A DNA stretch of 64,000 nucleotides from Lentzea sp. NBRC 102530 (GTDB lineage Bacteria; Actinomycetota; Actinomycetes; Mycobacteriales; Pseudonocardiaceae): NCBI RefSeq assembly GCF_030269365.1, contig NZ_BSTF01000016.1, positions 1 to 64,000 on the forward strand, in the 5' to 3' direction. Position 1 is the stretch's first letter, and every line of letters begins with the position of its first letter. Below, one piece after another: positions 1 to 64,000 of the stretch. Both the position numbers and the translations under genes were made by a program. The notes below the pieces were generated by a model that was given only the letters and a program-made list of their open reading frames with translations, had not been told where the DNA came from and made no database searches.

Positions 1-5
1 CATAG

Positions 6-124
6 TGTTTCGGTGGTTATAGCGTTGGGGAAACACCCGGTCCCATTCCGAACCCGGTAGTTAAGCCCTTCTGCGCCGATGGTACTGCACTGGTTACGGT
101 GTGGGAGAGTAGGTCGCCGCCGAA
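6..124 (+). rRNA. rrf: 5S ribosomal RNA
   Basis: The sequence matches the actinobacterial 5S rRNA. The 5' strand GTTTCGGTGG pairs with the 3' strand CGCCGCCGAAC to form helix I. The internal CCCATTCCGAACCCGG and GGTGTGGGAGAGTAGG segments are the universal 5S signatures. The exact ends are estimated from the helix I pairing. It is the last gene of an rRNA operon whose 16S and 23S genes must lie to the left of the window. Confidence 0.97.
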
Positions 125-134
125 CTTCTTCCCT

Positions 135-188
135 GAAGGGGCTTGTGATTGCGGGGCACAATTTAAGTGCTCGCTCACAGGCCCCTTT
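135..188 (+). terminator. rRNA operon terminator hairpin
   Basis: The left arm GAAGGGGCTTGTGA (135-148) pairs with TCACAGGCCCCTTT (175-188), with one G-U pair and a loop that can itself fold. It begins 11 bases after the 5S 3' end and is followed by only a short pyrimidine stretch. Its position and stem length fit the terminator of the rRNA operon. Confidence 0.8.
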
Positions 189-211
189 CAGCGTGTCCAT
201 AGGAGGATTTG

Positions 212-2749
212 GTGTCTAGGTTCGGGGATCGTCCCGGCGACCGTCAGCGTGGCCAGGGAGACCGACCGCGCCGTTCCGAGGGTGGCCGTCCAGCAGGCGA
301 TCGGAAGTTCAGCAACAACTCCCAGCGCGGCGAAAGCTCCGGTGACCGCAGCAACAGCGGCGACCGTCGAGACAACCGCGCCGGCTCCGGCGACCGCGGC
401 GGTTACCGCGGTCAGGGTTCCAGTGACCGTGGTGGCTACCGCAAGGACGACTCCGGCGATCGCGGTGGCTACCGCGGCGACCGTTCGAGCGACCGCGGCG
501 GCTCACGCGGCCAGGGCTCCGGCGACCGCGGCGGCTTCCGCAGCGACCGCCCGGCCTACCGCAAGGACGACTCGAACGACCGCGGTGGCTACCGCGGCCA
601 GGGCTCGAGTGACCGTGGTGGCTACCGCAAGGACGACTCCGGCGATCGCGGTGGTTACCGCGGCGACCGGGGCGACCGGCCCGGCTTCCGCAGGGACGAC
701 TCGGGTGACCGCGGTGGTTACCGGGGTCAGGGCTCCAGCGATCGCGGCGGCTACCGCAAGAGCGACTCGAACGACCGTGGCGGGTTCCGCAAGGACGACC
801 GCGGCGGTGACCGCGGTGGTTACCGGGGTCAGGGTTCGAGCGACCGCGGCGGTTTCCGGCGTGACGACGACCGTGGCGGCGATCGTGGTGGTTACCGCGG
901 GCAGGGCTCCGGCGACCGTCCCGGCTACCGCAAGGACGACTCCGGCGATCGTGGCGGCTTCCGCGGCGAGCGCTCGGGTGACCGTGGCGGGTTCCGCAAG
1001 GACGACCGCGGTGGCGATCGTGGTGGTTACCGGGGTCAGGGCTCCAGCGACCGTGGCGGTTTCCGTCGCGATGACGACCGTGGCGGCTACCGCAAGAGCG
1101 ACTCCGGCGAGCGCGGCGGGTTCCGCAGCGACCGGGGCGACCGTCCGGGCTTCCGCAAGGACGACTCGAACGACCGTGGCGGCTACCGGGGTTCCAGCGA
1201 CCGCGGCGGCTACCGCAAGGACGACTCCGGCGATCGCGGCGGCTACCGCAAGAGCGACTCGAACGACCGTGGCGGATTCCGCAAGGACGACCGCGGCGGT
1301 GACCGTGGTGGTTACCGGGGTCAGGGTTCGAGCGACCGCGGCGGTTTCCGGCGTGACGACGACCGTGGCGGCGATCGCCGTGGGCAGGGTTCCGGCGATC
1401 GTGGTGGCTTCCGCAGCGACCGGGGTGACCGTCCGGGCTTCCGCAAGGACGACTCGAACGACCGCGGTGGCTACCGGGGTGACCGTTCGGGCGACCGCGG
1501 TGGGTTCCGCAAGGACGACCGCGGCGGCGACCGCGGCGGGTACCGCAAGAGCGACTCGAACGACCGCGGTGGCTACCGGAAGAACGACTCCGGTGACCGG
1601 GGCGGGTTCCGTCGCGACGACGACCGGGGTGGCTACCGCAACGACGAGCGTCCGGCCGCTGACGACAAGCGGGACGAGCGCAGCCGTGAGCGGGCGGCGC
1701 GGTTCCAGGAGCGCATCGCCGAGCAGGAGACCGTTGGCAAGGACACCGTCGAGGACGGCGCCGCCGAGGTGACCGGGCAGACCGGCGAGCGTGCCGGCTA
1801 CCGGCTCGGTGACGGCGCTGCCGCCACGCGTGCCGCCGCCGGCCGTGAAGCCGCCAAGGCCGACACCGATGTCGACGAGGATGCCGACGAGGACGTCGAC
1901 ACCGACGAGGACGCGGTCGAGAGCAAGACCGAGGCCGACGAGACCGACGAGACCGACGAGACCGAGAAGGTCGTCGAGGCCGGCACCCCGAGCGTCGAGG
2001 CCGATGACGCTGACGAGCCCGGCGAGGTTCGCCACGAGGCGCCCGCGCCCCGTGGCGGACGGCCCGAGCTGCCGGAGGAAGCCGACCTGTCGCTGCTCGA
2101 CCCCGAGATCAAGCTGGAGCTGCGCAGCCTTCCCAAGGGCCTCGCGGAGCTCGTCGGCAAGCACCTGGCCGCGGCCGGGCTGCTGATCGACGAGGAGCCG
2201 GAGCTCGCGCTCGAGCACGCCCGGTACGCGCGCAGCAAGGCTGCGCGGGTCGGGGTCGTGCGCGAGGCGGCCGGGCTCACGGCGTACTTCGCGGACGAGT
2301 GGGCCGAGGCGCTCAGCGAACTGCGGGCCGCCCGCCGGATGATGCCCGGACCGGGCCACCTGGCGATCATGGCGGACTGCGAGCGGGCGCTCGGCCGGCC
2401 GGAGCGGGCCATCGACCTCGCCAAGGACCCGGCGGCCAAGGAGCTCAGCCAGGAGGACGAGATCGAGCTGCGGATCGTCGCGGCCGGTGCTCGCCGGGAC
2501 ATGGGTCAGCTGGACGCGGCCGTCGTCGCGTTGCAGGGGCCGGACCTCGACCCGGGGCAGCGCACCCCGTACTCCGCGCGGCTCTTCTACGCTTACGCCG
2601 ACAACCTGGCCGCGGCCGGGCGTACCGAGGAAGCCGTCAAGTGGTTCCTCAACGCCGCCGAGGCTGACGACGAGGGGGAGACGGACGCCGCCGAGCGCGC
2701 GTTCGAGCTGACCCACGAGGACACCCCAGAGGAGACCGGGCAGCAGTGA
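212..2749 (+). CDS. RGG-repeat protein with C-terminal TPR-like domain (Rv1691-position homologue)
   Basis: The 845-residue product has three parts. Residues 1 to about 480 are a disordered, highly charged array of DRGGYR/DRGGFR units separated by KDDSGD, KSDSND, GQGSS and RRDDD spacers. Residues about 500-610 are acidic and rich in Asp, Glu and Thr. Residues about 620-845 form a helical TPR-like domain. RGG/RGY arrays are established RNA-binding and condensate-forming elements, so RNA or ribosome association is an inference. The gene occupies the place of M. tuberculosis Rv1691, a TPR protein upstream of the HAD phosphatase and tlyA. The GTG start was chosen because AGGAGG lies 5 bases upstream; a TTG one codon earlier is less likely. 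Its stop overlaps the next start (GTGA). The function is unknown. Confidence 0.85.
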   Translation: MSRFGDRPGDRQRGQGDRPRRSEGGRPAGDRKFSNNSQRGESSGDRSNSGDRRDNRAGSGDRGGYRGQGSSDRGGYRKDDSGDRGGYRGDRSSDRGGSRGQGSGDRGGFRSDRPAYRKDDSNDRGGYRGQGSSDRGGYRKDDSGDRGGYRGDRGDRPGFRRDDSGDRGGYRGQGSSDRGGYRKSDSNDRGGFRKDDRGGDRGGYRGQGSSDRGGFRRDDDRGGDRGGYRGQGSGDRPGYRKDDSGDRGGFRGERSGDRGGFRKDDRGGDRGGYRGQGSSDRGGFRRDDDRGGYRKSDSGERGGFRSDRGDRPGFRKDDSNDRGGYRGSSDRGGYRKDDSGDRGGYRKSDSNDRGGFRKDDRGGDRGGYRGQGSSDRGGFRRDDDRGGDRRGQGSGDRGGFRSDRGDRPGFRKDDSNDRGGYRGDRSGDRGGFRKDDRGGDRGGYRKSDSNDRGGYRKNDSGDRGGFRRDDDRGGYRNDERPAADDKRDERSRERAARFQERIAEQETVGKDTVEDGAAEVTGQTGERAGYRLGDGAAATRAAAGREAAKADTDVDEDADEDVDTDEDAVESKTEADETDETDETEKVVEAGTPSVEADDADEPGEVRHEAPAPRGGRPELPEEADLSLLDPEIKLELRSLPKGLAELVGKHLAAAGLLIDEEPELALEHARYARSKAARVGVVREAAGLTAYFADEWAEALSELRAARRMMPGPGHLAIMADCERALGRPERAIDLAKDPAAKELSQEDEIELRIVAAGARRDMGQLDAAVVALQGPDLDPGQRTPYSARLFYAYADNLAAAGRTEEAVKWFLNAAEADDEGETDAAERAFELTHEDTPEETGQQ
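347..1650 (+). repeat. In-frame DRGG(Y/F)R coding repeat array
   Basis: Imperfect tandem units encode DRGGYR or DRGGFR with 6-10-residue spacers. I counted about 38 DRGG tetrads by hand. The variation lies mostly in third codon positions (ggcggc, ggtggc, ggcggt), so the array is kept as protein sequence rather than as a freshly expanded DNA repeat. It creates long spurious open frames on both strands. Confidence 0.9.
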
Positions 2750-3540
2750 GCGAGACGTTGGTCGACAGGTACGACGCGTTGCTGATCGATCTCGACGGCA
2801 CCGTCTACCGCGGAAACGAAGCCGTGCCAGGGGCCGCCGAAGCGATCGCGGCGGCCAGGAGCAAGGGCGTCGGCATCCGCTACGTCACCAACAACGCCTC
2901 CCGCTCACCGCAGACGGTGGCCGACCACCTCGTCGAGCTCGGGTTCGAGACGACGGTCGACGAGGTGAGCACCTCCTCCCAGGCGGGCGCGGCCATGCTG
3001 GCCGAACGCCTGCCGAAGCGCTCCACCGTGCTCGTGCTCGGCACCAAGGCCCTGCAGGCCGAGGTGCTGAAGCGCGGGCTCGTCCCGACCGACACCGCCG
3101 AAGGCGCGGTGGCGGTCCTGCAGGGCCTCTCGATGGACCTCGGCTGGCGTGAGCTGGCCGAGGCCACCGTGGCCATTCGCAACGGCGCGCTGTGGGTGGC
3201 GTGCAACGTCGACGCCACCCTGCCCACCGAACGCGGCCTGCTCCCCGGCAACGGCAGCCTCGTCGCGGCCCTCAAGGCCGCGACCGACCAGGAACCCCTC
3301 GTCGCCGGCAAGCCCGCCACCCCGCTGCTCCAGCAGGCGGCCAAGGACCTCGGCGCCCACCGCCCGCTGGTCATCGGCGACCGCCTCGACACGGACATCC
3401 TGGGCGCGGTGAACGCCGGCATGGACTCACTGCTCGTGCTCACGGGTGTATCGACCGAACAAGAAGCGCAAGCGCTTCCGGATGAGCAAAAGCCCACGTA
3501 TGTCGGCGCGGACCTCTCGGTACTGCATCGGCTACCGTAA
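2746..3540 (+). CDS. HAD-superfamily NagD/phosphoglycolate-phosphatase-like hydrolase
   Basis: The 264-residue HAD IIA phosphatase has the motif I nucleophile in LLIDLDGTVYRG near residue 17 and motif II in YVTNNASRSP. The motif III/IV region reads VAGKPATPLLQQA and PLVIGDRLDTDI, where the Asp pair binds Mg2+. A C2-type cap domain lies between motifs II and III, as in NagD and glycerol-3-phosphate phosphatases. The positional counterpart in M. tuberculosis is Rv1692, reported as a glycerol-3-phosphate phosphatase, but the substrate here cannot be read from sequence. The start codon overlaps the previous stop by 4 bases, so the two genes are probably translationally coupled. The protein is cytosolic. 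Confidence 0.9.
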   Translation: MSETLVDRYDALLIDLDGTVYRGNEAVPGAAEAIAAARSKGVGIRYVTNNASRSPQTVADHLVELGFETTVDEVSTSSQAGAAMLAERLPKRSTVLVLGTKALQAEVLKRGLVPTDTAEGAVAVLQGLSMDLGWRELAEATVAIRNGALWVACNVDATLPTERGLLPGNGSLVAALKAATDQEPLVAGKPATPLLQQAAKDLGAHRPLVIGDRLDTDILGAVNAGMDSLLVLTGVSTEQEAQALPDEQKPTYVGADLSVLHRLP

Positions 3541-3545
3541 GAGGA

Positions 3546-3713
3546 GTGAGCTACCCCCTGCCCGGACCGCCGCCCAACCCGGCCGACGCCATCGAAGGCG
3601 CGCTGGAGCGGCTCGACGGGCTCGAGAACGTTCCCCTCGACGAGCACGTGGCCCGGTTCGACGCGGTGCACGCGACGCTCACCGACGCGCTGTCGAGCAT
3701 CGACAAGGTGTGA
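3546..3713 (+). CDS. Conserved small protein (Rv1693 position)
   Basis: This frame encodes a 55-residue acidic protein: MSYPLPGPPPNPADAIEGAL, then an amphipathic helical segment ending in SSIDKV. It fills the gap between the HAD gene and tlyA exactly where mycobacteria carry a similarly tiny gene. Codons end in G or C as in the neighbours. A GAGGAG run overlaps the GTG start, so ribosome binding probably depends on coupling to the upstream gene. No function is assigned. Confidence 0.75.
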   Translation: MSYPLPGPPPNPADAIEGALERLDGLENVPLDEHVARFDAVHATLTDALSSIDKV

Positions 3714-3719
3714 TGCACA

Positions 3720-4517
3720 GTGCCTCGCAGGGTGCGGCTCGACGCCGAACTCGTGCGCAGGGGGCTCGCCAGGTCCCGTGAGCACGCCAGCCAACTCGTC
3801 GCGGACGGGCGCGTGAAGGTGCGCGGCACCGTCGCGACCAAACCCGCGACCGCCGTGGAGACCTCCGACGCGGTCGTCGTCAAGGACATCGACAACGACC
3901 CCAACTGGGCGTCGCGGGGCGCGCACAAGCTCATCGGTGCGCTCGAGGGCTTCCAGATCGACCCGACCGGAAAGCGTTGTCTCGACGCGGGCGCATCCAC
4001 TGGCGGTTTCACCGACGTGCTGCTGCGCAAGGGCGCACGGCAGGTCGTCGCCGCCGACGTCGGCAGGGGCCTGCTGGACTGGAAGCTGCAGACCGACGAC
4101 CGGGTCGTGGTGAAGGACAAGACCAACGTCCGCACCCTCACGCCCGAGGACATCGGCGGCGAAGTTGAACTCGTGGTGGCCGATCTTTCGTTTATCTCGT
4201 TGAGGCTTGTGCTTCCCGCACTCGCCGCGTGCCTCGACGAGGAAGGCGATCTGCTGCCGATGGTCAAGCCGCAGTTCGAGGTCGGCAAGGAACGCCTCGG
4301 CTCCGGTGGCGTCGTGCGTGAACCCGAACTGCGCGTCGACGCCGTGCTCGAGGTGACCAAGGCCGCCGCCGAACTCGGCCTGGCCGTGCACGGGGTCGTC
4401 GCGAGCCCGCTGCCCGGCCCGTCCGGCAACGTCGAATACTTCCTCTGGCTGCGCAAAGGTGAAGCGACCGATGCCGCAGAGATGGTGCGCACCGCCGTCG
4501 AAGAAGGGCCCCAATGA
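3720..4517 (+). CDS. tlyA: TlyA family 16S/23S rRNA 2'-O-methyltransferase (haemolysin-like)
   Basis: The 265-residue product has an N-terminal S4 RNA-binding domain (residues 1-60; [20 protein letters not shown]) and an FtsJ/RrmJ Rossmann methyltransferase domain. The SAM-binding loop is [16 protein letters not shown] near residue 90. TlyA methylates a cytidine in both 16S and 23S rRNA and conditions capreomycin susceptibility in mycobacteria. The invariant Lys of the S4-linker and WASRGAHKL motif is present. The GTG start follows the small gene by 6 bases, and the ATGA end overlaps nadK. Length is normal for the family. Confidence 0.95.
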
Positions 4518-5404
4518 GGGAAGTCCTGCTGGTCGTCCACACCGGTCACCAGAGCAACATCGATCTCGCCCGTCAGGTGGCAGGCCGCCTCGCGGTCGGG
4601 GGCGTCACGACGAGGGTGCTCGACGACGAGGCGCGTGACCTCGGCCCGTCGTGCTGCACCAAGGTCGTGCCCGCCGACGACCACGCGGCCGAAGGCACCG
4701 AACTCGTGCTGGTGCTGGGCGGTGACGGCACGCTGCTGCGTGGTGCCGAACTGGCCCGCCCCGCGCGCGTGCCGGTGCTGGGCGTCAACCTCGGCCGCGT
4801 CGGGTTCCTCGCCGAGGCCGACTCGGACGCGCTGCACGAGGCCGTCGGGCACGTGCTGGAACGCGACTACTTCGTGGAAGAGCGCATGACGCTCGACCTG
4901 ATCGCCAAGGTCGACGGCGAGGTCGTCGTGCAGACCTGGGCGCTCAACGAGATCAGCGTCGAGAAGCTGATCCGCGAACGCATCCTCGAGGTCGTCGTCG
5001 AGGTCGACGGACGCCCGGTGTCGGCGTTCGGCTGCGACGGCGTGCTGTGCGCGACGCCCACGGGGTCCACCGCCTACGCGTTCTCCGCCGGCGGACCCGT
5101 CGTGTGGCCGGACGTGCAGGCGATCCTGGTGGTGCCGAGCAACGCGCACGCGCTGTTCGCGAGACCGCTGGTCGTCTCGCCGAAGTCGCACGTGGCGTTC
5201 GAGATCGAGGCGACCGGGCACCCGGCGGCGTTGTCCGCGGACGGGCGGCGCACGTTCGAACTGCCCGCGGGCGCGCGGATCGAGATCGTGGAGGGCGCGG
5301 TACCGCTGAAGGTCGTGCGGCTGCGCCAGGCACCGTTCACGGACCGGCTGGTCGAGAAGTTCGACCTGCCGGTGAAGGGCTGGCGGGGACCATCGGCAGG
5401 CTGA
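4514..5404 (+). CDS. nadK: NAD kinase
   Basis: The 296-residue protein phosphorylates NAD to NADP with ATP or polyphosphate. The diagnostic GGDGTLL motif is near residue 73, followed by the [10 protein letters not shown] segment. The NE motif occurs in [10 protein letters not shown] and the substrate-binding segment in [16 protein letters not shown]. The gene sits in the conserved tlyA-nadK-recN order and overlaps tlyA by ATGA. Length and motifs are complete, so the enzyme should be active. Confidence 0.97.
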
Positions 5405-5484
5405 CCGCGCCGCTCGGTGCGTCGGCACTGGCTCGTTACGGTGCCCGCGAGGAAATGTCGGAGTCGACAAGTAAGGTTCGCCCT

Positions 5485-7266
5485 GTGCTGGCCGAGATGC
5501 GCATCAATGGCCTTGGCGTGATCGACGAGGCCACCCTTGAACTAGATCCCGGATTCACCGTGGTCACCGGTGAGACCGGCGCGGGCAAGACCATGGTCGT
5601 GACCGGGTTGCACCTGCTCGGCGGTGGCCGGGCGGAGGCGTCGCGGGTCCGTACCGGGGCTGACAAAGCGGTGGTCGAAGGCCGCTTCCAGGCTCCGGCG
5701 GGCAGCCCTGCCGCGAAGGTGGCGGAGGAGGTCGGCGGCGAGGCCGACGAGGACGGGTCGCTGATCGCGATCCGCACCGTCGGGTCCGACGGCCGTTCCC
5801 GCGCGCACGTCGGCGGCCGTTCCGTGCCGGTCGGAGTCCTGTCCGAACTGGCCGAGCAGCTCATCGCCGTGCACGGTCAGAACGACCAGCTGCGCCTCAT
5901 GCGCCCGACCGAGCAGCGTGCCGTGCTCGACAGGTTCGCGAGCGAGGACGTGGGCGAGCCGCTGCGCGCGTACCAGTCGGTCCGCGAGGAGTGGCTGCGC
6001 GTCTCGAACGAGCTGCGCGAACGCACCGAACGCTCCCGCGAGCTCGCCCGCGAGGCCGACCTGCTGCGGCACGGCCTGACCGAGATCGACGCGGTCGACC
6101 CCAAGCCGGGCGAAGAGACCGAGCTGCACGACGAGGCCCGCCGCCTCGCCGACGCCGACCAGCTCCGCGAAGCCGCCCAGGGCGCGCAGTTCGCGGTGTC
6201 GGGGTCCCTGGAGGGCGACCCGGACAACCCCGGTGCGCTCGGGCTGATCTCCGAGGCCGCGCGCAGGTTGTCCGCGTCCGAGGACCCGAAGCTCCGCGAG
6301 ATGGAACCCCGGCTCGTCGAGGCCGCCACGCTGCTCGCCGACGTCGGCGCCGAGATCTCCGGCTACCTCGACCACCTGGAGGCCGACCCCGGCCGCCTGG
6401 AGGCCGTGCTGCAACGGCAGGCCGAGCTGAAGGCGCTCACCCGCAAGTACGCGGCGGACGTCGACGGCGTGATCGCCTGGGCCGCGGACGCCCGCGCCCG
6501 GCTCGACGGCCTCGACACGTCGGAGGAGGCGCTGACCGCGCTGGCCACCCGGCGCGACGAGCTGGCCGTCGAACTCGCCGGCCTGGCCGAACGGGTCACC
6601 GCCGCGCGCACCGAGGCCGCGCTGGAACTCGGCAAGGCCGTCAGCGAGGAGCTCGACGGGCTCGCCATGCCGCACGCCACGGTCGAACTGGCCGTCCGCC
6701 CCCGGCACGCCGAGTCGGGCGACGCGCAGGCGCTGACCGTCGGCCGCTCGATCCTGCACGCCGGGTCGTCCGGCGTGGACGACGTCGAACTGCGGCTGAT
6801 CTCGCACCCCGGCGCGCCCGCGCTGCCGGTGCACAAGGGCGCGTCCGGCGGTGAGCTCTCGCGCGTCATGCTCGCGCTGGAGGTCGTGCTGTCGCACTCC
6901 GACCCGGTGCCCACGCTGGTGTTCGACGAGGTCGACGCCGGTGTCGGTGGCCGGGCGGCGGTCGAGGTCGGGCGCAGGCTCGCCCGGCTGGCCCGCTCGC
7001 ACCAGGTCATCGTCGTGACGCACCTGCCGCAGGTCGCCGCGTTCGCGGACAGGCACCTCGTCGTGGACAAGTCCGCCGACGGCACGTTCACCCGGTCCGC
7101 CGTGCGCAAGCTGGACGAGACGCAACGGGTCGTGGAACTGGCCCGCATGCTCGCCGGCATGGACTCGACGGACACCGGTCGCGCGCACGCCGAGGAGCTG
7201 CTGGCCGCGGCCAAGGCCGACAAGTCGTCGGCGCCGGTCGTGCGCAGGCGCAAGAAGAAGGGCTGA
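5485..7266 (+). CDS. recN: DNA repair protein RecN
   Basis: RecN is an SMC-like ATPase that acts in double-strand-break repair. The 593-residue product has Walker A TGETGAGKTMV near residue 31, a central region with two heptad-rich coiled-coil arms, the signature GASGGELSRVMLALE and Walker B PTLVFDEVDAGVGG, then VIVVTHLPQVAAFAD. The open frame extends far upstream through nadK, so GTG 5485 was chosen: it gives the canonical start (LAEMRINGLGVID) and has AAGG about 9 bases upstream. ATG 5455 and ATG 5497 are alternatives. The C-terminus is a basic RRRKKKG tail. Confidence 0.95.
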   Translation: MLAEMRINGLGVIDEATLELDPGFTVVTGETGAGKTMVVTGLHLLGGGRAEASRVRTGADKAVVEGRFQAPAGSPAAKVAEEVGGEADEDGSLIAIRTVGSDGRSRAHVGGRSVPVGVLSELAEQLIAVHGQNDQLRLMRPTEQRAVLDRFASEDVGEPLRAYQSVREEWLRVSNELRERTERSRELAREADLLRHGLTEIDAVDPKPGEETELHDEARRLADADQLREAAQGAQFAVSGSLEGDPDNPGALGLISEAARRLSASEDPKLREMEPRLVEAATLLADVGAEISGYLDHLEADPGRLEAVLQRQAELKALTRKYAADVDGVIAWAADARARLDGLDTSEEALTALATRRDELAVELAGLAERVTAARTEAALELGKAVSEELDGLAMPHATVELAVRPRHAESGDAQALTVGRSILHAGSSGVDDVELRLISHPGAPALPVHKGASGGELSRVMLALEVVLSHSDPVPTLVFDEVDAGVGGRAAVEVGRRLARLARSHQVIVVTHLPQVAAFADRHLVVDKSADGTFTRSAVRKLDETQRVVELARMLAGMDSTDTGRAHAEELLAAAKADKSSAPVVRRRKKKG

Positions 7267-7283
7267 CACCGCTCGAGTTCGGC

Positions 7284-7892
7284 ATGATGGGCAGGGTGAC
7301 CGGATCTGTGACGACGCGCCGCGTCTTCGGCGCGGTGCTGGTGTGCGTCGCGGCCGGGCTCGCGGTGGTGGCCACGTTCCTGAACGCCTACTCGGTGCAG
7401 TTCGTGGTCAACCGCCGCACGCTGCGCTTCGAGGCGACGACGTGGGCCGTGCAACGCGACGACTTCCGCGAGTTCCTGCTGCTCAAACCCCTGGAGTTCG
7501 GGGAGCCGGTGGTGGGCGGCGCGGTCGTCGTGCTGGTGTCGGCCGTGCTCGCGTTCCGGGTGCCCGCCCTGCGGATCGGCACGCTGCTCGGCGCCGGGCT
7601 GCTGGTCGGTGCCGCCTGGTCCGCGGTCGTGCGGGTGCAGGGGCTGATCGACGAACTCGGCTCGCTCGACTCGCCCGTGCCCATCGAGGTGGAGCAGGGC
7701 GACGGCGTCACGATGCTGATCGTCGCCGCGGGCCTGGCCGTCATCGCGGCCGTGCTGCACCAGGAACTGCCGCGGACCGAACCCCGTCCGGACACCGGTG
7801 ACGGCGTGGTGATCCACCAGGCCGACGACGCGGACGACACGGACACCCCGCCGTACGGGTATCCGGTGATCGTGGAGCCGAAGAGTGATTGA
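7284..7892 (+). CDS. Four-helix membrane protein A of a recN-steA cluster
   Basis: The 202-residue integral membrane protein has predicted helices near residues 12-34, 73-95, 97-116 and 140-160. A 35-residue external loop after helix 1 contains the tryptophan segment TTWAVQRDDF. The acidic cytosolic tail reads DGVVIHQADDADDTDT then PPYGYPV. The tail is shared with the next gene (DGVVVHQ...DDDTPPFG), so the two are paralogues. No family is recognised. ATG 7284 has no clear ribosome site; GTG 7296 is a possible shorter start. The end overlaps the next gene by 8 bases. Confidence 0.8.
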   Translation: MMGRVTGSVTTRRVFGAVLVCVAAGLAVVATFLNAYSVQFVVNRRTLRFEATTWAVQRDDFREFLLLKPLEFGEPVVGGAVVVLVSAVLAFRVPALRIGTLLGAGLLVGAAWSAVVRVQGLIDELGSLDSPVPIEVEQGDGVTMLIVAAGLAVIAAVLHQELPRTEPRPDTGDGVVIHQADDADDTDTPPYGYPVIVEPKSD

Positions 7893-8505
7893 CCGTCGCA
7901 GGATCAGCCTCGGGCTGCTCGTCCTCACGGCCCTGCTGGCCGCGATCGGGACGCTGCAACCCATGTTCAGCATCGTCTACCGGGGCTTCAGCCACCGGAT
8001 GACGGTGACCACGACGCTGTGGAACACCACCTCGGACCCGGCCGACGGCCCGCCCGACCAGCCCGCGATCTTCGGCGCCGGCTGGCCCGTCGTGCTCGCG
8101 GTGCTGGTCGTGGCCGCCTCCGTGGTGCTGCTGGTCCGCGAACGGACCGCGTTCGTCGGGCGGCCGCTCGCCATGGGCGGTGCCGGGGTGCTGGCCGGGG
8201 TCGTGTTCCTCTACGTGGTGCTGGTGCGGGAGCTGGCGGCGAACATCTCCGACCCGCAGTACCAGTCCGCGAACGACAACAACGAAGTTCGCTTCCACGG
8301 CGGTTTCCACCTCCTGGTCATCACGGCGATCATCGGACTCGTCGGGGCCGCGCTCGCCCAGCAGCGCACGGCACCGTCGGCAGACGAAGAGGAAGACGAC
8401 GAGAACGAGGACGGGGTGGTCGTGCACCAGCTCGGCAACGACGACGACACACCGCCGTTCGGGCTCGCCATCCCGCACGACGAACCGCAGCAGGAGACCC
8501 GGTGA
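7885..8505 (+). CDS. Four-helix membrane protein B of a recN-steA cluster
   Basis: The 206-residue membrane protein has helices near residues 8-26, 67-87, 92-112 and 135-155. The loop after helix 1 carries VTTTLWNTTSDPAD, similar in place and composition to the Trp loop of the preceding protein. The tail DGVVVHQLGNDDDTPPFG matches the neighbour's tail and supports duplication. It starts with GTG inside the end of gene A and its stop overlaps gene C (GTGA). The function is unknown; tight coupling suggests a multi-subunit membrane complex. Confidence 0.8.
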   Translation: MIDRRRISLGLLVLTALLAAIGTLQPMFSIVYRGFSHRMTVTTTLWNTTSDPADGPPDQPAIFGAGWPVVLAVLVVAASVVLLVRERTAFVGRPLAMGGAGVLAGVVFLYVVLVRELAANISDPQYQSANDNNEVRFHGGFHLLVITAIIGLVGAALAQQRTAPSADEEEDDENEDGVVVHQLGNDDDTPPFGLAIPHDEPQQETR

Positions 8506-8933
8506 TCGGCAGACCCACCGCGATCGCGCTGATCGCCATCGGAGTCGTGCTGACCGCGACGGCCCTGGTGCTGCCGTGGTACTCGACCGGCTACGCGGGC
8601 GGTGTCGAGGTCGTGGTTCGCGCGTGGGGCACGGAGATCGTCAACAAGCCCGGCGACTGGCCTGCGGGTGAACTGTCCCCCTGGTACGGGCTGCCGGTCG
8701 CGGTCGCGCTGGCGTTGCTCGTCGCGGGGGTCTGGGTCACCCGCGCGGCACTGGCCGGTGCGGCCGGACAGCTCGGCGCCGCCGGGATCATCGCGGCGCT
8801 GGTGGTGTCCGAACGCGGCCACGCGATCGAGCAGCAGGGCGACTTCGCGATCGGGTTCGGGCTGGTGTTCCTCGCCGTCGGCACGGTCGTCGCGCTCGCC
8901 GGAGCCGTTGCCGTGCAACGGGAGGCGGCATGA
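8502..8933 (+). CDS. Four-helix membrane protein C of a recN-steA cluster
   Basis: The 143-residue membrane protein has helices near residues 4-24, 60-82, 84-102 and 117-138. The external loop after helix 1 contains VVVRAWGTEIVNKPGDWPAG, again with Trp in the same relative place. It lacks the acidic tail of A and B. The open frame runs further left, but GTG 8502 overlaps the previous stop by 4 bases and gives a clean membrane N-terminus. The stop overlaps the next ATG. No family is recognised. Confidence 0.78.
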   Translation: MIGRPTAIALIAIGVVLTATALVLPWYSTGYAGGVEVVVRAWGTEIVNKPGDWPAGELSPWYGLPVAVALALLVAGVWVTRAALAGAAGQLGAAGIIAALVVSERGHAIEQQGDFAIGFGLVFLAVGTVVALAGAVAVQREAA

Positions 8934-9370
8934 GGAAGATCGCCGGCACCGTGTTGTTCGTGCTCGCCGCGGCCGCCGCGGTGGGGGCCACGTTCCTGCC
9001 GTTCTCGGAGCTGTTGATCAGGCTCGCGCCCGGCCAGCCGCAGACCGCCTACGTCACGACGGGGTGGAGCACGCACTTCGGGGGCACCAAGGACGAGCAC
9101 GGCCCGTTGTTCGCCATTCCGGTCGTGCTCGCGGCCGTGGCGGTGCTCGCGGGCGTCAGGTGGCGAAAAGTCGCGTATGCCGGAGCGGCGGCGCTCGCGG
9201 GCGTCACCGGAATGTTGTTCGTGTATTTGCTGAACGCGATCAGCTTTCACGAGGAAGGCAACATCGCCATCGATCCGGCGCTGGAAGCCGGGTTCGGCAA
9301 CGGTATTTGGGTCCTCATCACCGCTGTGGTCCTCGCGTTTGGTGCCGTAGTGGTTCACCCCGACGACTGA
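8930..9370 (+). CDS. Four-helix membrane protein D of a recN-steA cluster
   Basis: The 146-residue membrane protein has helices near residues 5-23, 62-80, 83-104 and 122-142. The loop after helix 1 reads YVTTGWSTHFGG, the fourth occurrence of a Thr/Trp loop in this set. It begins at ATG overlapping the previous stop (ATGA). All four genes insert between recN and steA, which are neighbours in mycobacteria. It is probably part of one transcription unit with recN; no function is known. Confidence 0.78.
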   Translation: MRKIAGTVLFVLAAAAAVGATFLPFSELLIRLAPGQPQTAYVTTGWSTHFGGTKDEHGPLFAIPVVLAAVAVLAGVRWRKVAYAGAAALAGVTGMLFVYLLNAISFHEEGNIAIDPALEAGFGNGIWVLITAVVLAFGAVVVHPDD

Positions 9371-9433
9371 GCCACCTGGAATTGCCCGGCGTGCCTCACC
9401 TGTCACGTGGGCACCGTGGGTCACTATCGGCCC

Positions 9434-10618
9434 ATGAAGCTTTCCGGGCTGCTGAGCCGCACCAACCACGAACTTCCCGGTGTCACGGGCGTCGCGCGGG
9501 TTGATCGGCGCGCGAGCGACCTGGTGCGGCGCGTCAGCGCCGGTGACATCGCGGTGATGGACCTCGTCGACCTCGACCGGCGCACCGCGGAAGCGCTCGT
9601 CACGGCCGAGGTCGTGGGCGTCGTGAACGCCTCGCCGTCCATTTCGGGGCGTTTTCCCAACCTCGGGCCGGAACTGCTGATCGAGGCGGGCATTCCGCTG
9701 ATCGACCACGTCGGCGCGGTCGCGCTGCGGGAGATCAAGGAAGGCGCGAAGATCCGGCTGCACGAAGGAGTCGTGTACGCCGGCGAACGCGAGCTCGCCA
9801 AGGGGGTCGAGCAGAACGCCGAAAGCATCGCCGACGCGATGATCGAGGCGAAGGCCGGCATGTCGGCTCAGCTCGAGGCGTTCTCCGCCAACACCATCGA
9901 GTTCCTGCGCCGCGAACGCGCGCTCGTGCTCGACGGCGTCGGCGTGCCCGAGGTGTACGTCCCGATGCGCGACCGGCAGGTGCTCGTCGTCGCGGGCGGC
10001 CCGTCGCACGCCGAGGAACTGCGCAAGCTGCGCAAGTACATCCGCGAGTACCGGCCGGTGCTGATCGGCGTCGACACCGGCGCGGACACCCTGCACGACG
10101 CCGGGCTCAAGCCGGACATCATCGTCGGCGACCCCGACGGCATCGGCACCGCGTCACTGCGCGCGGCCGCCGAGGTGGTCGTGCCCGCGCAGACCGACGG
10201 CCACGCGCCCGGCCTGCAGCGGATCCAGGACCTCGGCATCGGCGCGGTGACGTTCCCCGCGTCGGGCAACGCGGAGGATCTCGCGCTGCTGCTCGCCGAA
10301 GCACACGGAGCGTCCCTGGTCGTCACGGTGGGGCTGCGCGCGACGCTGCGCGAGTTCCTCGACCGCGGGCACTCCGGTTCCAACCCCTCCACGTTCCTCA
10401 CCAGGCTCAAGCTCGGCAGCAAGCTCGTCGACGGGGAGGCCGTCGCGACCTTGCACCGCAGCCGGGTCTCGCTGGGCGTGATCGTCCTGCTGGTGACCGC
10501 CGCGGTCGTCGCGATGGCGGCGGCGCTGGCGGTGTCCGGCGTCGGTCACGTCTACGTCGACATCGTGGTCGACGGCTGGCAATCCGTCGTCAACTGGTTC
10601 AAGGGGTTCTTCTCGTGA
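9434..10618 (+). CDS. steA: SteA-like cell division/envelope protein
   Basis: The 394-residue protein resembles SteA of Corynebacterium glutamicum and M. tuberculosis Rv1697. It starts MKLSGLLSRTNHELPGVTG and has a thiamine-pyrophosphokinase-like fold region (about residues 170-320) with GVDTGADTLHDAGLKPDIIVGD split around the Asp-rich loop. A C-terminal membrane helix lies near residues 345-370, followed by a short amphipathic tail. SteA and SteB together support septum formation and envelope integrity. ATG 9434 matches the conserved start; a GTG 27 bases upstream would add nine unlikely residues. It overlaps steB by GTGA. Confidence 0.9.
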   Translation: MKLSGLLSRTNHELPGVTGVARVDRRASDLVRRVSAGDIAVMDLVDLDRRTAEALVTAEVVGVVNASPSISGRFPNLGPELLIEAGIPLIDHVGAVALREIKEGAKIRLHEGVVYAGERELAKGVEQNAESIADAMIEAKAGMSAQLEAFSANTIEFLRRERALVLDGVGVPEVYVPMRDRQVLVVAGGPSHAEELRKLRKYIREYRPVLIGVDTGADTLHDAGLKPDIIVGDPDGIGTASLRAAAEVVVPAQTDGHAPGLQRIQDLGIGAVTFPASGNAEDLALLLAEAHGASLVVTVGLRATLREFLDRGHSGSNPSTFLTRLKLGSKLVDGEAVATLHRSRVSLGVIVLLVTAAVVAMAAALAVSGVGHVYVDIVVDGWQSVVNWFKGFFS

Positions 10619-11553
10619 TCACGCTGCGCTACCACATAGTTTCGATCACCGCCGTGTTCCTCGCGCTGGCGGTCGGTGTCGTGCTGGGGTCGACCGCGAT
10701 CAGCGGACGGCTGCTGTCGGGGCTGAGCGACGAGAAGAACTCGTTGGCACAGCAGGTGAACGACCTGCAGAACGACCGCAACGCGTTGAACGCCAAGCTG
10801 ACCGAGGCGGACAAGTTCGCCTCGTCCGTCGGCCCGCTCGCGGTCAAGGACCGGCTCACCGACCGCACGGTCGTCATCGTCACCACGGCCGATGCGCGCC
10901 CGTCCGACCGCGACGCCCTCACGAGCCTGCTGAAGTCCGCCGGCTCCACCGTCACCGGCGAGATCCAGCTGACCGACGCGTTCTCCGACCCGTCCCGCGG
11001 CGACCAGCTGCGCGACCTGGTGGCCCGGTTGCAGCCCGCCGGTTCGCAACTGCCCACCGCCGCCGACCCCGGCACCCGCGCGGGTGGCCTGTTCGGCACG
11101 TTGCTGCTGCTCAACTCCACTTCGAACCAGCCGCAGGCCACGGCCGACGAGATGGCGTCGGCGTTGTCCGGCCTCACCAACGCGGGGTTCGTGAAGGCGA
11201 CCTCGGGCGTGAAGCCCGCGCAGCTCGCGATCGTGCTCACCGGCGGCGCCGCGATCGGTGACTCGGCCGCGGACCGCGCGTCGACCATCGCCCGCTTCGC
11301 CACCCAGCTCGACCGCACCGGAGCGGGCGTGGTGCTGGCCGGGGCCAACGGCTCCGCGAACGGCACGGGAGCGATCGGCGTGGTCCGCGCGGACACCGCC
11401 GCCACCTCGATCCTGTCCACGGTCGACAACTCCGACACCCCGGCGGGCCAGGTCGTCGTGGTGATGGCGTTGCGCGAACAGCTGGAGGGCCGCTCCGGCC
11501 GTTACGGCGTGGCGGGCAACGCGGAGGCGTCCTCGCCGGGCACCGCGGGTTAG
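10615..11553 (+). CDS. SteB/MctB-like copper transporter or channel protein
   Basis: The 312-residue protein has an N-terminal membrane helix (residues 8-29; VSITAVFLALAVGVVLGST), then a coiled coil (about 37-70) and a secreted domain rich in Ala, Thr and Ser. Family and position match M. tuberculosis Rv1698, described as the copper-export channel protein MctB, and C. glutamicum SteB, the partner of SteA. The pairing here favours the SteA-linked envelope role; copper transport is possible but has no motif support. The stop codon overlaps that of the convergent SUKH gene. Confidence 0.88.
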   Translation: MITLRYHIVSITAVFLALAVGVVLGSTAISGRLLSGLSDEKNSLAQQVNDLQNDRNALNAKLTEADKFASSVGPLAVKDRLTDRTVVIVTTADARPSDRDALTSLLKSAGSTVTGEIQLTDAFSDPSRGDQLRDLVARLQPAGSQLPTAADPGTRAGGLFGTLLLLNSTSNQPQATADEMASALSGLTNAGFVKATSGVKPAQLAIVLTGGAAIGDSAADRASTIARFATQLDRTGAGVVLAGANGSANGTGAIGVVRADTAATSILSTVDNSDTPAGQVVVVMALREQLEGRSGRYGVAGNAEASSPGTAG

Positions 11554-12233
11554 TGCTCGGTCGTCCACTCACCGGGCAACGCCCGGTGGAGCTGCTCCAA
11601 GGCGCGCGGGGTGCGGGCGCGGGCCCACAGCCACTCGCCCTCGTCCTCGCGGACGATCAGGTCGTCGGCGACGAACCAGCGGGTGCCGGGACTGTGCAGC
11701 GGTAGCAGGGCGAAACGGTTCTCCAGCAGGGAGATGTCCACCTCGGACATCTCCCTGTCCGCCGTCTCGGCCCCGTCGCGGAACAACGACTCCGACAGCA
11801 CCAGCTCCACGCACGCCAGCGAGAACCGGGGCAGCCAGGCGTCCCAGTGCTCCTGCGCCTTGTGCACCAGGTCGAGCTTGACCACCACGTGCGGGTCCTC
11901 GGCGCCGAGCGCGGCACCCCACGACGCGACCGACTGGTTCTCGTCGCGGAACACCAGCACGTCGTCGTCGAGGCGCAGCTCGGCCGGGGTGAGCAGCCAG
12001 TCCTGGTTGCTGGTGAGGTCGGGGCGCTTGCCGAACAACGCGTAGGCGTCGCGCACGGCGTCCGGCAGCCGCACGCCGAGCCGGTCCTCGGCGGCGTTCA
12101 GGTCGGCGTGGTTCCAGCCGTCGCGCGCCTCGATCGGCTCGGCCCACTCGGCCGCGAACCCCTCGATGAACCGCCACGCCGCCGAGCGGCCGCGCACCGC
12201 GAGTGCCGCGTTCCCCGCCACGTCGAAGGTCAC
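11550..12233 (-). CDS. SMI1/KNR4 (SUKH) family protein
   Basis: The 227-residue cytosolic protein carries the SUKH fold signature: WNHADLNAAEDRLGVRLPDA, then VRDAYALFGKRPDL, then WLLTPAELRLDDDVLVFRDE with the DENQSV segment. SUKH proteins bind partners; many are immunity proteins against contact-dependent nuclease toxins, others are regulators. No toxin gene is adjacent, so an immunity role is unsupported. It lies alone on the minus strand between steB and pyrG, and its TAA stop shares bases with the steB stop. The GTG start at 12233 is the only plausible one. Confidence 0.8.
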   Translation of the reverse strand: MTFDVAGNAALAVRGRSAAWRFIEGFAAEWAEPIEARDGWNHADLNAAEDRLGVRLPDAVRDAYALFGKRPDLTSNQDWLLTPAELRLDDDVLVFRDENQSVASWGAALGAEDPHVVVKLDLVHKAQEHWDAWLPRFSLACVELVLSESLFRDGAETADREMSEVDISLLENRFALLPLHSPGTRWFVADDLIVREDEGEWLWARARTPRALEQLHRALPGEWTTEH

Positions 12234-12347
12234 GTGACAACTTTTCCTGATGCCGGGCCGTGCCGTGGGAGGTTCGGCAAAACCCCTCGCTGCGCCGATC
12301 GGGTGATGTGATCTGCCGGGTCGTGGTGCGCTGAGTGACGGACGGCG

Positions 12348-12356
12348 TGTTAGCGT
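12348..12356 (+). promoter_or_regulatory. Candidate pyrG extended -10 promoter
   Basis: TGTTAGCGT forms an extended -10 (TGn plus TAGCGT). It lies about 57 bases before the chosen pyrG start and would give a leader of about 50 bases. No good -35 is seen, which fits an extended -10 promoter. Confidence 0.4.
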
Positions 12357-12371
12357 TATGGCCCGTGGATA

Positions 12372-12388
12372 GGGGGATTTCGGCCCCC
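12372..12388 (+). promoter_or_regulatory. G-run/C-run leader hairpin upstream of pyrG
   Basis: GGGGG (12372-12376) and CCCCC (12384-12388) can pair across a 7-base loop, and ACGATTTTC follows. It is in the pyrG leader, upstream of the start codon. The arrangement recalls short attenuator hairpins and may make pyrG expression nucleotide-responsive; this is an inference only. Confidence 0.35.
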
Positions 12389-12412
12389 ACGATTTTCACG
12401 GGAGCCCCGTTG

Positions 12413-14091
<1,679 letters not shown>

Positions 14092-14095
<4 letters not shown>

Positions 14096-14709
14096 CGCGC
14101 CACGACTTCCGGACGGTCTCCAGCGAGGACCTGCACGTCGGCCGTGTGGTCGCGCTGCGGGTCGACGACGTCGAGATGCCCGGCGGCGGCACGGCCAAGC
14201 GCGAGGTCGTCGAGCACATGGGCGCCGTCGCGGTCGTGGCCGTGGACGCCGACGGCCAGGTCGTGCTGATCCACCAGTACCGGCACCCGCTGGGCCGGCA
14301 CCTGTGGGAACTGCCGGCCGGGCTGCTCGACCACGACGGCGAGGAGCCGGTCGTCGGCGCACGGCGGGAGCTGGCCGAGGAGGTCGGGCTCGACGCGGCG
14401 CGCTGGGACGTGCTGGTCGACTCCGCCGCGTCGCCCGGGTTCACCGACGAGGTCGTGCGCGTCTACCTGGCGCGCGACCTGAGCGAGGTGGACCGGGAGG
14501 TGCAGGGCGAGGAGGAGGCGGACCTGGAGATCCACCGCTTCCCGATCAGCGAGGCCGTGCAGATGGTGCTGGCGGGGGAGATCGTGAACTCCTCGGCCGT
14601 CGCCGGGCTGCTCGCCGCGCGGGAGGTGCTGGAGGGACGGGCCGAGCCGCGTCCGGCCGACGCCCCGTTCCGCGACCGGCCCACCCGGTTCGCCGCGCGC
14701 AAGAAGTAA
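14092..14709 (+). CDS. NUDIX hydrolase, ADP-ribose pyrophosphatase type
   Basis: The 205-residue hydrolase has a full Nudix box: [18 protein letters not shown] then AEEVGLD (GX5EX7REUXEEXGU). It is preceded by WELPAG, typical of ADP-ribose pyrophosphatases, and followed by the substrate loop SPGFTDE. It hydrolyses ADP-ribose or related nucleoside diphosphates in a Mg2+-dependent reaction. The gene order pyrG-NUDIX is conserved (Rv1699-Rv1700). The start overlaps the pyrG stop, so co-expression is likely. Length is normal. Confidence 0.93.
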
Positions 14710-14718
14710 GTTGGGTTC

Positions 14719-15114
14719 ATGCAGACGCTGACGGGTTCCTTCACACGGATGAGGGGGCCCCTCAGCGTGCTCGCCGCTGGTGCGGCGGGCGCGACGTTGT
14801 TGTTGTTCGTCGACCCGAACCAGCCGGGCAACCTGCTGCCCAAGTGCCCGTTCAACTGGCTGACGGGCCTGAACTGCCCCGCGTGTGGCGTCACGCGCAT
14901 GCTGCACGCACTGCTGCACGGCGATGTCGTCAGCGCGTTCCACTTCAACGCCGTGATGCTCGCGTTCGGTGTGCCGCTGGTGTTGTGGCTGTTCGTGCGG
15001 TGGAGCCGTGACCGGTGGACGGGCGAACGGCGATCCGTGCCCAGATCGGTCGGTGTCGCCGTTCTCGTCGTCGCGGTCGTGTGGGGCGTGGGCCGCAACC
15101 TCGCGGGCGTTTAG
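14719..15114 (+). CDS. DUF2752 membrane protein
   Basis: The 131-residue membrane protein has the DUF2752 signature CPFNWLTGLNCPACGVTRM, in which the CPxCGxTR core marks the family. Helices lie near residues 18-34, 75-93 and 108-126. The role of the family is unknown; the paired cysteines suggest metal binding or disulfide formation at the membrane. It follows the NUDIX gene by 9 bases and converges with the TM2 gene. Confidence 0.88.
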   Translation: MQTLTGSFTRMRGPLSVLAAGAAGATLLLFVDPNQPGNLLPKCPFNWLTGLNCPACGVTRMLHALLHGDVVSAFHFNAVMLAFGVPLVLWLFVRWSRDRWTGERRSVPRSVGVAVLVVAVVWGVGRNLAGV

Positions 15115-15121
15115 TGCGGCA

Positions 15122-15724
15122 CTAGCTGTCCCGGAGCCTGCGGCCTTCCGCGTCCGTGCCGCCGTTGACCAGGATGATGATCGCGTCGACCAGCGACCAG
15201 ATGCCGCAGCCGCCGCAGGTCAGGAGCTGGGCCACGGCCATGCCGGTGTGGCCGGTGTAGAAGCGGCCGATGCCCAGGTTGCCCAGGAACAGCTGCAGCA
15301 GGCCCGCGACGATCTTCGACTTGTCCGAGAACGGGATGCCCGTGTACGGGTCGACGCCGTACGGCGCGCCGGGACCGGGGTAGCCCATCGGCGGCGGCGG
15401 AACCGGGTACTGCTGCTGCGGGCCCGTCGGCGGCGGGTAGTACGCCTGCGTGGGCGGCGGCACGTAGCCGGGCGGCGGGGGCGGGGGCACGGCGGCGAAC
15501 GGCACCGAGTTCGGTGCGAGGAACGGCGGGTGGGGCTGCGGCAGGTCGCGGAACAGCTCCGCGAGCTCGACGTAGGTCTGCGCGTTGGACGCGCGGTTCA
15601 CGCGTTCCTGGTACTCGCCGATGTCGAGCCGCGCCATCGCGAAGTGGTCGTTGAGGGCGGTGATCGCCTCTTCGCGCTGTTGGTTGCCGATGCGCTGGTG
15701 CTCTGGCCCGAATGCTTCTGACAC
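15122..15724 (-). CDS. DUF1707 and TM2 domain membrane protein
   Basis: The 200-residue protein has an N-terminal DUF1707 segment (residues 8-55; REEAITALNDHFAMARLDIG), a Pro/Tyr-rich linker (PPPPPGYVPPP, YPGPGAPYG) and a C-terminal TM2 domain with two helices. The TM2 signature reads KIVAGLLQLFLGNLGIGRFY and a Gly/Cys turn CGGCGIWSLVDAI. Such proteins are found in actinobacterial envelopes and the role is unknown. The frame extends to 15796 but would overlap ald; GTG 15724 gives the conserved start. Confidence 0.88.
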   Translation of the reverse strand: MSEAFGPEHQRIGNQQREEAITALNDHFAMARLDIGEYQERVNRASNAQTYVELAELFRDLPQPHPPFLAPNSVPFAAVPPPPPPGYVPPPTQAYYPPPTGPQQQYPVPPPPMGYPGPGAPYGVDPYTGIPFSDKSKIVAGLLQLFLGNLGIGRFYTGHTGMAVAQLLTCGGCGIWSLVDAIIILVNGGTDAEGRRLRDS

Positions 15725-15777
15725 GGCTGGCCACGTTATCCGATGCAGCAGATCGATATCGGGAATACGCTGCGACG

Positions 15778-16848
15778 ATGCTGGTCGGTGTCCCAAAGGA
15801 GATCAAGAACCACGAGTACCGGGTGGCCATCACGCCCGCCGGTGTGGTGGAGCTGGTGCGCCGCGGGCACTCCGTCGTGATCGAGCGGGACGCCGGGGCC
15901 GGATCGTCGTTCCCCGACCACGAGTACGCCGCGGCGGGGGCGCGGATCGCCGGCACGGCCGACGAGGTGTGGGGGCTCGCGGACCTGGTGCTGAAGGTCA
16001 AGGAACCGATCGAGCCCGAGTACCACCGGATGCGCCGTGACCAGGTGCTGTTCACCTACCTGCACCTCGCGGCGTCGCCGGCGTGCACGGCGGCGATCGC
16101 GGCGGCCGGGATCACGGCCATCGCGTACGAGACGGTGCAGCTCGCGGATGGCTCGTTGCCGTTGCTGGCGCCGATGAGCGAGATCGCCGGGCGGATGGCG
16201 GCGCAGGTCGGCGCGCACTGCCTGGAACGTGCCCAAGGTGGGCGCGGGGTGTTGCTCGGCGGTGCGCCCGGGGTGGCCGCCGGCAAGGTCGCGGTGATCG
16301 GGGCCGGGGTGGCGGGGATGAACGCGGCCACGATGGCGGTCGGCATGCAGGCCGAGGTCGTGGTGCTGGACAACAACGTCAACCGGTTGCGGCAGATCGA
16401 CTTCGTGTACCGCGGGCACCTGCAGACGATCGCGTCCAACGCGTACGAGATCGAGAAGGCCTGCCGTTGGGCGGACCTCGTGGTCGGTGCGGTGCTGGTG
16501 CCCGGTGCGCGGGCGCCGAAGCTCGTGAGCAACGCATTGGTGTCCTCTATGCGTTCTGGGTCCGTGTTGGTGGACATCGCCGTCGATCAGGGCGGATGTT
16601 TTGAGGACACGCGGCCCACCACACACGATGCGCCTACGTACCGTGTGCACGACTCCGTGTTCTACTGCGTCGCGAACATGCCCGGTGCCGTGCCGAACAC
16701 GTCGACGTACGCGCTCACGAACGTGACGCTGCCGTACGTCATCGCGTTGGCGGACAAGGGTTTCGAAACAGCTGTCGGCGCGGATCCCGCGCTGGCCAAG
16801 GGTGTCAACGCACGGAACGGGAAGATCGTGTTGGAAGGGCTGGCGTGA
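15778..16848 (+). CDS. ald: Alanine dehydrogenase
   Basis: The 356-residue enzyme interconverts L-alanine and pyruvate with NAD. Substrate-binding residues lie in [18 protein letters not shown] and KVKEP, the catalytic His in FTYLHLA, and the NAD-binding Rossmann loop in [14 protein letters not shown]. The window shows no Lrp/AsnC regulator next to it, unlike mycobacterial ald-aldR. The ATG at 15778 was chosen because the product begins [10 protein letters not shown]. It overlaps xerD by GTGA, an unusual coupling of a metabolic and a recombination gene. Confidence 0.96.
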
Positions 16849-17732
16849 TCGCTCAGTTGGTGGCGACCTACCTCGACCACCTCGCCGTGGAGCGCGGCAC
16901 GGCCCGCAACACCCTCGATTCGTACACTCGCGACCTTCGCCGCTACACCGAGCACCTGGAGTCCCTCGGTGTCACGGATCTGGGCGCGGTGACCGAGATG
17001 CAGGTGAGCGAGTTTCTCGCCGTGCTGCGGGAAAGCGGGCTTGCGGCTTCTTCTGCCGCACGGACATTGGTGGCCGTGCGCGGGTTGCACCGCTTTGCGC
17101 ACCGTGAAGGCGTTGTGCCCCATGACGTCGCACGGGCCGTGCACCCGCCTTCGCCGCCCAAGCGGTTGCCGAAGGCCTTGCCGGTGAATGAGGTTCTCAC
17201 CCTCCTCGACACTGTGGGAAACCTCAGGGACAAGGCGTTGCTGGAGCTGCTGTACTCGACGGGAGCCCGGATCTCCGAGGTGGTGGGGCTCGACGTCGAC
17301 GACATCGACGCGTCCGAGCGCACCGTGCTGCTCGACGGGAAGGGAGGCAAGCAGAGGCTGGTTCCGGTGGGGCGTCCGGCGTTGGCGGCGGTGGACGCGT
17401 ACCTGGTTCGCGCGCGTCCCGCGTTGGCGGCGAAGGGGCGTGGCACACCGGCTTTGTTCTTGAACGCGCGCGGCGGAAGGCTGTCGCGGCAGAGCGCGTG
17501 GACGGTGTTGAAGACCGCTGCGGAGGAGGCGGGAATCAGTGCCGCGGTGTCTCCGCACACGTTGCGACATTCGTTCGCCACCCATCTGCTCGAAGGGGGT
17601 GCTGACGTTCGGGTGGTGCAAGAACTCCTCGGGCACGCATCCGTTACGACCACTCAGGTGTACACACTGGTAACCGTTACGACTTTGAGGGAGGTCTACG
17701 CAACTGCACACCCTCGGGCCACTGGAACATGA
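16845..17732 (+). CDS. xerD: Site-specific tyrosine recombinase XerD
   Basis: The 295-residue recombinase resolves chromosome dimers at dif with XerC. The N-terminal core-binding domain starts [18 protein letters not shown]. The catalytic domain has all expected residues: Arg in STGARISEV, Lys in DGKGGKQR, His-x-x-Arg in [14 protein letters not shown], His in [11 protein letters not shown] and the nucleophile Tyr in TQVYTLV. The gene order (NUDIX then xerD then parA-scpAB) matches mycobacteria. Length is normal. Confidence 0.96.
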
Positions 17733-17756
17733 GGCTTCCACGGGTACGGTGGGCGG

Positions 17757-18086
17757 GTGCCGAACTTGGACGAGCCGTCCCCACAGGCCATTGATCTTGC
17801 CGCTGTGCTGCACGCCCTGAGCGATCCGACGAGGCTCGCGGTGGTGCGCCAGATCCAGTCGAGCGGCGAACGACTGTGCGGGGCCTTCGAGGTTGACGTG
17901 GCGAAGTCGACGCTCTCTCAGCACCTGCGCGTGCTGCGCGAAGCGGGCATCACACGAACACGCTGCCGGGGCAACCAGCGCTGGGTCTCACTGCGTCGTG
18001 ATGACCTGGATCTTCTCTTCCCGGGGCTGCTGGACGTCGTGCTCTCCGCCGTCGACAGGCGAACACGAACGGATGTCGCGGTCTAA
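17757..18086 (+). CDS. ArsR-family winged-helix regulator
   Basis: The 109-residue regulator has the ArsR wHTH: LHALSDPTRLAVVRQI, then the recognition helix in AKSTLSQHLRVLREAGI and a wing in RGNQRWVSLRRDDL. Only one Cys (LCGAF) stands near the usual metal-site helix and a second is in the wing (TRCRG), so no standard CxC metal site is visible. It probably responds to a non-metal signal. It has no divergent partner; its target may be itself or the parA operon downstream. GTG 17757 is the start. Confidence 0.85.
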   Translation: MPNLDEPSPQAIDLAAVLHALSDPTRLAVVRQIQSSGERLCGAFEVDVAKSTLSQHLRVLREAGITRTRCRGNQRWVSLRRDDLDLLFPGLLDVVLSAVDRRTRTDVAV

Positions 18087-18116
18087 CTCAGTCTTGACAA
18101 ACTCCGGCGAGGCGCG

Positions 18117-18145
18117 TTGCCGCTCGCACGGGTGCGGCCTAGGCT
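18117..18145 (+). promoter_or_regulatory. Candidate parA promoter
   Basis: TTGCCG (18117-18122) and TAGGCT (18140-18145) are separated by 17 bases and would start transcription near 18152, about 36 bases before parA. It fits the primary actinobacterial sigma consensus. A TTGACA at 18094 has no -10 at proper distance. Confidence 0.4.
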
Positions 18146-18187
18146 GCGCCCCGAGAGACGACTACGACCAGTGAGGGAACGCCAGCC

Positions 18188-19111
18188 ATGTCGACACCGG
18201 AGCACGCTTTCGCGCCCCGTGCCGACCTGAACCTGGCCCCGCACGCCGCGCCGGTGGACGACGTCGCCACCGAGCAGGTCGACGGCATCGGCCCGACCGG
18301 CAGACAGCGCCGCGCGATTCCCGACCCGCCGGCGTTGCTGCACCACGGCCCGGCGAAGATCCTGGCCGTCTGCAACCAGAAGGGCGGCGTCGGCAAGACG
18401 ACGACGACCATCAACCTGGGCGCGGCGCTGGCCGAGTACGGGCGCCGCGTGCTGCTCGTGGACTTCGACCCCCAGGGCGCGCTGTCGGTCGGCCTCGGCG
18501 TGCACCCGCACCAGCTGGAAACCACGATCTACAACGTCATCATGGAGAACGACACCGCCGTTCCCGACGTCATCCGCAAGACCATGGTCGACGACATGGA
18601 CCTGTTGCCGAGCAACATCGACCTGTCGGCGGCCGAGATCCAGTTGGTGTCGGAGGTGGGCCGCGAGCACACGCTCGTGCGCACCCTTCGTCCCGTGATC
18701 GACCACTACGACTACGTGCTGGTCGACTGCCAGCCCTCGCTCGGCCTGCTCACGGTGAACGCCCTCGCGGCCGCGGACGGTGTGCTGATCCCGCTGGAGT
18801 GCGAGTTCTTCTCGCTGCGCGGGGTGGCGCTGCTCATCGACACCATCGAGAAGGTCAAGGAACGCTTGAACCCCAAGCTCAACATCACCGGCATCCTCGC
18901 CACGATGTACGACCCGCGCACCCTGCACTCGCGCGAGGTGATGGCCCGCGTCGTGGAGGCGTTCGGCGACATCGTGTTCGACTCGGTCATCAACCGCACG
19001 GTGCGCTTCCCCGAGACCACGGTGGCCGGCGAGCCGATCACCCGCTGGGCCCCGCGTTCCTCCGGCGCCAACGCCTACCGCGCGCTGGCCCGCGAGGTGA
19101 TCGCCCGGTGA
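18188..19111 (+). CDS. ParA/Soj-family ATPase (orphan)
   Basis: The 307-residue protein has a 55-residue N-terminal extension, then the ParA deviant Walker A CNQKGGVGKTTTTINLGAAL, Walker A' LLVDFDPQGALSVGLG and Walker B YDYVLVDCQPSLGLLT. It is a DNA-associated dimeric ATPase of the MinD/ParA class. No parB or parS is adjacent, so this is the scpA-linked copy (Rv1708 type), not the origin-proximal parA. It heads a tight operon with a small RHH-like gene, scpA and scpB, which implies a role in chromosome organisation. Confidence 0.93.
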   Translation: MSTPEHAFAPRADLNLAPHAAPVDDVATEQVDGIGPTGRQRRAIPDPPALLHHGPAKILAVCNQKGGVGKTTTTINLGAALAEYGRRVLLVDFDPQGALSVGLGVHPHQLETTIYNVIMENDTAVPDVIRKTMVDDMDLLPSNIDLSAAEIQLVSEVGREHTLVRTLRPVIDHYDYVLVDCQPSLGLLTVNALAAADGVLIPLECEFFSLRGVALLIDTIEKVKERLNPKLNITGILATMYDPRTLHSREVMARVVEAFGDIVFDSVINRTVRFPETTVAGEPITRWAPRSSGANAYRALAREVIAR

Positions 19112-19428
19112 ACCGTCGCCCATCACTGCCGGGGGCGGCGGAGCTGTTCAGGCTGACCGCTGCTCCGGCTCCGGAGGTCTCCACCTCCGAGGACGCCCCG
19201 CAGCAACGCCGTGGCTCCGGCCGCACCAAGCACACCACGAAGATCACGGTCTACGTGTCCGACGAGGAACTGCTCGCGCTGGAGACCGCGCGGCTCGCGC
19301 TGCGCGCGTCCTACGGCCTGGGCGTCGACCGGGGACGTGTCGTCCGCGAGGCGATCGCCATCGTGCTGGACGACCTGGAGACGCTCGGTGACGCGTCGTT
19401 GCTGGTACGCAGGTTGCGCGAGCAGTGA
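19108..19428 (+). CDS. Small predicted ribbon-helix-helix DNA-binding protein
   Basis: The 106-residue protein has a variable first 40 residues, then KHTTKITVYVSDEELLALET and a helix pair ending in VVREAIAIVLDDLETLGDAS. The strand-helix-helix pattern and basic N-terminus suggest an RHH-type dimer that binds DNA. It sits between parA and scpA with 4-base overlaps on both sides, so it is a candidate ParB-like partner of the orphan ParA. GTG 19108 was chosen from the overlap. Confidence 0.8.
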   Translation: MNRRPSLPGAAELFRLTAAPAPEVSTSEDAPQQRRGSGRTKHTTKITVYVSDEELLALETARLALRASYGLGVDRGRVVREAIAIVLDDLETLGDASLLVRRLREQ

Positions 19429-20261
19429 CCGAGGAAGCCCCCGCTGCTGAGGTCGCTCCTCCCGACGATGGCAAGTTCAAGGTCAGGCTCACGAACTTCG
19501 AGGGCCCCTTCGACCTGCTCCTGCAACTGATCTCGCAGCACACCCTGGACGTCACCGAGGTGGCGCTGCACCAGGTCACCGACGACTTCATCGCGCACAT
19601 CCGCGGCATGGGCGACCAGTGGGACCTCGACGAGACCACCGAGTTCCTGGTCATCGCCGCCACCCTGCTGGACCTCAAGGCGGCCCGCCTCCTGCCGACC
19701 GGAGACGTGGAGGACGAGGACGACCTGGCGCTGCTCGAAGCGCGCGACCTCCTGTTCGCCCGCCTGCTCCAGTACCGCGCCTACAAGCAGGTGGCGGCCC
19801 TCTTCGCCGAACTCGAACAGGGCGCCTTCCGCCGCTACCCGCGCTCGGTCTCCCTGGAACCCCGCTTCGAGGGCCTGCTGCCCGAGGTCATGCTCGGCGT
19901 GACCCCGGACAAGTTCGCCCTGATCGCGGCCGCGGCCTTCCGCCCCAAGCAGAAGCGCACCCTGTCGGTGGACCACATCCACCAGCACCGGGTCTCGATC
20001 CGCGAAACGGCCGACGAACTCCGCGCCCTGCTCATCGAGAAGGGCACGGCCTCGTTCTCGGAGATCGTCGCCGACTGCACCGAGACCATGCAGATCGTGG
20101 CGAGGTTCCTGGCGCTGCTGGAGCTGTACCGCGAGAAGTCGCTGGCCTTCGAGCAGGAAGACCCCCTGGGCCCGCTGCAGGTGACGTGGGTGGGCGGAAC
20201 GTTGGAGCAGGTGCAGGCACAAGTGCACGCCGGCGACGAGGATGAGGACTACGGCGGATGA
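19425..20261 (+). CDS. scpA: Segregation and condensation protein A
   Basis: This 278-residue kleisin of the Smc-ScpAB condensin has an N-terminal Smc-neck-binding region FKVRLTNFEGPFDLLLQLIS, a middle ScpB-binding segment, and a C-terminal winged helix ending near ARFLALLELYREKSLAFEQE. It acts with Smc (not in the window) and the adjacent ScpB to align chromosome arms. It is translationally coupled to both neighbours. Confidence 0.95.
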   Translation: MTEEAPAAEVAPPDDGKFKVRLTNFEGPFDLLLQLISQHTLDVTEVALHQVTDDFIAHIRGMGDQWDLDETTEFLVIAATLLDLKAARLLPTGDVEDEDDLALLEARDLLFARLLQYRAYKQVAALFAELEQGAFRRYPRSVSLEPRFEGLLPEVMLGVTPDKFALIAAAAFRPKQKRTLSVDHIHQHRVSIRETADELRALLIEKGTASFSEIVADCTETMQIVARFLALLELYREKSLAFEQEDPLGPLQVTWVGGTLEQVQAQVHAGDEDEDYGG

Positions 20262-21214
20262 GCGAGCCACTGGTGGGACCGGACGCGGCAGAGGTCGAGC
20301 AGCCGGGACCGGCCTTCGACGGCACTCGGCCCGCAGCCCCCGAAGCCGCTGGCCAGGACGCCGCAGGGGAGCAGGCCGAGGCTGAGCCCGACGCCGCTCT
20401 CGACGACGCCGCGCCCGCTGCCGTCGAACTGGAGGAACCCGACACGTCGGGTGAGGCGCCCGCCGCCCCGCGACCGACCGAGGAACCCGGCGACGCCGCC
20501 CTGGACGACGCGGCGCCCGCCGCCGTGGTGCTGGACGAGCCCGCACCCGAAGCCGCCGCGGAACCAGAGCCGGAGCCCGACCCCGCAGACTCAGCGGACG
20601 CCGCCACCCTCGAGGCCCAGCTGCTCGCCGCCGCCCCCGAAGAGGACATCGAGGACTCCGGCCTCCCCGACCTCACCGACGACGCCACCTTCGAGGCCGC
20701 CCTCGAGTCGGTGCTGCTCGTCGTGGACAGCCCGATCGCCGAGGACCAGCTCAGCAGTGCCCTCGAGCAGCCGGTGAAGCGCGTCAAGCAGGCACTCCGT
20801 ACACTTTCAGCTCGGTACACCGAGTCCGGCAGCGGTATCGATCTGCGCAGGGCGGGGGACGGCTGGCGGTTCTACACGCGGGACCGGTTCGCCCCGTTCG
20901 TGGAGAAGCTGTTGCTCGACGGTCAGCGCGCGAAACTCACCCGCGCTGCCCTGGAGACGCTCGCGGTGATCGCCTACCGGCAGCCCGTCACGCGGGCGCG
21001 GATCGCGGCGGTTCGCGGCGTCAACGTGGACGGTGTGATCCGGACCCTTGTGGCGAGGGGGCTCATCGAGGAGACGGGCACCGACAGCGACACTGGTGGG
21101 ATCCTGTACCGCACGACCGAACTGTTCCTGGAGCGGTTGGGGCTGTCCTCGCTGAGGGATCTGCCGCCGATCGCTCCGCTCCTGCCCGAAGTGGATGCGA
21201 TCGACGATGTCTGA
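20258..21214 (+). CDS. scpB: Segregation and condensation protein B with long acidic extension
   Basis: The 318-residue protein contains the two winged helices of ScpB (about residues 140-310), with ALESVLLVVDSPIAEDQLSS and the conserved LTRAALETLAVIAYRQPVTR. Residues 1-130 form an Ala/Pro/Glu/Asp-rich disordered extension much longer than usual for ScpB. It includes a duplicated 18-residue block, DAALDDAAPAAVELEEPD and DAALDDAAPAAVVLDEPA. The function of the tail is unknown. The end overlaps rluB. Confidence 0.95.
   Translation: MSEPLVGPDAAEVEQPGPAFDGTRPAAPEAAGQDAAGEQAEAEPDAALDDAAPAAVELEEPDTSGEAPAAPRPTEEPGDAALDDAAPAAVVLDEPAPEAAAEPEPEPDPADSADAATLEAQLLAAAPEEDIEDSGLPDLTDDATFEAALESVLLVVDSPIAEDQLSSALEQPVKRVKQALRTLSARYTESGSGIDLRRAGDGWRFYTRDRFAPFVEKLLLDGQRAKLTRAALETLAVIAYRQPVTRARIAAVRGVNVDGVIRTLVARGLIEETGTDSDTGGILYRTTELFLERLGLSSLRDLPPIAPLLPEVDAIDDV
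20390..20545 (+). repeat. Duplicated 54-base coding block in scpB
   Basis: Bases 20390-20443 and 20492-20545 encode near-identical 18-residue blocks (DAALDDAAPAAV...). Silent differences show that the copies are not recent exact duplicates. Confidence 0.75.
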
Positions 21215-21941
21215 GAACGAGGGCGTGCGCCTGCAGAAGGTGCTCGCGCAGGCGGGGATCGCCTCGCGCCGTGCTTCGGAGGAGCTGATCGACCAAGGGC
21301 GTGTGCAGGTCGACGGCAAGGTCGTGCGGGAGCAGGGGCGGCGGATCGACCCCGAGACGGCCGTCGTGCACGTCGACGGGGTGCGGGTGCAGATCCGCGA
21401 GGACGTCGTGACGATCGCGCTCAACAAGCCGTTCGGGATGTTGTCCACGATGGAGGACGACCTCGGCCGGCCCTGCGTGGGTGACCTGGTGCGCAACCGC
21501 AAGGAGCGGCTGTTCCACGTCGGCCGGCTCGACGCCGAGACCGAGGGGCTGTTGCTGCTCACGAACGACGGTGAGCTCGCGCACCGGTTGATGCACCCGA
21601 GCTACAACGTCAAGAAGACGTACCTCGCCGAGGTGCCGGGGCCGGTCGAGAAGGGCCTCAACAAGAAGCTCAAGGCGGGCATCGAACTGGAGGACGGGCC
21701 GGTCAAGGTCGACTCCTTCAAGCTCATCAGCGCGGTGCCGGGCAAGGCGCTGGTCGAGATCGTGCTGCACGAGGGCCGCAAGCACATCGTCCGCCGCCTC
21801 ATGGAGACGGCCGGGTACCCGGTGCAGTCGCTGGTGCGGGTCGCGGTCGGTGACGTGTCGCTCGGCAACCAGCGTCCCGGCTCCATGCGGGTGCTGAACC
21901 GCCAGGAGGTCGGCGGGCTGTACAAGCTCGTCGGCATGTGA
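21207..21941 (+). CDS. rluB: 23S rRNA pseudouridine synthase RluB
   Basis: The 244-residue RsuA/RluB-type synthase has an N-terminal S4 domain (VRLQKVLAQAGIASRRASEE) and a catalytic domain with the nucleophile Asp in HVGRLDAETEGLLLLTNDGE. It converts a 23S rRNA uridine near the peptidyl-transferase centre. ATG 21207 overlaps the scpB stop and is preferred to an upstream ATG at 21195. The next genes of the usual operon (cmk, der) are missing here. Confidence 0.95.
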   Translation: MSENEGVRLQKVLAQAGIASRRASEELIDQGRVQVDGKVVREQGRRIDPETAVVHVDGVRVQIREDVVTIALNKPFGMLSTMEDDLGRPCVGDLVRNRKERLFHVGRLDAETEGLLLLTNDGELAHRLMHPSYNVKKTYLAEVPGPVEKGLNKKLKAGIELEDGPVKVDSFKLISAVPGKALVEIVLHEGRKHIVRRLMETAGYPVQSLVRVAVGDVSLGNQRPGSMRVLNRQEVGGLYKLVGM

Positions 21942-21961
21942 TCAGAATCTGAACCCCCGCT

Positions 21962-21992
21962 CGCCCCTCCGGCCCCCAGAGCCGGAGGGGCG
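21962..21992 (+). terminator. Intrinsic terminator after rluB
   Basis: CGCCCCTCCGGC (21962-21973) pairs perfectly with GCCGGAGGGGCG (21981-21992) across a 7-base loop, 20 bases after the rluB stop. The U tract is poor (TCTG), as is common in high-GC genomes. Confidence 0.8.
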
Positions 21993-21998
21993 GTCTGC

Positions 21999-22016
21999 GG
22001 TGAACCCCCGTTCACC
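21999..22016. promoter_or_regulatory. Short perfect inverted repeat upstream of the nSTAND array
   Basis: GGTGAAC and GTTCACC form a 7-base inverted repeat with a 4-base C spacer. It lies 96 bases before the first nSTAND gene. It could be an operator, for example for the XRE-type domain of that protein, or part of the terminator region. Confidence 0.35.
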
Positions 22017-22082
22017 TTGCGACGGAAACGCTACGGCGACGACGTTGTAAGGGGTCGGCAGTGCGCTTTGAACAACAACGTG

Positions 22083-22090
22083 TAGACAAT
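22083..22090 (+). promoter_or_regulatory. Shared TRRACAAT element upstream of nSTAND gene 1
   Basis: TAGACAAT lies 21 bases before the ATG and resembles a -10 element. The same octamer (T-purine-purine-ACAAT) precedes the other two paralogues. A ribosome site GGGGGAG follows. Confidence 0.4.
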
Positions 22091-22111
22091 CGGTCTCTGG
22101 GGGAGACCGAC

Positions 22112-24832
22112 ATGCCACGTGCTGAAAGTCCGTTGACCGGCGAGGACACCGAACTCGGCCGGTTCGCGGGAGACCTGAGGAAACTGCGCGAGAAGGCGGG
22201 CACACCGTCCTATCGAGCGCTCGCTTCACGCGCGCATTACTCGGCCGCGACGCTGTCGGACGCCGCCGGGGGCAAGAAGCTGCCGAGCCTCGCGGTCACG
22301 CTCGCCTACGCGAAGGCCTGCGGAGGCGACGAGCAGGAGTGGGAACAGCGGTGGCGCGCCATCGCCGCCCCGCCGGAACCGACCGCGCAGGCGCCGTACG
22401 TCGGCCTCAAGGCGTTCCAGCAGGAGGACGCGGCCAGGTTCCACGGCCGCGAGAAGCTCACCGCGAAGCTCACCGAACTCGTCACCACCCGCCCGTTCGT
22501 CGGTGTCTTCGGCGCGAGCGGGTCCGGCAAGTCGTCGCTCCTGCGGGCGGGCCTGCTCCCGAACCTCGACCGAGCGCTGATCTTCACGCCGGGCCCGCAG
22601 CCGCAGGACGAGTGCGCGGTCCGGCTGGCCCAGCTCACCGGCCACTCCGCCGTGACCCTGCGCGCCGAACTCGACGACCCCAGGGCGCTCACCCTCATCG
22701 TCCAGCAGCACGACGCACACCTCGTCCTGGTCGTCGACCAGTTCGAGGAGGTCTTCACGCTGGCGAGCCCCGAGCAACGCGACTGGTTCATCGACGCCCT
22801 CACCCAGGCCCGGCACGTGGTCATCGGCGTCCGCGCCGACTTCTACGGTCACGTCGGCCGCCACCCGGCACTGGTCGAGGCCCTCGAAGACGCGCAGGTC
22901 CTGGTAGGACCGCTCACGACCGAGGAACTCCGCCGCGCCATCGTCGAGCCCGCCCGGCACGTCGGTGCCACGGTCGAGTCCGCCCTGGTCACGAGACTCG
23001 TCGCGGACGTGGCGGGCCAGCCGGCCGCCCTCCCGCTCGTGCAGCACGCCCTCGTCGAGACCTGGCACCGCCGCCGCGGCATGACGCTCACGCTCGTCGG
23101 CTACGAGGAAGCGGGCGGCGTCGACCACGCCATCGCCCGCACGGCGGAGACCGTCTACGGGCAACTCACGGCAGAGCAGCAGCACACGGCCAGAAAGACG
23201 TTCCTGCGTCTGATAGCACTGGGCGAAGGCACAGAGGACACCAAACGGCGCGCGAACCGCGAGGACCTGGACGCCGACGTGCTGGAACGCCTCGCCACCG
23301 CACGCCTGGTCACCCTCACCGAGCAGCACGCCGAACTCACCCACGAGGCGCTCATCCGCTCGTGGCCGAGGCTGCGCGACTGGATCGCCGAGGACCGCGA
23401 GACCCTGCGCGTGCACCACCGCCTGACCGAGGCGGCCAGGACCTGGGACGGCGACCCCGACGCCCTCTACCAGGGCGCACGGCTCGCCCAGGCCGCCGAA
23501 CTCAGCCCGCAGGACCTGACCGGCGACGAACGGGAGTTCCTCGCCGCGAGCCAGGCCGAAGGCCGTCGCAGAACGAGACGAGCCCGTGCGTTCACCGCGG
23601 TCCTCGCGGTCCTGGTGCTGCTGCTGGCCGGCACGGTCGTGTTCGCGATGCGCAAGGCGAACGAGGCGCAGGACCAGCGCGACCTCGCCATCGCGGGCAA
23701 CGCCGCCGCCGAGGCGCGCTGGCTCGCCAGGCTGCCGTCGGACAACGGACAGGCCGTGCGCCTCGCCCTCGCCGTGCACCGGGTCGCGCCCAGCGACGCC
23801 AGCCGCGATCTGCTGCTCGGCACCGACGCCGCGCTGTACCAGCGGCACTTCCAGCCCGGCAACCGCCGGATCACCGCCAAGGCCGACGGCGGCACGCTCT
23901 TCCTGGCCGACGACCACGGGTCGTCCTCCCCGGTGCTCTGGGACGTCGAGACGGACAGGCTCGTCGGCTCGCTGCCGAACGTCCCGATCGCGATCAGCGA
24001 CGACAACCGTCGCGCGGTGGTCCCCGAGACCGGCACCAGGTTCGGTCTGTACGACATCGCCCCCACCGGCGAGGTGACCCGGCTCGCCGACCTCCCGGCG
24101 CACCGCGGCACCGCGGTCGCCACCAGGAACGGTGTCGGCGTCGTCGCCGGTCTGGTGGGCGAGGGCGAGGAGGCGAGACCGAAGGTCTGGGTGCAGGACG
24201 GCTCCGGCGCCGTCCGGGAGATCGCGCCGCCCGGTGACGGGTGGGCCTTCTCCGTGCGGTTCTCCCCGAACGGCGACGTGCTCGCGGTCGAACGGGGCAA
24301 CGGCGCGGGTGTGCAGCTCTGGCGGTTCGACGGCACCGGGCTGCACCTCGTGGGAGGGTTCGAGTCCCGCGTCGCCACGGCGGGGCCGAGGTTCAGCCCG
24401 GACGGCCGTCTGCTGCTGATGGTCACGCCCACCAGTGCTTCGGCCTCCGTGTGGGACGTCTCCGATCCGGCGAACCCGGTGCGCCGGGCGGATCTTCCGC
24501 AGCAGTTCGCCAACACGATGAACCCGTTGATCCAGTTCTCGCCGGACGGCAGCCGGGTCGCGCTCGGCACGGCGAGGACCGTGGACGTCTGGGACCTGGG
24601 GCAGCCCGGCGCCCCCAGGAAGCTCGCGGCGTTCGACAACTTCACCGCGGACGTCACGGCGGTCTTCTTCTGGGAACGGGGATTCGCGGCGATGACGGCG
24701 AACACCACCGTCTGGCAGCTGCGCCTCGACCCCGAGCAGGTCGCCCGGGACCTCTGCCTCGGTGGCGCGGAACTGTCCGACAAGGAGTGGGAGAAGTACT
24801 TCCCGGGGATCGCCCGCGTGCCCGTGTGCTGA
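22112..24832 (+). CDS. XRE-nSTAND1-TM-WD40 protein, paralogue 1
   Basis: The 906-residue protein has an XRE-like HTH (about residues 10-80) and an nSTAND1 ATPase region. This starts YVGLKAFQQEDAARFHGRE, with Walker A GASGSGKSSLLRAG near residue 133, Walker B LVLVVDQFEEVF near 207 and the RADFYG motif. A membrane helix follows at about 493-513 (AVLAVLVLLLAGTVVFAM), then a WD40-like propeller region with DVWDLG and FSPDG blades. The C-terminal motif is LSDKEWEKYFPGIARVPVC. STAND NTPases are ligand-triggered switches; many act in signalling or phage defence. The start was chosen by alignment of MPR with the two paralogues; ATG 22112 has GGGGGAG upstream. All ATPase motifs are intact. Confidence 0.88.
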   Translation: MPRAESPLTGEDTELGRFAGDLRKLREKAGTPSYRALASRAHYSAATLSDAAGGKKLPSLAVTLAYAKACGGDEQEWEQRWRAIAAPPEPTAQAPYVGLKAFQQEDAARFHGREKLTAKLTELVTTRPFVGVFGASGSGKSSLLRAGLLPNLDRALIFTPGPQPQDECAVRLAQLTGHSAVTLRAELDDPRALTLIVQQHDAHLVLVVDQFEEVFTLASPEQRDWFIDALTQARHVVIGVRADFYGHVGRHPALVEALEDAQVLVGPLTTEELRRAIVEPARHVGATVESALVTRLVADVAGQPAALPLVQHALVETWHRRRGMTLTLVGYEEAGGVDHAIARTAETVYGQLTAEQQHTARKTFLRLIALGEGTEDTKRRANREDLDADVLERLATARLVTLTEQHAELTHEALIRSWPRLRDWIAEDRETLRVHHRLTEAARTWDGDPDALYQGARLAQAAELSPQDLTGDEREFLAASQAEGRRRTRRARAFTAVLAVLVLLLAGTVVFAMRKANEAQDQRDLAIAGNAAAEARWLARLPSDNGQAVRLALAVHRVAPSDASRDLLLGTDAALYQRHFQPGNRRITAKADGGTLFLADDHGSSSPVLWDVETDRLVGSLPNVPIAISDDNRRAVVPETGTRFGLYDIAPTGEVTRLADLPAHRGTAVATRNGVGVVAGLVGEGEEARPKVWVQDGSGAVREIAPPGDGWAFSVRFSPNGDVLAVERGNGAGVQLWRFDGTGLHLVGGFESRVATAGPRFSPDGRLLLMVTPTSASASVWDVSDPANPVRRADLPQQFANTMNPLIQFSPDGSRVALGTARTVDVWDLGQPGAPRKLAAFDNFTADVTAVFFWERGFAAMTANTTVWQLRLDPEQVARDLCLGGAELSDKEWEKYFPGIARVPVC

Positions 24833-24995
24833 GGTCGTGAGCCGTGGGTGGCGCGTGCGCGGGCCACCCACGGCCACCTCCGGCGCCGGTTCGGGGCGCG
24901 AGCACCGGGTCTTCCCCGTCCAGACAGCGTCTGCCCACGACGTTAGGGCGAACGGGTTGTTCACGGTCATCTCTTGGCCGATGAACAAAGTTCTC

Positions 24996-25003
24996 TGAAC
25001 AAT
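24996..25003 (+). promoter_or_regulatory. Shared TRRACAAT element upstream of nSTAND gene 2
   Basis: TGAACAAT ends 6 bases before the ATG, and TTGGCC (24974-24979) is spaced 18 bases from AACAAT. If this is the -10, transcription would start at the ATG itself and the mRNA would be leaderless. No ribosome site is present between them, which supports this. Confidence 0.5.
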
Positions 25004-25009
25004 GACGGG

Positions 25010-27724
25010 ATGCCGAGACGGGAACGCCCTCTCGACGAGGGCGAGAGCGGTCTCCTGCGGTTCGCGGCGGACCTGCGCCGGCTGCGGGAGCGCGCGGGCA
25101 GCCCCACCTACCGGGAGCTGTCCCGGCGGGCGCACTACTCGGCGGCGGCGTTGTCGGAGGCGGCGGGCGGGCGGAAGCTGCCGAGCCTCGCGGTGACGAA
25201 GGCGTACGCGAAGGCCTGCGACGCCGACCCGGAGGAGTGGGCACGGCGGTGGCGCGCCGTCGTCGAGTCGGAACCCCATGCGGCGAACGACAGTCCGTAC
25301 GTCGGGCTCGCCGTGTTCCAGCCCGGTGACGCGCCGAAGTTCTTCGGGCGCGAGCGGGCGACGGCCGAGCTGCTCGCCACGGGCAACCGGTTCACGGGCG
25401 TGTTCGGGCCGTCCGGGGTGGGGAAGTCGTCGTTGCTGCGGGCCGGGTTGATCGCCCGCACGCGAGAACCGGTCCTGCTCCTCACCCCTGGCGCCAACCC
25501 GGTGGAGGAGTGCGCGCTCGCGCTCGCCCGGCTCACCGGCCTGGAAGCCGCCGACCTCGCCGACGACCTGAAAGATCCGTTGCGGCTCAACGAACACCAC
25601 CCGCACCTCGTGGTCGTGGACCAGTTCGAGGAGCTGTTCACGCTGTGCCACGACGAAGAGCTCCGGCAGTGGCTGATCACCGCACTCCTGCACTGTGCCA
25701 AGGTCGTCATCGGTGTGCGCGCCGACTTCTACGGCCACTGCGCGCGGTACCCCGACCTTGTCGAGGCCTTGAAGGGCGCGCACCTCCTGCTCGGCTCGAT
25801 GACCCCGGACGAGCTGCGCCTCGCCATCACCGAACCCGCCGCGGCCGTCGGCGCCAAGGTCGAAACCGCCCTGCTGGCAAGGCTCATGGCCGACGCGGTG
25901 GGCCAGGCGGCCGTGCTCCCGCTGCTGTCGCACGCCCTCGCGCAGACCTGGCAGCACCGGCGCGGCATGACGCTGACGCTCGCGGGCTACGAGGAGATCG
26001 GCGGTCTCGACCACGCCGTCGCCCGCACCGCCCAGGAGGCCTACGACGCGCTCTCCCCGCGGGGACGGGAGCAGGCCAGGCGGATCCTGCTGCGGCTCGT
26101 CACCGCCGAGGACACCAAGCGCCGGGCGCGGCACGACGAACTCGAAGCGGATGACGACGTGCTGCTCGCCCTCGCGGCGGCCCGGCTCGTCGTGATCGAC
26201 CGCGACGGCGTGGAACTCGCGCACGAGGCGCTGATCCGCGGCTGGCCCGAGTTCCAGGGCTGGGTCGAGCAGGAACGCGAGAACATCAAGGCACAGCGCG
26301 AGATCACGCACGCCACCCGCACCTGGGAGTCGCTCGACCGCGACGCCGGGGCGTTGCTGAGAGGACGTCGCCTCGCGAACGTCCCGGACGGACTGTCCCT
26401 CAACGCCGGTGAACGCGCCTTCCTCGCCGCGAGCCGGGCGGCGGAGGAAGAGGTGTCGGTGAGCGCGCGAAGACGCACCCGCCGGCACCGCCAGTTGCTC
26501 GCCGCGCTGGCGGCCCTCGTGGTCGTCGCCGCCGGTTCGACCGCGTTCGCCCTGCAGGCCGGCAGGACCGCCGACGAGCAACGCGCCACCGCCGTCGTGC
26601 TGAGAGCCGTGGGGGAGGCGAACGCCCTCAGGTCCACCAACCCCGCACTGGCGCAGCAGGTCGCCCTCGCCGCGTACCGGCTCGTGCCGCTGCCCCAGGC
26701 GCGCAACGGGCTCAGGCAGGAGGACGTGCCGTCGCAGGTGCTCAGAGAAGCCCAGACCGCGGTCACCGCGCTCGTCGTCGGCCCCACCCAGCAGCAGGTC
26801 GTCACCGGGCACCAGGACGGCACGGTCGTGCTGACGACGTTGAACGACCTGCCGTCCCCGCGCACCTCGCTGGACGCGACCAGGCACACCGGCGCGGTCA
26901 CGGCGCTCGCGATGGACCCGGCGGGCGGGTTCGTGGCGTCCGCGGGTGAGGACGGCTCCGTCCACGTCGTCGACGTGTCGCTGGGCAGACCGCGCGAGCT
27001 GACCGTGCTGCCCGTCCGCGCCGAGGCGCTCGCCTGGCAGGGCACGACCCTCGTCACGACCGGCGACGACGGCGCGCTGAGCTTCTGGACCGACCTGCGC
27101 CTCGGCCGCGCCCGCCTCGCCGGCACGGCCCAGCTCGGCCTCGGGCCACTCGCCGGCCTGTCGTTCCGCGCCGACGGCCAGGTCCTCGCCGCCGTCACCA
27201 CCGGCCGCGCCGTGCACTTGGTCGACGTCACCGACCAGAGCGATGTCAAGCTCCTGGCGCTGACCAGGGAGTTCGCCGGCAGCGCCCAGTTCGCGGGGCA
27301 GCACGAGCTGATGACCGCGGCGGGCGCGGCCGTGCACCTGTGGGACACGACCGATCCGCGCAACCCGGTGCGCCGCGCCGAGATCCCGTCCGGCGGCGGC
27401 GAGGTCACCGCGGCGTGGCTGGGCGCGGGCCGGGTCGCGGTCGCCACCGACGACGGCCTCGTGCGGCTCTGGGGAGTGGACGGCGGCGAACCGGTCGAGC
27501 AGGCACTGCTGCGCGGCCACACCGGGCCGGTCACCGCGGTCGGCCTGACGCCCCGCGGCGACGAGGTCGTGACGGGCGGTGCGGACCGGGCCGTGCGGCT
27601 GTGGAACGCCGACCCGCGCGACCCCGCCACCCGCATCTGCGAGCAGGCCTACCCGCGGATGACCCGCGCCGAGTGGGACCGGTTCTTCGGCGGACTCGAC
27701 TTCACGCCGCCGTGCCCGGGCTGA
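25010..27724 (+). CDS. XRE-nSTAND1-TM-WD40 protein, paralogue 2
   Basis: The 904-residue protein has the same architecture as its upstream neighbour. An HTH carries RLRERAGSPTYRELSRRAHY, Walker A is GPSGVGKSSLLRAG near residue 133, and Walker B is LVVVDQFEELFTL. The RADFYGH motif is present. A membrane helix lies near 497-517 (LLAALAALVVVAAGSTAFAL), followed by WD40 blades with VTGHQDGTVVLTTL and LWGVDGGE. The C-terminal signature is MTRAEWDRFFGGLDFTPPC. The frame opens earlier, but ATG 25010 aligns with the paralogues and lies directly after a -10-like element. The ATPase motifs are intact, so it is probably a functional switch protein of unknown trigger. Confidence 0.88.
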   Translation: MPRRERPLDEGESGLLRFAADLRRLRERAGSPTYRELSRRAHYSAAALSEAAGGRKLPSLAVTKAYAKACDADPEEWARRWRAVVESEPHAANDSPYVGLAVFQPGDAPKFFGRERATAELLATGNRFTGVFGPSGVGKSSLLRAGLIARTREPVLLLTPGANPVEECALALARLTGLEAADLADDLKDPLRLNEHHPHLVVVDQFEELFTLCHDEELRQWLITALLHCAKVVIGVRADFYGHCARYPDLVEALKGAHLLLGSMTPDELRLAITEPAAAVGAKVETALLARLMADAVGQAAVLPLLSHALAQTWQHRRGMTLTLAGYEEIGGLDHAVARTAQEAYDALSPRGREQARRILLRLVTAEDTKRRARHDELEADDDVLLALAAARLVVIDRDGVELAHEALIRGWPEFQGWVEQERENIKAQREITHATRTWESLDRDAGALLRGRRLANVPDGLSLNAGERAFLAASRAAEEEVSVSARRRTRRHRQLLAALAALVVVAAGSTAFALQAGRTADEQRATAVVLRAVGEANALRSTNPALAQQVALAAYRLVPLPQARNGLRQEDVPSQVLREAQTAVTALVVGPTQQQVVTGHQDGTVVLTTLNDLPSPRTSLDATRHTGAVTALAMDPAGGFVASAGEDGSVHVVDVSLGRPRELTVLPVRAEALAWQGTTLVTTGDDGALSFWTDLRLGRARLAGTAQLGLGPLAGLSFRADGQVLAAVTTGRAVHLVDVTDQSDVKLLALTREFAGSAQFAGQHELMTAAGAAVHLWDTTDPRNPVRRAEIPSGGGEVTAAWLGAGRVAVATDDGLVRLWGVDGGEPVEQALLRGHTGPVTAVGLTPRGDEVVTGGADRAVRLWNADPRDPATRICEQAYPRMTRAEWDRFFGGLDFTPPCPG

Positions 27725-27815
27725 ACGCCCTGGACCAGGCAGGTGGAACGATCACGAAGCGCAGGTCCGGGTGGTGAGCGATTAGCGGCCCGTTAGACGG
27801 CGGGCGAACCTCTGG

Positions 27816-27823
27816 TGGACAAT
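27816..27823 (+). promoter_or_regulatory. Shared TRRACAAT element upstream of nSTAND gene 3
   Basis: TGGACAAT lies 16 bases before the ATG, followed by an AGGAGG ribosome site at 27830-27835 with 4-base spacing. The octamer matches those before paralogues 1 and 2. Confidence 0.4.
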
Positions 27824-27839
27824 CCGGCCAGGAGGCGGC

Positions 27840-30575
27840 ATGCCACGAGGGGAACGACCGCTGGGTCCGGAGGACACCGCGCTGCTGCGGTTCGCCGGTG
27901 ACCTGCGCAGACTGCGGGACCAGGCAGGCAAACCGAGCTATCGGGAGCTGGCGCGGCGGGCGAACTACTCGCCGACCGCGCTGTCCGACGCGGCCGGTGG
28001 GCGGAAGCTGCCCTCGCTCGCCCTGACACTCGCGTTCGTGCGCGCCTGCGAGGCCGACGCCACGCCGTGGACCCGGCGCTGGCGCGAGCTCGCCGCCGAA
28101 CACGCACAGCCGCCGCAGCCCAACGCTCCGTATCCCGGCGCCGAGCCGTTCACCGAGCACGACGAGAAGCGGTTCTTCGGCCGTGAGTGCCTCGTCGAGC
28201 AGGTCGTCGAATCGGTCAAGCTCAAGCCCCTCACCGTCGTCCTCGGCGCCTCGGGCTCGGGCCGCACGTCCCTGCTGCGCGCGGGTCTGGTGCCCGCGCT
28301 CGACGACGCCGTGGTGATCACACCCGGCGAGGACCCGCTGCACGACCTCGCCGAGGCGCTCACCCAGGTCTTCGAGAACACCACCGCGGACGGCCTCGCC
28401 GAGGAGTTCCGCGCGGACCCCGACCACCTGCGGCTGCGGCTGCGCCAGCACCGCCCCGGGCTCGTCCTGCTCGTCGACGACGCCGAACGCGCGCTCCACG
28501 ACGAAGCCTTCCTCGCCGCCGTCACCGGCTGCCCCCACGTCGTGCTCGCGATCCGCGCCGACCACCAGCAGCGCTGGCGGGCCAGGGGCCTCGACGCGGC
28601 CGAGGTCGTCATCGAACCCATGAGCGCGGACCAGGTGCGCCGCGCCATCACCGAACCCGCCGCCAAGATCGGCGCCACCGTCGAGACCGCCGTCATCGCG
28701 CACCTGGTCGCCGACGCCGCGAACCAGCACGCGCTGGCGCTGGTGCAGCAGGCGCTCGTCGAGACGTGGCGGCGCAAGCGCGGCATGACGCTGTCGTTCG
28801 CGGGCTTCGAGGAGTCCGGCGGCGTCGAACACGTCGTGGCGCGGGCCGCCGAGACGTTCTACGAGGGCCTCGACGAGGCCGACCGGCGTGCCGTCCGCCA
28901 GCTGCTGCTGAGGCTGGTTTCCGTGCAGCGCAACGGACTCGCGCAGCGAGGCACCCGCAGACCCGACCTGGACGCGGACCTGCTCGACCGGCTCGCGAAG
29001 GCCAGGCTCGTCACCCTCACCGAGGACGGCGCCGAGCTCACCCACGACACCGCGCTGCGCTGGCAGCGCCTCGCCGGGTGGGTCGACGAGGAACGCGAGA
29101 ACCTCAAGACCCACCAGCAACTCGTCACCGCCATCGAGCTCTGGGAGGCGAGCGAGCGCGACCCGCTGGCGCTCTACCGGGGCGTGCGGCTGCGCAAGGC
29201 CAAGGAACTCGGCGAGTTCCTGACCGCGGGCGAACGCCGGTTCGTCGAGATGAGCACCAAACGCGAGACGCGCCGCTCCACGGCGTTGATCGCGGTGATG
29301 GCCGTGCTGCTCGCACTGGTGCCCGGCACCGTCGTCTACGCGCTCGCGAACGAACGCAAGATCACCGAGATGAACGCGACCGCGCTCGGCGGCAAGGCGC
29401 TGTCGCAGTCGGAGGCGCTGCTGGAGCAACGCCGCCCGTACGCGGACAAGTACGCGCTCGTCGGCTACGAGGTCAGCCCGTCGGCGGAGGCCGAGAAGGT
29501 GCTGCGGCTCGCGAACGCCGTCGCGCGCGGCATCCCGTTCACCGGCACGCCCAAGGACGACGCGGACGTCGTGGTCGGCCCGCGCGGCGACATGGCCGCC
29601 GTGACCGACCAGGACGGCACCGACCGGATGTGGTCGATCGACGAGGACAGGGCGACGCCGGGCAAGCGGTTCGCCGACCGCCACCGGGTCGTGAAGCTCG
29701 CCGAACGCCGTGCCGTCACGCGCGACTTCAACGGTGACGAGCACCTGTGGGCCGTCAACGACGCGGGCGACATCGGCTACCTCACCGCGCTGCCCCGGCG
29801 GTTCCGCACGCTCGACCTCAGCCCGGACGGCTCGCGCCTCGTCGGCAAGGTCGGCGAGGCCGTCGAGATCGGGCTGCCGACGCCGGACGAGTCCGAGCAC
29901 GCCGAGCTCTACGACCTGAGCGACCCGCGCAACCCCCGCAAGCTGCCGATGCCGGTGCGCAACCCGGAGACCGTGGCGCTGAGCAACGACGGCCGCGAGC
30001 TCGCGACGGGCACCTGGGACCCGGCCACCGGTACCACGACGATCGAGTTCTGGCGCATCGGCGGCACCGTCGAGCCGGCGGGCCCCGTGCTGTCGCAGCA
30101 CGTCTACGTCCGCGGCATCACCTACAGCGGGGACGGCCGCTGGCTCGCCGTCGAGCACTCGGCGCCGGAGTCGGTCGTCGAGGTGTGGCAACGGGTGCCG
30201 AGCGGCACGCCCGTGCTGCGTGCCCGGCTCGACACGGCGTTGCGCGCGGGAGCACGTGTGTCGTTCTCCGACGACGGCCGGGTGGCGGTCGTGCGCGACA
30301 ACGTCTTCGAGGTCCAGCAGCTCTACACGACCGACCGCCCGGCGGACCGGCTCGTGTACGTGGTCGGGCACGGCAACTCGATGCGCGCGGTCTACCGGCC
30401 GCAGAACCGCGACTTCCTGGTGCGCAGCGGCGGGCAGGACCCGGAGCTGCTGCCGTACGACCTCGACACCACCCGGATCATCGACCGCATGTGCCACGCG
30501 CAGGACGGCGCTCGGCTGACGGACTCCGAATGGGTGAAGAGCTTCGGCGAAGTGGAGCGCGTGGAAGTCTGCTGA
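27840..30575 (+). CDS. XRE-nSTAND1-TM-WD40 protein, paralogue 3, degenerate NTPase
   Basis: The 911-residue product has the same layout: HTH (RFAGDLRRLRDQAGKPSYRE), nSTAND region, membrane helix near residues 480-501 (LIAVMAVLLALVPGTVVYAL) and a beta-propeller C-terminus ending LTDSEWVKSFGEVERVEVC. The nucleotide site is altered. Walker A reads GASGSGRTSLLRAG, with Arg for the invariant Lys. The Walker B block reads LLVDDAERAL instead of VVDQFEELF, and RADFYG has become RADHQQ. It probably cannot hydrolyse ATP and may act as a regulatory partner or pseudo-switch. The frame is intact throughout, which argues against simple decay. Confidence 0.87.
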   Translation: MPRGERPLGPEDTALLRFAGDLRRLRDQAGKPSYRELARRANYSPTALSDAAGGRKLPSLALTLAFVRACEADATPWTRRWRELAAEHAQPPQPNAPYPGAEPFTEHDEKRFFGRECLVEQVVESVKLKPLTVVLGASGSGRTSLLRAGLVPALDDAVVITPGEDPLHDLAEALTQVFENTTADGLAEEFRADPDHLRLRLRQHRPGLVLLVDDAERALHDEAFLAAVTGCPHVVLAIRADHQQRWRARGLDAAEVVIEPMSADQVRRAITEPAAKIGATVETAVIAHLVADAANQHALALVQQALVETWRRKRGMTLSFAGFEESGGVEHVVARAAETFYEGLDEADRRAVRQLLLRLVSVQRNGLAQRGTRRPDLDADLLDRLAKARLVTLTEDGAELTHDTALRWQRLAGWVDEERENLKTHQQLVTAIELWEASERDPLALYRGVRLRKAKELGEFLTAGERRFVEMSTKRETRRSTALIAVMAVLLALVPGTVVYALANERKITEMNATALGGKALSQSEALLEQRRPYADKYALVGYEVSPSAEAEKVLRLANAVARGIPFTGTPKDDADVVVGPRGDMAAVTDQDGTDRMWSIDEDRATPGKRFADRHRVVKLAERRAVTRDFNGDEHLWAVNDAGDIGYLTALPRRFRTLDLSPDGSRLVGKVGEAVEIGLPTPDESEHAELYDLSDPRNPRKLPMPVRNPETVALSNDGRELATGTWDPATGTTTIEFWRIGGTVEPAGPVLSQHVYVRGITYSGDGRWLAVEHSAPESVVEVWQRVPSGTPVLRARLDTALRAGARVSFSDDGRVAVVRDNVFEVQQLYTTDRPADRLVYVVGHGNSMRAVYRPQNRDFLVRSGGQDPELLPYDLDTTRIIDRMCHAQDGARLTDSEWVKSFGEVERVEVC

Positions 30576-30655
30576 ACCGCCGCGTTGTGGGGGAACAACG
30601 CGCAGTTGCCCGAGCACGCATTGTGAACTGGAGATCCACTCTCTAGGGTGACCGA

Positions 30656-31399
30656 GTGCGTGCGTTCACAAGGGGACTCATCGGCATAGCCGGGTTCCTC
30701 GCGCTCTGGGAACTTCTGGGGCGCTCTCCCCTCATCCCCGCTCACGCGCTCCCGCCACCGTCCGCAGTGATCGGTGAGCTCGTGACGCAATTGACCTCTC
30801 CCGAATTCATCAGTCACGTCGTGGCAACGGTTTTGGCGGTGCTGATCGCGATCGGGATCGCCATCGCCATCGCGGTGCCGAGTGGACTCGTTCTCGGCAG
30901 CGTCCCCGCCGTCCGGCACGCGACCCGCGCCGTGATCGAGTTCCTGCGCCCGATCCCTTCTGTGGCACTGATTCCGCTCGCCCTCGTGGTGCTGGGCTTC
31001 GGCCCGGAAACGAAGATCACGCTCGCGGTCTACGCCGCGCTGTGGCCGATCTTGTTCAACACCATCTACGCGCTCGACGAACTCGACCCGCTGCTCGTCG
31101 AGACGTCCAGGGTGTTCGGCACCGGCCGGGTGGGCGTGCTGTTCCGCGTCGCGCTGCCGAGCGCGTTGCCGTTCGTCCTCACCGGAATCAGGCTCGCCGC
31201 GACCACCGCTCTGATCGTCATGGTCAGCGTGGAACTCATGGCGGGCGCTCAGATCGGACTCGGCTACTTCATCATGGAGGCCCGCAGCGGACCGGGCCGG
31301 ATGGACCAGGTGCTGGTCGGCACCGTGGTCGCGGGCGTCATCGGCGTCCTGCTGAACAGCGGTCTGGAGCGCATCCGCCGGCGTTGGGTGGCCTGGTGA
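30656..31399 (+). CDS. ABC transporter permease, TauC/SsuC type
   Basis: The 247-residue BPD-type permease has about six membrane helices. It carries an EAA-like loop near residues 140-165 (YALDELDPLLVETSRVFGTG) that couples to the ATPase. The family imports nitrate, taurine, sulfonates, thiamine precursors or aromatic acids. GTG 30656 lies just after a -10-like TAGGGT (30643-30648), so the mRNA may have almost no leader. The stop overlaps the second permease. Confidence 0.9.
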   Translation: MRAFTRGLIGIAGFLALWELLGRSPLIPAHALPPPSAVIGELVTQLTSPEFISHVVATVLAVLIAIGIAIAIAVPSGLVLGSVPAVRHATRAVIEFLRPIPSVALIPLALVVLGFGPETKITLAVYAALWPILFNTIYALDELDPLLVETSRVFGTGRVGVLFRVALPSALPFVLTGIRLAATTALIVMVSVELMAGAQIGLGYFIMEARSGPGRMDQVLVGTVVAGVIGVLLNSGLERIRRRWVAW

Positions 31400-32163
31400 A
31401 CAAGTTCCTTCAACGGTGGACCGTGTTCGCCGGCCTGATCGTGGTGTGGCAGGTCTTCGGCGTGTGGGCCGACGACCCGTTCTTCCCGCCGCCGTCCGAG
31501 ATCGTGACGGCCGCGTGGGAGTGGTGGGTGCTCGAACCGGAGAACGTCACGGAGCACATCCTGCCGTCGATCGGCAGGCTGCTGTCGGGCTGGGCGATCG
31601 CGTCGGTCATCGGCGTCGCGCTCGGCCTGATGCTCGGCCGGTCGGACCGGGCGATGGAGTACGCGGGCCCGTTGCTCGTGTTCCTGCGCTCGATCCCGCC
31701 GCCCGCGCTGGTGCCGGTGTTCCTGCTGCTGTTCAAGGCGGGCACGTCGATGCAGCTCGCCACGATCATCTTCGGCGTCATCTGGCCGGTGCTGCTCAAC
31801 AGCGTCGACGGGGCCCGTTCCGTCGACGTGACCAAAGTGGACACTTCGGCCGTCTTCCGGATCCCGCGCTACCAGTGGGTGCTCGGAGTCGTTCTGCCCG
31901 CGGCCTCCCCGAAGATCTTCGCGGGCCTGCGGGTGTCGTTGTCGCTCTCCCTGGTGCTGATGGTCATCTCCGAGCTCGTGGGCACGGACAACGGCATCGG
32001 TTCGCAACTCATGACGGCACAGCGCGAGTTCGACTACACGCGCATGTGGGCCGGGATCGTCCTGCTGGGCGTCCTGGGCTACGGACTCAACACCGTGTTG
32101 CTGGCGGTGGAACGCAGGGCTTTGGCATGGCAACCGAGGAGCAGGGATGAGCAACATGCTTGA
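31396..32163 (+). CDS. ABC transporter permease, second TauC/SsuC-type subunit
   Basis: The 255-residue permease has six predicted helices and an EAA-like loop (SVDVTKVDTSAVFRIPRYQW). It starts VNKFLQRWTVFAGLIVVWQV at a GTG that overlaps the preceding stop (GTGA); the frame further left is a shadow. Two different permeases in one operon imply a heterodimeric membrane channel, whereas most TauC systems use a homodimer. Confidence 0.9.
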   Translation: MNKFLQRWTVFAGLIVVWQVFGVWADDPFFPPPSEIVTAAWEWWVLEPENVTEHILPSIGRLLSGWAIASVIGVALGLMLGRSDRAMEYAGPLLVFLRSIPPPALVPVFLLLFKAGTSMQLATIIFGVIWPVLLNSVDGARSVDVTKVDTSAVFRIPRYQWVLGVVLPAASPKIFAGLRVSLSLSLVLMVISELVGTDNGIGSQLMTAQREFDYTRMWAGIVLLGVLGYGLNTVLLAVERRALAWQPRSRDEQHA

Positions 32164-32947
32164 GGTGGCCGACCTGGGCCACACCTACGGCGACTACGAG
32201 GCCATCGGTGGCCTCACGTTCACGGTGAAGGCCGGCGAGCTGGTCTGCGTGGTCGGACCGTCCGGCTGCGGCAAGTCCACCTTGCTGCGCACCATCTCGG
32301 GGCTGATCAAGCCCTCCCGCGGCGACGTCACCCTGAACGGCTCCCACCTCGCGGTGGTGTTCCAGGACTACTCGCGCTCCCTGTTCCCGTGGCTCACGGT
32401 GCAGGGCAACGTCGAGTTCCCGCTCCGCAAGCTCCCCCGAGCCGAACGCCGCAAGCGCGCGGCCGAGGCGCTGGAGTGGGTGGGACTGTCCGGCGCGGCC
32501 AAGAAGCGCCCGTGGCAGCTCTCCGGTGGCATGCAACAGCGGGTGGCGATCGCCCGCGCCCTGGCCTACCGGCCGGCGTTGCTGTTGATGGACGAGCCGT
32601 TCGCCTCCGTGGACGCGCAGACCCGGTTCGAACTGGAGGACCTGTTGCTCCGCGTCCGCCGCGAACACGACACGACCGTTCTCGTCGTCACGCACGACAT
32701 CGACGAGTCGGTGTACCTGGGTGACCGCATCCTGGTGCTGTCCACGTCGCCCGCGCGGCTGGTGGCGAACCTGGAGGTGCCGCTGCCGGCGGACCGCGAC
32801 CAGGTCACCACGCGCACCGACGAGACGTTCGTGGAGCTGCGGTCGAAGGTGGCCCGGCTGCTGAACGTCGGTGGCAAGCCCGCGATGGACGTCGACAAGT
32901 GGGCGGCGGCGGAGCGCGAATCCCTGAGCGAGACCGTCTCCAGCTGA
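32147..32947 (+). CDS. ABC transporter ATP-binding protein, TauB/SsuB type
   Basis: The 266-residue ATPase has Walker A VVGPSGCGKSTLLRTISG, a Q-loop in VVFQDYSRSLFPW, the signature LSGGMQQRVAIARALA, Walker B LLLMDEPFASVD and the H-loop VVTHDIDE. It energises the two preceding permeases. It overlaps the second permease by 17 bases and has GAGGAG upstream of ATG. The likely binding protein is the lipoprotein at 35411, beyond iniB-like and pobA genes. Confidence 0.93.
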   Translation: MSNMLEVADLGHTYGDYEAIGGLTFTVKAGELVCVVGPSGCGKSTLLRTISGLIKPSRGDVTLNGSHLAVVFQDYSRSLFPWLTVQGNVEFPLRKLPRAERRKRAAEALEWVGLSGAAKKRPWQLSGGMQQRVAIARALAYRPALLLMDEPFASVDAQTRFELEDLLLRVRREHDTTVLVVTHDIDESVYLGDRILVLSTSPARLVANLEVPLPADRDQVTTRTDETFVELRSKVARLLNVGGKPAMDVDKWAAAERESLSETVSS

Positions 32948-32980
32948 CAGAAGTCTGAAAGCTTTACAGGAACGTAAAAA

Positions 32981-33021
32981 GCACTGAGGGCCCCGACCGT
33001 CGCGGTCGGGGCCCTCAGTGC
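32981..33021. terminator. Bidirectional intrinsic terminator
   Basis: An 18-base perfect stem, GCACTGAGGGCCCCGACC (32981-32998) with GGTCGGGGCCCTCAGTGC (33004-33021), has a 5-base loop. On the minus strand TTTTT follows, so it is a strong terminator for the IniB-like gene. On the plus strand GTTTCT follows and it terminates the ABC operon. Confidence 0.92.
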
Positions 33022-33027
33022 GTTTCT

Positions 33028-33055
33028 CAGTGCTGACTGGAGGCTGTCAGCACTG
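33028..33055. terminator. Second hairpin in the convergent gap
   Basis: CAGTGCTGAC (33028-33037) and GTCAGCACTG (33046-33055) form a perfect 10-base stem with an 8-base loop. It lies 7 bases from the stronger terminator and shares CTCAGTGC with it. It is probably an auxiliary terminator. Confidence 0.6.
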
Positions 33056-33138
33056 TTGTGGGGAGACGGCCGCCCATCGCCCGGGGGCAGGGCTCAGAGC
33101 GTCCGATCGAGGTCCCCTGGAGCCGACCAGAGCTCGTT

Positions 33139-33888
33139 TCAGAGGTGCAGGTCGATGTCGCCGTTGCCGATGCCGCCGTCGAGCACGTCGATGTCGCCGA
33201 GCTTCACGTCACCGATGACCTGGCCGAGGTCGGTGTGCACGTCGCCCACCTGAGCGACGTCCTGGACGATGTTGCCGGTGACGTCGCCGGTGATGTCACC
33301 GGAGAGGTTGTCGGTCACGTCGAGGACGTCCTTGACGTCGATGTCCGTCGCGCCCAGCACGTCCTTGACCAGCACGTCGGAGTCCACGACGTCCTTGACG
33401 AGCACGTCGGTGTCGAGGTCGCCGACCACGTGGGACACGTCGGTCACGTTCTTGACGTCCACCACGTCGGTGACCTTGGAGACGACCGAGTTGTCGGTGA
33501 CGTCCGCGACGATCTCGTTGGCGTTCGCGACGTCCAGCGTCTTGGTGATGTCGCCCAGGCCGCCGAAGTCCGTGACCAGCGCGGTGACGCCGGAGACGCC
33601 CGCGACGTCGGTGATGTGCGTGACGCCCTCGATGTTGCCGGTGATGAGCTTGAGGCTGTCAACGGCGGTGAGGTCACCGGCCTCGACCAGGACCTTGTCG
33701 ACGGCGTCGATCTTCACGACGGACGCGCTGTCGAGCACCAGGGGCAGGATCTCCTGCACGTCGACCGGGGAGATGTCACCCAGGCCGGCCGCCTCCAGGG
33801 CGCCTTCCGGGTCGAGCTGGAACGCCTCGCGGGCGTCCAGGTCGCCGAGCAGGTTGAGAGTGAAGTCGTGCAGCGTCTGGGTGCCCAT
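33139..33888 (-). CDS. IniB N-terminal-domain protein with Asp-Val-Thr repeats
   Basis: The 249-residue protein begins with an IniB-type N-terminal domain (residues 1-50; LHDFTLNLLGDLDAREAFQL and ALEAAGLGDISPVDVQEILP). The rest is a low-complexity array in which D, V, T and L alternate (DVTDVVDVKNVTDV, DITGDVTGNIVQDV), predicted as beta-strand repeats. In mycobacteria IniB is encoded in the cell-wall-stress-induced iniBAC operon; no dynamin-like iniA or iniC is adjacent here. There is no signal peptide. AGGAG stands 11 bases before ATG. The export route and role are unknown. Confidence 0.85.
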   Translation of the reverse strand: MGTQTLHDFTLNLLGDLDAREAFQLDPEGALEAAGLGDISPVDVQEILPLVLDSASVVKIDAVDKVLVEAGDLTAVDSLKLITGNIEGVTHITDVAGVSGVTALVTDFGGLGDITKTLDVANANEIVADVTDNSVVSKVTDVVDVKNVTDVSHVVGDLDTDVLVKDVVDSDVLVKDVLGATDIDVKDVLDVTDNLSGDITGDVTGNIVQDVAQVGDVHTDLGQVIGDVKLGDIDVLDGGIGNGDIDLHL

Positions 33889-33915
33889 GGAAACTCAAGC
33901 TCCTGTAGGTGGATC

Positions 33916-33957
33916 GGGGGATGTCGTGATGAACCGTATGGATGAACGACATCCCCC
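33916..33957 (-). promoter_or_regulatory. Long perfect hairpin between pobA and the IniB-like gene
   Basis: GGGGGATGTCGT (33916-33927) and ACGACATCCCCC (33946-33957) form a 12-base perfect stem with an 18-base loop. On the minus strand it ends 28 bases before the IniB-like start codon and follows pobA. It may be the pobA terminator or a leader structure controlling the IniB-like gene; there is no U tract. Confidence 0.55.
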
Positions 33958-34063
33958 GGCATCGGGAGTTGGCCCCAAACCGTGACCCTGCGAGATCCCT
34001 AGGGGGTTGCACTCACTCGTTAGGGGACACGGGAATTCACCCCAGAGGGTCGACTTTTCACCC

Positions 34064-35233
34064 TCATGGACCTACGTAGTTCTCCGCGAAGGTCGCGCGG
34101 TAGGCGGGGGACTCGGCCAGGTGCTCCAGCCTCGCCTGGGCCAACCGTCCGAAGAAGGGAGAGCTCACATCGGTGTGGATCATGTTCACCATCCACTGCG
34201 AGAACTCCTGGGCCCTCCAGACCCGGCGCAGGCAGTCCTCCGAGTAGGTCTTGAGCCCGGTCTCGGATCCGGTGGCGTAGAAGTCGATAAGTGCACGTCC
34301 GAACGTTGCGGCGTCGTTCATGGCGAGGTTCATGCCCTTGGCGCCGACCGGGGTGATGATGTGTGCTGCGTCACCCAACAGGTACAGCCGGCCGTAGGAC
34401 ATCGGCTCGACCACGTGGCTGCGCATGTCCAGCACGCGCTTCTCGATGATCTTTCCCTCGGTCAGCGCCCAGGTCGAGTTGTGCAGTGCGAAGCGTTTGT
34501 GGAGTGCTTCCCAGACCTGTTCATCGGACCAATCCGAGGCTTTGGTTCCGACCGGCACCTGAAGGTAGAAGCGGGACACCGACGGCGACCGCAACATGTG
34601 ACCGGCGAATCCATCTTCGTGCAATGCATAAATGATGGCTTTAGTCGACGGAGGGGCTTCCGCGAGAATGGCGAGCCACTCGATCCCGTGCTGGTGGGTA
34701 AATTCTGAGAGCGCTCCCACAGGAATGGACGGGCGGCTCACGCCGTGGAAGCCGTCGCACCCCGCCACGAAGTCGCTCGTGATGGTTTCCCTGGTGCCGT
34801 CCGCGCTGGTGAAGGCCACTGCGGGGGACGACGACGTCAGGTCTCCCAGCTCGACGTCGCTGACCTCGAACCGGATGTCACCTCCTCGCGCCAGAAATCC
34901 CCCGATGAGGTCCTTGACCACTTCCTGCTGCGGGTAGACGTAGTGTTCGCGTCCCCCATACAGGTCGCTGTAGGACACCTGGAAGGACTGGCCGTTGACG
35001 CGGAATTCACACGTTCCGTGACGGTCTGCTTCCATCAGCAAACGATCTGCCAGACCGAGTGACTCCAACATGGTCACGGAGCGGTGCTCCAGGACTCCCG
35101 CCCGTGGCCGGGTTTCCACATGGGTGCGACTAGCTTTTTCGAGCACAACGCAGTCGATACCTGACTGCTGGATCAAGTTTGCCAAGGTCAGACCGGCCGG
35201 CCCTGCGCCGATGACGGTCACGGGACGCTTCAC
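34064..35233 (-). CDS. pobA: 4-hydroxybenzoate 3-monooxygenase
   Basis: The 389-residue FAD-dependent hydroxylase converts 4-hydroxybenzoate to protocatechuate with NAD(P)H and O2. The FAD fingerprint is VTVIGAGPAGLTLANLIQQ, then the PobA-specific TRPRAGVLEHRSV. The DG motif is VAGCDGFHGVSRPS and the GD motif LYLLGDAAHIITPVGAKG. Substrate-site and following segments SRFYLQVP and ASDWSDEQVWEALHKRF match PobA. The GTG start was chosen because AGGAG lies 8 bases upstream and length equals known PobA; an upstream extension to 35314 is unlikely. No protocatechuate-cleavage genes are nearby. Confidence 0.92.
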   Translation of the reverse strand: MKRPVTVIGAGPAGLTLANLIQQSGIDCVVLEKASRTHVETRPRAGVLEHRSVTMLESLGLADRLLMEADRHGTCEFRVNGQSFQVSYSDLYGGREHYVYPQQEVVKDLIGGFLARGGDIRFEVSDVELGDLTSSSPAVAFTSADGTRETITSDFVAGCDGFHGVSRPSIPVGALSEFTHQHGIEWLAILAEAPPSTKAIIYALHEDGFAGHMLRSPSVSRFYLQVPVGTKASDWSDEQVWEALHKRFALHNSTWALTEGKIIEKRVLDMRSHVVEPMSYGRLYLLGDAAHIITPVGAKGMNLAMNDAATFGRALIDFYATGSETGLKTYSEDCLRRVWRAQEFSQWMVNMIHTDVSSPFFGRLAQARLEHLAESPAYRATFAENYVGP

Positions 35234-35307
35234 TTGGGGTTCTCCTAGCCCTAGACCTGCTGTGCTTAGATGCTCACCGCAGGTAGTGGACTGGAACCTG
35301 CTCGTGT

Positions 35308-35358
35308 CGGTCAACTGGGGTCTTTTGGAGCAGCATCATTACTCTGAGTGGTTGACCG
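35308..35358. promoter_or_regulatory. Distant inverted half-sites in the pobA-lipoprotein divergent region
   Basis: CGGTCAAC (35308-35315) and GTTGACCG (35351-35358) are perfect inverted copies 35 bases apart, about three helical turns between them. GCAGGT (35279-35284) and ACCTGC (35296-35301) form another pair nearby. They may bind a regulator controlling both divergent genes. Confidence 0.4.
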
Positions 35359-35410
35359 GCGCGGCCTTTCCCCGCAACGACGACACCGCTCCGACAGGAG
35401 AGTGCTCCCG

Positions 35411-36430
35411 ATGACTCGAAGAGTCCGCCGCATCGCTATCCGTGGCATCGCCCTCGCCACGCTGCTCGCCACGGTGGCGAGCTGTAGCGCTCTGGGCGGC
35501 AAAGAGCAGGCGCCCGCGTCCGATGCTGCGAGCAGCAGCGGTCCGGTCGAGAAGGCCAAGATCACCCTCGGGGTTCTGCCGATTCTCGACGTGGCGTCCG
35601 TTCACGTGGCGATCAAGCAGGGCTTCTTCAAGGCCGAAGGCCTCGAAGTCGACCTGAAGGTCATCCAGGGTGGCGCCGCGGCCATCCCCGGCCTGGTCAG
35701 CAAGGAGCTGGACTTCACGTTCGGCAACTGGGTCTCGTTCTTCGCCGCCCAGTCGAAGGACGCCGCCAAGGCGGTCGACGGAATCAAGCTCATCTCCGAC
35801 GGCTACCAGGCGAAACCCGACATGTTCCTGATCTTGGCGGCCGGGGACTCCGCCATCAAGAGCCCGGCGGACCTCGCGGGCAAGACCATCGCGATCAACA
35901 CGTTCAAGAACATCGCGGAACTCACCGCGAAGGCCACGCTCGAGGCCGCGAACGTGGACGTGAGCACGGTCAAGTTCAAGGAGATGCCGTTCCCGGACAT
36001 GCAGGCGGCGGTCCAGAACAAGACCGTTGACGCGGCCTTCATGGTCGAGCCGTTCATCACCCGCGCGCAGCGCGCCGCCGGTCAGATCAAGGTGCTGGAC
36101 GCGGCGTCCGGCCCGACCGACAACATCCCGATCGCGGGCTACGCCACCACTGGTGCCTTCGCGAAGGAGAACCCCAAGACCGTCGCCGCCTTCCAGCGCG
36201 CGATGGCCAAGGGCCAGGCCGCTGCGACCGACCGTCCCACGGTCGAGCCGCTGCTCGTCGAGTACGCCAAGGTCGACAAGGAAACCGCAGGTCTTGTCCA
36301 CTTCGGCGCGTTCCCGACGACGCTCGACGCGACGCGCCTGCAGCGCGTCGTCCAGCTGATGCAGCGGTACCAGATGCTGGACAAGGAGCTCGACGTCAAG
36401 CCGATGCTCATCCAGCCCTCCGGTAGTTGA
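35411..36430 (+). CDS. NMT1/TauA-type ABC substrate-binding lipoprotein
   Basis: The 339-residue lipoprotein has a signal peptide with basic residues (MTRRVRRIAIRG), a hydrophobic core and lipobox VASC at about residue 26. The mature protein has an NMT1-type periplasmic-binding fold (ITLGVLPILDVASVHVAIKQ, GGAAAIPGLVSKELDFTFGN). It delivers a ligand to a TauBC-type transporter, most simply the one encoded at 30656-32947. Divergence from pobA suggests an aromatic acid ligand, which is an inference. ATG 35411 has AGGAG about 9 bases upstream; the frame before it is a shadow. Confidence 0.92.
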   Translation: MTRRVRRIAIRGIALATLLATVASCSALGGKEQAPASDAASSSGPVEKAKITLGVLPILDVASVHVAIKQGFFKAEGLEVDLKVIQGGAAAIPGLVSKELDFTFGNWVSFFAAQSKDAAKAVDGIKLISDGYQAKPDMFLILAAGDSAIKSPADLAGKTIAINTFKNIAELTAKATLEAANVDVSTVKFKEMPFPDMQAAVQNKTVDAAFMVEPFITRAQRAAGQIKVLDAASGPTDNIPIAGYATTGAFAKENPKTVAAFQRAMAKGQAAATDRPTVEPLLVEYAKVDKETAGLVHFGAFPTTLDATRLQRVVQLMQRYQMLDKELDVKPMLIQPSGS

Positions 36431-36435
36431 CGAAC

Positions 36436-36480
36436 CGTGCGGGTGACTGTGATCAGGCCGTGATCACGGTCACCCGCACG
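36436..36480 (+). terminator. Terminator after the lipoprotein gene
   Basis: CGTGCGGGTGACTGTGATCA (36436-36455) pairs with TGATCACGGTCACCCGCACG (36461-36480), with one mismatch near the middle and a 5-base loop. It starts 5 bases after the stop, and CCGTTTCCT follows. Confidence 0.85.
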
Positions 36481-36649
36481 ACCGTTTCCTCCAGATGAAT
36501 TATCGCGCGAGGGCCGTTTAGCCGCGCAGTCCAAAGTTGTTGATTCTCGAACCAGCGTTTTGTCGTCCGAACGGCGGTATGAGAACAGCGCGTTTTACTC
36601 CAAGATCCACCAGGTTTGCTGCTATTAAACGGGGCGGGGAGTGTTGACG

Positions 36650-39418
36650 GTGCGCGGTCGTGAGGACCAGCGAGGCATCGACCGGTTTCGCCTACGCAAC
36701 TGGCGGCTGCGGAGCAAGCTCGCAGTGGTGTTGCTAGTTCCGGCCCTGAGCACCGCGACTCTCGCGGGCCTGAGGCTGAACACCCAGCTCGACGACGTCG
36801 AACTCTTCGGCAAAGTCCAGCGCGAGCTCGCCGTGAGCCACCAGGCCGCGAAGGTGGAGAACGCTCTACAGGTCGAACGTGACTGGGCAGTGCAGTGTGT
36901 GGCCGCAGGCAGGCAGAACGCGTGCCCCGAGCACGCCGCCCGGACGGGCCTCACCGATGTTGAACTCGGCAAGTACCGAGACTCGGGCGCGACGGCTTCG
37001 GCCTTGAGCGCGCCCCTGCAGGACACGTTCACGAAGTCGCTGCAGTCCCTCGACGGGCTGGCGAGCTTGCGCGTGACGTTGCTGACCACGAAGTACCCCG
37101 ACGTCGCGGTGATCAGTGCGTACAACCAGATCATCGCTTCGCTGACCACGGTGCACCGCGCCGCGATCTCCTCGCTCAGCGAGCCGGAGATCGTTCCGCT
37201 GGTGTCCGCGGCGCAGGCCCTCTACAGCGCGCAGGAGCAGCTGGGCCAGCAGAACTCGATCCTGACGTCCACCGCGCTGCGCCGGAGCTTCGCTCCCGGT
37301 TCGGCCGACGAACTGCGTGCCGCGCAGTCCCGTCTGGACGCCGCTTTCGGCGAGTTCAACGACGCGGCGTCGGCGGAGAACCGGCAGAGGTTCCAGGACA
37401 TCGTGTCCGGTTCGTCCGTGGACGGACGCAACCGGCTGGTGCGGCTCGCGCTCGCGCAGGACTTCGAGCGCGAGGCGATCACCATCACCGACGCCGAGGT
37501 CCTGAAGATCGGCCAGGACACCGCGAACCTGGTTCGCGAGGTCGCGGCCGACCTGGAGAACCAGGCCGACGCGACGACCACGCGGTTGCAGTCGACCGCG
37601 CGTTCGGACGCGTGGCGGGACGCGGCACTGGTCGCGATCTCGCTGCTGATCGCCTTCGGTCTCATGGCGATGGTCGCGCAGTCCATGCTCAGGCCGCTGC
37701 GCGTGCTGCGCCGCAGCGCGCTCGACGTGGCTCGCAACCAGCTGCCCGAGGCCATCAAGCGAATCCGTTCGCACCGCGAGCCGGAGCGTGCCGCCGAAGA
37801 GGCGATCGTCCCGGTGCCGATCAACACGACCGAAGAGGTCGGGCAGGTCGCGCGGGCGTTCGACCTCGTGCAACGCGAAGCGGTCCGCCTCGCCGTCGAG
37901 CAGGTGGCACTGCGCGCGAACGTCAACGACATGTTCATCAACCTGTCGCGGCGCTCGCAGGCGTTGGTGGAACGCCAGATCAGCGTGATCGACCGGCTGG
38001 AGCAGGACGAGCAGGACCCCGACCACCTCGCGTCGCTGTTCGAGCTCGACCACCTCGCGACGCAGATGCGCCGCAACAGCGAGAACCTGCTGGTGCTCTC
38101 GGGCACCACGGTCAACCGCCGCGTCACCCGCCCGGTCGCCATCGCCGAGGTCCTCGGCGCCGCGGTGTCCGAGGTCGAGAAGTACGCGCGCGTGCAGATC
38201 GCGCCGACGCCGGAGCTCATGGTGCAGGGCCGCGTGGTCAACGACCTCGCGCACCTCGTCGCCGAGCTGCTGGACAACGCGACCGCGTTCTCCAAGCCCA
38301 GCACCAAGGTGACGGTGCGGACGATAGAGACCCGCAAGGGCGAAGTCGCGATCCGCATCCACGACCGCGGTGTCGGCATGCAGGAGCACGAGGTCGTCGA
38401 GTTCAACGCGAAGCTCGCCGAGCCGCCGGAGGTCGACGTCTCGGTGGCCCGCGAGATGGGCCTGTACGTGGTCGGCCAGCTCGCGAAGCGCCACGAGATC
38501 CGCGTGACGCTGGCGAACAACGACGACATAGAGGGTGGCGTCACCGCGCAGGTGATCCTGCCGATCTCGTTGCTGCACAAGGGGCCCGCACCGGCACTGC
38601 CGTTGCCGGCCGCCCCGCAGCAGGCCGCGATCGAGTCCACCAGCGCGGGCGAGGCGCTGTCCGGCGTTCCGAAGTGGACTCCGGAGCAGCCGGCGCTCAT
38701 GCCGTCGCCCGCCGCCGCCGACGAGAACTCCGGCCGGCACCGCATCGAGCAGACGTCCGCGGACGGCCTGTTCACCGCGCGGATCGAGGCGAACGAGGAG
38801 GCGGCGGAGGAGGGCTACTCCTACGAGCCTCCCGTGCAGCGCCCCGCCGACCCGGCCACGGAGATCTTCCCGGCCATCGTGGACGAGCCGGAGATCTCGC
38901 ACGACGACCTGTCGAGGTGGTTCCAGACCCCCTCGGCGCCGGAACCGTCCACGAGGGACGTACCGTCGGCGGAGCCGGTGCGTGCAGCCCACGACGAGGA
39001 CGACGCGGAACCCGCCACCGTGAACGGCCTGCCCAAGCGGCAGCGTTCGGCGGAGACCGCGAAGATCGAGGCACCAACGGCGGTGCCGCGTGCGGTCGCC
39101 GACTTCGCGTCCGACTGGGGAGCCGCGGACGAAGGCTGGAAGGCCGCGGGCGCGCTCGACAAGAACGCACCCGCCCAGACGACGGAGAACGGTCTGCCCA
39201 AGCGCGTCCCCCAGGCGCGGCTGGTCCCCGGATCGTTGCCGAAGCCGTCGTCCCCGGCACCGCAGCTCGCCACCGCCGCCGCAGTCCCCGGCCGTTCGGC
39301 CGACCGGCTGCGCGCACGGTTCGCCACGTATCAGAAGGGCGTCCAGATGGGCCGTGAGTCGCTCTTCGACTCCGCCGTCGGAGGCATCCCCGTGATCGCA
39401 GAAAGGGAACGCCAGTGA
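36650..39418 (+). CDS. Conservon sensor histidine kinase with NIT domain (CvnA type)
   Basis: The 922-residue kinase has a membrane helix near residues 22-40 and an extracellular nitrate/nitrite-sensing-type domain to about 320. A second helix ([20 protein letters not shown]) and a HAMP-like region follow. The dimerisation/His region contains [18 protein letters not shown]. The ATPase domain has [12 protein letters not shown] (N box) and HDRGVGMQ, then [13 protein letters not shown] long disordered tail carries two GLPKR motifs, usual in conservon kinases. It heads a three-gene operon. GTG 36650 has GGGGAG 8 bases upstream; GTG 36641 is the alternative. Confidence 0.9.
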
Positions 39419-39837
39419 CCACCGCGACTGAGGAACTGGACAACTTCAGCTGGCTGGTCGAGGACTTCGTCAGCAGGGTGGCCGGTGTCGCGCACGCGAT
39501 CGTCGTCTCCGCCGACGGCCTGTTGCTCGCAACGTCGGAACGGCTGCCGCACGACCGGGCGGAGCAGCTCGCCGCCGTCTCGTCCGGTCTGGTCTCGCTG
39601 AACCTCGGTGCCGCCCGCTGCTTCGAGGCGGGTGAGGTCAAGCAGACCGTCGTCGAGATGGAACGCGGCTACCTGTTCCTGATGTCCATCAGCGACGGGT
39701 CGTGCCTCGCCGTCCTCGCCGCGCCCAACTGCGACATCGGGCTCATCGGTTACGCGATGACCCGCCTGGTGGAGAGGGTCGGCCTCCAGCTCACGCCGGA
39801 GATCCGCGCCCAGCTGCACGTTTCCATGCGAGCCTGA
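39415..39837 (+). CDS. Roadblock/LC7 domain protein (CvnB type)
   Basis: The 140-residue roadblock protein has a core [20 protein letters not shown] with the conserved [12 protein letters not shown] helix. In conservons this protein interacts with the Ras-like GTPase and influences its nucleotide state. GTG start overlaps the kinase stop. Normally a DUF742 gene (CvnC) follows; here only 22 bases separate it from the GTPase. Confidence 0.94.
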
Positions 39838-39859
39838 GTTCGAGTAGAGAGAAGTTCCC

Positions 39860-40456
39860 ATGAGCAACGGTGCTCCGGGTCGTCCGGGGTCACCTGGGGC
39901 CGACCTGAACGTGGTGTCGTCGAAGATCGTCGTCGCGGGTGGGTTCGGTGTCGGCAAGACGACGTTCGTCGGGTCGGTCTCCGAGATCACCCCGCTGACG
40001 ACCGAGGCCGTGATGACCCAGGCATCGGTCGGCGTCGACGACCTGTCGCACGTGCCGGACAAGGTGACCACCACGGTGGCCATGGACTTCGGCCGCGTGT
40101 CGCTGGACAAGGACCTGATCCTGTACCTGTTCGGCACGCCCGGTCAGCACCGGTTCTGGTTCATGTGGGACGACCTGGTCCGCGGCGCGATCGGCGCCGT
40201 GGTCATGGTCGACACCCGCCGCATCGACGAGGCGTTCGCGCCCATCGACTTCTTCGAGGACCGCGATCTGCCGTACGTGATCGCGGTGAACTGCTTCGAC
40301 GGCCTGATGCACCACCGGGCCGAGGAGATCAGGGACGCCCTGACCATCTCCGCGTCGGTGCCGATCATCCCGTGCGACGCGCGGAACCGGCAGTCGACCA
40401 AGCAGATCCTCATCGCGTTGGTGGAACACGCGCTGCGCCAGCCGTCGTTCGCATAA
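39860..40456 (+). CDS. Ras-like GTPase of a conservon (CvnD type)
   Basis: The 198-residue small GTPase has the G1 loop VVAGGFGVGKTTFVGSVSEI, the G3 motif YLFGTPGQHRF with the TPGQ form typical of this family, and the G4-like motif AVNCFDG. It is the output switch of the conservon membrane complex. ATG is preceded by AGAGAGAAG. The terminator follows 23 bases after the stop. All nucleotide-binding motifs are intact. Confidence 0.95.
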   Translation: MSNGAPGRPGSPGADLNVVSSKIVVAGGFGVGKTTFVGSVSEITPLTTEAVMTQASVGVDDLSHVPDKVTTTVAMDFGRVSLDKDLILYLFGTPGQHRFWFMWDDLVRGAIGAVVMVDTRRIDEAFAPIDFFEDRDLPYVIAVNCFDGLMHHRAEEIRDALTISASVPIIPCDARNRQSTKQILIALVEHALRQPSFA

Positions 40457-40479
40457 GACCGCACTCCCGCGGAAAGAAG

Positions 40480-40509
40480 GGCCGGTGTCCAGGAGACACC
40501 GGCCTTTTT
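40480..40509. terminator. Intrinsic terminator after the conservon
   Basis: GGCCGGTGTC (40480-40489) pairs with GACACCGGCC (40495-40504), followed by TTTTT. This is the clearest rho-independent signal in the window. The opposite strand also has a pyrimidine tail (CCTTCTTTCC), so it can serve the convergent gene too. Confidence 0.95.
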
Positions 40510-40769
40510 CACGCCTGTGCGAGCAACTCGTCCAGCTGGGCCCGCAGCTTCTCGCGTTCGCCGGGCAGGAGCCGGCGGAACTGGGTCTCCAGCACGGCTC
40601 GTGCGCCGACCTCGGTCGTGCCGAGCAGGTCCCGCACCGCGGTGAGGGCCTCGTCCTCGGTCGCGGAGCGGGCGATGGCGGTGCCGACCTCCGCGTGGGA
40701 GTCCACCGCACGGCACAGCGCGGTGAGGACGTGAATCCGCTGTTGCACATAATCCGGCGGGTGGGACAT
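40509..40769 (-). CDS. Short GyrA/ParC-fragment protein
   Basis: The 86-residue protein resembles the coiled-coil and C-gate part of GyrA: YVQQRIHVLTALCRAVDSHA, then ALTAVRDLLG, then ARAVLETQFRRLLPGEREKL. In full GyrA this region links the breakage-reunion core; the catalytic Tyr domain and DNA-wrapping domain are absent. It may be a free-standing modulator of gyrase or an unrelated protein using this helical hairpin. No ribosome site is seen; ATG 40832 would add 21 residues. The stop lies against the conservon terminator. Confidence 0.7.
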   Translation of the reverse strand: MSHPPDYVQQRIHVLTALCRAVDSHAEVGTAIARSATEDEALTAVRDLLGTTEVGARAVLETQFRRLLPGEREKLRAQLDELLAQA

Positions 40770-41081
40770 CGTGTGACCGTACGGCAGATCGTCCCATTCG
40801 GCCCGTCGGAGGGGTTGCGCCGACCGGTCCATCACGACCAGTCGCGTGTGAACAGTTATTCGCCCGTTCGGCGGCGCCTGTTCGAGGTGGGCAGCGGCCG
40901 GAAAACCCGGTGGTAGGGCGCGTTTTCCCTTGCCACGCGCGGCTTCGGGGCGTTCCGGCGCGACCTCACCTACGAACGCTCTTGACCGTGTCAGCCGGGC
41001 TTCACACTTGACTCTTCTTGTGCGCCAACACCTCGGCGATACAGTCGGAGTGCAATTACCCTGCATTGCGAGGAGATTCCT
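40770..41081. other. Intergenic stretch with no confident gene
   Basis: I see no convincing coding region. The left part may hold the extended start of the GyrA-like gene (to 40832). The right end holds the snapalysin leader: a TTGACT at 41008, GATACA at 41038 (spacing too long for a standard promoter) and a GCAAT/ATTGC pair near 41052-41069. Confidence 0.5.
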
Positions 41082-41600
41082 GTGTCCCTGCGCAAAACAT
41101 TCGCCGTGGCGGCCAGTGTCGTCGGCCTCTCGGTCGGCCTCATCGGCACCGCGGAGGCCGCGCCCCGGATCGTCACCTACAACTCGAGCAACACCGGCGA
41201 GTTCCAGGCGGCCATCGACAAGGGTGCGCAGATCTGGAACGCCAGCGTGGTGAACGTGCAGTTCCGCAAGGTGACCGGCGCCGCGAACGTGACCGTGAGC
41301 GTCGACAACCAGTGGCCCCGTGCCTACGTGACGAGCCTCGGGCGCGGCCGCTGGGTCATGGGTCGCCAGGCCGTGAACGAGGGCCACGACACGGTCCGCA
41401 TCTCGTCCCACGAGTTCGGCCACCTGCTCGGTCTGCCCGACCGCAGGACGGGGCTGTGCACCGACCTGATGTCCGGTGCGAGCGCCGGCACGTCGTGCAA
41501 GAACCCGAACCCGAACGCGCGGGAGAAGGCCGAGGTCGAGGCGAACTTCCGGACTGGCGCCGTGACGGTCAAGGCCGAGACGTTCGAGGACGCCGCCTAA
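41082..41600 (+). CDS. Snapalysin-family secreted metalloprotease (M7)
   Basis: The 172-residue secreted protease has a signal peptide (MSLRKTFAVAASVVGLSVG, cleavage after AEA near residue 26). The zinc site is SSHEFGHLLGLPDRRTG (HExxHxxGxxD, near residue 109), followed by the family segment LCTDLMSGASAGTSCKNPNP with paired cysteines. Snapalysins are small neutral proteases of Streptomyces and relatives. No LysR activator gene is adjacent, unlike the Streptomyces snpA locus. GTG 41082 has AGGAG 6 bases upstream. It probably acts in extracellular protein degradation. Confidence 0.95.
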   Translation: MSLRKTFAVAASVVGLSVGLIGTAEAAPRIVTYNSSNTGEFQAAIDKGAQIWNASVVNVQFRKVTGAANVTVSVDNQWPRAYVTSLGRGRWVMGRQAVNEGHDTVRISSHEFGHLLGLPDRRTGLCTDLMSGASAGTSCKNPNPNAREKAEVEANFRTGAVTVKAETFEDAA

Positions 41601-41617
41601 GTGCCTGAAGCGCGTGG

Positions 41618-41649
41618 GCGGTCGTGGTCTTCCTGACGGCCACGGCCGC
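41618..41649. terminator. Hairpin between convergent snapalysin and GGDEF genes
   Basis: GCGGTCGTGG (41618-41627) pairs with CCACGGCCGC (41640-41649) with one G-U pair and a 12-base loop. It lies exactly between the two convergent stops and can terminate either strand. Confidence 0.6.
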
Positions 41650-43482
41650 TCACCGCGTCACCACCAGGTCCGCGCCCAGGGCGCGCAGTTCGTCCGGGTC
41701 GCCCGGCCCGCCGATCACGTGCACCCCGGCCGAGCGCACCAGCGGTACCAGCAGGGCGAGTCCCTGCCGGGCCAGCCGTTCCGCCGGCGGACGGGCCAGC
41801 CGGACGCCCCAGATCGGATAACGATCCACAGTGGACAGCCCGGCGAACCCTCCGCCGAACTCGTGCAGCAGTACGTGCACGCCCATGTCGTGCAGCACCT
41901 CGAGGTTCTCCTCGCCGTCCGGCAGTGCCCGCACGTCCAGCGCCAGGAACAGCGACGAGGCCGGCAACGCGCAGGCCCGCAACGTCGACCGCACGTGCGC
42001 GGCGAGGTCCTGGTCACGCGACTGGTCGCGGGACAGCCTGATCAGCACCGGCTCGCCGCGCGAGCACGCGTCCTGCAGCACCATCCGGCCGACGCGACCG
42101 GCGAGGCCCAGCGCGTCCGCGTAGTCCGCCACCTCGTCGTGGCCGGACACGCCCCAGTGCAGTGAGGCCTCCACGAAGGCCAGGTCTCCCGAGGCCCACG
42201 ACACCGGCGCGTACTCCACGGAGATCTCGCCGTTCTCGAAGGCGCCGGGCATCGCGGCGATCCGCGCGTACCTCTCCCGGCCGGCGACGTCGGCCTCGTG
42301 GTCGTAGAGAGCCCACTGCCGCTTGCCGCCGGCCTCGGCTCTGCGCAACGTCGAGTGCGCGCGCCGCAGCACCGCCGTCGGGTCGACGCCGGAGCCGGAC
42401 GTGTGCACGAACCCGATCGACGTCGACACCGCGACACCGGCGCCCTGCAGGTACACCGGCTCGGAGAGTTCCTCGTCGATCGTCGCCGCCAGCGCCGCGA
42501 CGTCGGGGGAGCCGTGGATGAGCACCACGAACTCGTCGCCGCCGACCCGTGCGACGACCGCGTCCGGCAGCACGACCCGCAGCCGGCGCGCCACCTCGAC
42601 CAGCACGGCGTCACCCGCGACGTAGCCGAGGCCGTCGTTGACGATCGTGAGGCTGTCGACGTCCAGGTACGCGAGCGTGTGCGGTTCGCCGGTGGCGAGC
42701 GCGGACTCCAGCTTGTCGGTGAACGACGCCCGGTTCGGCAACCCGGTCAGCAGGTCGGTCAGCGACTGGTGCCGCAGCCACTCCTGGAGCATCCGCTGCT
42801 CGGTGACGTCCTCGATCAGCGCGACGTGGAACTTCGGCAGCCCGTCCGACCCGCGCAGCACGGACAGCACGACGTTGGCCCACACCGTGTCGCCGTTCTC
42901 CCGCGCGAGCTCCCACTCCCGCCGGTCGGTGTCCACAGAGGACTCCAGCATGCGCCGGCAGGCCGCCGCGAGCGCGGCCGCGTCGAGTTCGGCGAACAGT
43001 TCCTTGGGCATCTCCTCGTGACCGAGGATGGCCGCCAGCGCCTCGTTCGCCTCGACGACCGCGCCGTGCAGGTCGAAGATCGCGATGCCGACCGCCGTCG
43101 TAGCGAAGACCTGGGCGAACCGGGCCTCGCTGTCGTGCAGGTCGCGCTGCGCGTCCTCGACGGCCTTGAGCAGCGAGTCCCTGACCTTCTCCTGCTCGGC
43201 GAACAACTGGTCGCGCGTCGCCCGCACGTACCCGGACGCGAGCGCGCCGAGCACCTCGGGCCCGAACTCCGGACCGAGCACCTCGAGCGTGCGGCGCAAC
43301 GAGTCGGGGCCGGTGAAACGCTTGCGCACCAACCATTCCCCGATGGCCACCGCCGCCTGCCCGGCACGCAGTCGGGCGGCGTGTTCGTCGAGGTGCTGCG
43401 TCAGCTTCCGCCGCGACATCGGCGAGTACGCGCTCTCGATCAGAACAGCCGCCCAGCGCTGTGCGAGGGGCGAAGAGGCCAT
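41650..43482 (-). CDS. PAS-GGDEF protein with degenerate EAL domain
   Basis: The 610-residue protein has a conserved helical N-terminus (residues 1-110), a PAS domain (about 135-255; AVGIAIFDLHGAVVEANEAL), a diguanylate cyclase domain with intact ARVGGDEFVVL near residue 314 and a C-terminal EAL-like domain. The cyclase lacks the RxxD inhibitory site (VLPD in its place). The EAL domain is decayed: VEASLHW replaces EAL, HEFG replaces DDFG, and Lys of the KID motif is Arg. It should make c-di-GMP but not cleave it. No membrane helix is seen. ATG overlaps the stop of the upstream methyltransferase gene. Confidence 0.92.
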   Translation of the reverse strand: MASSPLAQRWAAVLIESAYSPMSRRKLTQHLDEHAARLRAGQAAVAIGEWLVRKRFTGPDSLRRTLEVLGPEFGPEVLGALASGYVRATRDQLFAEQEKVRDSLLKAVEDAQRDLHDSEARFAQVFATTAVGIAIFDLHGAVVEANEALAAILGHEEMPKELFAELDAAALAAACRRMLESSVDTDRREWELARENGDTVWANVVLSVLRGSDGLPKFHVALIEDVTEQRMLQEWLRHQSLTDLLTGLPNRASFTDKLESALATGEPHTLAYLDVDSLTIVNDGLGYVAGDAVLVEVARRLRVVLPDAVVARVGGDEFVVLIHGSPDVAALAATIDEELSEPVYLQGAGVAVSTSIGFVHTSGSGVDPTAVLRRAHSTLRRAEAGGKRQWALYDHEADVAGRERYARIAAMPGAFENGEISVEYAPVSWASGDLAFVEASLHWGVSGHDEVADYADALGLAGRVGRMVLQDACSRGEPVLIRLSRDQSRDQDLAAHVRSTLRACALPASSLFLALDVRALPDGEENLEVLHDMGVHVLLHEFGGGFAGLSTVDRYPIWGVRLARPPAERLARQGLALLVPLVRSAGVHVIGGPGDPDELRALGADLVVTR

Positions 43483-44282
43483 CAGGGCTTGCGACCCACC
43501 GCGGCGTAGAGGTTCGCCTTCGACGGCTCGTCGCCGACGTCCTCGGGGGACTCGGGCCGCCACTCGGGCGTGAAGACGATGCCGGGCTCCACGATCTCGG
43601 TGCCCGCCAACATGTTCGCGACCTGCTCCTTGGTGCGCGGGGTGATCGGCTCCGCGGTCTTGGCGAAGATCTCCGCGCCGGCCGCCATGGCCGCCGGCAT
43701 GCTGTCCGCGGTGAAGTGCGACAGCGCCAGGTACGAGCCGGAGGGGAGCGATTCCACGTAACGGGACAACACGCCCCAGGGGTCGTCCGAGTCGGGGATG
43801 AACTGCAGGACGCCGACGACGAGCAGCCCGATCGGCTGAGTGAAGTCGAGGTGTTCCCTTGCTTGCGCAACGACTTTCTCCGGCTCGCGCAGGTCGGCGA
43901 GCAACGCCGTCACGTTCGGCTCCTCGGAGAGCATCAGCTCCGCGTGCGTGATCGCGACCGGTTCGAAGTCGACGTAGACGACCTTCGAGTCCGGGGCGAC
44001 CTCGTGCGCCACCTCGTGCACGTTGCCGACCGTCGGGATGCCCGACCCGAGGTCGAGGAACTGCCGGACGCCGAGCCCGGCCAGTTCCAGAACGGCCCGG
44101 CGCAGATAAGAACGGTTGAGCCGCGCCATCGCCCGCACGGGCAGGACCTTGATCAGAGCTTCCGCCGTCGCCCGATCCGCCTCGAAGTTGTGCCCGCCGC
44201 CGAGCAGGTAGTCGTAGATCCGGGCGGAACTCGGGACGTCGACGTTGACACCTTCCGGAACCCAGCTGACTCGACCGACCAC
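43482..44282 (-). CDS. DUF574 SAM-dependent methyltransferase
   Basis: The 266-residue methyltransferase of the actinomycete DUF574/Methyltransf_19 family has the N-terminal signature SSARIYDYLLGGGHNFEADR and the SAM motif QFLDLGSGIPTVGNVHEVA. Motif II is VVYVDFEPVAITHAE. The family is much expanded in Streptomyces and relatives, with unknown substrates. GTG 44282 has GAGAGG about 9 bases upstream. The ATGA overlap with the GGDEF gene suggests co-translation, an unexpected pairing with c-di-GMP metabolism. Confidence 0.92.
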   Translation of the reverse strand: MVGRVSWVPEGVNVDVPSSARIYDYLLGGGHNFEADRATAEALIKVLPVRAMARLNRSYLRRAVLELAGLGVRQFLDLGSGIPTVGNVHEVAHEVAPDSKVVYVDFEPVAITHAELMLSEEPNVTALLADLREPEKVVAQAREHLDFTQPIGLLVVGVLQFIPDSDDPWGVLSRYVESLPSGSYLALSHFTADSMPAAMAAGAEIFAKTAEPITPRTKEQVANMLAGTEIVEPGIVFTPEWRPESPEDVGDEPSKANLYAAVGRKP

Positions 44283-44343
44283 AGCAGCACACCTCTCACG
44301 ATGCGAATTCTGAGCGTCGACAACCCTACTGGCGGCAGGTGTG

Positions 44344-44365
44344 GGCCGAATGAGGGAATTCGGCC
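44344..44365 (-). terminator. Hairpin downstream of the sigma-linked small gene
   Basis: GGCCGAAT (44344-44351) and ATTCGGCC (44358-44365) form a perfect 8-base stem with a 6-base loop, 18 bases after the small gene's stop on the minus strand. No U tract follows, so it is a weak terminator candidate. Confidence 0.4.
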
Positions 44366-44382
44366 TTCACACGAATGGTGAG

Positions 44383-44826
44383 TCAGAGGATGAACCAATC
44401 GGTGCAGCCACTTGCGAACCGGAACCTCACCGGCCCTCGTGGCGCGACCCCCATCACGAACGACCCCAGTTCGTCCACCTCGGCCGTCTCGTGGTCGCCG
44501 TTCGGCGTCACGAGCGTGATCGGCCCGGAGGCGGGCACCAGCTGACCGGTCACCCCGGCCGCGGACACCTCGACCTGCAACATCACGCCGTCCGCGTCGA
44601 ACACCAGCTGCCGCGCCGTGGCCGTGGAGCGCGCACGGGCGAACAACGTGTCGTCGAGAACGGAGTCGTACGACGTGATGAGCAGCAGCTCCTCGTCGAT
44701 GGTCCGCCAGGTGAAGGCGGCCTTGGCAGCCTCCACGAACTCCGGCGGGACCTCCTCGGAAGGTGTGCTCAACGCGTCGCGCAAGGCGTCGAGCAGTACT
44801 TCGTCACTGTCCCAGTCGTGCCGCAC
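44383..44826 (-). CDS. Small protein overlapping a sigma factor gene
   Basis: The 147-residue protein is not assigned to a known family. It starts MRHDWDSDEVLLDALRDALS, has a helical N-terminal third (FVEAAKAAFTWRTIDEEL) and a beta-rich C-terminal half (LVFDADGVMLQVEVSAAGVT, VRFRFASGCTDWF). The GTG start at 44826 was chosen because AGGAGG lies 8 bases upstream and within the sigma gene, giving a 23-base overlap. The coupling suggests a regulator of that sigma factor, for example an inhibitor. No membrane helix or zinc anti-sigma motif is seen. Confidence 0.8.
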   Translation of the reverse strand: MRHDWDSDEVLLDALRDALSTPSEEVPPEFVEAAKAAFTWRTIDEELLLITSYDSVLDDTLFARARSTATARQLVFDADGVMLQVEVSAAGVTGQLVPASGPITLVTPNGDHETAEVDELGSFVMGVAPRGPVRFRFASGCTDWFIL

Positions 44827-45421
44827 CCAGCACACCTCCTCTCTTGGCCGGAGACCCCAGGAACGCCGAGAGCGCCGTGGTCTTCCGCAGTTTCTCCAGG
44901 CAACGTATCCGCGTCGGGCCGATGCTGCCGACCGGCATCGCGAGCTCTTCGCTCACGACCTGGTAGCTCGGCGGCGGATCGGTCATCAGCTTCGTCAGCA
45001 ACCGCTTGCACTGGTCCGTGAGCTCGGCGAACCCGTCGCGCAACGCCTGCCGCCGTTCCACCGCCAGCAGGTCCGCCTCCACGTCCGCGTCCACCTGTTC
45101 CGACTCCAGCGCGTCCGATTCGGACAGCGGGTCGTACAGGTGCGTTCGCTGCTGCACGCGCAGCACGCGCAGGCACTCGTTGCGGGTGGTCGTCATGATC
45201 CAGCCGGGCAGCGCCTCCGGCTCGCGGAGCCGTCCGATCTGCTCCACGAGCCGCAGCCACAGCGTCTGGTTCACGTCGGCCGCATCCGAAGGGCGCAGCC
45301 GGTGCTTGTAGATCACCGACACCACCAGCGGCGTGTAACGGTCCACGATCTCGTTCCACGCCGACTGGTCGCCCTCGGCCGCCGCGCTCACGAGCGCGGC
45401 GATCGGGGATGCAGAGGTCAC
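44804..45421 (-). CDS. ECF-like sigma factor of the CHAT/S8 locus
   Basis: The 205-residue sigma factor has region 2 (YTPLVVSVIYKHRLRPSDAA, ADVNQTLWLRL, LPGWIMTTTRNECLRVLR) and region 4 (LTKLMTDPPPSYQVVSEELA, then MPVGSIGPTRIRCLEKLR). Region 3 is absent, as in ECF sigmas. GTG 45421 has AAGGAG 6 bases upstream. It is followed by an overlapping small gene and preceded by an S8 protease gene on the same strand. Confidence 0.93.
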   Translation of the reverse strand: MTSASPIAALVSAAAEGDQSAWNEIVDRYTPLVVSVIYKHRLRPSDAADVNQTLWLRLVEQIGRLREPEALPGWIMTTTRNECLRVLRVQQRTHLYDPLSESDALESEQVDADVEADLLAVERRQALRDGFAELTDQCKRLLTKLMTDPPPSYQVVSEELAMPVGSIGPTRIRCLEKLRKTTALSAFLGSPAKRGGVLGAARLGQ

Positions 45422-45475
45422 GTCGACTCCTTGCGGTCACAACTGGCGGAGGCCGAGGTTGCCTCGCAGATACAA

Positions 45476-46675
45476 CTATTTGACAAAAACTCCGTAGCCG
45501 GCGTGGAAGACCGGCCCGGCGAGCAGCTTGTCACGCGCCTGACGTGCGTCGATGCCGTCCGCGACCATCGTGGCGGCGATCCGTCCGGTGACCAGGGGAG
45601 CGGCGAACGACGTGCCGTACCAGTACGCCCACAGCGCGAACGGCGTCGCCGAGGCCTCACCGGGCAGCTGCCACTCGCCCTTGAGGTAGGTCGAGGCGCG
45701 GTTGCCGACGGCGCAGGCGTCGACCCAGTGGCCCCAGTTCGAGTAGAACGCCGGGGCGAGCGAGCCGTCGCGTTCCTGCTGGGCGGCGGCGACGGCGGTG
45801 ACCCCGCACAGCGCGGCGGGCCAGCTCGGCCGTTGCGTGCCCTGGTTGCCCGCGGAGGCGACCACGACGATGTCGTCCGGCAGCGCCTCGATCGTGCGGC
45901 GCAGCGGTTCGGACGCCACGTCGTCCTCGGTGAAGCAGCCCAGCGACAGGTTCAGGACGTTGACCTTCTTGCGGCCCAGTTCGGTGATCTTGCGGCAGAT
46001 CCGCTCCTCGTCACCGAACCCGTTGGGGTCGAGGCCGACCTCCGGGTCGAACGTGACGCCGGGCGCCGCGTTCTGGATGACGCCCGCGACGAACGTGCCG
46101 TGCCCGCCCTGCAACGCGAAGTTGTCGCCACTCGCGTAGGCGGCGTCGACGTCGTCGGCCTCCTTGGCGTAGCGGCCGTCGAACCAGTCGGAGTGCTCGC
46201 TGCTCGCGCCCTGCGAGATGCCGGTGTCGATGATGCCGACCCGGACCTCCTTCAGGCGCTCGTCGAACTTCGGCGCCGCGACCGGGTCCGTCGGGTGTGG
46301 ACGGTCGCCGGGGTTGCCCATGACCAGACCGCCGTGGCCGACGACCACGTGGTGCGGCTGCACGAGCGGCACGCGCTCGTTCGGCCAGTTCCGCTGGTCG
46401 CGCAGGAGGCGGACAATGCGCGGAATGTCCTCCGCGTTGTTCGGCAACGTCAATCGCGCCAAACCGGCGAATCCTTCGCCGGGCCGCGCGTCGATGTTGT
46501 TTTCGCGCAGCTTTTCGACCACGCGTTGTTGGTCCTCGGCTCCGACGAGCAACTGCCCCGGCCGATAAAGGAATTCACGCCCGCGTTCGGCGTGGAAGCT
46601 GATGTTCTTGTCCTCGGCGATGAGCTGCAGGAAAGCTCTTTGGTAAAGCTCCGCGCTTTCTGGCGTTTTCGACAC
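45476..46675 (-). CDS. Cytosolic S8 (subtilisin-like) serine protease
   Basis: The 399-residue protein has a complete subtilase triad: Asp150 in VRVGIIDTGIS, His192 in QGGHGTFVAGVI and Ser356 in WYGTSFAAPLV, with the oxyanion Asn277 in VASAGNQG. Residues 1-110 resemble a propeptide-like region (FLYRPGQLLVGAEDQQRVVE). There is no signal peptide or membrane helix, so it should stay inside the cell, unlike most subtilases. GTG 46675 was chosen over TTG 46726 because GAGG precedes it. It diverges from the CHAT gene across 77 bases. Confidence 0.92.
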   Translation of the reverse strand: MSKTPESAELYQRAFLQLIAEDKNISFHAERGREFLYRPGQLLVGAEDQQRVVEKLRENNIDARPGEGFAGLARLTLPNNAEDIPRIVRLLRDQRNWPNERVPLVQPHHVVVGHGGLVMGNPGDRPHPTDPVAAPKFDERLKEVRVGIIDTGISQGASSEHSDWFDGRYAKEADDVDAAYASGDNFALQGGHGTFVAGVIQNAAPGVTFDPEVGLDPNGFGDEERICRKITELGRKKVNVLNLSLGCFTEDDVASEPLRRTIEALPDDIVVVASAGNQGTQRPSWPAALCGVTAVAAAQQERDGSLAPAFYSNWGHWVDACAVGNRASTYLKGEWQLPGEASATPFALWAYWYGTSFAAPLVTGRIAATMVADGIDARQARDKLLAGPVFHAGYGVFVK

Positions 46676-46715
46676 CACGGCCTCACTAAAGCAGCGTTGA
46701 CGGGCACCCCGACCG

Positions 46716-46729
46716 AGCTTGATCAAGCT
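46716..46729. promoter_or_regulatory. Perfect 14-base palindrome in the S8-CHAT divergent promoter
   Basis: AGCTTGATCAAGCT is fully self-complementary and central in the 77-base gap between the divergent protease genes. It overlaps a possible -35 (TTGATC, 46719-46724) for the CHAT gene. It is a good candidate operator or sigma-specific element. Confidence 0.55.
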
Positions 46730-46746
46730 ACCACAGCGGATAAAGT
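46719..46746 (+). promoter_or_regulatory. Candidate CHAT promoter
   Basis: TTGATC (46719-46724) and TAAAGT (46741-46746) are separated by 16 bases. Transcription would begin at about 46753, the GTG start codon, so the mRNA is probably leaderless. No ribosome site is visible. Confidence 0.45.
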
Positions 46747-46752
46747 GTTGCC

Positions 46753-49341
46753 GTGACCGACTTTTCCGCCGAGGACGCGCTGGAGGCCAGGCAGCGCAAC
46801 CCGCGCGCCGCCGTGGAGATGGCGCGCGCGGTGCTCCGCTCGACGGAAGATCGCTCGGAATCCTCGATCGCGGAGCGCGCGATCGGCCTCGCGCTGCGCG
46901 AGCTGCACGACTTCCCCGGCGCGGCCCGGCACCTGCGCCGCTCGATCCGCATCGCGTCCGAGGCCTCGTTGCCCCGGCTGGCCGCGCTGGCGCAGATGAG
47001 CCTCGCGTGGGTGCTCGCCTACACGGGCAAGCAGAAGGCCGCGCTGACGTTGCTCGACGACGCGATGCCGGAATTGTCCGGTGCCGACTCGGTGGCGGCG
47101 TTGATGCAACGCGGCGTCGTCTTCCACTACCTGACCCGGTACGACGATGCGCAGCGCGACTACACCGCGGCCATCGCCGGCGCCCGCCGCGTGGGTGACC
47201 AACTGGTCGAAGCGCGCGCTCTCAACAACCGCGGGCTCGTGCGCGCGTACGTCGGCAACATGCGCGAGGCGTCGGCCGACTTCTCGCTGGCCGCCTCGTT
47301 GCTGGGGGAGCTGGGGCAGGAGCTCGGCGTCGCCGACGTCAACTGGAACGCGGGCATCATGGCCACGCGCGGCGGTGACGTGCCGGCCGCGCTGTCGCTG
47401 TTCGACCAGGCCGAGGAGGTCTACCGCCGCCTCGACGTCATGCGCCCGGTGCTGCTGGTGAACCGCCTCGAACTGCTGGTCTCGGTGCCGCTGCTGGACG
47501 AGGCCCGCGCCGCCGCCGACCGCGCGATCGTCGAGCTGAAGGACCTGAAGAACCCCCTGGGCGTCTCGGAGGCGCTGTACTTCCGCGCCCGCATCGCCCT
47601 GCTGGACGACGATCCGGACGCCGCCAACGCGTTCGCGGCCGAGGCGCGCCGCCGGTTCCGCCGCGAGCAACGCCTGCTGTGGGCCGCCGGTGCGCGGTAC
47701 CTGGAACTGCACGCCGCCGTGCTGCGCGGTGACCGGTCCCGGCCGTTGCGCCTCGCGTTGTCCCGGGTCTCCGCCGAGCTGGACGCGATGGACTGGCGGC
47801 TGCCCGCCCTGGAAGCCCGCATCGACGCCGGTCTGGTCGCCGCCGACCTCGGGCACCGCGCCCGTGCGGTGTCCGAGCTCTCCGTCGCGGCTGCCGCCCG
47901 GCTGCGCGGCCCGGCGGGGCTGCGGGTGCGCGGCTGGTACGCGGAAGCGTTGCGCCGCAAGCTCTGCGGTGACGTCCGGGGCACGTCGTCCGCGCTGCGC
48001 CGCGGTATCGGGCTGCTCGACGAGTACCGGGTGTCGCTGGGGGCGGCCGAGTTGCGCGCCTCCGCAGGGGTGCAGGGGCAGGCGCTGGCGGCGGAGGGGC
48101 TGGCGCTGGCGATGGCGTCGGGCAGTGCGTCCCGCGTGTTGTCCTGGACCGAGAGCTGGCGGGCGGGCGCGTTGCGGATGAAGTCGGTCTCGCCGCCGGA
48201 CGATCCCCGCCTCGAGGACGCCCTCGCGTCGTTGCGCGCGGTCTCCGCCGACGTGGAGTCCGCCGTGCTGGCCGGGAAACCGGCCGGGTCGCTGCGCGCC
48301 AAGCTGGTGCGCGCCGAGCAACGCGTCCGCGACCTCACCCGCCAGGTGTCCGGCGAGGTCTCGGTCTTCAAGCCGCCGTCGGTCGCGTCGCTGGCCGCCG
48401 CGCTGGGATCGTCGGCCCTGATCGAGTTCGTCGAGCACGACGGCGCGCTGCTGGCCGTGGTGCTGGCGGACGGCCGGGCCACGTTGCACCCGCTGGGCCC
48501 GGTGGACGGCGTGGTCCGCGAGATCCGCCTGCTCCGCTTCGCCCTGCACCGCCTGGTGACCCTGCCGCCGAACCTGCCGAACCTGGCCGTGGCGCGGTCG
48601 TCCGCGTCCCACGCCGCTGCCCTGTTGGCCCGCCGCCTGCTGGAACCCCTGGCCGCGCGCATCGACGGCAGGCCGCTGGTGGTCGTGCCGACCGGTGCCC
48701 TGAACGGCCTGCCGTGGGCCGTGCTGAACCGCCAGGTGACGGTCGCGCCGTCCGCCTCCGTCTGGCTGCGCGCCTGGTCGGTCCCGGACGCCGCGGGCGA
48801 GGCCGTGCTCGCCGCCGGGCCGCGGATGGCCGCCGCCCCCACCGAGATCAAGGCCATCAGCGCCCACGTCGCGGGCCGCGTCCTGGTCGACGCCGAGGCC
48901 ACCGTGAGCGCCGTCGCGTCCTCAATGGACGGTGCCGCGCTGGCCCACATCGCCGCGCACGGCTCGTTCCGCGTGGACAACCCGCTGTTCTCCGCGCTGG
49001 AACTGGCCGACGGCCCGCTGACCGTCTACGACATCGAACGCCTGCGCCGCCCGCCGACGCGGGTCGTGCTGTCGGCGTGCGACACGGGCCAGTCGGCCGT
49101 GCGCCCCGGCGACGAGCTGATGGGCTTCACCGCCGCGCTGCTGAGCCTCGGCACCCGGACGTTGATCGCGCCCGTGGTGCCGGTGCCGACCGACGGCACG
49201 GCCCCGGTGATGGTGGAGCTGCACCAGAAACTCGCCGCCGGCACGGCCCCGGCCGAAGCGCTGGCCGCTGTGCAACGGGCTGCTTCGGATGACGCCGCTT
49301 ATGCCGCGGCAGTGGGGTTCGTCTGCTTCGGCGCGGGGTGA
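46753..49341 (+). CDS. TPR-CHAT caspase-like protease
   Basis: The 862-residue protein has an N-terminal TPR superhelix (about residues 5-420; e.g. EARALNNRGLVRAYVGNMRE) and a helical linker. The C-terminal CHAT domain (about 550-860) has catalytic His736 in AHIAAHGSFRVDNPLFSALE and Cys776 in VVLSACDTGQSAVRPGDELM. CHAT proteases are caspase-related; TPR-CHAT (Csx29) cleaves a sigma-factor regulator in type III-E CRISPR. The nearby sigma factor, small protein and S8 protease suggest an analogous proteolytic signalling system here. Both catalytic residues are intact; no signal peptide is present. Confidence 0.94.
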   Translation: MTDFSAEDALEARQRNPRAAVEMARAVLRSTEDRSESSIAERAIGLALRELHDFPGAARHLRRSIRIASEASLPRLAALAQMSLAWVLAYTGKQKAALTLLDDAMPELSGADSVAALMQRGVVFHYLTRYDDAQRDYTAAIAGARRVGDQLVEARALNNRGLVRAYVGNMREASADFSLAASLLGELGQELGVADVNWNAGIMATRGGDVPAALSLFDQAEEVYRRLDVMRPVLLVNRLELLVSVPLLDEARAAADRAIVELKDLKNPLGVSEALYFRARIALLDDDPDAANAFAAEARRRFRREQRLLWAAGARYLELHAAVLRGDRSRPLRLALSRVSAELDAMDWRLPALEARIDAGLVAADLGHRARAVSELSVAAAARLRGPAGLRVRGWYAEALRRKLCGDVRGTSSALRRGIGLLDEYRVSLGAAELRASAGVQGQALAAEGLALAMASGSASRVLSWTESWRAGALRMKSVSPPDDPRLEDALASLRAVSADVESAVLAGKPAGSLRAKLVRAEQRVRDLTRQVSGEVSVFKPPSVASLAAALGSSALIEFVEHDGALLAVVLADGRATLHPLGPVDGVVREIRLLRFALHRLVTLPPNLPNLAVARSSASHAAALLARRLLEPLAARIDGRPLVVVPTGALNGLPWAVLNRQVTVAPSASVWLRAWSVPDAAGEAVLAAGPRMAAAPTEIKAISAHVAGRVLVDAEATVSAVASSMDGAALAHIAAHGSFRVDNPLFSALELADGPLTVYDIERLRRPPTRVVLSACDTGQSAVRPGDELMGFTAALLSLGTRTLIAPVVPVPTDGTAPVMVELHQKLAAGTAPAEALAAVQRAASDDAAYAAAVGFVCFGAG

Positions 49342-49426
49342 TGGAGACCCTCCAACGGCCATCTCTTCGGTTGGACTTGGCCCCGAACGGTGTCTGGCCG
49401 GGTGGAACCGGCCCTACTTTCCTGAC

Positions 49427-50260
49427 ATGCCAGTACGAGCCTCCACGGTGCGCGGCCGCGAGTTCGCCGCGCTCGTCCGCGCGGCGGTCGATTCGACGGG
49501 GATGTCGCACCGCGCCGTAGCCGAAGTGTTGGGGTGGGATCCGCAGAAGCTCTCGGACCTGCTCGCCGGGAAGGGAGGGGTCACCGAGGTCGACTTCGCC
49601 CGGTTGCTCGGCCTGTGCCGGGTGACGGAAGAGGACTTCGACCACCTCATGGCCCTGTTCAAGGTGTCCAGGGAGAAGGGCTGGTGGCAGTTCTACGGCG
49701 CGGACCTGCCGATGCAGCTGCGCACGCTCTTCGAGCACGAGGACGTCGCGAAGGAGATCGTGAGCTGGCACCTGTCGCTGGTTCCGGGCCTGCTCCAGCT
49801 CCCCGACTACATGCGACCGCTGATCGAGCAGTGGCCCACGATCAAGAAGCCCGAGCAGGTCGAGCAGCGGCTGAAGGTCCGCGTCGACCGGCAGAGGGTG
49901 CTGGAAGGAGGCCGGAGCTTCACCTTCTACGTGCACGAGCAGGCGTTGCGGCTGCCCGTCGGCGGTGAGTCGGTGTGGCGCGACCAGTTGCACCACCTGC
50001 TGCGGATGTCCGTGCGGCCCTACATCCACCTCCGGGTCGTGCCCACCGCGATCGGCGCGCACCCCGGCACGATGGGTGAGTTCAAGATGATGAAGTTCCA
50101 CAAGCTGGAGCCCATCGTCTACCTGGAGACGAACAACTCCTGCATCTTCCTGGAGGACAAGGCGACCTTCGCCCTCTACACGTCCATCCTCACGGCCCTC
50201 GATGGCGTGGCCCTGGATGAGGAACAATCGAGGAGGTTGATCACCGACATCGTCTCCTGA
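49427..50260 (+). CDS. XRE-family regulator with DUF5753
   Basis: The 277-residue regulator has an HTH (MSHRAVAEVLGWDPQKLSDL) and a DUF5753 ligand-like domain (LPMQLRTLFEHEDVAKEIVS, GLLQLPDYMRPLI, FYVHEQALRLPVG). It pairs with the DUF397 gene 10 bases downstream, a hallmark of actinomycete regulatory pairs related to the Streptomyces BldB/WhiJ family context. ATG 49427 gives a normal N-terminus; the frame upstream overlaps the CHAT end. Its ligand and target are unknown. Confidence 0.93.
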   Translation: MPVRASTVRGREFAALVRAAVDSTGMSHRAVAEVLGWDPQKLSDLLAGKGGVTEVDFARLLGLCRVTEEDFDHLMALFKVSREKGWWQFYGADLPMQLRTLFEHEDVAKEIVSWHLSLVPGLLQLPDYMRPLIEQWPTIKKPEQVEQRLKVRVDRQRVLEGGRSFTFYVHEQALRLPVGGESVWRDQLHHLLRMSVRPYIHLRVVPTAIGAHPGTMGEFKMMKFHKLEPIVYLETNNSCIFLEDKATFALYTSILTALDGVALDEEQSRRLITDIVS

Positions 50261-50270
50261 GGAGGCCACT

Positions 50271-50438
50271 GTGTGGCGCAAGAGCAGCTACAGCCCCGAC
50301 GGCGACAACTGCGTGGAGATCGGCGCGGGGATCGGTGTCCGGGACAGCAAGGCTCCTGCGGCGCACATCGCGTTGTCGGCACGGGCGTGGGAGGCGTTCC
50401 TCGACTCGGCCAAGGGGGATCACTTCGGCGGCCGGTGA
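50271..50438 (+). CDS. DUF397 protein
   Basis: The 55-residue protein has the complete DUF397 pattern: WRKSSYSPDGDNCVEIG, then GVRDSKAP, then WEAFLDSAKGDHF. AGGAGG precedes the GTG by 5 bases. DUF397 proteins are encoded next to XRE/DUF5753 regulators and are thought to antagonise or cooperate with them. The gene overlaps the convergent minus-strand gene by 19 bases. Confidence 0.93.
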   Translation: MWRKSSYSPDGDNCVEIGAGIGVRDSKAPAAHIALSARAWEAFLDSAKGDHFGGR

Positions 50439-51175
50439 GTGGTCAGCGGGACTTCGGGGACGCAGGGCAACGTGTCCCGTCCCTCGCGCGGGGGCGGCTG
50501 GAACCGCACGGTGATGATGCCGTTCGCGAAGCGGGTGCCTTCGAGGCACCTGCCGCGCTTGGCGTCGGCGGTGATGCCGACGTCGCCGTCCTTCACGCTC
50601 ACGTAGAGCCTGGGGGCGCGCCACGGCCTGCCGGTCTTCTCGTCCACCGGCAGCGGCGGGAACTTCGCCCTCAGCGCCCCCAGCACCTCGTCGGCCGTGG
50701 TCGCGGGTGGTAGTCCCGCCAGCACCGTCCTGAAGGCGTCCTCGTAGCCGTTCGGGATGTCGAGGGGGCTGACGTCGGCCGGGCAGTCGATGCGGTCGGG
50801 GCCGTCGGTGAGGCCGACGCGGTTGAACGCCATGCGGTAGCAGGCCGTGACGGGTGGCTGTGCGCCGAAGGTGCTTTGGTGGCCGGGCATGTCGATGCGG
50901 AGGACCAGCCGCGCGTGGGGTTTGCGCCGGTCGGCGCCGTCACCGAGGTCGTCGTACTCGATGACCTCCCCGCCGCCGCATTCGCCGTGGTAATTGTGCG
51001 CGCGGTCCACGAACTCGGCCGCCGTTTCCGGCACCGGGAACGCGCTGATGCACCAGGCGGTGTGCTTGGCGCTCGCGTCGGTCGACGAGGTACCGGGCGG
51101 GCGCGTGCCGAAGTAGGCGACCGATCCCGCGATGATCACCAGAGCCAGCAAAGCCGCGATCCCCCAGGGCTTCAT
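50420..51175 (-). CDS. Membrane-anchored exported protein of unknown function
   Basis: The 251-residue protein has one N-terminal membrane helix (residues 5-24; IAALLALVIIAGSVAYFG), then an extracytoplasmic domain with conserved-looking cysteines (HTAWCISAFP, HGECGGGEV, VTACYRMAF, RIDCPADVSP, GRCLEGTRF, DTLPCVPEV). No family is recognised. The ATG at 51175 gives a clean signal anchor; the longer frame overlaps the next gene's promoter. It is convergent with DUF397. Confidence 0.75.
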   Translation of the reverse strand: MKPWGIAALLALVIIAGSVAYFGTRPPGTSSTDASAKHTAWCISAFPVPETAAEFVDRAHNYHGECGGGEVIEYDDLGDGADRRKPHARLVLRIDMPGHQSTFGAQPPVTACYRMAFNRVGLTDGPDRIDCPADVSPLDIPNGYEDAFRTVLAGLPPATTADEVLGALRAKFPPLPVDEKTGRPWRAPRLYVSVKDGDVGITADAKRGRCLEGTRFANGIITVRFQPPPREGRDTLPCVPEVPLTTHRPPK

Positions 51176-51246
51176 GCGTGGTGACGGTAGTGCGTCTTCA
51201 CGCGAGGCATTCCAGAACTCGCACGTTTCGCTTATGGTTGCTCGCC

Positions 51247-52797
51247 ATGACAACGAGGTCGTGGTGGGGCTGGGGCACCGTCGAGGACGCCGTCACCCCG
51301 GAGGAACGTCGTGCGCTGGTCGAGCGGGTGCGGGCGGTGTTGCCGGACGCCGATCTGACGTTCCACGAGCCGCCCGATCCCGCCTCGCTCGACGTACCGG
51401 AGTCACGCGTCGAGCCGTCCGCGCTGTTCTCGACCGATCCCGTCGACCGGCTCGCGCACGCCCGCGGCCAGGCCTACCGCGACGTCACGCGCAACCTCGC
51501 CGGGGACGTCGGTCCGGTGCCCGATGCCGTGGCGCGGCCGCGCACCGAGCAGGACGTCGTGGACGTGCTGGACTGGTGTGCTTCGCGGGATGTCGCGGTG
51601 ATTCCCTTCGGTGGCGGCACTTCCGTGGTCGGTGGTGTCGAACCTCGTGACCTGGACCGGGTCGTGACGCTCGATCTCGGGCACCTCGACCGGGTGCTGG
51701 AGGTCGACCCGGTCAGCCGGGCGGCGCGGGTCCAGGCCGGAGTGCTCGGGCCGGCGCTGGAGGCGCAGCTCAAGCCATTCGGCCTGACCCTGCGGCACTT
51801 CCCGCAGTCGTTCGAGTTCTCGACCCTCGGCGGCTGGCTCGCCACCCGTGCCGGCGGCCACTACGCCACGCTCTACACGCACATCGACGACCTGACCGAG
51901 TCGCTCAGGGTCGTGACGCCGCAGGGGATCTCGGAGTCGCGCCGGCTGCCGGGCTCGGGGGCGGGGCCGTCGCCGGACCGGCTGTTCCTGGGTTCCGAAG
52001 GCACGCTGGGCGTGATCACCGAGGCGTGGATGCGGTTGCAGGCGCCGCCGGTGCACCGCGCTTCCGCCTCGGTGCGGTTCGCCTCGTGGGAACGGGCTGT
52101 GGAGGCGACGCGGCTGATCGCCCAGTCCGGGCTCAACCCGGCCAACTGCCGTCTGCTGGACCCCGCCGAGGCGTTCCTCAACGCGGGCTCGCCGCACTCC
52201 GTGCTGGTGCTGGCGTTCGAGTCGGCCGACCACCCCGTCGACGGGCTCTTGGCGCGGGCACTGGAGCTGTGCGGTGACGGCGAGGTCGTCGAGGGTGCTG
52301 CCGGACGGTGGCGGAAGTCGTTCCTGCGCATGCCCTACCAGCGTGACGCGATGACGCAGCACGGGATGATCACCGAGACGTTCGAGACGGCCTGCACCTG
52401 GGACCGGTTTCCAGGCCTGCACGCGGCCGTCGTCGAGGCGGCCACCAGGGCGTTGCGGGAGGTGTGCGGCGTCGGCGTCGTCACGTGCCGCTTCACCCAC
52501 GTCTACCCGGACGGTCCCGCGCCCTACTACGGCGTCTACGCGCCCGGCCGGTGGGGCAGCCTCACCGCGCAGTGGGACGAGATCAAGGCGGCGGTCTCCG
52601 AGGCGTTGATCGGCTCCGGCGGCACGATCACGCACCACCACGCCGTCGGCCGCGACCACATGCCCTGGTACGCGCGCCAACGGCCGGACGTCTTCCACGC
52701 GGCCCTGTCCGGGGCCAAGGCCGCGCTCGACCCTCAGGGCCTGCTCAACCCCGGCGTCCTCACCACACGATCGACCGCAGGATCAACGCCGCGATGA
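51247..52797 (+). CDS. FAD-binding oxidase, alkyl-DHAP synthase-like
   Basis: The 516-residue VAO-type flavoprotein has the FAD-binding PP-loop FGGGTSVVGGVEP, the second FAD segment SFEFSTLGGWLATRAGGHYA and FLGSEGTLGVITEAWMRL. The C-terminal cap ends ITHHHAVGRDHMPWY, whose His-His-His motif is typical of alkyldihydroxyacetonephosphate synthase homologues. Actinobacterial members often act on glycolate-like or lipid substrates; the exact one is unknown. ATG 51247 is 8 bases after TATGGT, suggesting a leaderless mRNA. The end overlaps yggT (minus) by 38 bases. Confidence 0.9.
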   Translation: MTTRSWWGWGTVEDAVTPEERRALVERVRAVLPDADLTFHEPPDPASLDVPESRVEPSALFSTDPVDRLAHARGQAYRDVTRNLAGDVGPVPDAVARPRTEQDVVDVLDWCASRDVAVIPFGGGTSVVGGVEPRDLDRVVTLDLGHLDRVLEVDPVSRAARVQAGVLGPALEAQLKPFGLTLRHFPQSFEFSTLGGWLATRAGGHYATLYTHIDDLTESLRVVTPQGISESRRLPGSGAGPSPDRLFLGSEGTLGVITEAWMRLQAPPVHRASASVRFASWERAVEATRLIAQSGLNPANCRLLDPAEAFLNAGSPHSVLVLAFESADHPVDGLLARALELCGDGEVVEGAAGRWRKSFLRMPYQRDAMTQHGMITETFETACTWDRFPGLHAAVVEAATRALREVCGVGVVTCRFTHVYPDGPAPYYGVYAPGRWGSLTAQWDEIKAAVSEALIGSGGTITHHHAVGRDHMPWYARQRPDVFHAALSGAKAALDPQGLLNPGVLTTRSTAGSTPR

Positions 52798-53062
52798 ACA
52801 CGACGGTGAACGCCAGGTCCAGCCCGAACCCGCCGAACCGCACGGGCGGCAGCACCTTGCGCACCGGCGCGAGCACGGGCTCGGTGATGCCGTGCGTCAC
52901 CCGCCGCACCTTCCACACCCAGTCGCCGCGCGCCTGCAGCGTGACCGCCCAGTCCACGATCATCCGGCCGATCATCACGAGGATGAACAGCGTCAACACC
53001 CAGCCGACGATCCAGCCGATCAAGCCGAACAACTCGGGCCTCCCTTTGTCCTGTATGTCCAT
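52760..53062 (-). CDS. YggT family membrane protein
   Basis: The 100-residue YggT protein has a first helix GWVLTLFILVMIGRMIVDWA, the conserved loop GITEPVLAPVRKVLPPVRFG and a second helix LDLAFTVVFIAALILRSIV. YggT is usually beside sepF and divIVA in the division cluster; here it is isolated. The start at 53062 (MDIQDKG) is preferred to 53110. It overlaps the convergent oxidase gene. Confidence 0.9.
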   Translation of the reverse strand: MDIQDKGRPELFGLIGWIVGWVLTLFILVMIGRMIVDWAVTLQARGDWVWKVRRVTHGITEPVLAPVRKVLPPVRFGGFGLDLAFTVVFIAALILRSIVW

Positions 53063-53117
53063 GAAGCCACACGAAACTGAGAGGCGCCTGGCAACTCGCT
53101 GAGACAACATTCAGCAC

Positions 53118-53447
53118 ATGGCGTACGACGAGGGCCTCGCCCACCGTCTCGGCGAGTCGCTCGGCGACCTCCCGGACCTCAGCACACGGAAGATGTTCGG
53201 CACCCTCGTCTTCCTGTGGAGGGGAAACATGCTGGTAGGAGCGTTGGGGTCGGATCTGCTGGCCCGCGTCGGGCCCGAGGCACAGGAAGAGGCGCTGGGG
53301 TTGCCGGGCACCCGCGTGTTCGACTTCACCGGCAAGCCGATGAGGGGCTGGGTCGTCGTCGACGGCGAGGCGATCTCGGAGGACGAGGCCCTCGACTCGT
53401 GGCTCGCACGCTGCCGCGACTTCGTGGAAGCGCTGCCGCCGAAGTGA
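53118..53447 (+). CDS. TfoX N-terminal domain protein
   Basis: The 109-residue protein has the TfoX-N pattern: LSTRKMFGTLVFLWRGNMLV, then a Gly/Pro turn GKPMRGWVVVDGE. TfoX-N proteins are small and often free-standing; in Haemophilus TfoX regulates competence, but single-domain actinobacterial forms are uncharacterised. It overlaps the next gene by GTGA. Confidence 0.9.
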   Translation: MAYDEGLAHRLGESLGDLPDLSTRKMFGTLVFLWRGNMLVGALGSDLLARVGPEAQEEALGLPGTRVFDFTGKPMRGWVVVDGEAISEDEALDSWLARCRDFVEALPPK

Positions 53448-54295
53448 TCGACGAGGTTCGCGCGGCGCTGGCCGGCTACGGCCCGCTGCGCGAGGTCGAG
53501 GTGCCCGGCGGTGTCGTGTTCGAGTGGGACGGCGACGCGGTGGCGAGCGTCCAGAACGGCGTCGCGCGCGTCCGCGTCGAGGGCGGCTGGGCAACGGTGA
53601 CGGGGGACGTGGAGGCCGCGGTCCTGCTCGCCTGCCGGGTGGTGCTCGCGGAATGCGTCGAGGGCTGGCACGAGGAGATCTGGGCGCTTGGCCCCGGCGC
53701 GCACCAGGCGTTGCTGGCGCTCGTCCGGCACGACCCGGACCGCGAGCAACTGCAACGACTCCTGCTCGACCTCACCCGCCGACCGGAACTGCGGCAGCTC
53801 GCCGTCACGTGCCTCGGCCACGTGGGCAGGATCGACCGTGCCGTGCTGCCCGAGGTGGTGCCGCGCCTGGAGGAACTCCTCGACGACCCCGACCTGCGCG
53901 GGGTGGCGGAGGACGCGCTGGGTGACGTCGAGTCGGCCATCCACCCGTTCACGTTGTGGCGCAGGCATTCCGTGCCGTGGGTGGTCATCGCCCCGCCCGG
54001 CGACGCCGAGGTCGCCCGGCAGTGCGCGCTGGTCGAGGCACCCGACGAGGTGGTCGTGATCCCGCACGGCGAGGCGCTGCCGTCGTTGTACGAGTACGTG
54101 CGCGGGCTCTGCGAGCGGGTGGTCGAGCGGACGCACACGGTCGACGAGGACGGCTGCCGCCTGTCCGATCCCGCGAAACCCGGCCTGCACTTCGTCCTCG
54201 AGCACGACGGCGACATCGCGGCCCTCCAGCCGCTGCTGGAGCACGAGGAGGACCAGACCGCCGTGGTAGAGGGCCGCTACCTGCTGGTCTGGTGA
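53444..54295 (+). CDS. Hypothetical protein with helical-repeat segment
   Basis: I do not recognise this 283-residue protein. It begins with a beta-rich domain (VEVPGGVVFEWDGDAVASVQ), then a HEAT-like helical stretch (LLALVRHDPDREQLQRLLLD, ELRQLAVTCLGHVG, VVPRLEELLDDPDLRG). A C-terminal domain contains VPWVVIAPPGDAEV and ends VVEGRYLLVW. It is coupled to the TfoX-N gene by a 4-base overlap and converges on a sigma factor gene with 19 bases overlap. No membrane segment is present. Confidence 0.75.
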   Translation: MIDEVRAALAGYGPLREVEVPGGVVFEWDGDAVASVQNGVARVRVEGGWATVTGDVEAAVLLACRVVLAECVEGWHEEIWALGPGAHQALLALVRHDPDREQLQRLLLDLTRRPELRQLAVTCLGHVGRIDRAVLPEVVPRLEELLDDPDLRGVAEDALGDVESAIHPFTLWRRHSVPWVVIAPPGDAEVARQCALVEAPDEVVVIPHGEALPSLYEYVRGLCERVVERTHTVDEDGCRLSDPAKPGLHFVLEHDGDIAALQPLLEHEEDQTAVVEGRYLLVW

Positions 54296-54762
54296 CCCGC
54301 GACCACGGCACGAAGCCTGCTCAACGCGCGCATGCGGTTCCGTTGCACGGTCCCTTTGTGCACGCCCAACAGTTGCGACGCCTCCGTCAGGCTGTGGCCG
54401 GCGATGTCGACCAACAACAGGGTCGTGGCCTGTGTGCTCGTCAGGTGCGCCAAGAGCTCGGCGACGAACTGCCGTCCTTCGAACCCGGCGTCGTACGAGC
54501 CGGGTTCGACGTCCTCGCGCAGCACCTGGCGCCGTTCGGCCCGCCAGCCGCTGCGCGCGAGGTTCACCGCGGCGGTGAGGGCGTAGCCGTACGGGTTCGG
54601 GTGCGCGAGCAGGACCCGTTGCCGCGACGGTGAACTCCTGAACCTGACGTAGACCTCCTGCACCACGTCCTCGGCCCGGTCGCCCGCGAGCTGGGCGGTC
54701 CGCCTCAGCAGGCGTGGCAACAACTCCACGAACAGCGCGTCGAAATCGGTGTTGCTGTGCAC
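54277..54762 (-). CDS. ECF-like sigma-70 family factor
   Basis: The 161-residue sigma factor (SigE/CarQ-like) has region 2 with FVELLPRLLRRTAQLAGDRA and EDVVQEVYVRFR, and region 4 with LLLVDIAGHSLTEASQLLGV then HKGTVQRNRMRALSRLR. GTG 54762 was chosen because GGAGG lies 6 bases upstream; the longer frame is unlikely. No anti-sigma gene is adjacent. It diverges from the M6 protease gene across 219 bases. Confidence 0.9.
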   Translation of the reverse strand: MHSNTDFDALFVELLPRLLRRTAQLAGDRAEDVVQEVYVRFRSSPSRQRVLLAHPNPYGYALTAAVNLARSGWRAERRQVLREDVEPGSYDAGFEGRQFVAELLAHLTSTQATTLLLVDIAGHSLTEASQLLGVHKGTVQRNRMRALSRLRAVVAGHQTSR

Positions 54763-54981
54763 GAACTTCCTCCAGTTGGTCGCCGCGGCACTGACCCCCT
54801 TCGCCACTGCCGCGAGCCACAACTGGATCGACGTCGACGTTAGCGCGGACCGGCCGCGCGAAACCACCTGCGAAAGCAGTCATGCGATCCCGGCTTGTCC
54901 CATTTCTCCCGACCATCGGACGTGTCGAGGCGCAGATCCCGAACGTAGGTTCCCCACGGGATTCCTAGGAGGGGAACACAA

Positions 54982-57306
54982 GTGCGAAGAGTTCTGGCGG
55001 GAGCAGCGGCGCTCGCGCTCATCAGCGCCGGCATGGTCACACCGGCCACCGCGACGCCGCCCGTGCAGCCCGAACTGCAGGAGACTCGGCAGTCCGACGA
55101 GCAGCCGCACGAGCTGGAGGTGAAGCGCCGCGCGTTGAAGCAGCAGGCGCTCGCCGACGTGCTGACCGGTCAGGCCAAGACCGAGAAGCGGGGGACCAGC
55201 ACCGTCGCGAAGGTCGGCAAGAAGAAGGACAAGGACCAGTACGTCGAGCTCAAGCGGGAGAAGACCGACAAGATCTTCGTGATCCTCACGGAGTTCGGCG
55301 ACGAGCGGCACCCCGACTACCCCGACCGCGACACGAACCCCGCCACACCGGGGCCGCAGCGGTTCGACGGGCCGACGCACAACCAGATCCCGGAGCCGAA
55401 CCGGGCCGTCGACAACACGACGATCTGGCGTCCCGACTTCAGCCAGAAGTACTTCCAGGACCTCTACTTCAGCCGCAAGAAGGACGCGAACTCCGTCGCG
55501 AACTTCTACGACAAGCAGTCGTCCGGCCGCTACACCGTCAACGGTCTCGTCACGGACTGGGTGAAGGTCAGGTACAACGAGGCGCGGTACGGCCGCAGCA
55601 ACGGCTTCCCCTGCAACGACAACATCTGCAACAACTCGCGTGAGCTCATCAAGGACGCGGTGACGCAGTGGGTCGCCGACCAGAAGGCCGCCGGCAGGAC
55701 CGACGCGCAGATCAAGGCGACGCTGTCCGAGTACGACGTCTGGGACCGTTACGACTACGACGGTGACGGCGACTTCAACGAGCCCGACGGCTACATCGAC
55801 CACTTCCAGATCGTGCACGCGGGTGGCGACCAGGCCGACGGCGACCCGTTGCAGGGCGAGGACGCCCTGTGGAGCCACCGCGGCTACGCGTTCAAGAACT
55901 ACACGACCGGTCCCGGCACCAACAAGCTCGGCGGCGCGCAGATCGGGGACACCGGCCTCTGGGTCGGCGACTACACCGTGCAGCCCGAGAACGGCGGCGT
56001 GAGCGTCTTCGCGCACGAGTTCGGCCACGACCTCGGCCTGCCGGACCACTACGACACCAACGGCGGCACGAACGGCGTCAACTGGTGGTCGATCATGGCG
56101 CAGAACCGGGTCAACGCGCCCGGTGAGGCTCCCGGCGAGCGCGCCAACGAGTTCTCCGCGTGGGACAAGCTCCAGCTCGGCTGGCTCGACTACGAGGTCG
56201 CCGTCGCCGGCCAGGAACGCGTCTTCGAACTCGGCCCGCACGAGTACAACAGCGCCAAGGCCCAGGGCCTCGTCGTCGTGCTGCCCGACATCTCGAAGGA
56301 CTTCGACTACGGCGCCCCGTTCGCGGGCGGCAAGATGTGGTGGAGCGAGAAGGGCAACGACCTCGACCACTCCATGACCGCGCCTCTCGACCTGCGCGGC
56401 AAGACCACCGCGTCGCTGACGTTGAAGGCGCGGTTCGACATCGAGGCCGACTACGACTACCTCTACGTCGAAGCGTCCAACGAGGACGGCAGCTGGACCC
56501 AGCTCGACGGCACCGCCGGCGGCGTCCCGTTCGCCCGCGACTCCGGCGACTCGCCCGCGATCTCCAGCTCGTCCGGTGGCCAGTGGGTCGACGTGAACGT
56601 CGACCTGGCCGCGTACGCCGGCAAGAACACCAAGCTGCGCTTCGCCTACCGCACCGACGGCGCACTGGCGTTGCAGGGCTTCTTCGCCGACCAGATCGTG
56701 GTGACCGCCGACGGCACGCCGGTGCTGACCGACGGCGGCGAGACCGCGGGCGTGTGGACCACGCGCGGCTTCCGCACCACCGCCGGCAAGGAGACGAAGA
56801 CGTTCGACCAGTTCTACATCGCGTCGAACCGCACGTACGAGTCGTACGGCAAGTACAACCAGACCGGCCCGTACCGCTACAGCTTCCCGGACAAGCCCGA
56901 CTTCGTGGAGCACTTCCCGTACCAGGACGGCCTGCTGGTGTCGTTGTGGAACACCTCGTTCCTCGACAACAACGTCAGCGAGCACCCCGGTGAGGGCCTG
57001 ATCCTGCCGATCGACGCCAACCCGGCCCCGCTGTACAACCTCGAGGGTCAGCGCTGGTCGCCGACCGTCAGCGGCTACGACGCGCCGTTCGGCCTGCAGA
57101 AGTCGGACTCCTTCACGTTGCACGTCAACGGCAAGGCGTCCTACGTCCGCGGTGCGGCGGCCCAGCCGACGTTCGACGACACCAAGCAGTTCTGGTACGC
57201 CGAGCAGCCGAACGCGGGCGTGAAGCTGCCCGCCGTGGGTGTTGGGCTGCGCGTTGTGCGGCAGTCCGGCACTTCAATGACGGTGAAGTTGTTCAAGACC
57301 AAGTAG
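54982..57306 (+). CDS. Secreted M6-family metalloprotease (immune inhibitor A type)
   Basis: The 774-residue secreted protease has a signal peptide (MRRVLAGAAALALISAGMV, cleavage after ATA near residue 25). A charged propeptide follows, then the peptidase domain starting near TDKIFVILTEFGDERHPDYP. The zinc site is SVFAHEFGHDLGLPDHYDT (HExxHxxGxxD) with a downstream Met-turn SIMAQN. A MAM-like or lectin-like jelly-roll region (ADYDYLYVEASNEDGSWTQL) occupies the C-terminal part. AGGAGGGG precedes the GTG by 7 bases. It probably degrades extracellular or insect/fungal proteins. Confidence 0.95.
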   Translation: MRRVLAGAAALALISAGMVTPATATPPVQPELQETRQSDEQPHELEVKRRALKQQALADVLTGQAKTEKRGTSTVAKVGKKKDKDQYVELKREKTDKIFVILTEFGDERHPDYPDRDTNPATPGPQRFDGPTHNQIPEPNRAVDNTTIWRPDFSQKYFQDLYFSRKKDANSVANFYDKQSSGRYTVNGLVTDWVKVRYNEARYGRSNGFPCNDNICNNSRELIKDAVTQWVADQKAAGRTDAQIKATLSEYDVWDRYDYDGDGDFNEPDGYIDHFQIVHAGGDQADGDPLQGEDALWSHRGYAFKNYTTGPGTNKLGGAQIGDTGLWVGDYTVQPENGGVSVFAHEFGHDLGLPDHYDTNGGTNGVNWWSIMAQNRVNAPGEAPGERANEFSAWDKLQLGWLDYEVAVAGQERVFELGPHEYNSAKAQGLVVVLPDISKDFDYGAPFAGGKMWWSEKGNDLDHSMTAPLDLRGKTTASLTLKARFDIEADYDYLYVEASNEDGSWTQLDGTAGGVPFARDSGDSPAISSSSGGQWVDVNVDLAAYAGKNTKLRFAYRTDGALALQGFFADQIVVTADGTPVLTDGGETAGVWTTRGFRTTAGKETKTFDQFYIASNRTYESYGKYNQTGPYRYSFPDKPDFVEHFPYQDGLLVSLWNTSFLDNNVSEHPGEGLILPIDANPAPLYNLEGQRWSPTVSGYDAPFGLQKSDSFTLHVNGKASYVRGAAAQPTFDDTKQFWYAEQPNAGVKLPAVGVGLRVVRQSGTSMTVKLFKTK

Positions 57307-57316
57307 CTTGCTCTGC

Positions 57317-57760
57317 ATGACAGCTGAGGAAATGCTGGCCGTCGCCGTCGAAGAGGCGCGGATGGGACTCGCCGAGGGCGGGATCCCCATCGGCGCGGCC
57401 CTCTTCGGCGGCGACGGCCGTCTGCTGGGCAGGGGCCACAACCGGCGCGTGCAGGACGGCGACGCCTCCATGCACGCCGAGACCTCGGCCTTCCGCAACG
57501 CCGGCCGCCAGCGCGGCTACCGCGGCACCACGATGGTCACCACCCTGTCGCCGTGCTGGTACTGCAGCGGCCTGGTGCGCCAGTTCGGCATCTCGAACGT
57601 CCTGATCGGCGAGGCCACGACGTTCCACGGCGGCCACGACTGGCTGGCCGAACACGGCGTGGCCATCACCGTCGTCGAGGACCCCGCGCTGATCGAGCTG
57701 ATGACTTCCTTCATCGCCGAGCGCCCCGAACTCTGGTACGAGGACATCGGCCAGGACTAG
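57317..57760 (+). CDS. Nucleoside/cytosine deaminase family protein
   Basis: The 147-residue zinc deaminase has the HAE motif SMHAETSAFRNAGR and the second zinc half TTLSPCWYCSGLVRQFG (PCxxC). The layout and the C-terminal WLAEHGVAITVVEDPALIEL resemble yeast-type cytosine deaminases (FCY1), which hydrolyse cytosine to uracil; guanine deaminase is an alternative. ATG 57317 starts 11 bases after the M6 stop. Confidence 0.92.
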   Translation: MTAEEMLAVAVEEARMGLAEGGIPIGAALFGGDGRLLGRGHNRRVQDGDASMHAETSAFRNAGRQRGYRGTTMVTTLSPCWYCSGLVRQFGISNVLIGEATTFHGGHDWLAEHGVAITVVEDPALIELMTSFIAERPELWYEDIGQD

Positions 57761-57770
57761 GTTGGGCGGC

Positions 57771-58169
57771 GTGGCTGCTGTGCTGATCACCGGTGCGGAC
57801 GAGGCCCTCGCACGCGAGACCTCCCGCCTGCTCACGTCCGCAGGGCACACCGTGGTCGCCGCGGCCGGGGACCTCGACGTGCTGATCATCGACGCCGGTG
57901 CCCCGCGCGAGTTCGAGAGCGCCCTCGCCGAGGTGGTCCGCGTCCTGCAGGAGCACCTTCCCCTGCTCGAACGGTCGGCGGCGCCGACCGTCGTGATCAC
58001 CGGCCACGACGAGGTGGCCGAGGCCATCGCGAACCTGGTCGCCGTGCAGTACGCCAGGTCGTTCCCCCGGCTGCGGATCAACGCCGCGGGCCCGGACGCG
58101 GCGCTCATCGCTGCCACCGCGCAGGTCGGGCCGGACGGGCCGTCCGGCGCCTACTTCGAGTCCGAGTAG
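57771..58169 (+). CDS. Truncated short-chain-dehydrogenase-like protein
   Basis: The 132-residue protein looks like a shortened SDR. A nucleotide-binding start AAVLITGADEALARETSRLL lacks the full TGxxxGxG loop. Strand-helix elements follow (DLDVLIIDAG, ALAEVVRVLQEHLPLL, PTVVITGHDE). The last part (VQYARSFPRLRINAAGPD) resembles the SDR segment after the active site. The catalytic Ser-Tyr-x3-Lys block is missing, so it should not be an enzyme. It may be a remnant or a regulatory fold. GTG 57771 is preferred to TTG 57762. Confidence 0.7.
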   Translation: MAAVLITGADEALARETSRLLTSAGHTVVAAAGDLDVLIIDAGAPREFESALAEVVRVLQEHLPLLERSAAPTVVITGHDEVAEAIANLVAVQYARSFPRLRINAAGPDAALIAATAQVGPDGPSGAYFESE

Positions 58170-58194
58170 CGGGGTCGGCTCCGGTCCTCGCCGG

Positions 58195-58557
58195 TCAGGA
58201 CGAGTAACGCGCGGCCGCCTCGTCCACCGACCCCACGATCGTGAACACCAGGTCGAGCCCCGTCGCCTCGATCGGCCGCAGCGCCGCACGCGTGGACGCC
58301 ACCACGACGAACTCGACCCCGGCCTTCGAGGCGCGCTGCTGCCCCAGCACCAGGGCTTCGAGACCGGCGGAGCCGAGGAACCGCACCCCGCCGAGGTCCA
58401 CGACGACGGCTCGCCGGCCGTCGGTCACGTGTGCGTCGAGCGGCCCGGTCAGCTCGCCGCTGGACGTGGTGTCGAGTTCGCCGGACACGCGCAGCACGAC
58501 GACGTCGGCCGCGATCCTGTCGACAGCCACGGTGGCCAGGGCGGAGGGGTCGGGCAC
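58195..58557 (-). CDS. STAS-domain anti-sigma factor antagonist
   Basis: The 120-residue SpoIIAA-like protein has a core VVVLRVSGELDTTSSGEL, VVDLGGVRFLGSAGLEALVL with the phosphorylatable Ser in GSAGL, and a long C-terminal helix. Such proteins bind an anti-sigma kinase in the SigB/SigF partner-switch. A SigB/SigF-type sigma is encoded at 61873-62592, but no kinase lies in the window. GTG 58557 was chosen because GGGAG is 5 bases upstream. Confidence 0.9.
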   Translation of the reverse strand: MPDPSALATVAVDRIAADVVVLRVSGELDTTSSGELTGPLDAHVTDGRRAVVVDLGGVRFLGSAGLEALVLGQQRASKAGVEFVVVASTRAALRPIEATGLDLVFTIVGSVDEAAARYSS

Positions 58558-58581
58558 TCTTGCTCCCTTCACAGAAAAACG

Positions 58582-59340
58582 TCAGCACCCCACGTTAACG
58601 CGGGGCTGTGGTGCCATCCAACGCCCCCTCAGCGATGTGCGTCCCGCCTGGAGCGACGAGTGCACGTGCTGGGTGAGGCGGGCGTGCAGTTCGTGGCACG
58701 CGGTGAAGCCGAGGCGGACGTCCTCCGGCGGGCACTGGACGGGCAGCAGTTGGGCGAACGGGTCGCCGCCGATGGTGTCGACCGCGGTCAGGAAGCCGAC
58801 GAGGGCGCCGACGAGGCGCTGGTGTGCGCCGAACAACGACAGCGCGTTCACCAGGGCGAGGGTCGGGGCCGGCATTTCGTCGACGGCGGCTGCCGGGGCG
58901 AGGTCGCGCAACGTCACGGAGAACAGCACCGGGTGGGTGCGGGTGCCGTAGGCGTCGCCGTGGAGGTCGCGCAGCACCGAGCGCATCTCGCGGCGCGGCT
59001 GCCAGAAGGCGTGGTGCTTGCGGAGCTCCTGAAGTCCTTCGGGGCCCAGCACGGCGGGGGAGGTGGTCTCGGCCAGCGACCTCAGCGCCTCCTCCCAGCG
59101 GGCTTCCAGCGTCGCGTGGAACTGGGCCAGCGCCGGGTGTTCGTCCCAGCCGGGGGCGGCGTCGTCGAAACCGCGGGTGCGCAGCTCGGAACAGATCCAC
59201 AGCGACAGCTGCAGGTCGTCGTCCTGCCAGGCGTCCCTGGTGCCGCCGCTCGCGAGCAGCGCGGGGCGGGGTGGGGGAGGCAGGCGCAGCGCCGCGACCA
59301 GGGCTGAGCTCATGTGGCCGCGGGGAGCGGGGAGGCGCAT
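58582..59340 (-). CDS. Shortened iron-containing redox enzyme (haem-oxygenase-like fold)
   Basis: The 252-residue protein belongs to the actinobacterial family commonly paired with YbdK-type ligases. It keeps LQLSLWICSELRTRGFDDAA near residue 44, DLHGDAYGTRTHPVLFSVTL and a NALSLFGAHQRLVGALVGFL helix. Compared with typical members of about 330 residues it lacks the middle segment with LKEADPH-like residues and the later EADAVHE-like metal block. The metal site therefore appears lost while the frame is intact. ATG overlaps the stop of the ligase gene. Confidence 0.78.
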   Translation of the reverse strand: MRLPAPRGHMSSALVAALRLPPPPRPALLASGGTRDAWQDDDLQLSLWICSELRTRGFDDAAPGWDEHPALAQFHATLEARWEEALRSLAETTSPAVLGPEGLQELRKHHAFWQPRREMRSVLRDLHGDAYGTRTHPVLFSVTLRDLAPAAAVDEMPAPTLALVNALSLFGAHQRLVGALVGFLTAVDTIGGDPFAQLLPVQCPPEDVRLGFTACHELHARLTQHVHSSLQAGRTSLRGRWMAPQPRVNVGC

Positions 59341-60407
59341 CAGGTTTCCTCACGCGTTCGGGCGATCAGCATGTCCACAAGGGACTCGGGGTCCGGGCAG
59401 CGTCGTTGCCGAGCGGCACCGCAGCCGTTGTGGCGCAACCAGTCCAACTGCTGCTCCACAGTAGACAGAGTGCCACGATCGCGCAGCGCGACCTCGACGT
59501 GCTCAACGAGCGACACTGCCCGGTCGAACGCGGGGGAGAGTTTTCCGGTGTGTGGATCGGCGGCCAGTCCGTCGACCCCGTCGCGCGACGCCCGCCAATA
59601 TGCCGCCCGCAGCACGGGATCGTCCACCCGCCCTTCGGAGGGTTCCGTCACGACGAGGGCCCGGATCAGCTCGGCGAGCACGGCGACTTCCGTTGCCAGC
59701 TGGGGAATGTCCGCGACGCGCACCTCGACCGTCGGATGATCGGCGGACGGTCGGACGTCCCAGTACACCATCGCCCTGTCCATCAGCGCTTCCGAGCTGA
59801 TCAACGCCTGCACGGTGCGGTCGTAGTCGGCGGGCTCGCGCCAGAACGGCGGCGGCCCGCTCACCGGCCAGCGCGACCACACCATCGACCGCCAGCTCGC
59901 GTAACCGGTGTCCTCCCCCTGGTGGTAGGGGGAGTTGGCGCTCAGCGCCAGCAACGTCGGCAGCCACACCCTCAGCTTGTTGGACGCCGCCAACGCTTCG
60001 GACTTCGATGGAACTCCGACGTGGACGTGCAGCCCGCACGCACCCGTTCCGGTCACGAGTCTTCGGTGGGAGTACTCGATCCGGTGATAGCGCGGGTCGT
60101 CCGATCCGGGAGGCGGACCGGCCTCGCCGATCGGTGGCATCCCGGTGGCGACCAACCGGCAGCCGGCCTGGTCGGCGGCGTCCACGAGCACCCGGCGTCC
60201 CAGCCGGACCTGCTCGGACAGCTCGTCGAACGACGAGGTCACCCCGGTCGCGATCTCGATCTGGAACGGCGTGAGCTCACCCTGCACGTCGAGGTCGCCA
60301 GGCGCGCGCGAGAGCTCCCGCACCCGTGGCGCCAGTGCTACCGGCCGCCGCGACGCGGGGTCCACGAGCAGGAACTCCTGCTCGACACCGACCGTGTGGT
60401 GACTCAT
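59340..60407 (-). CDS. Carboxylate-amine ligase, YbdK (GCS2) family
   Basis: The 355-residue ligase starts TVGVEQEFLLVDPASRRPVA, with the ATP/Mg2+ Glu residues in VEQEF and ELTPFQIEI. Further conserved blocks are ACGLHVHVGVPS, LLALSANSPYHQGEDTGYAS and VEVRVADIP. YbdK-type enzymes show weak glutamate-cysteine ligase activity; in actinobacteria the true product may be another dipeptide, since mycothiol replaces glutathione. The stop overlaps the start of the shortened redox-enzyme-like gene (ATGA), so the two are coupled. Confidence 0.93.
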   Translation of the reverse strand: MSHHTVGVEQEFLLVDPASRRPVALAPRVRELSRAPGDLDVQGELTPFQIEIATGVTSSFDELSEQVRLGRRVLVDAADQAGCRLVATGMPPIGEAGPPPGSDDPRYHRIEYSHRRLVTGTGACGLHVHVGVPSKSEALAASNKLRVWLPTLLALSANSPYHQGEDTGYASWRSMVWSRWPVSGPPPFWREPADYDRTVQALISSEALMDRAMVYWDVRPSADHPTVEVRVADIPQLATEVAVLAELIRALVVTEPSEGRVDDPVLRAAYWRASRDGVDGLAADPHTGKLSPAFDRAVSLVEHVEVALRDRGTLSTVEQQLDWLRHNGCGAARQRRCPDPESLVDMLIARTREET

Positions 60408-60456
60408 CGGCGAGCGGGTACCCGCGTGCTACGGAGATCAATCTTGGAGTGACCAC

Positions 60457-61380
60457 TTGAGACTGCGACGCAGCAACCCGGCCGGACCGGGCTGGACCAG
60501 AAGGCGGCACGGCAGCGGCTTCCGCTACCTCGACGAGCACGGCCACGCCCTGCCCGCCGACGCCGTGAAAAGGGTGAAAGACCTGGTCATCCCGCCCGCG
60601 TGGCGGGAGGTGTGGATCAGCGCGCACCCCAACGGCCACATCCAGGCCGTCGGCTACGACGACGCGGGCCGCAAGCAGTACCGCTACCACGACAAGTGGC
60701 GCACCGACCGCGACGCCGAGAAGTTCGACCGCGTGCTGAAACTCGCTCCGAAGCTGAAGGCGTTCCGCGCGCAGGTCGAGCAGGACATGAGGTCACGCGG
60801 CCGCAAGCGCCTGCTCGCCATCGCGCTGCGCGTGCTCGACCTGGGCATCTTCCGCGTCGGCCACGAGCAGTACGCCGAGGAGAACGGCACCCACGGCGTC
60901 GCGACCCTGCTCTGCGAACACCTGAACGTCCGCGGCGACCGCGTCCGGTTCACCTTCCCCGCCAAGTCCGGCGTCGAGGTGGACCAGGAGATCACCGACC
61001 CGGCACTCGCGAGGGCGGTCCGCTCGCTGCTGCGCGGCCAGACCCCGGACTGCCGCGTCTTCGACCTCACCGCCGATGACGTCAACGAGCGCTTCCGCGA
61101 ACTCGTCGGCGACGAGTTCAGCGTGAAGGACCTGCGCACCTGGCACGCCACGGTGTTCGCCGCGCAGGCGTTCGCCGACGCCCTGAAGGAACGCGGCAAG
61201 CCGTCGAAGCGCGCGATCAGCGCGGTGATGAAGGAGGTCTCCGAGGACCTGGGCAACACGCCGTCCGTCGCGAGGAAGTCCTACGTGGATCCGCGCCTGG
61301 TGGAGGCGTTCGAGCACGGCAGCGTCATCGGCCGGGGCGATCCGGAACGCGCGGTGCTCAGGTTGCTGAAGAGCGCGTGA
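60457..61380 (+). CDS. DNA topoisomerase IB (poxvirus-like)
   Basis: The 307-residue enzyme belongs to the small bacterial type IB family. It has conserved RRRHGSGFRYLD, PPAWREVWISAHPNGHIQAV, LRVLDLGIFRVGHEQYAEEN and FSVKDLRTWHATVFAAQAFA. The active-site Tyr lies in PSVARKSYVDPR near residue 276. It relaxes supercoils through a 3'-phosphotyrosine link. The TTG start has GGAG 7 bases upstream. Such enzymes are scattered among bacteria by transfer and are non-essential. Confidence 0.95.
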   Translation: MRLRRSNPAGPGWTRRRHGSGFRYLDEHGHALPADAVKRVKDLVIPPAWREVWISAHPNGHIQAVGYDDAGRKQYRYHDKWRTDRDAEKFDRVLKLAPKLKAFRAQVEQDMRSRGRKRLLAIALRVLDLGIFRVGHEQYAEENGTHGVATLLCEHLNVRGDRVRFTFPAKSGVEVDQEITDPALARAVRSLLRGQTPDCRVFDLTADDVNERFRELVGDEFSVKDLRTWHATVFAAQAFADALKERGKPSKRAISAVMKEVSEDLGNTPSVARKSYVDPRLVEAFEHGSVIGRGDPERAVLRLLKSA

Positions 61381-61407
61381 CCGAGGCGGCCGGGGCGACC
61401 GGCCGCC

Positions 61408-61830
61408 TCAGGCGGGCTTGAGAGCGGCCTTGTCGCACTGCCTGCACCAGGCGGCACCCTGCGCCGCCGCCAGGCAGGCGAACCCGGCGACGAAGTGCAG
61501 CGCGTTCGAGCCCGGGTTCACGTTCAGGAAGTTCACGACCTGATCGTCGTAGCGCGCGAGCCCGAGCCCGAACATCACCAGGAACAGCACGGCGAGCAGC
61601 AGGCCGGTGCTGCTCAACGCCTTCAAACGCGCGTACGACGCCAGCAGCGCCGCGCCGAACACCAGGTGGATGACGTTCTGCAGGGGGTTCACCCGCAGAC
61701 CGAGGATCCAGGTGCCGGCCTCGCCCGCGAACGGCGAGAACCCGGTCACGAAGAACCCGGCCACTCCCCAGACGACGAGCAGCGCGCCAGTGCTGATCGC
61801 GAGCTTCTGGGGCCACCGCAACCGGTTCAT
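61408..61830 (-). CDS. DUF4383 membrane protein
   Basis: The 140-residue protein has four helices and the DUF4383 signature VNPLQNVIHLVFGAALLA, and the related FLNVNPGSNALHFVAGFACL. Two cysteines near the C-terminus (WCRQCDKAALKPA) form a possible metal site, unusual for the family. ATG 61830 follows GATACT by 6 bases; ATG 61857 is an alternative start. Confidence 0.88.
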   Translation of the reverse strand: MNRLRWPQKLAISTGALLVVWGVAGFFVTGFSPFAGEAGTWILGLRVNPLQNVIHLVFGAALLASYARLKALSSTGLLLAVLFLVMFGLGLARYDDQVVNFLNVNPGSNALHFVAGFACLAAAQGAAWCRQCDKAALKPA

Positions 61831-61872
61831 GGGAGCAGTATCGCCAGAACCGGACATTCTCGCTCGCTCATG

Positions 61873-62592
61873 TCACTCCTCCGCCAGCAGGTCGTGCCTC
61901 AACTGCTCCAGGGACTTGGTGAGCAGCCGGGACACGTGCATCTGCGAGATGCCCACGCGGCGGGCTATCTCGGTCTGGGTGAGCCTGCCGAAGAAGCGCA
62001 GCACGACGATCGTGCGTTCCCGGCGAGGAAGGCCCCGCAGCATGGGCTGCAGGGCCTCGTGGATCTCGACGCCTTCCAGTGCCGGGTCGTCGACGGTGGA
62101 ACCTTCGAGCGTGTCGAGGGACGCGAACGCGATGTTCTTCTCGATCCGCAGACCCTCGTAGACGTCGGTGAGCGGGATCCCGAGGTGCCGGGCGATCTCG
62201 GAGGGAGTGGGAGACCGCCCGGTGCGGTGCGACAGTTCGGCGGTGGCTCCGTCGATCGAGTCGCACAGCTCTTTCAACCTGCGGGGCACGCGCACCGCCC
62301 AGCACTGGTCGCGGAAGTGGCGCCGCACCTCGCCGGTGATCGTCGGCACGGCGTAGGACAGGAAGTCCGTCTGCCGGCCGACGTCGAATCGGTCGATGGC
62401 GTTGATCAGGCCTACTGCGGCCACCTGCGCGAGGTCTTCCATGGGCTCGCCGCGTTCGCTGAAGCGACGGGCGATGTGCCGGGCGAGCGGGAGGTACTCG
62501 CGCACCAGCTTGTCTCGCAGCACGTAGTAACGAGGCGAGTTACGCGCGGTGCGGCCGAGTTCCTCGAACGCCGCGTGCTGGTCTGGCGTCAA
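61873..62592 (-). CDS. SigB/SigF-type stress sigma factor
   Basis: The 239-residue group 3 sigma has region 2 (LPLARHIARRFSERGEPMED, VAAVGLINAIDRFDVGR, DFLSYAVPTITGEVRRHFRD), region 3 (VPRRLKELCDSIDGATAELS) and region 4 (LRFFGRLTQTEIARRVGISQ, MHVSRLLTKSLEQLRHDLL). These factors direct general stress or sporulation genes and are controlled by partner switching. The STAS protein at 58195 could belong to it. The start is TTG 62592; no better start exists upstream, as a stop lies six codons before. Confidence 0.93.
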   Translation of the reverse strand: MTPDQHAAFEELGRTARNSPRYYVLRDKLVREYLPLARHIARRFSERGEPMEDLAQVAAVGLINAIDRFDVGRQTDFLSYAVPTITGEVRRHFRDQCWAVRVPRRLKELCDSIDGATAELSHRTGRSPTPSEIARHLGIPLTDVYEGLRIEKNIAFASLDTLEGSTVDDPALEGVEIHEALQPMLRGLPRRERTIVVLRFFGRLTQTEIARRVGISQMHVSRLLTKSLEQLRHDLLAEE

Positions 62593-62604
62593 CGCGCACC
62601 GCGA

Positions 62605-63069
62605 TCAGACCTGGGGCGGCGGCGTCACGTCGCCACGCCACGCGCCGGTCTCCACACCGCGGTTCTCGATGAACTCCTTGAACCGCTTGAGGTCGCCCTC
62701 CACCCGCTGGCCGACGACGCCGAGTGCCGCGCCCGCCTTCTCGATGAACGTCTCGGGGTGGTACTCCATCTGGACGTGCACCCGAGTGGTGTCGTTGTCG
62801 ATCCGGTGGAACGTGACCACGCCGCCCTGCGGCGCGCCGTCGACCGTCGTCCACGCGACCCGCTCGTCCGGGTGCTGCTCGGTGATCTCGGCGTCGAACT
62901 CGCGCACGACACCGCCGATCTTCGTGGTCCAGTGCGTCTTCGTCGGCGTGAGCTGGTCGATCTTCTCGACGCCGTCCATGAACGCCGGGAAGGATTCGAA
63001 CTGGGTCCACTGGTTGTAGGCCGTGCTCACCGGCACGTGGACGTCCACCGACTTCTCAATGGTGGTCAC
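62605..63069 (-). CDS. SRPBCC (polyketide cyclase/START-like) protein
   Basis: The 154-residue protein has the SRPBCC start TTIEKSVDVHVPVSTAYNQW then TQFESFPAFMDGVEKIDQLT and WTTKIGGVVREFDAEI. A long C-terminal helix is VEGDLKRFKEFIENRG. Members bind hydrophobic ligands or lipids; the function here is unknown. GTG 63069 has GAGGAGG 5 bases upstream. It directly precedes the stress sigma gene (12-base gap), so the two probably share a promoter and stress regulation. Confidence 0.92.
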   Translation of the reverse strand: MTTIEKSVDVHVPVSTAYNQWTQFESFPAFMDGVEKIDQLTPTKTHWTTKIGGVVREFDAEITEQHPDERVAWTTVDGAPQGGVVTFHRIDNDTTRVHVQMEYHPETFIEKAGAALGVVGQRVEGDLKRFKEFIENRGVETGAWRGDVTPPPQV

Positions 63070-63286
63070 GAAACCTCCTCCTTCATCTTGGCGTCGGAAG
63101 GTGAGTACCCGCGTCACGCGCCGTTACACATCCGTCATGTGTCCACTCAGGACGGTCACGCAGAGTGGTGCACCAATCGCGATCTGCACATCACGAAATC
63201 GCCCACAGTGGTCAAACCGCTCTGTGATCCAAGTCTCACGAGCGGCATACTGCGCGGTATGTCACGACGCCCCACAGGAGGCGCTG

Positions 63287-64000
63287 GTGCTCGAAGCGAA
63301 CAACCTCGAGGTTGTCTACGACGACGTGATGCTGGTGCTCAGGGGCGTGAGCCTGAAGGTGCCGCGGGGCAAGGTCGTGGCCCTGCTCGGTGCCAACGGA
63401 GCAGGCAAGACGACGTTGATGAGGGCCTTCAGCGGGCTCCTCGACGTGCACGACGGCAAGGTCACCAAGGGCTCGATCACGCTCGACGGTGAACCGATCC
63501 ACCGCCTCTCACCGGCGAAGATCGCGGACCGCGGCATCAAGCAGGCGCTGGAGGGCCGGCGGATCCTGGCCGAGCTCACGGTCGAGGAGAACCTCAAGGT
63601 CGGCGGCCACGCCAGGCCGAAGAGGCTCAACCACAACCTCGAACGCTGCTACGAGATGTTCCCGCGGCTGCTGGAGCGGCGAAGACAGAGCGCGGGCTAC
63701 CTGTCCGGCGGCGAGCAGCAGATGCTCTCGATCGGCCGGGCGCTCATGTCGGAACCGTCCTACCTGCTGCTGGACGAACCGAGCCTCGGCCTCGCGCCGC
63801 TGCTCGTGCAGCAGATCCGCGACCTCGTCGTGAAGATCAACGAACAGGGCACCACGGTCCTGCTGGTCGAGCAGAACGCCAGCATGGCGCTCTCCATCGC
63901 CGACCACGGCTACGTGCTCGAGACCGGCAAGGTCGTCATGGACAAGCCGGCGGACGCACTCCTCGCCGACGACGACATCCGCGAGTTCTACCTCGGTCTC
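63287..64000 (+). CDS. LivF-type branched-chain amino-acid ABC ATPase, truncated by window end
   Basis: The frame is open for 238 codons to the last base, so the C-terminus is not seen. The ATPase has Walker A LLGANGAGKTTLMRAFSGLL, a Q-loop-region segment GIKQALEGRRILAELTVEEN, the signature LSGGEQQMLSIGRALM, Walker B YLLLDEPSLGLAPLL and the H-loop-equivalent LLVEQNASMALSIAD. Its near-end DIREFYLGL is the usual LivF ending. GTG 63287 has AGGAGG 5 bases upstream. The rest of the transporter must lie to the right. Confidence 0.93.
   Translation, partial: MLEANNLEVVYDDVMLVLRGVSLKVPRGKVVALLGANGAGKTTLMRAFSGLLDVHDGKVTKGSITLDGEPIHRLSPAKIADRGIKQALEGRRILAELTVEENLKVGGHARPKRLNHNLERCYEMFPRLLERRRQSAGYLSGGEQQMLSIGRALMSEPSYLLLDEPSLGLAPLLVQQIRDLVVKINEQGTTVLLVEQNASMALSIADHGYVLETGKVVMDKPADALLADDDIREFYLGL

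Follow-up and report, generated by a model that had tools for sequence, protein, structure and literature searches.

Four neighbouring genes of Lentzea sp. NBRC 102530, encoding an ECF-type sigma factor, a 147-aa small protein (here X), an S8 (subtilisin-like) protease and a TPR-CHAT protease, are a real conserved module, and we lean, if only just, towards the view that they constitute a cytosolic protease-controlled sigma switch in which TPR-CHAT would cut X after Arg66 and free the sigma factor, with S8 perhaps helping. The genes lie in a window of 64,000 nt (positions 1–64,000 of contig NZ_BSTF01000016.1), where their layout is as the original prediction described it and all ORFs are present: the minus-strand ORFs of X (44383..44826) and the sigma factor (44804..45421) overlap by 23 bp, the S8 gene (45476..46726) lies on the same strand and the TPR-CHAT gene (46753..49341, plus strand) diverges from it. 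The X ORF is listed as 44383–44835 when begun at an upstream GTG; GGAGG stands 8 nt ahead of the GTG start at 44826. In a Pfam scan that covered seven of the window's proteins, matches were obtained for the sigma factor (Sigma70_r2, 8.2e-13), S8 (Peptidase_S8, 1.6e-21) and TPR-CHAT (CHAT, 5.8e-34, and TPR), and the sigma factor also matched TIGR02937 (sigma70-ECF, 2.1e-18) over residues 21–180. S8 has no evident signal peptide, as predicted, and no strongly hydrophobic stretch was found in any of the four proteins (maximum 19-residue Kyte–Doolittle mean 1.44). Between the S8 and CHAT genes, a conserved 20-mer, CAAGCTACCACAGCGGATAA (46724..46743, plus strand), may be a promoter or operator and shows few changes across the Lentzea, Saccharothrix and Umezawaea alignment rows. 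It has a single site in its own genome at ≤3 mismatches, as does a reversed control pattern, so that no regulon could be proposed.

The catalytic residues of both proteases are intact, again as predicted. The CHAT (caspase-clan) domain spans residues 622–848 of TPR-CHAT (48616..49296, plus strand; AlphaFold2 (AF2) pLDDT of the protein, 91.4), and its dyad of His736 (48958–48960) and Cys776 (49078–49080) was retained in all 152 fragments with letters at these positions (162 examined, 10 gapped). By profile, the nearest solved CHAT relatives are DdvA and Csx29, and Foldseek returned separase, Csx29 and DdvA chains. The minus-strand S8 protease, counted from the TTG at 46726, carries Asp167 (46226–46228), His209 (46100–46102) and Ser373 (45608–45610); the 77-base S8–CHAT gap and the numbering Asp150/His192/Ser356 given originally fit a GTG start at 46675. 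Pfam match and Asp–His–Ser triad together place it in peptidase family S8, and intracellular subtilisins are among its nearest solved chains. The D/H/S/N quartet is complete in 106 of 118 S8 fragments, with one aligned letter missing in the other 12; eight of these hold all three motif patterns (Asp, GHGT and GTS-F-A) in an open frame, and in L160, L163, L229 and L248 not all three were matched.

A search for the four genes together in other genomes recovered the module from Lentzea to Nocardioides and Acidimicrobiia. X was found at 57 named loci, of which 55 had all four genes, in several gene orders; the sigma gene adjoined X at every one of the 57, and S8 was near at 56. Among 138 X matches, 135 had a same-strand sigma gene at ≤316 bp (median 22 bp between domains), and X is thus conserved beside the sigma factor. 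Nor does CHAT mostly occur alone: X was nearby in 33 of 60 rank-ordered CHAT relatives, and the 23 CHATs lacking both X and S8 form one clade in a 133-sequence tree. Genes that stay together while their order changes are not expected by chance. The four-gene neighbourhood is common to many soil actinobacteria.

For six CHAT–S8 pairs without sigma and X, a sigma–X pair was found elsewhere in the same genome in every case (L140/L286, L155/L156, L220/L280, L221/L281, L222/L282 and L228/L284), and X stands beside sigma with no proteases near at L156, L280–L282, L284, L286 and L296. At 17 of the 60 rank-ordered CHAT loci, sigma, X and CHAT occur without S8 in the fetched stretch, and S8 could lie elsewhere in these genomes. 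X may also act apart from sigma, because S8, X and CHAT occur without sigma at two loci (L234 and L240) and X lacks any sigma gene in two of 19 phylum stretches (L331 and L346), a third having only a weak sigma match on the other strand. X was not detected beside 11 of 20 further sigma relatives, one of which, L287, ends approximately 0.4 kb after the sigma gene. The idea that phages or plasmids carry X was rejected after searches of plasmids and viral contigs: X matched one plasmid record, a Nonomuraea replicon of 11.85 Mb classed as a plasmid and without annotated genes in the matching stretch, one long X used as query found none in plasmids, and no relative turned up among viral contigs with the long-X alignment.

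X itself had no match in Pfam at E ≤ 1 or in NCBIfam at E ≤ 0.1, and is, judging from its AF2 model, probably a non-catalytic helical and beta-sandwich protein. Residues 8–51 (44674..44805, minus strand) make up a helical N-terminal part, modelled with low confidence (helices 8–20, 28–39 and 46–51) and presumed to bind sigma. Residues 72–147 (44386..44613, minus strand) form a carboxypeptidase-regulatory-like beta-sandwich, the most confidently modelled part (mean pLDDT 89–96 per ten-residue block), and a CarboxypepD_reg-like domain (PF13620) was recognized in 11 of 46 aligned X members. Longer relatives, found in two deep-branching families, align with the short X from VPPEF (residue 25) onwards (probability 98, E = 1.3e-13).

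It is these long X relatives that carry what may be an anti-sigma-type domain, a view that their sequences support weakly. The anti-sigma factor model NF052375 matched seven of nine long X at E ≤ 1 (best 5.1e-5), with none of the anti-sigma models above its own cut-off, and zf-HC2 gave weak matches in two of the nine (E = 0.11 and 0.016). The N-terminus of long X gave E = 3.2e-4 against 13 zf-HC2 proteins and E = 2.0e-4 against the 12 of them with an ECF-like sigma gene upstream (HH-suite probability 17–22%), and 13 control slices all gave E of 0.19 or worse. An RskA chain matched weakly (E = 0.38), no zinc ligands were visible among the nine aligned long X, and the first part of the window's short X had no similarity to an anti-sigma domain (E = 0.17–0.32). 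Because X is tightly linked to sigma, its long relatives weakly match anti-sigma models and the short and long forms are homologous, we regard X as a candidate anti-sigma factor that would bind the neighbouring sigma factor.

Between the two parts of X runs a linker of low model confidence (pLDDT < 50) around Arg66 (44629..44631, minus strand), which is nearly invariant, has a small residue after it and is a candidate cleavage site. Arg66 was found in 155 of 157 X sequences, and R[SGAT] occurred in 155 of the 157 linkers against a mean of 98 and a maximum of 113 in shuffled ones. Where the stretch fetched around a CHAT held no S8, 22 of 23 nearby X retained the linker Arg, which favours CHAT over S8 as the presumed cutter. 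Residues 86–133 of sigma, in an alignment of 35 sequences, hold no invariant or nearly invariant column, which points to X rather than sigma as the substrate. The conserved Arg could instead be structural or bind sigma.

In the proposed switch, the N-terminal helices of X would hold the ECF sigma factor inactive until TPR-CHAT, through its TPR domain, sensed an intracellular cue. CHAT would then cut the exposed linker after Arg66, between V/A/T-Arg and Ser/Gly/Ala, parting the sigma-binding portion of X from the beta-sandwich; the X fragment would be lost, perhaps with S8 finishing or relaying the cut, and the freed sigma factor would bind RNA polymerase. Conservation of the module, intact active sites, the modelled anatomy of X, its homology to the longer proteins and the linker Arg are the observed part of this scheme; sigma binding by X, cutting by CHAT, Arg66 as the site, the part played by S8 and the signal are conjectural.

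The published proposal for ECF54 sigma factors, whose neighbours are given as 'carboxypeptidase, subtilase and CHAT', is proteolytic control (review, PMC8999054). As stated in section 3.3 of that review, it would have the proteases degrade sigma itself and keep it off without an anti-sigma factor, and the neighbours found here agree with it. We nevertheless consider it unlikely for this module, given that the 'carboxypeptidase' is probably X, whose matched domain is a sandwich of regulatory-like, non-catalytic type, that long X weakly matches anti-sigma models, and that the conserved column lies in the X linker rather than in residues 86–133 of sigma. The near-constant company of S8, its pairing with CHAT in the split modules (L140, L155, L220–L222 and L228) and its likeness to intracellular subtilisins would instead suit a two-protease cascade in which S8 does most of the cutting of X and TPR-CHAT activates it or only senses. 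Such a cascade seems distinctly unlikely, as it sits poorly with the sigma–X–CHAT loci whose stretches lack S8 and with the linker Arg retained there; a version in which CHAT cuts S8 at an Arg was rejected, there being no Arg among the invariant or nearly invariant columns of a 35-sequence S8 alignment. X might also have its own role, such as that of an effector released on cleavage, and serve CHAT and S8 as substrate or adaptor, in which case sigma would do no more than drive expression of the operon. The sigma-less loci and the confidently modelled sandwich speak for this reading, which we judge improbable all the same, in that X stays by sigma where no proteases are near and its long relatives resemble, if weakly, anti-sigma factors.

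If the switch proposed here is true, caspase-clan proteases would govern transcription in many actinobacteria through a cut soluble anti-sigma factor, the regulation of the ECF54-like sigma group would be explained and the reading of its 'carboxypeptidase' neighbour corrected. The neighbourhood itself is already known: likened by gene context, it fits the ECF54 description (PMC8999054) in having an ECF-type sigma factor with subtilase and CHAT neighbours, and differs in that the third neighbour is probably X rather than a peptidase and may be an anti-sigma factor, with 'carboxypeptidase' represented only by the regulatory-like domain. Among the matches listed in the open-access literature, no paper described the sigma–X–S8–CHAT module or X, and PMC8999054 alone gave the ECF54 context. 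What is new is a candidate identity for the inhibitor, X, and a candidate cut site.

Among other known systems, PADLOC matched S8 and CHAT only weakly (subtilase, IetS and BovA), and a known defence system was rejected. The EACC2-caspase systems with ECF sigma and TPR (DUF1822) genes likewise set a caspase-domain protein beside an ECF sigma factor, and differ in their partners (EACC2 and TRADD-N), X not being among those described in the portion of PMC8195603 consulted. The original prediction saw in the module a CRISPR-free relative of the logic of type III-E Csx29 and Csx30. That logic is partly supported by the conserved module, the partnership of X with sigma, the linker Arg and the weak long-X matches to anti-sigma models, and the window protein has the Csx29-like architecture of TPR and CHAT with a His–Cys dyad; membership is not. 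On the Csx29 model NF041237, TPR-CHAT scored 19.5 bits, where the cut-off is 300; further CHAT proteins from this genome reached up to 49.1 bits, likewise below it, and no CRISPR array-like direct repeats were found in window positions 30000–60000. A relationship of X to Csx30 was rejected for lack of detected similarity: Csx30 was absent from the three PDB chains at E ≤ 1 and from the best 50 of 832 Foldseek matches, a weak test in which no Foldseek match reached E = 0.001.

The module is thus like Craspase (Csx29, Csx30 and CASP-sigma; PMC10028731) in its logic and is not a member: both have a TPR-CHAT protease, a cut inhibitor (here a candidate) and a sigma factor, whereas the module adds an S8 protease, its X has 147 aa, and its candidate site is Arg with a small residue after it, set against Csx30 fragments described as 1–428 and 429–565. 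If the proposed switch is true, the module would be a CRISPR-free counterpart of Craspase for which four purified proteins and a single point mutation (R66A) would suffice as an assay. DdvA–DdvS of Myxococcus xanthus (PDB 8rot/8rw5; PMC4374960) also ties a CHAT-domain protein to an ECF sigma factor, and DdvA, titled a transmembrane anti-sigma factor in the PDB entries, is the nearest solved CHAT by profile (1.1e-10, His and Cys aligned). That this nearest solved relative is an anti-sigma factor supports the switch proposed here, although DdvA is one protein whereas the module has its anti-sigma candidate and its TPR-CHAT as two proteins, both without evident membrane helices. The fullest version of our proposal, which we hold tentatively and at somewhat less than even chances, is that X works as a soluble anti-sigma factor open to cleavage, and TPR-CHAT as a cytosolic sensor protease that is separase-like and specific for Arg. 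With S8 they would make a CRISPR-free sigma switch spread among Actinomycetota, one version of the logic that the type III-E Csx29–Csx30–sigma system uses and that is fused into DdvA in Myxococcus.

All four genes of the predicted module are present at their expected places in the window, which comprises bases 1–64000 of contig 16 of a 9.5-Mb genome: X, a 147-aa small protein (44383–44826, minus strand); an ECF-type sigma factor (44804–45421, minus strand), whose gene overlaps that of X by 23 bp; an S8 protease (45476–46726, minus strand); and a divergent TPR-CHAT protease (46753–49341, plus strand). The gene set, positions and catalytic residues were correctly described in the original prediction, the residues being intact in the window and conserved among relatives. 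Adjacent to X, at 41653–44282, are genes for an S-adenosyl methyltransferase (Methyltransf_19) and for a PAS-GGDEF-EAL protein. Between the S8 and CHAT genes, a 20-mer at 46724–46743 is conserved with few changes in Lentzea, Saccharothrix and Umezawaea and is a single site in its own genome at up to 3 mismatches.

The original prediction proposed a search for the four genes together in other genomes, and this was done by scanning fetched DNA stretches (L-numbers) with profiles of the four proteins and repeating the counts. Among 57 named loci found via X alone with one peptide pattern, a set biased to X near the window's kind, sigma adjoined X in all 57, and S8, CHAT and the complete set were found in 56, 55 and 55, respectively; the exceptions were L193, at a contig end, and L205, with two sigma–X pairs and two S8 genes. 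X of the named Lentzea loci was nearest to the window's X (identity up to 93%). In 40 family stretches picked from matches to X, CHAT, S8 or sigma, sigma was present in 38, with X adjoining it in the same 38, and 35 stretches were complete. The four-gene set stays constant while gene order varies: <CHAT >S8 >SIG >X (36), <S8 >CHAT >SIG >X (10), >SIG >X <S8 >CHAT (5) and six single cases in the named set, and >S8 >SIG >X >CHAT in 14/40 family stretches. The module is real and widespread. A single-sequence search placed X in at least 28 of 150 family genomes, a lower bound, as profiles detected more X; across the phylum, an X profile search scoring only 10 candidates per genome matched 40/396 genomes and 26/237 genera. 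Nineteen stretches were fetched around the phylum matches, own genome excluded, and sigma adjoined X in 16, accompanied within the stretch by both proteases (10), CHAT only (2) or neither (4); the sole sigma match of L330 was weak and on the opposite strand, and in L331 and L346 X was found with no sigma seen in the stretch. Ten further stretches all contained sigma and X, eight of them with both proteases.

Sigma and X are closely linked in the combined locus sets: for 135 of 138 X matches, a sigma on the same strand lay no more than 316 bp away, and the median distance separating the two domains was 22 bp. Of the other three, L211 had sigma on the opposite strand, and L234 and L240 had none, both being S8–X–CHAT loci without a sigma gene. 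Six CHAT–S8 pairs lacked sigma and X (L140, L155, L220, L221, L222 and L228), and for all six another part of the genome holds a sigma–X pair (L286, L156, L280, L281, L282 and L284), with no CHAT within the fetched stretch. The window's own genome (G000) has a second sigma–X pair (L349, contig 11, ~239 kb), with neither protease within its 14.5-kb stretch.

Relatives of CHAT and sigma lacking X also exist. The next 60 CHAT matches by similarity rank, taken irrespective of sigma or X from a list that continues past them, had X in 33 cases, only S8 in 4, only sigma in 1 and no partner in 22, within stretches of 10–15 kb, some ended by contig ends. Of 20 sigma loci picked apart from those already covered, 9 had X and 11 did not, one of these 11 (L287) stopping 0.4 kb past sigma. 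In a midpoint-rooted FastTree of 133 CHATs (from 162 fragments, after removal of 11 that were shorter than 600 residues and of 18 Lentzea loci that were nearly identical), all 23 CHATs without X and S8, among them L262 with a sigma gene, formed one clade (support 1.0) next to sigma–X–CHAT loci. Upstream (~80–370 bp) of 11 of these 23 genes is a short open frame on the same strand that contains His residues and, close to its end, C-x-GG-C (or C-x-GGG-C) (L242, L243, L246, L253–L255, L257, L260, L262, L266 and L272); the same loose pattern was found upstream of only 3/131 other CHATs.

The AF2 model of X (46 sequences; mean pLDDT 75.6, pTM 0.51) combines low-confidence helices (8–20, 28–39, 46–51 and 59–68) with a confidently modelled beta-sandwich (72–147). 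The sandwich resembles a carboxypeptidase-regulatory-like domain in 11/46 members (best 4.4e-7); it also matches 7dm0_A, a biofilm surface protein of solved structure (4.3e-6). The regulatory-like domain, which is not known to be a peptidase, probably explains the 'carboxypeptidase' neighbour of the ECF54 literature. Long X, with an extra N-terminus, occurs in two deep-branching families (L348, L350–L357 and L402–L405; sigma in 13/13, CHAT in 12/13 and S8 in 11/13 loci). This N-terminus matched the NCBIfam anti-sigma factor NF052375 in 7/9 members at E no greater than 1 (5.1e-5 for the best, under the model cut-off), zf-HC2 in 2/9 (0.016 and 0.11) and RskA chain 4nqw_B at 0.38. Compared with 13 zf-HC2 proteins from 30 fetched loci, chosen for a long enough frame and C-x-x-C, it gave E 3.2e-4, and with the 12 having an upstream ECF-like sigma 2.0e-4, against 0.19 or worse for 13 control slices taken from short X, sigma and CHAT; the HH-suite probability, though, was only 17–22%. 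The two forms of X, short and long, are homologous across 120 columns (probability 98, E 1.3e-13), and the window's X retains the stretch VPPEFVEAAKAAFTWR, aligned to the long form; profile comparison with the zf-HC2 proteins found no anti-sigma-type domain in the window's short X (0.17–0.32). In an unscored reading, some zf-HC2 proteins have stretches resembling VPPEFVEAAKAAFTWR downstream of their zinc finger. By eye, a short frame downstream of sigma in L295 and L299 looks like the first part of X only, as if the sandwich were lost.

Conservation marks Arg66 in the linker of X as a candidate cleavage site, with CHAT as the favoured protease. In 157 aligned sequences, including the query and 21 others of Lentzea kind, with identical and short ones removed, this column is Arg in 155 and the adjoining positions are variable; residues 61–69 have pLDDT <50. 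At P2, V, A or T accounts for 135/155 sequences, and at P1', S, G, A or T for 148/155. R[SGAT] occurs in 155/157 linkers, compared with a mean of 98 and a maximum of 113 after 1000 rounds of in-place shuffling, and S, G, A or T follows other Arg residues of X in 464/1463 cases; the counts come from related, non-independent sequences. An alignment of sigma residues 86–133 revealed no comparable conserved column. Separase, metacaspases and clostripain are caspase-clan relatives that cleave after Arg. CHAT is favoured over S8 as the cutter because 22/23 X neighbouring a CHAT whose stretch shows no S8 keep the linker Arg. Of the original prediction that a protease destroys X and releases sigma, the logic is plausible, supported by the Arg site and more weakly by long X: X may be an inhibitor that binds sigma and is cleaved.

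The TPR-CHAT model (mean pLDDT 91.4) found separases (best 1.2e-15), Csx29 (8eey_B, 8.2e-15, TM 0.41) and DdvA (8rw5, 1.6e-12) in Foldseek, with modest TM-scores and large rmsd; the nearest solved chains of S8 include intracellular subtilisins. The gene neighbourhood itself is already known: proteolytic control without an anti-sigma factor has been proposed for ECF54 from conserved carboxypeptidase, subtilase and CHAT neighbours (PMC8999054). Caspase systems with ECF sigma genes have also been described (PMC8195603); the parts covered of PMC8103513 and PMC7159879 contained no CHAT content. Searches of open-access literature found no paper on X or on the four-gene set as a cleavable anti-sigma switch, and what is new here is the probable identity of X and a testable candidate site. 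In type III-E CRISPR, Csx30 inhibits CASP-sigma until processed by Cas7-11–Csx29, its N-terminal part being enough for binding and neither fragment inhibiting (PMC10028731). The proposed kinship with Csx29/Csx30 was unsupported beyond the common TPR-CHAT architecture, the window's CHAT scoring 19.5 bits on the Csx29 model (cut-off 300). Other CHAT-like frames of the same genome (contig 2, ~222.8, 404.6 and 575.7 kb) match that model better, up to 49.1 bits, all far below 300. By CHAT-domain profile, DdvA is the nearest solved chain (1.1e-10) and Csx29 the second (2.1e-7). In Myxococcus, DdvA serves as anti-sigma factor for the ECF sigma DdvS (PMC4374960), which sets a precedent, outside CRISPR, for the association of a CHAT protein with an ECF sigma factor.
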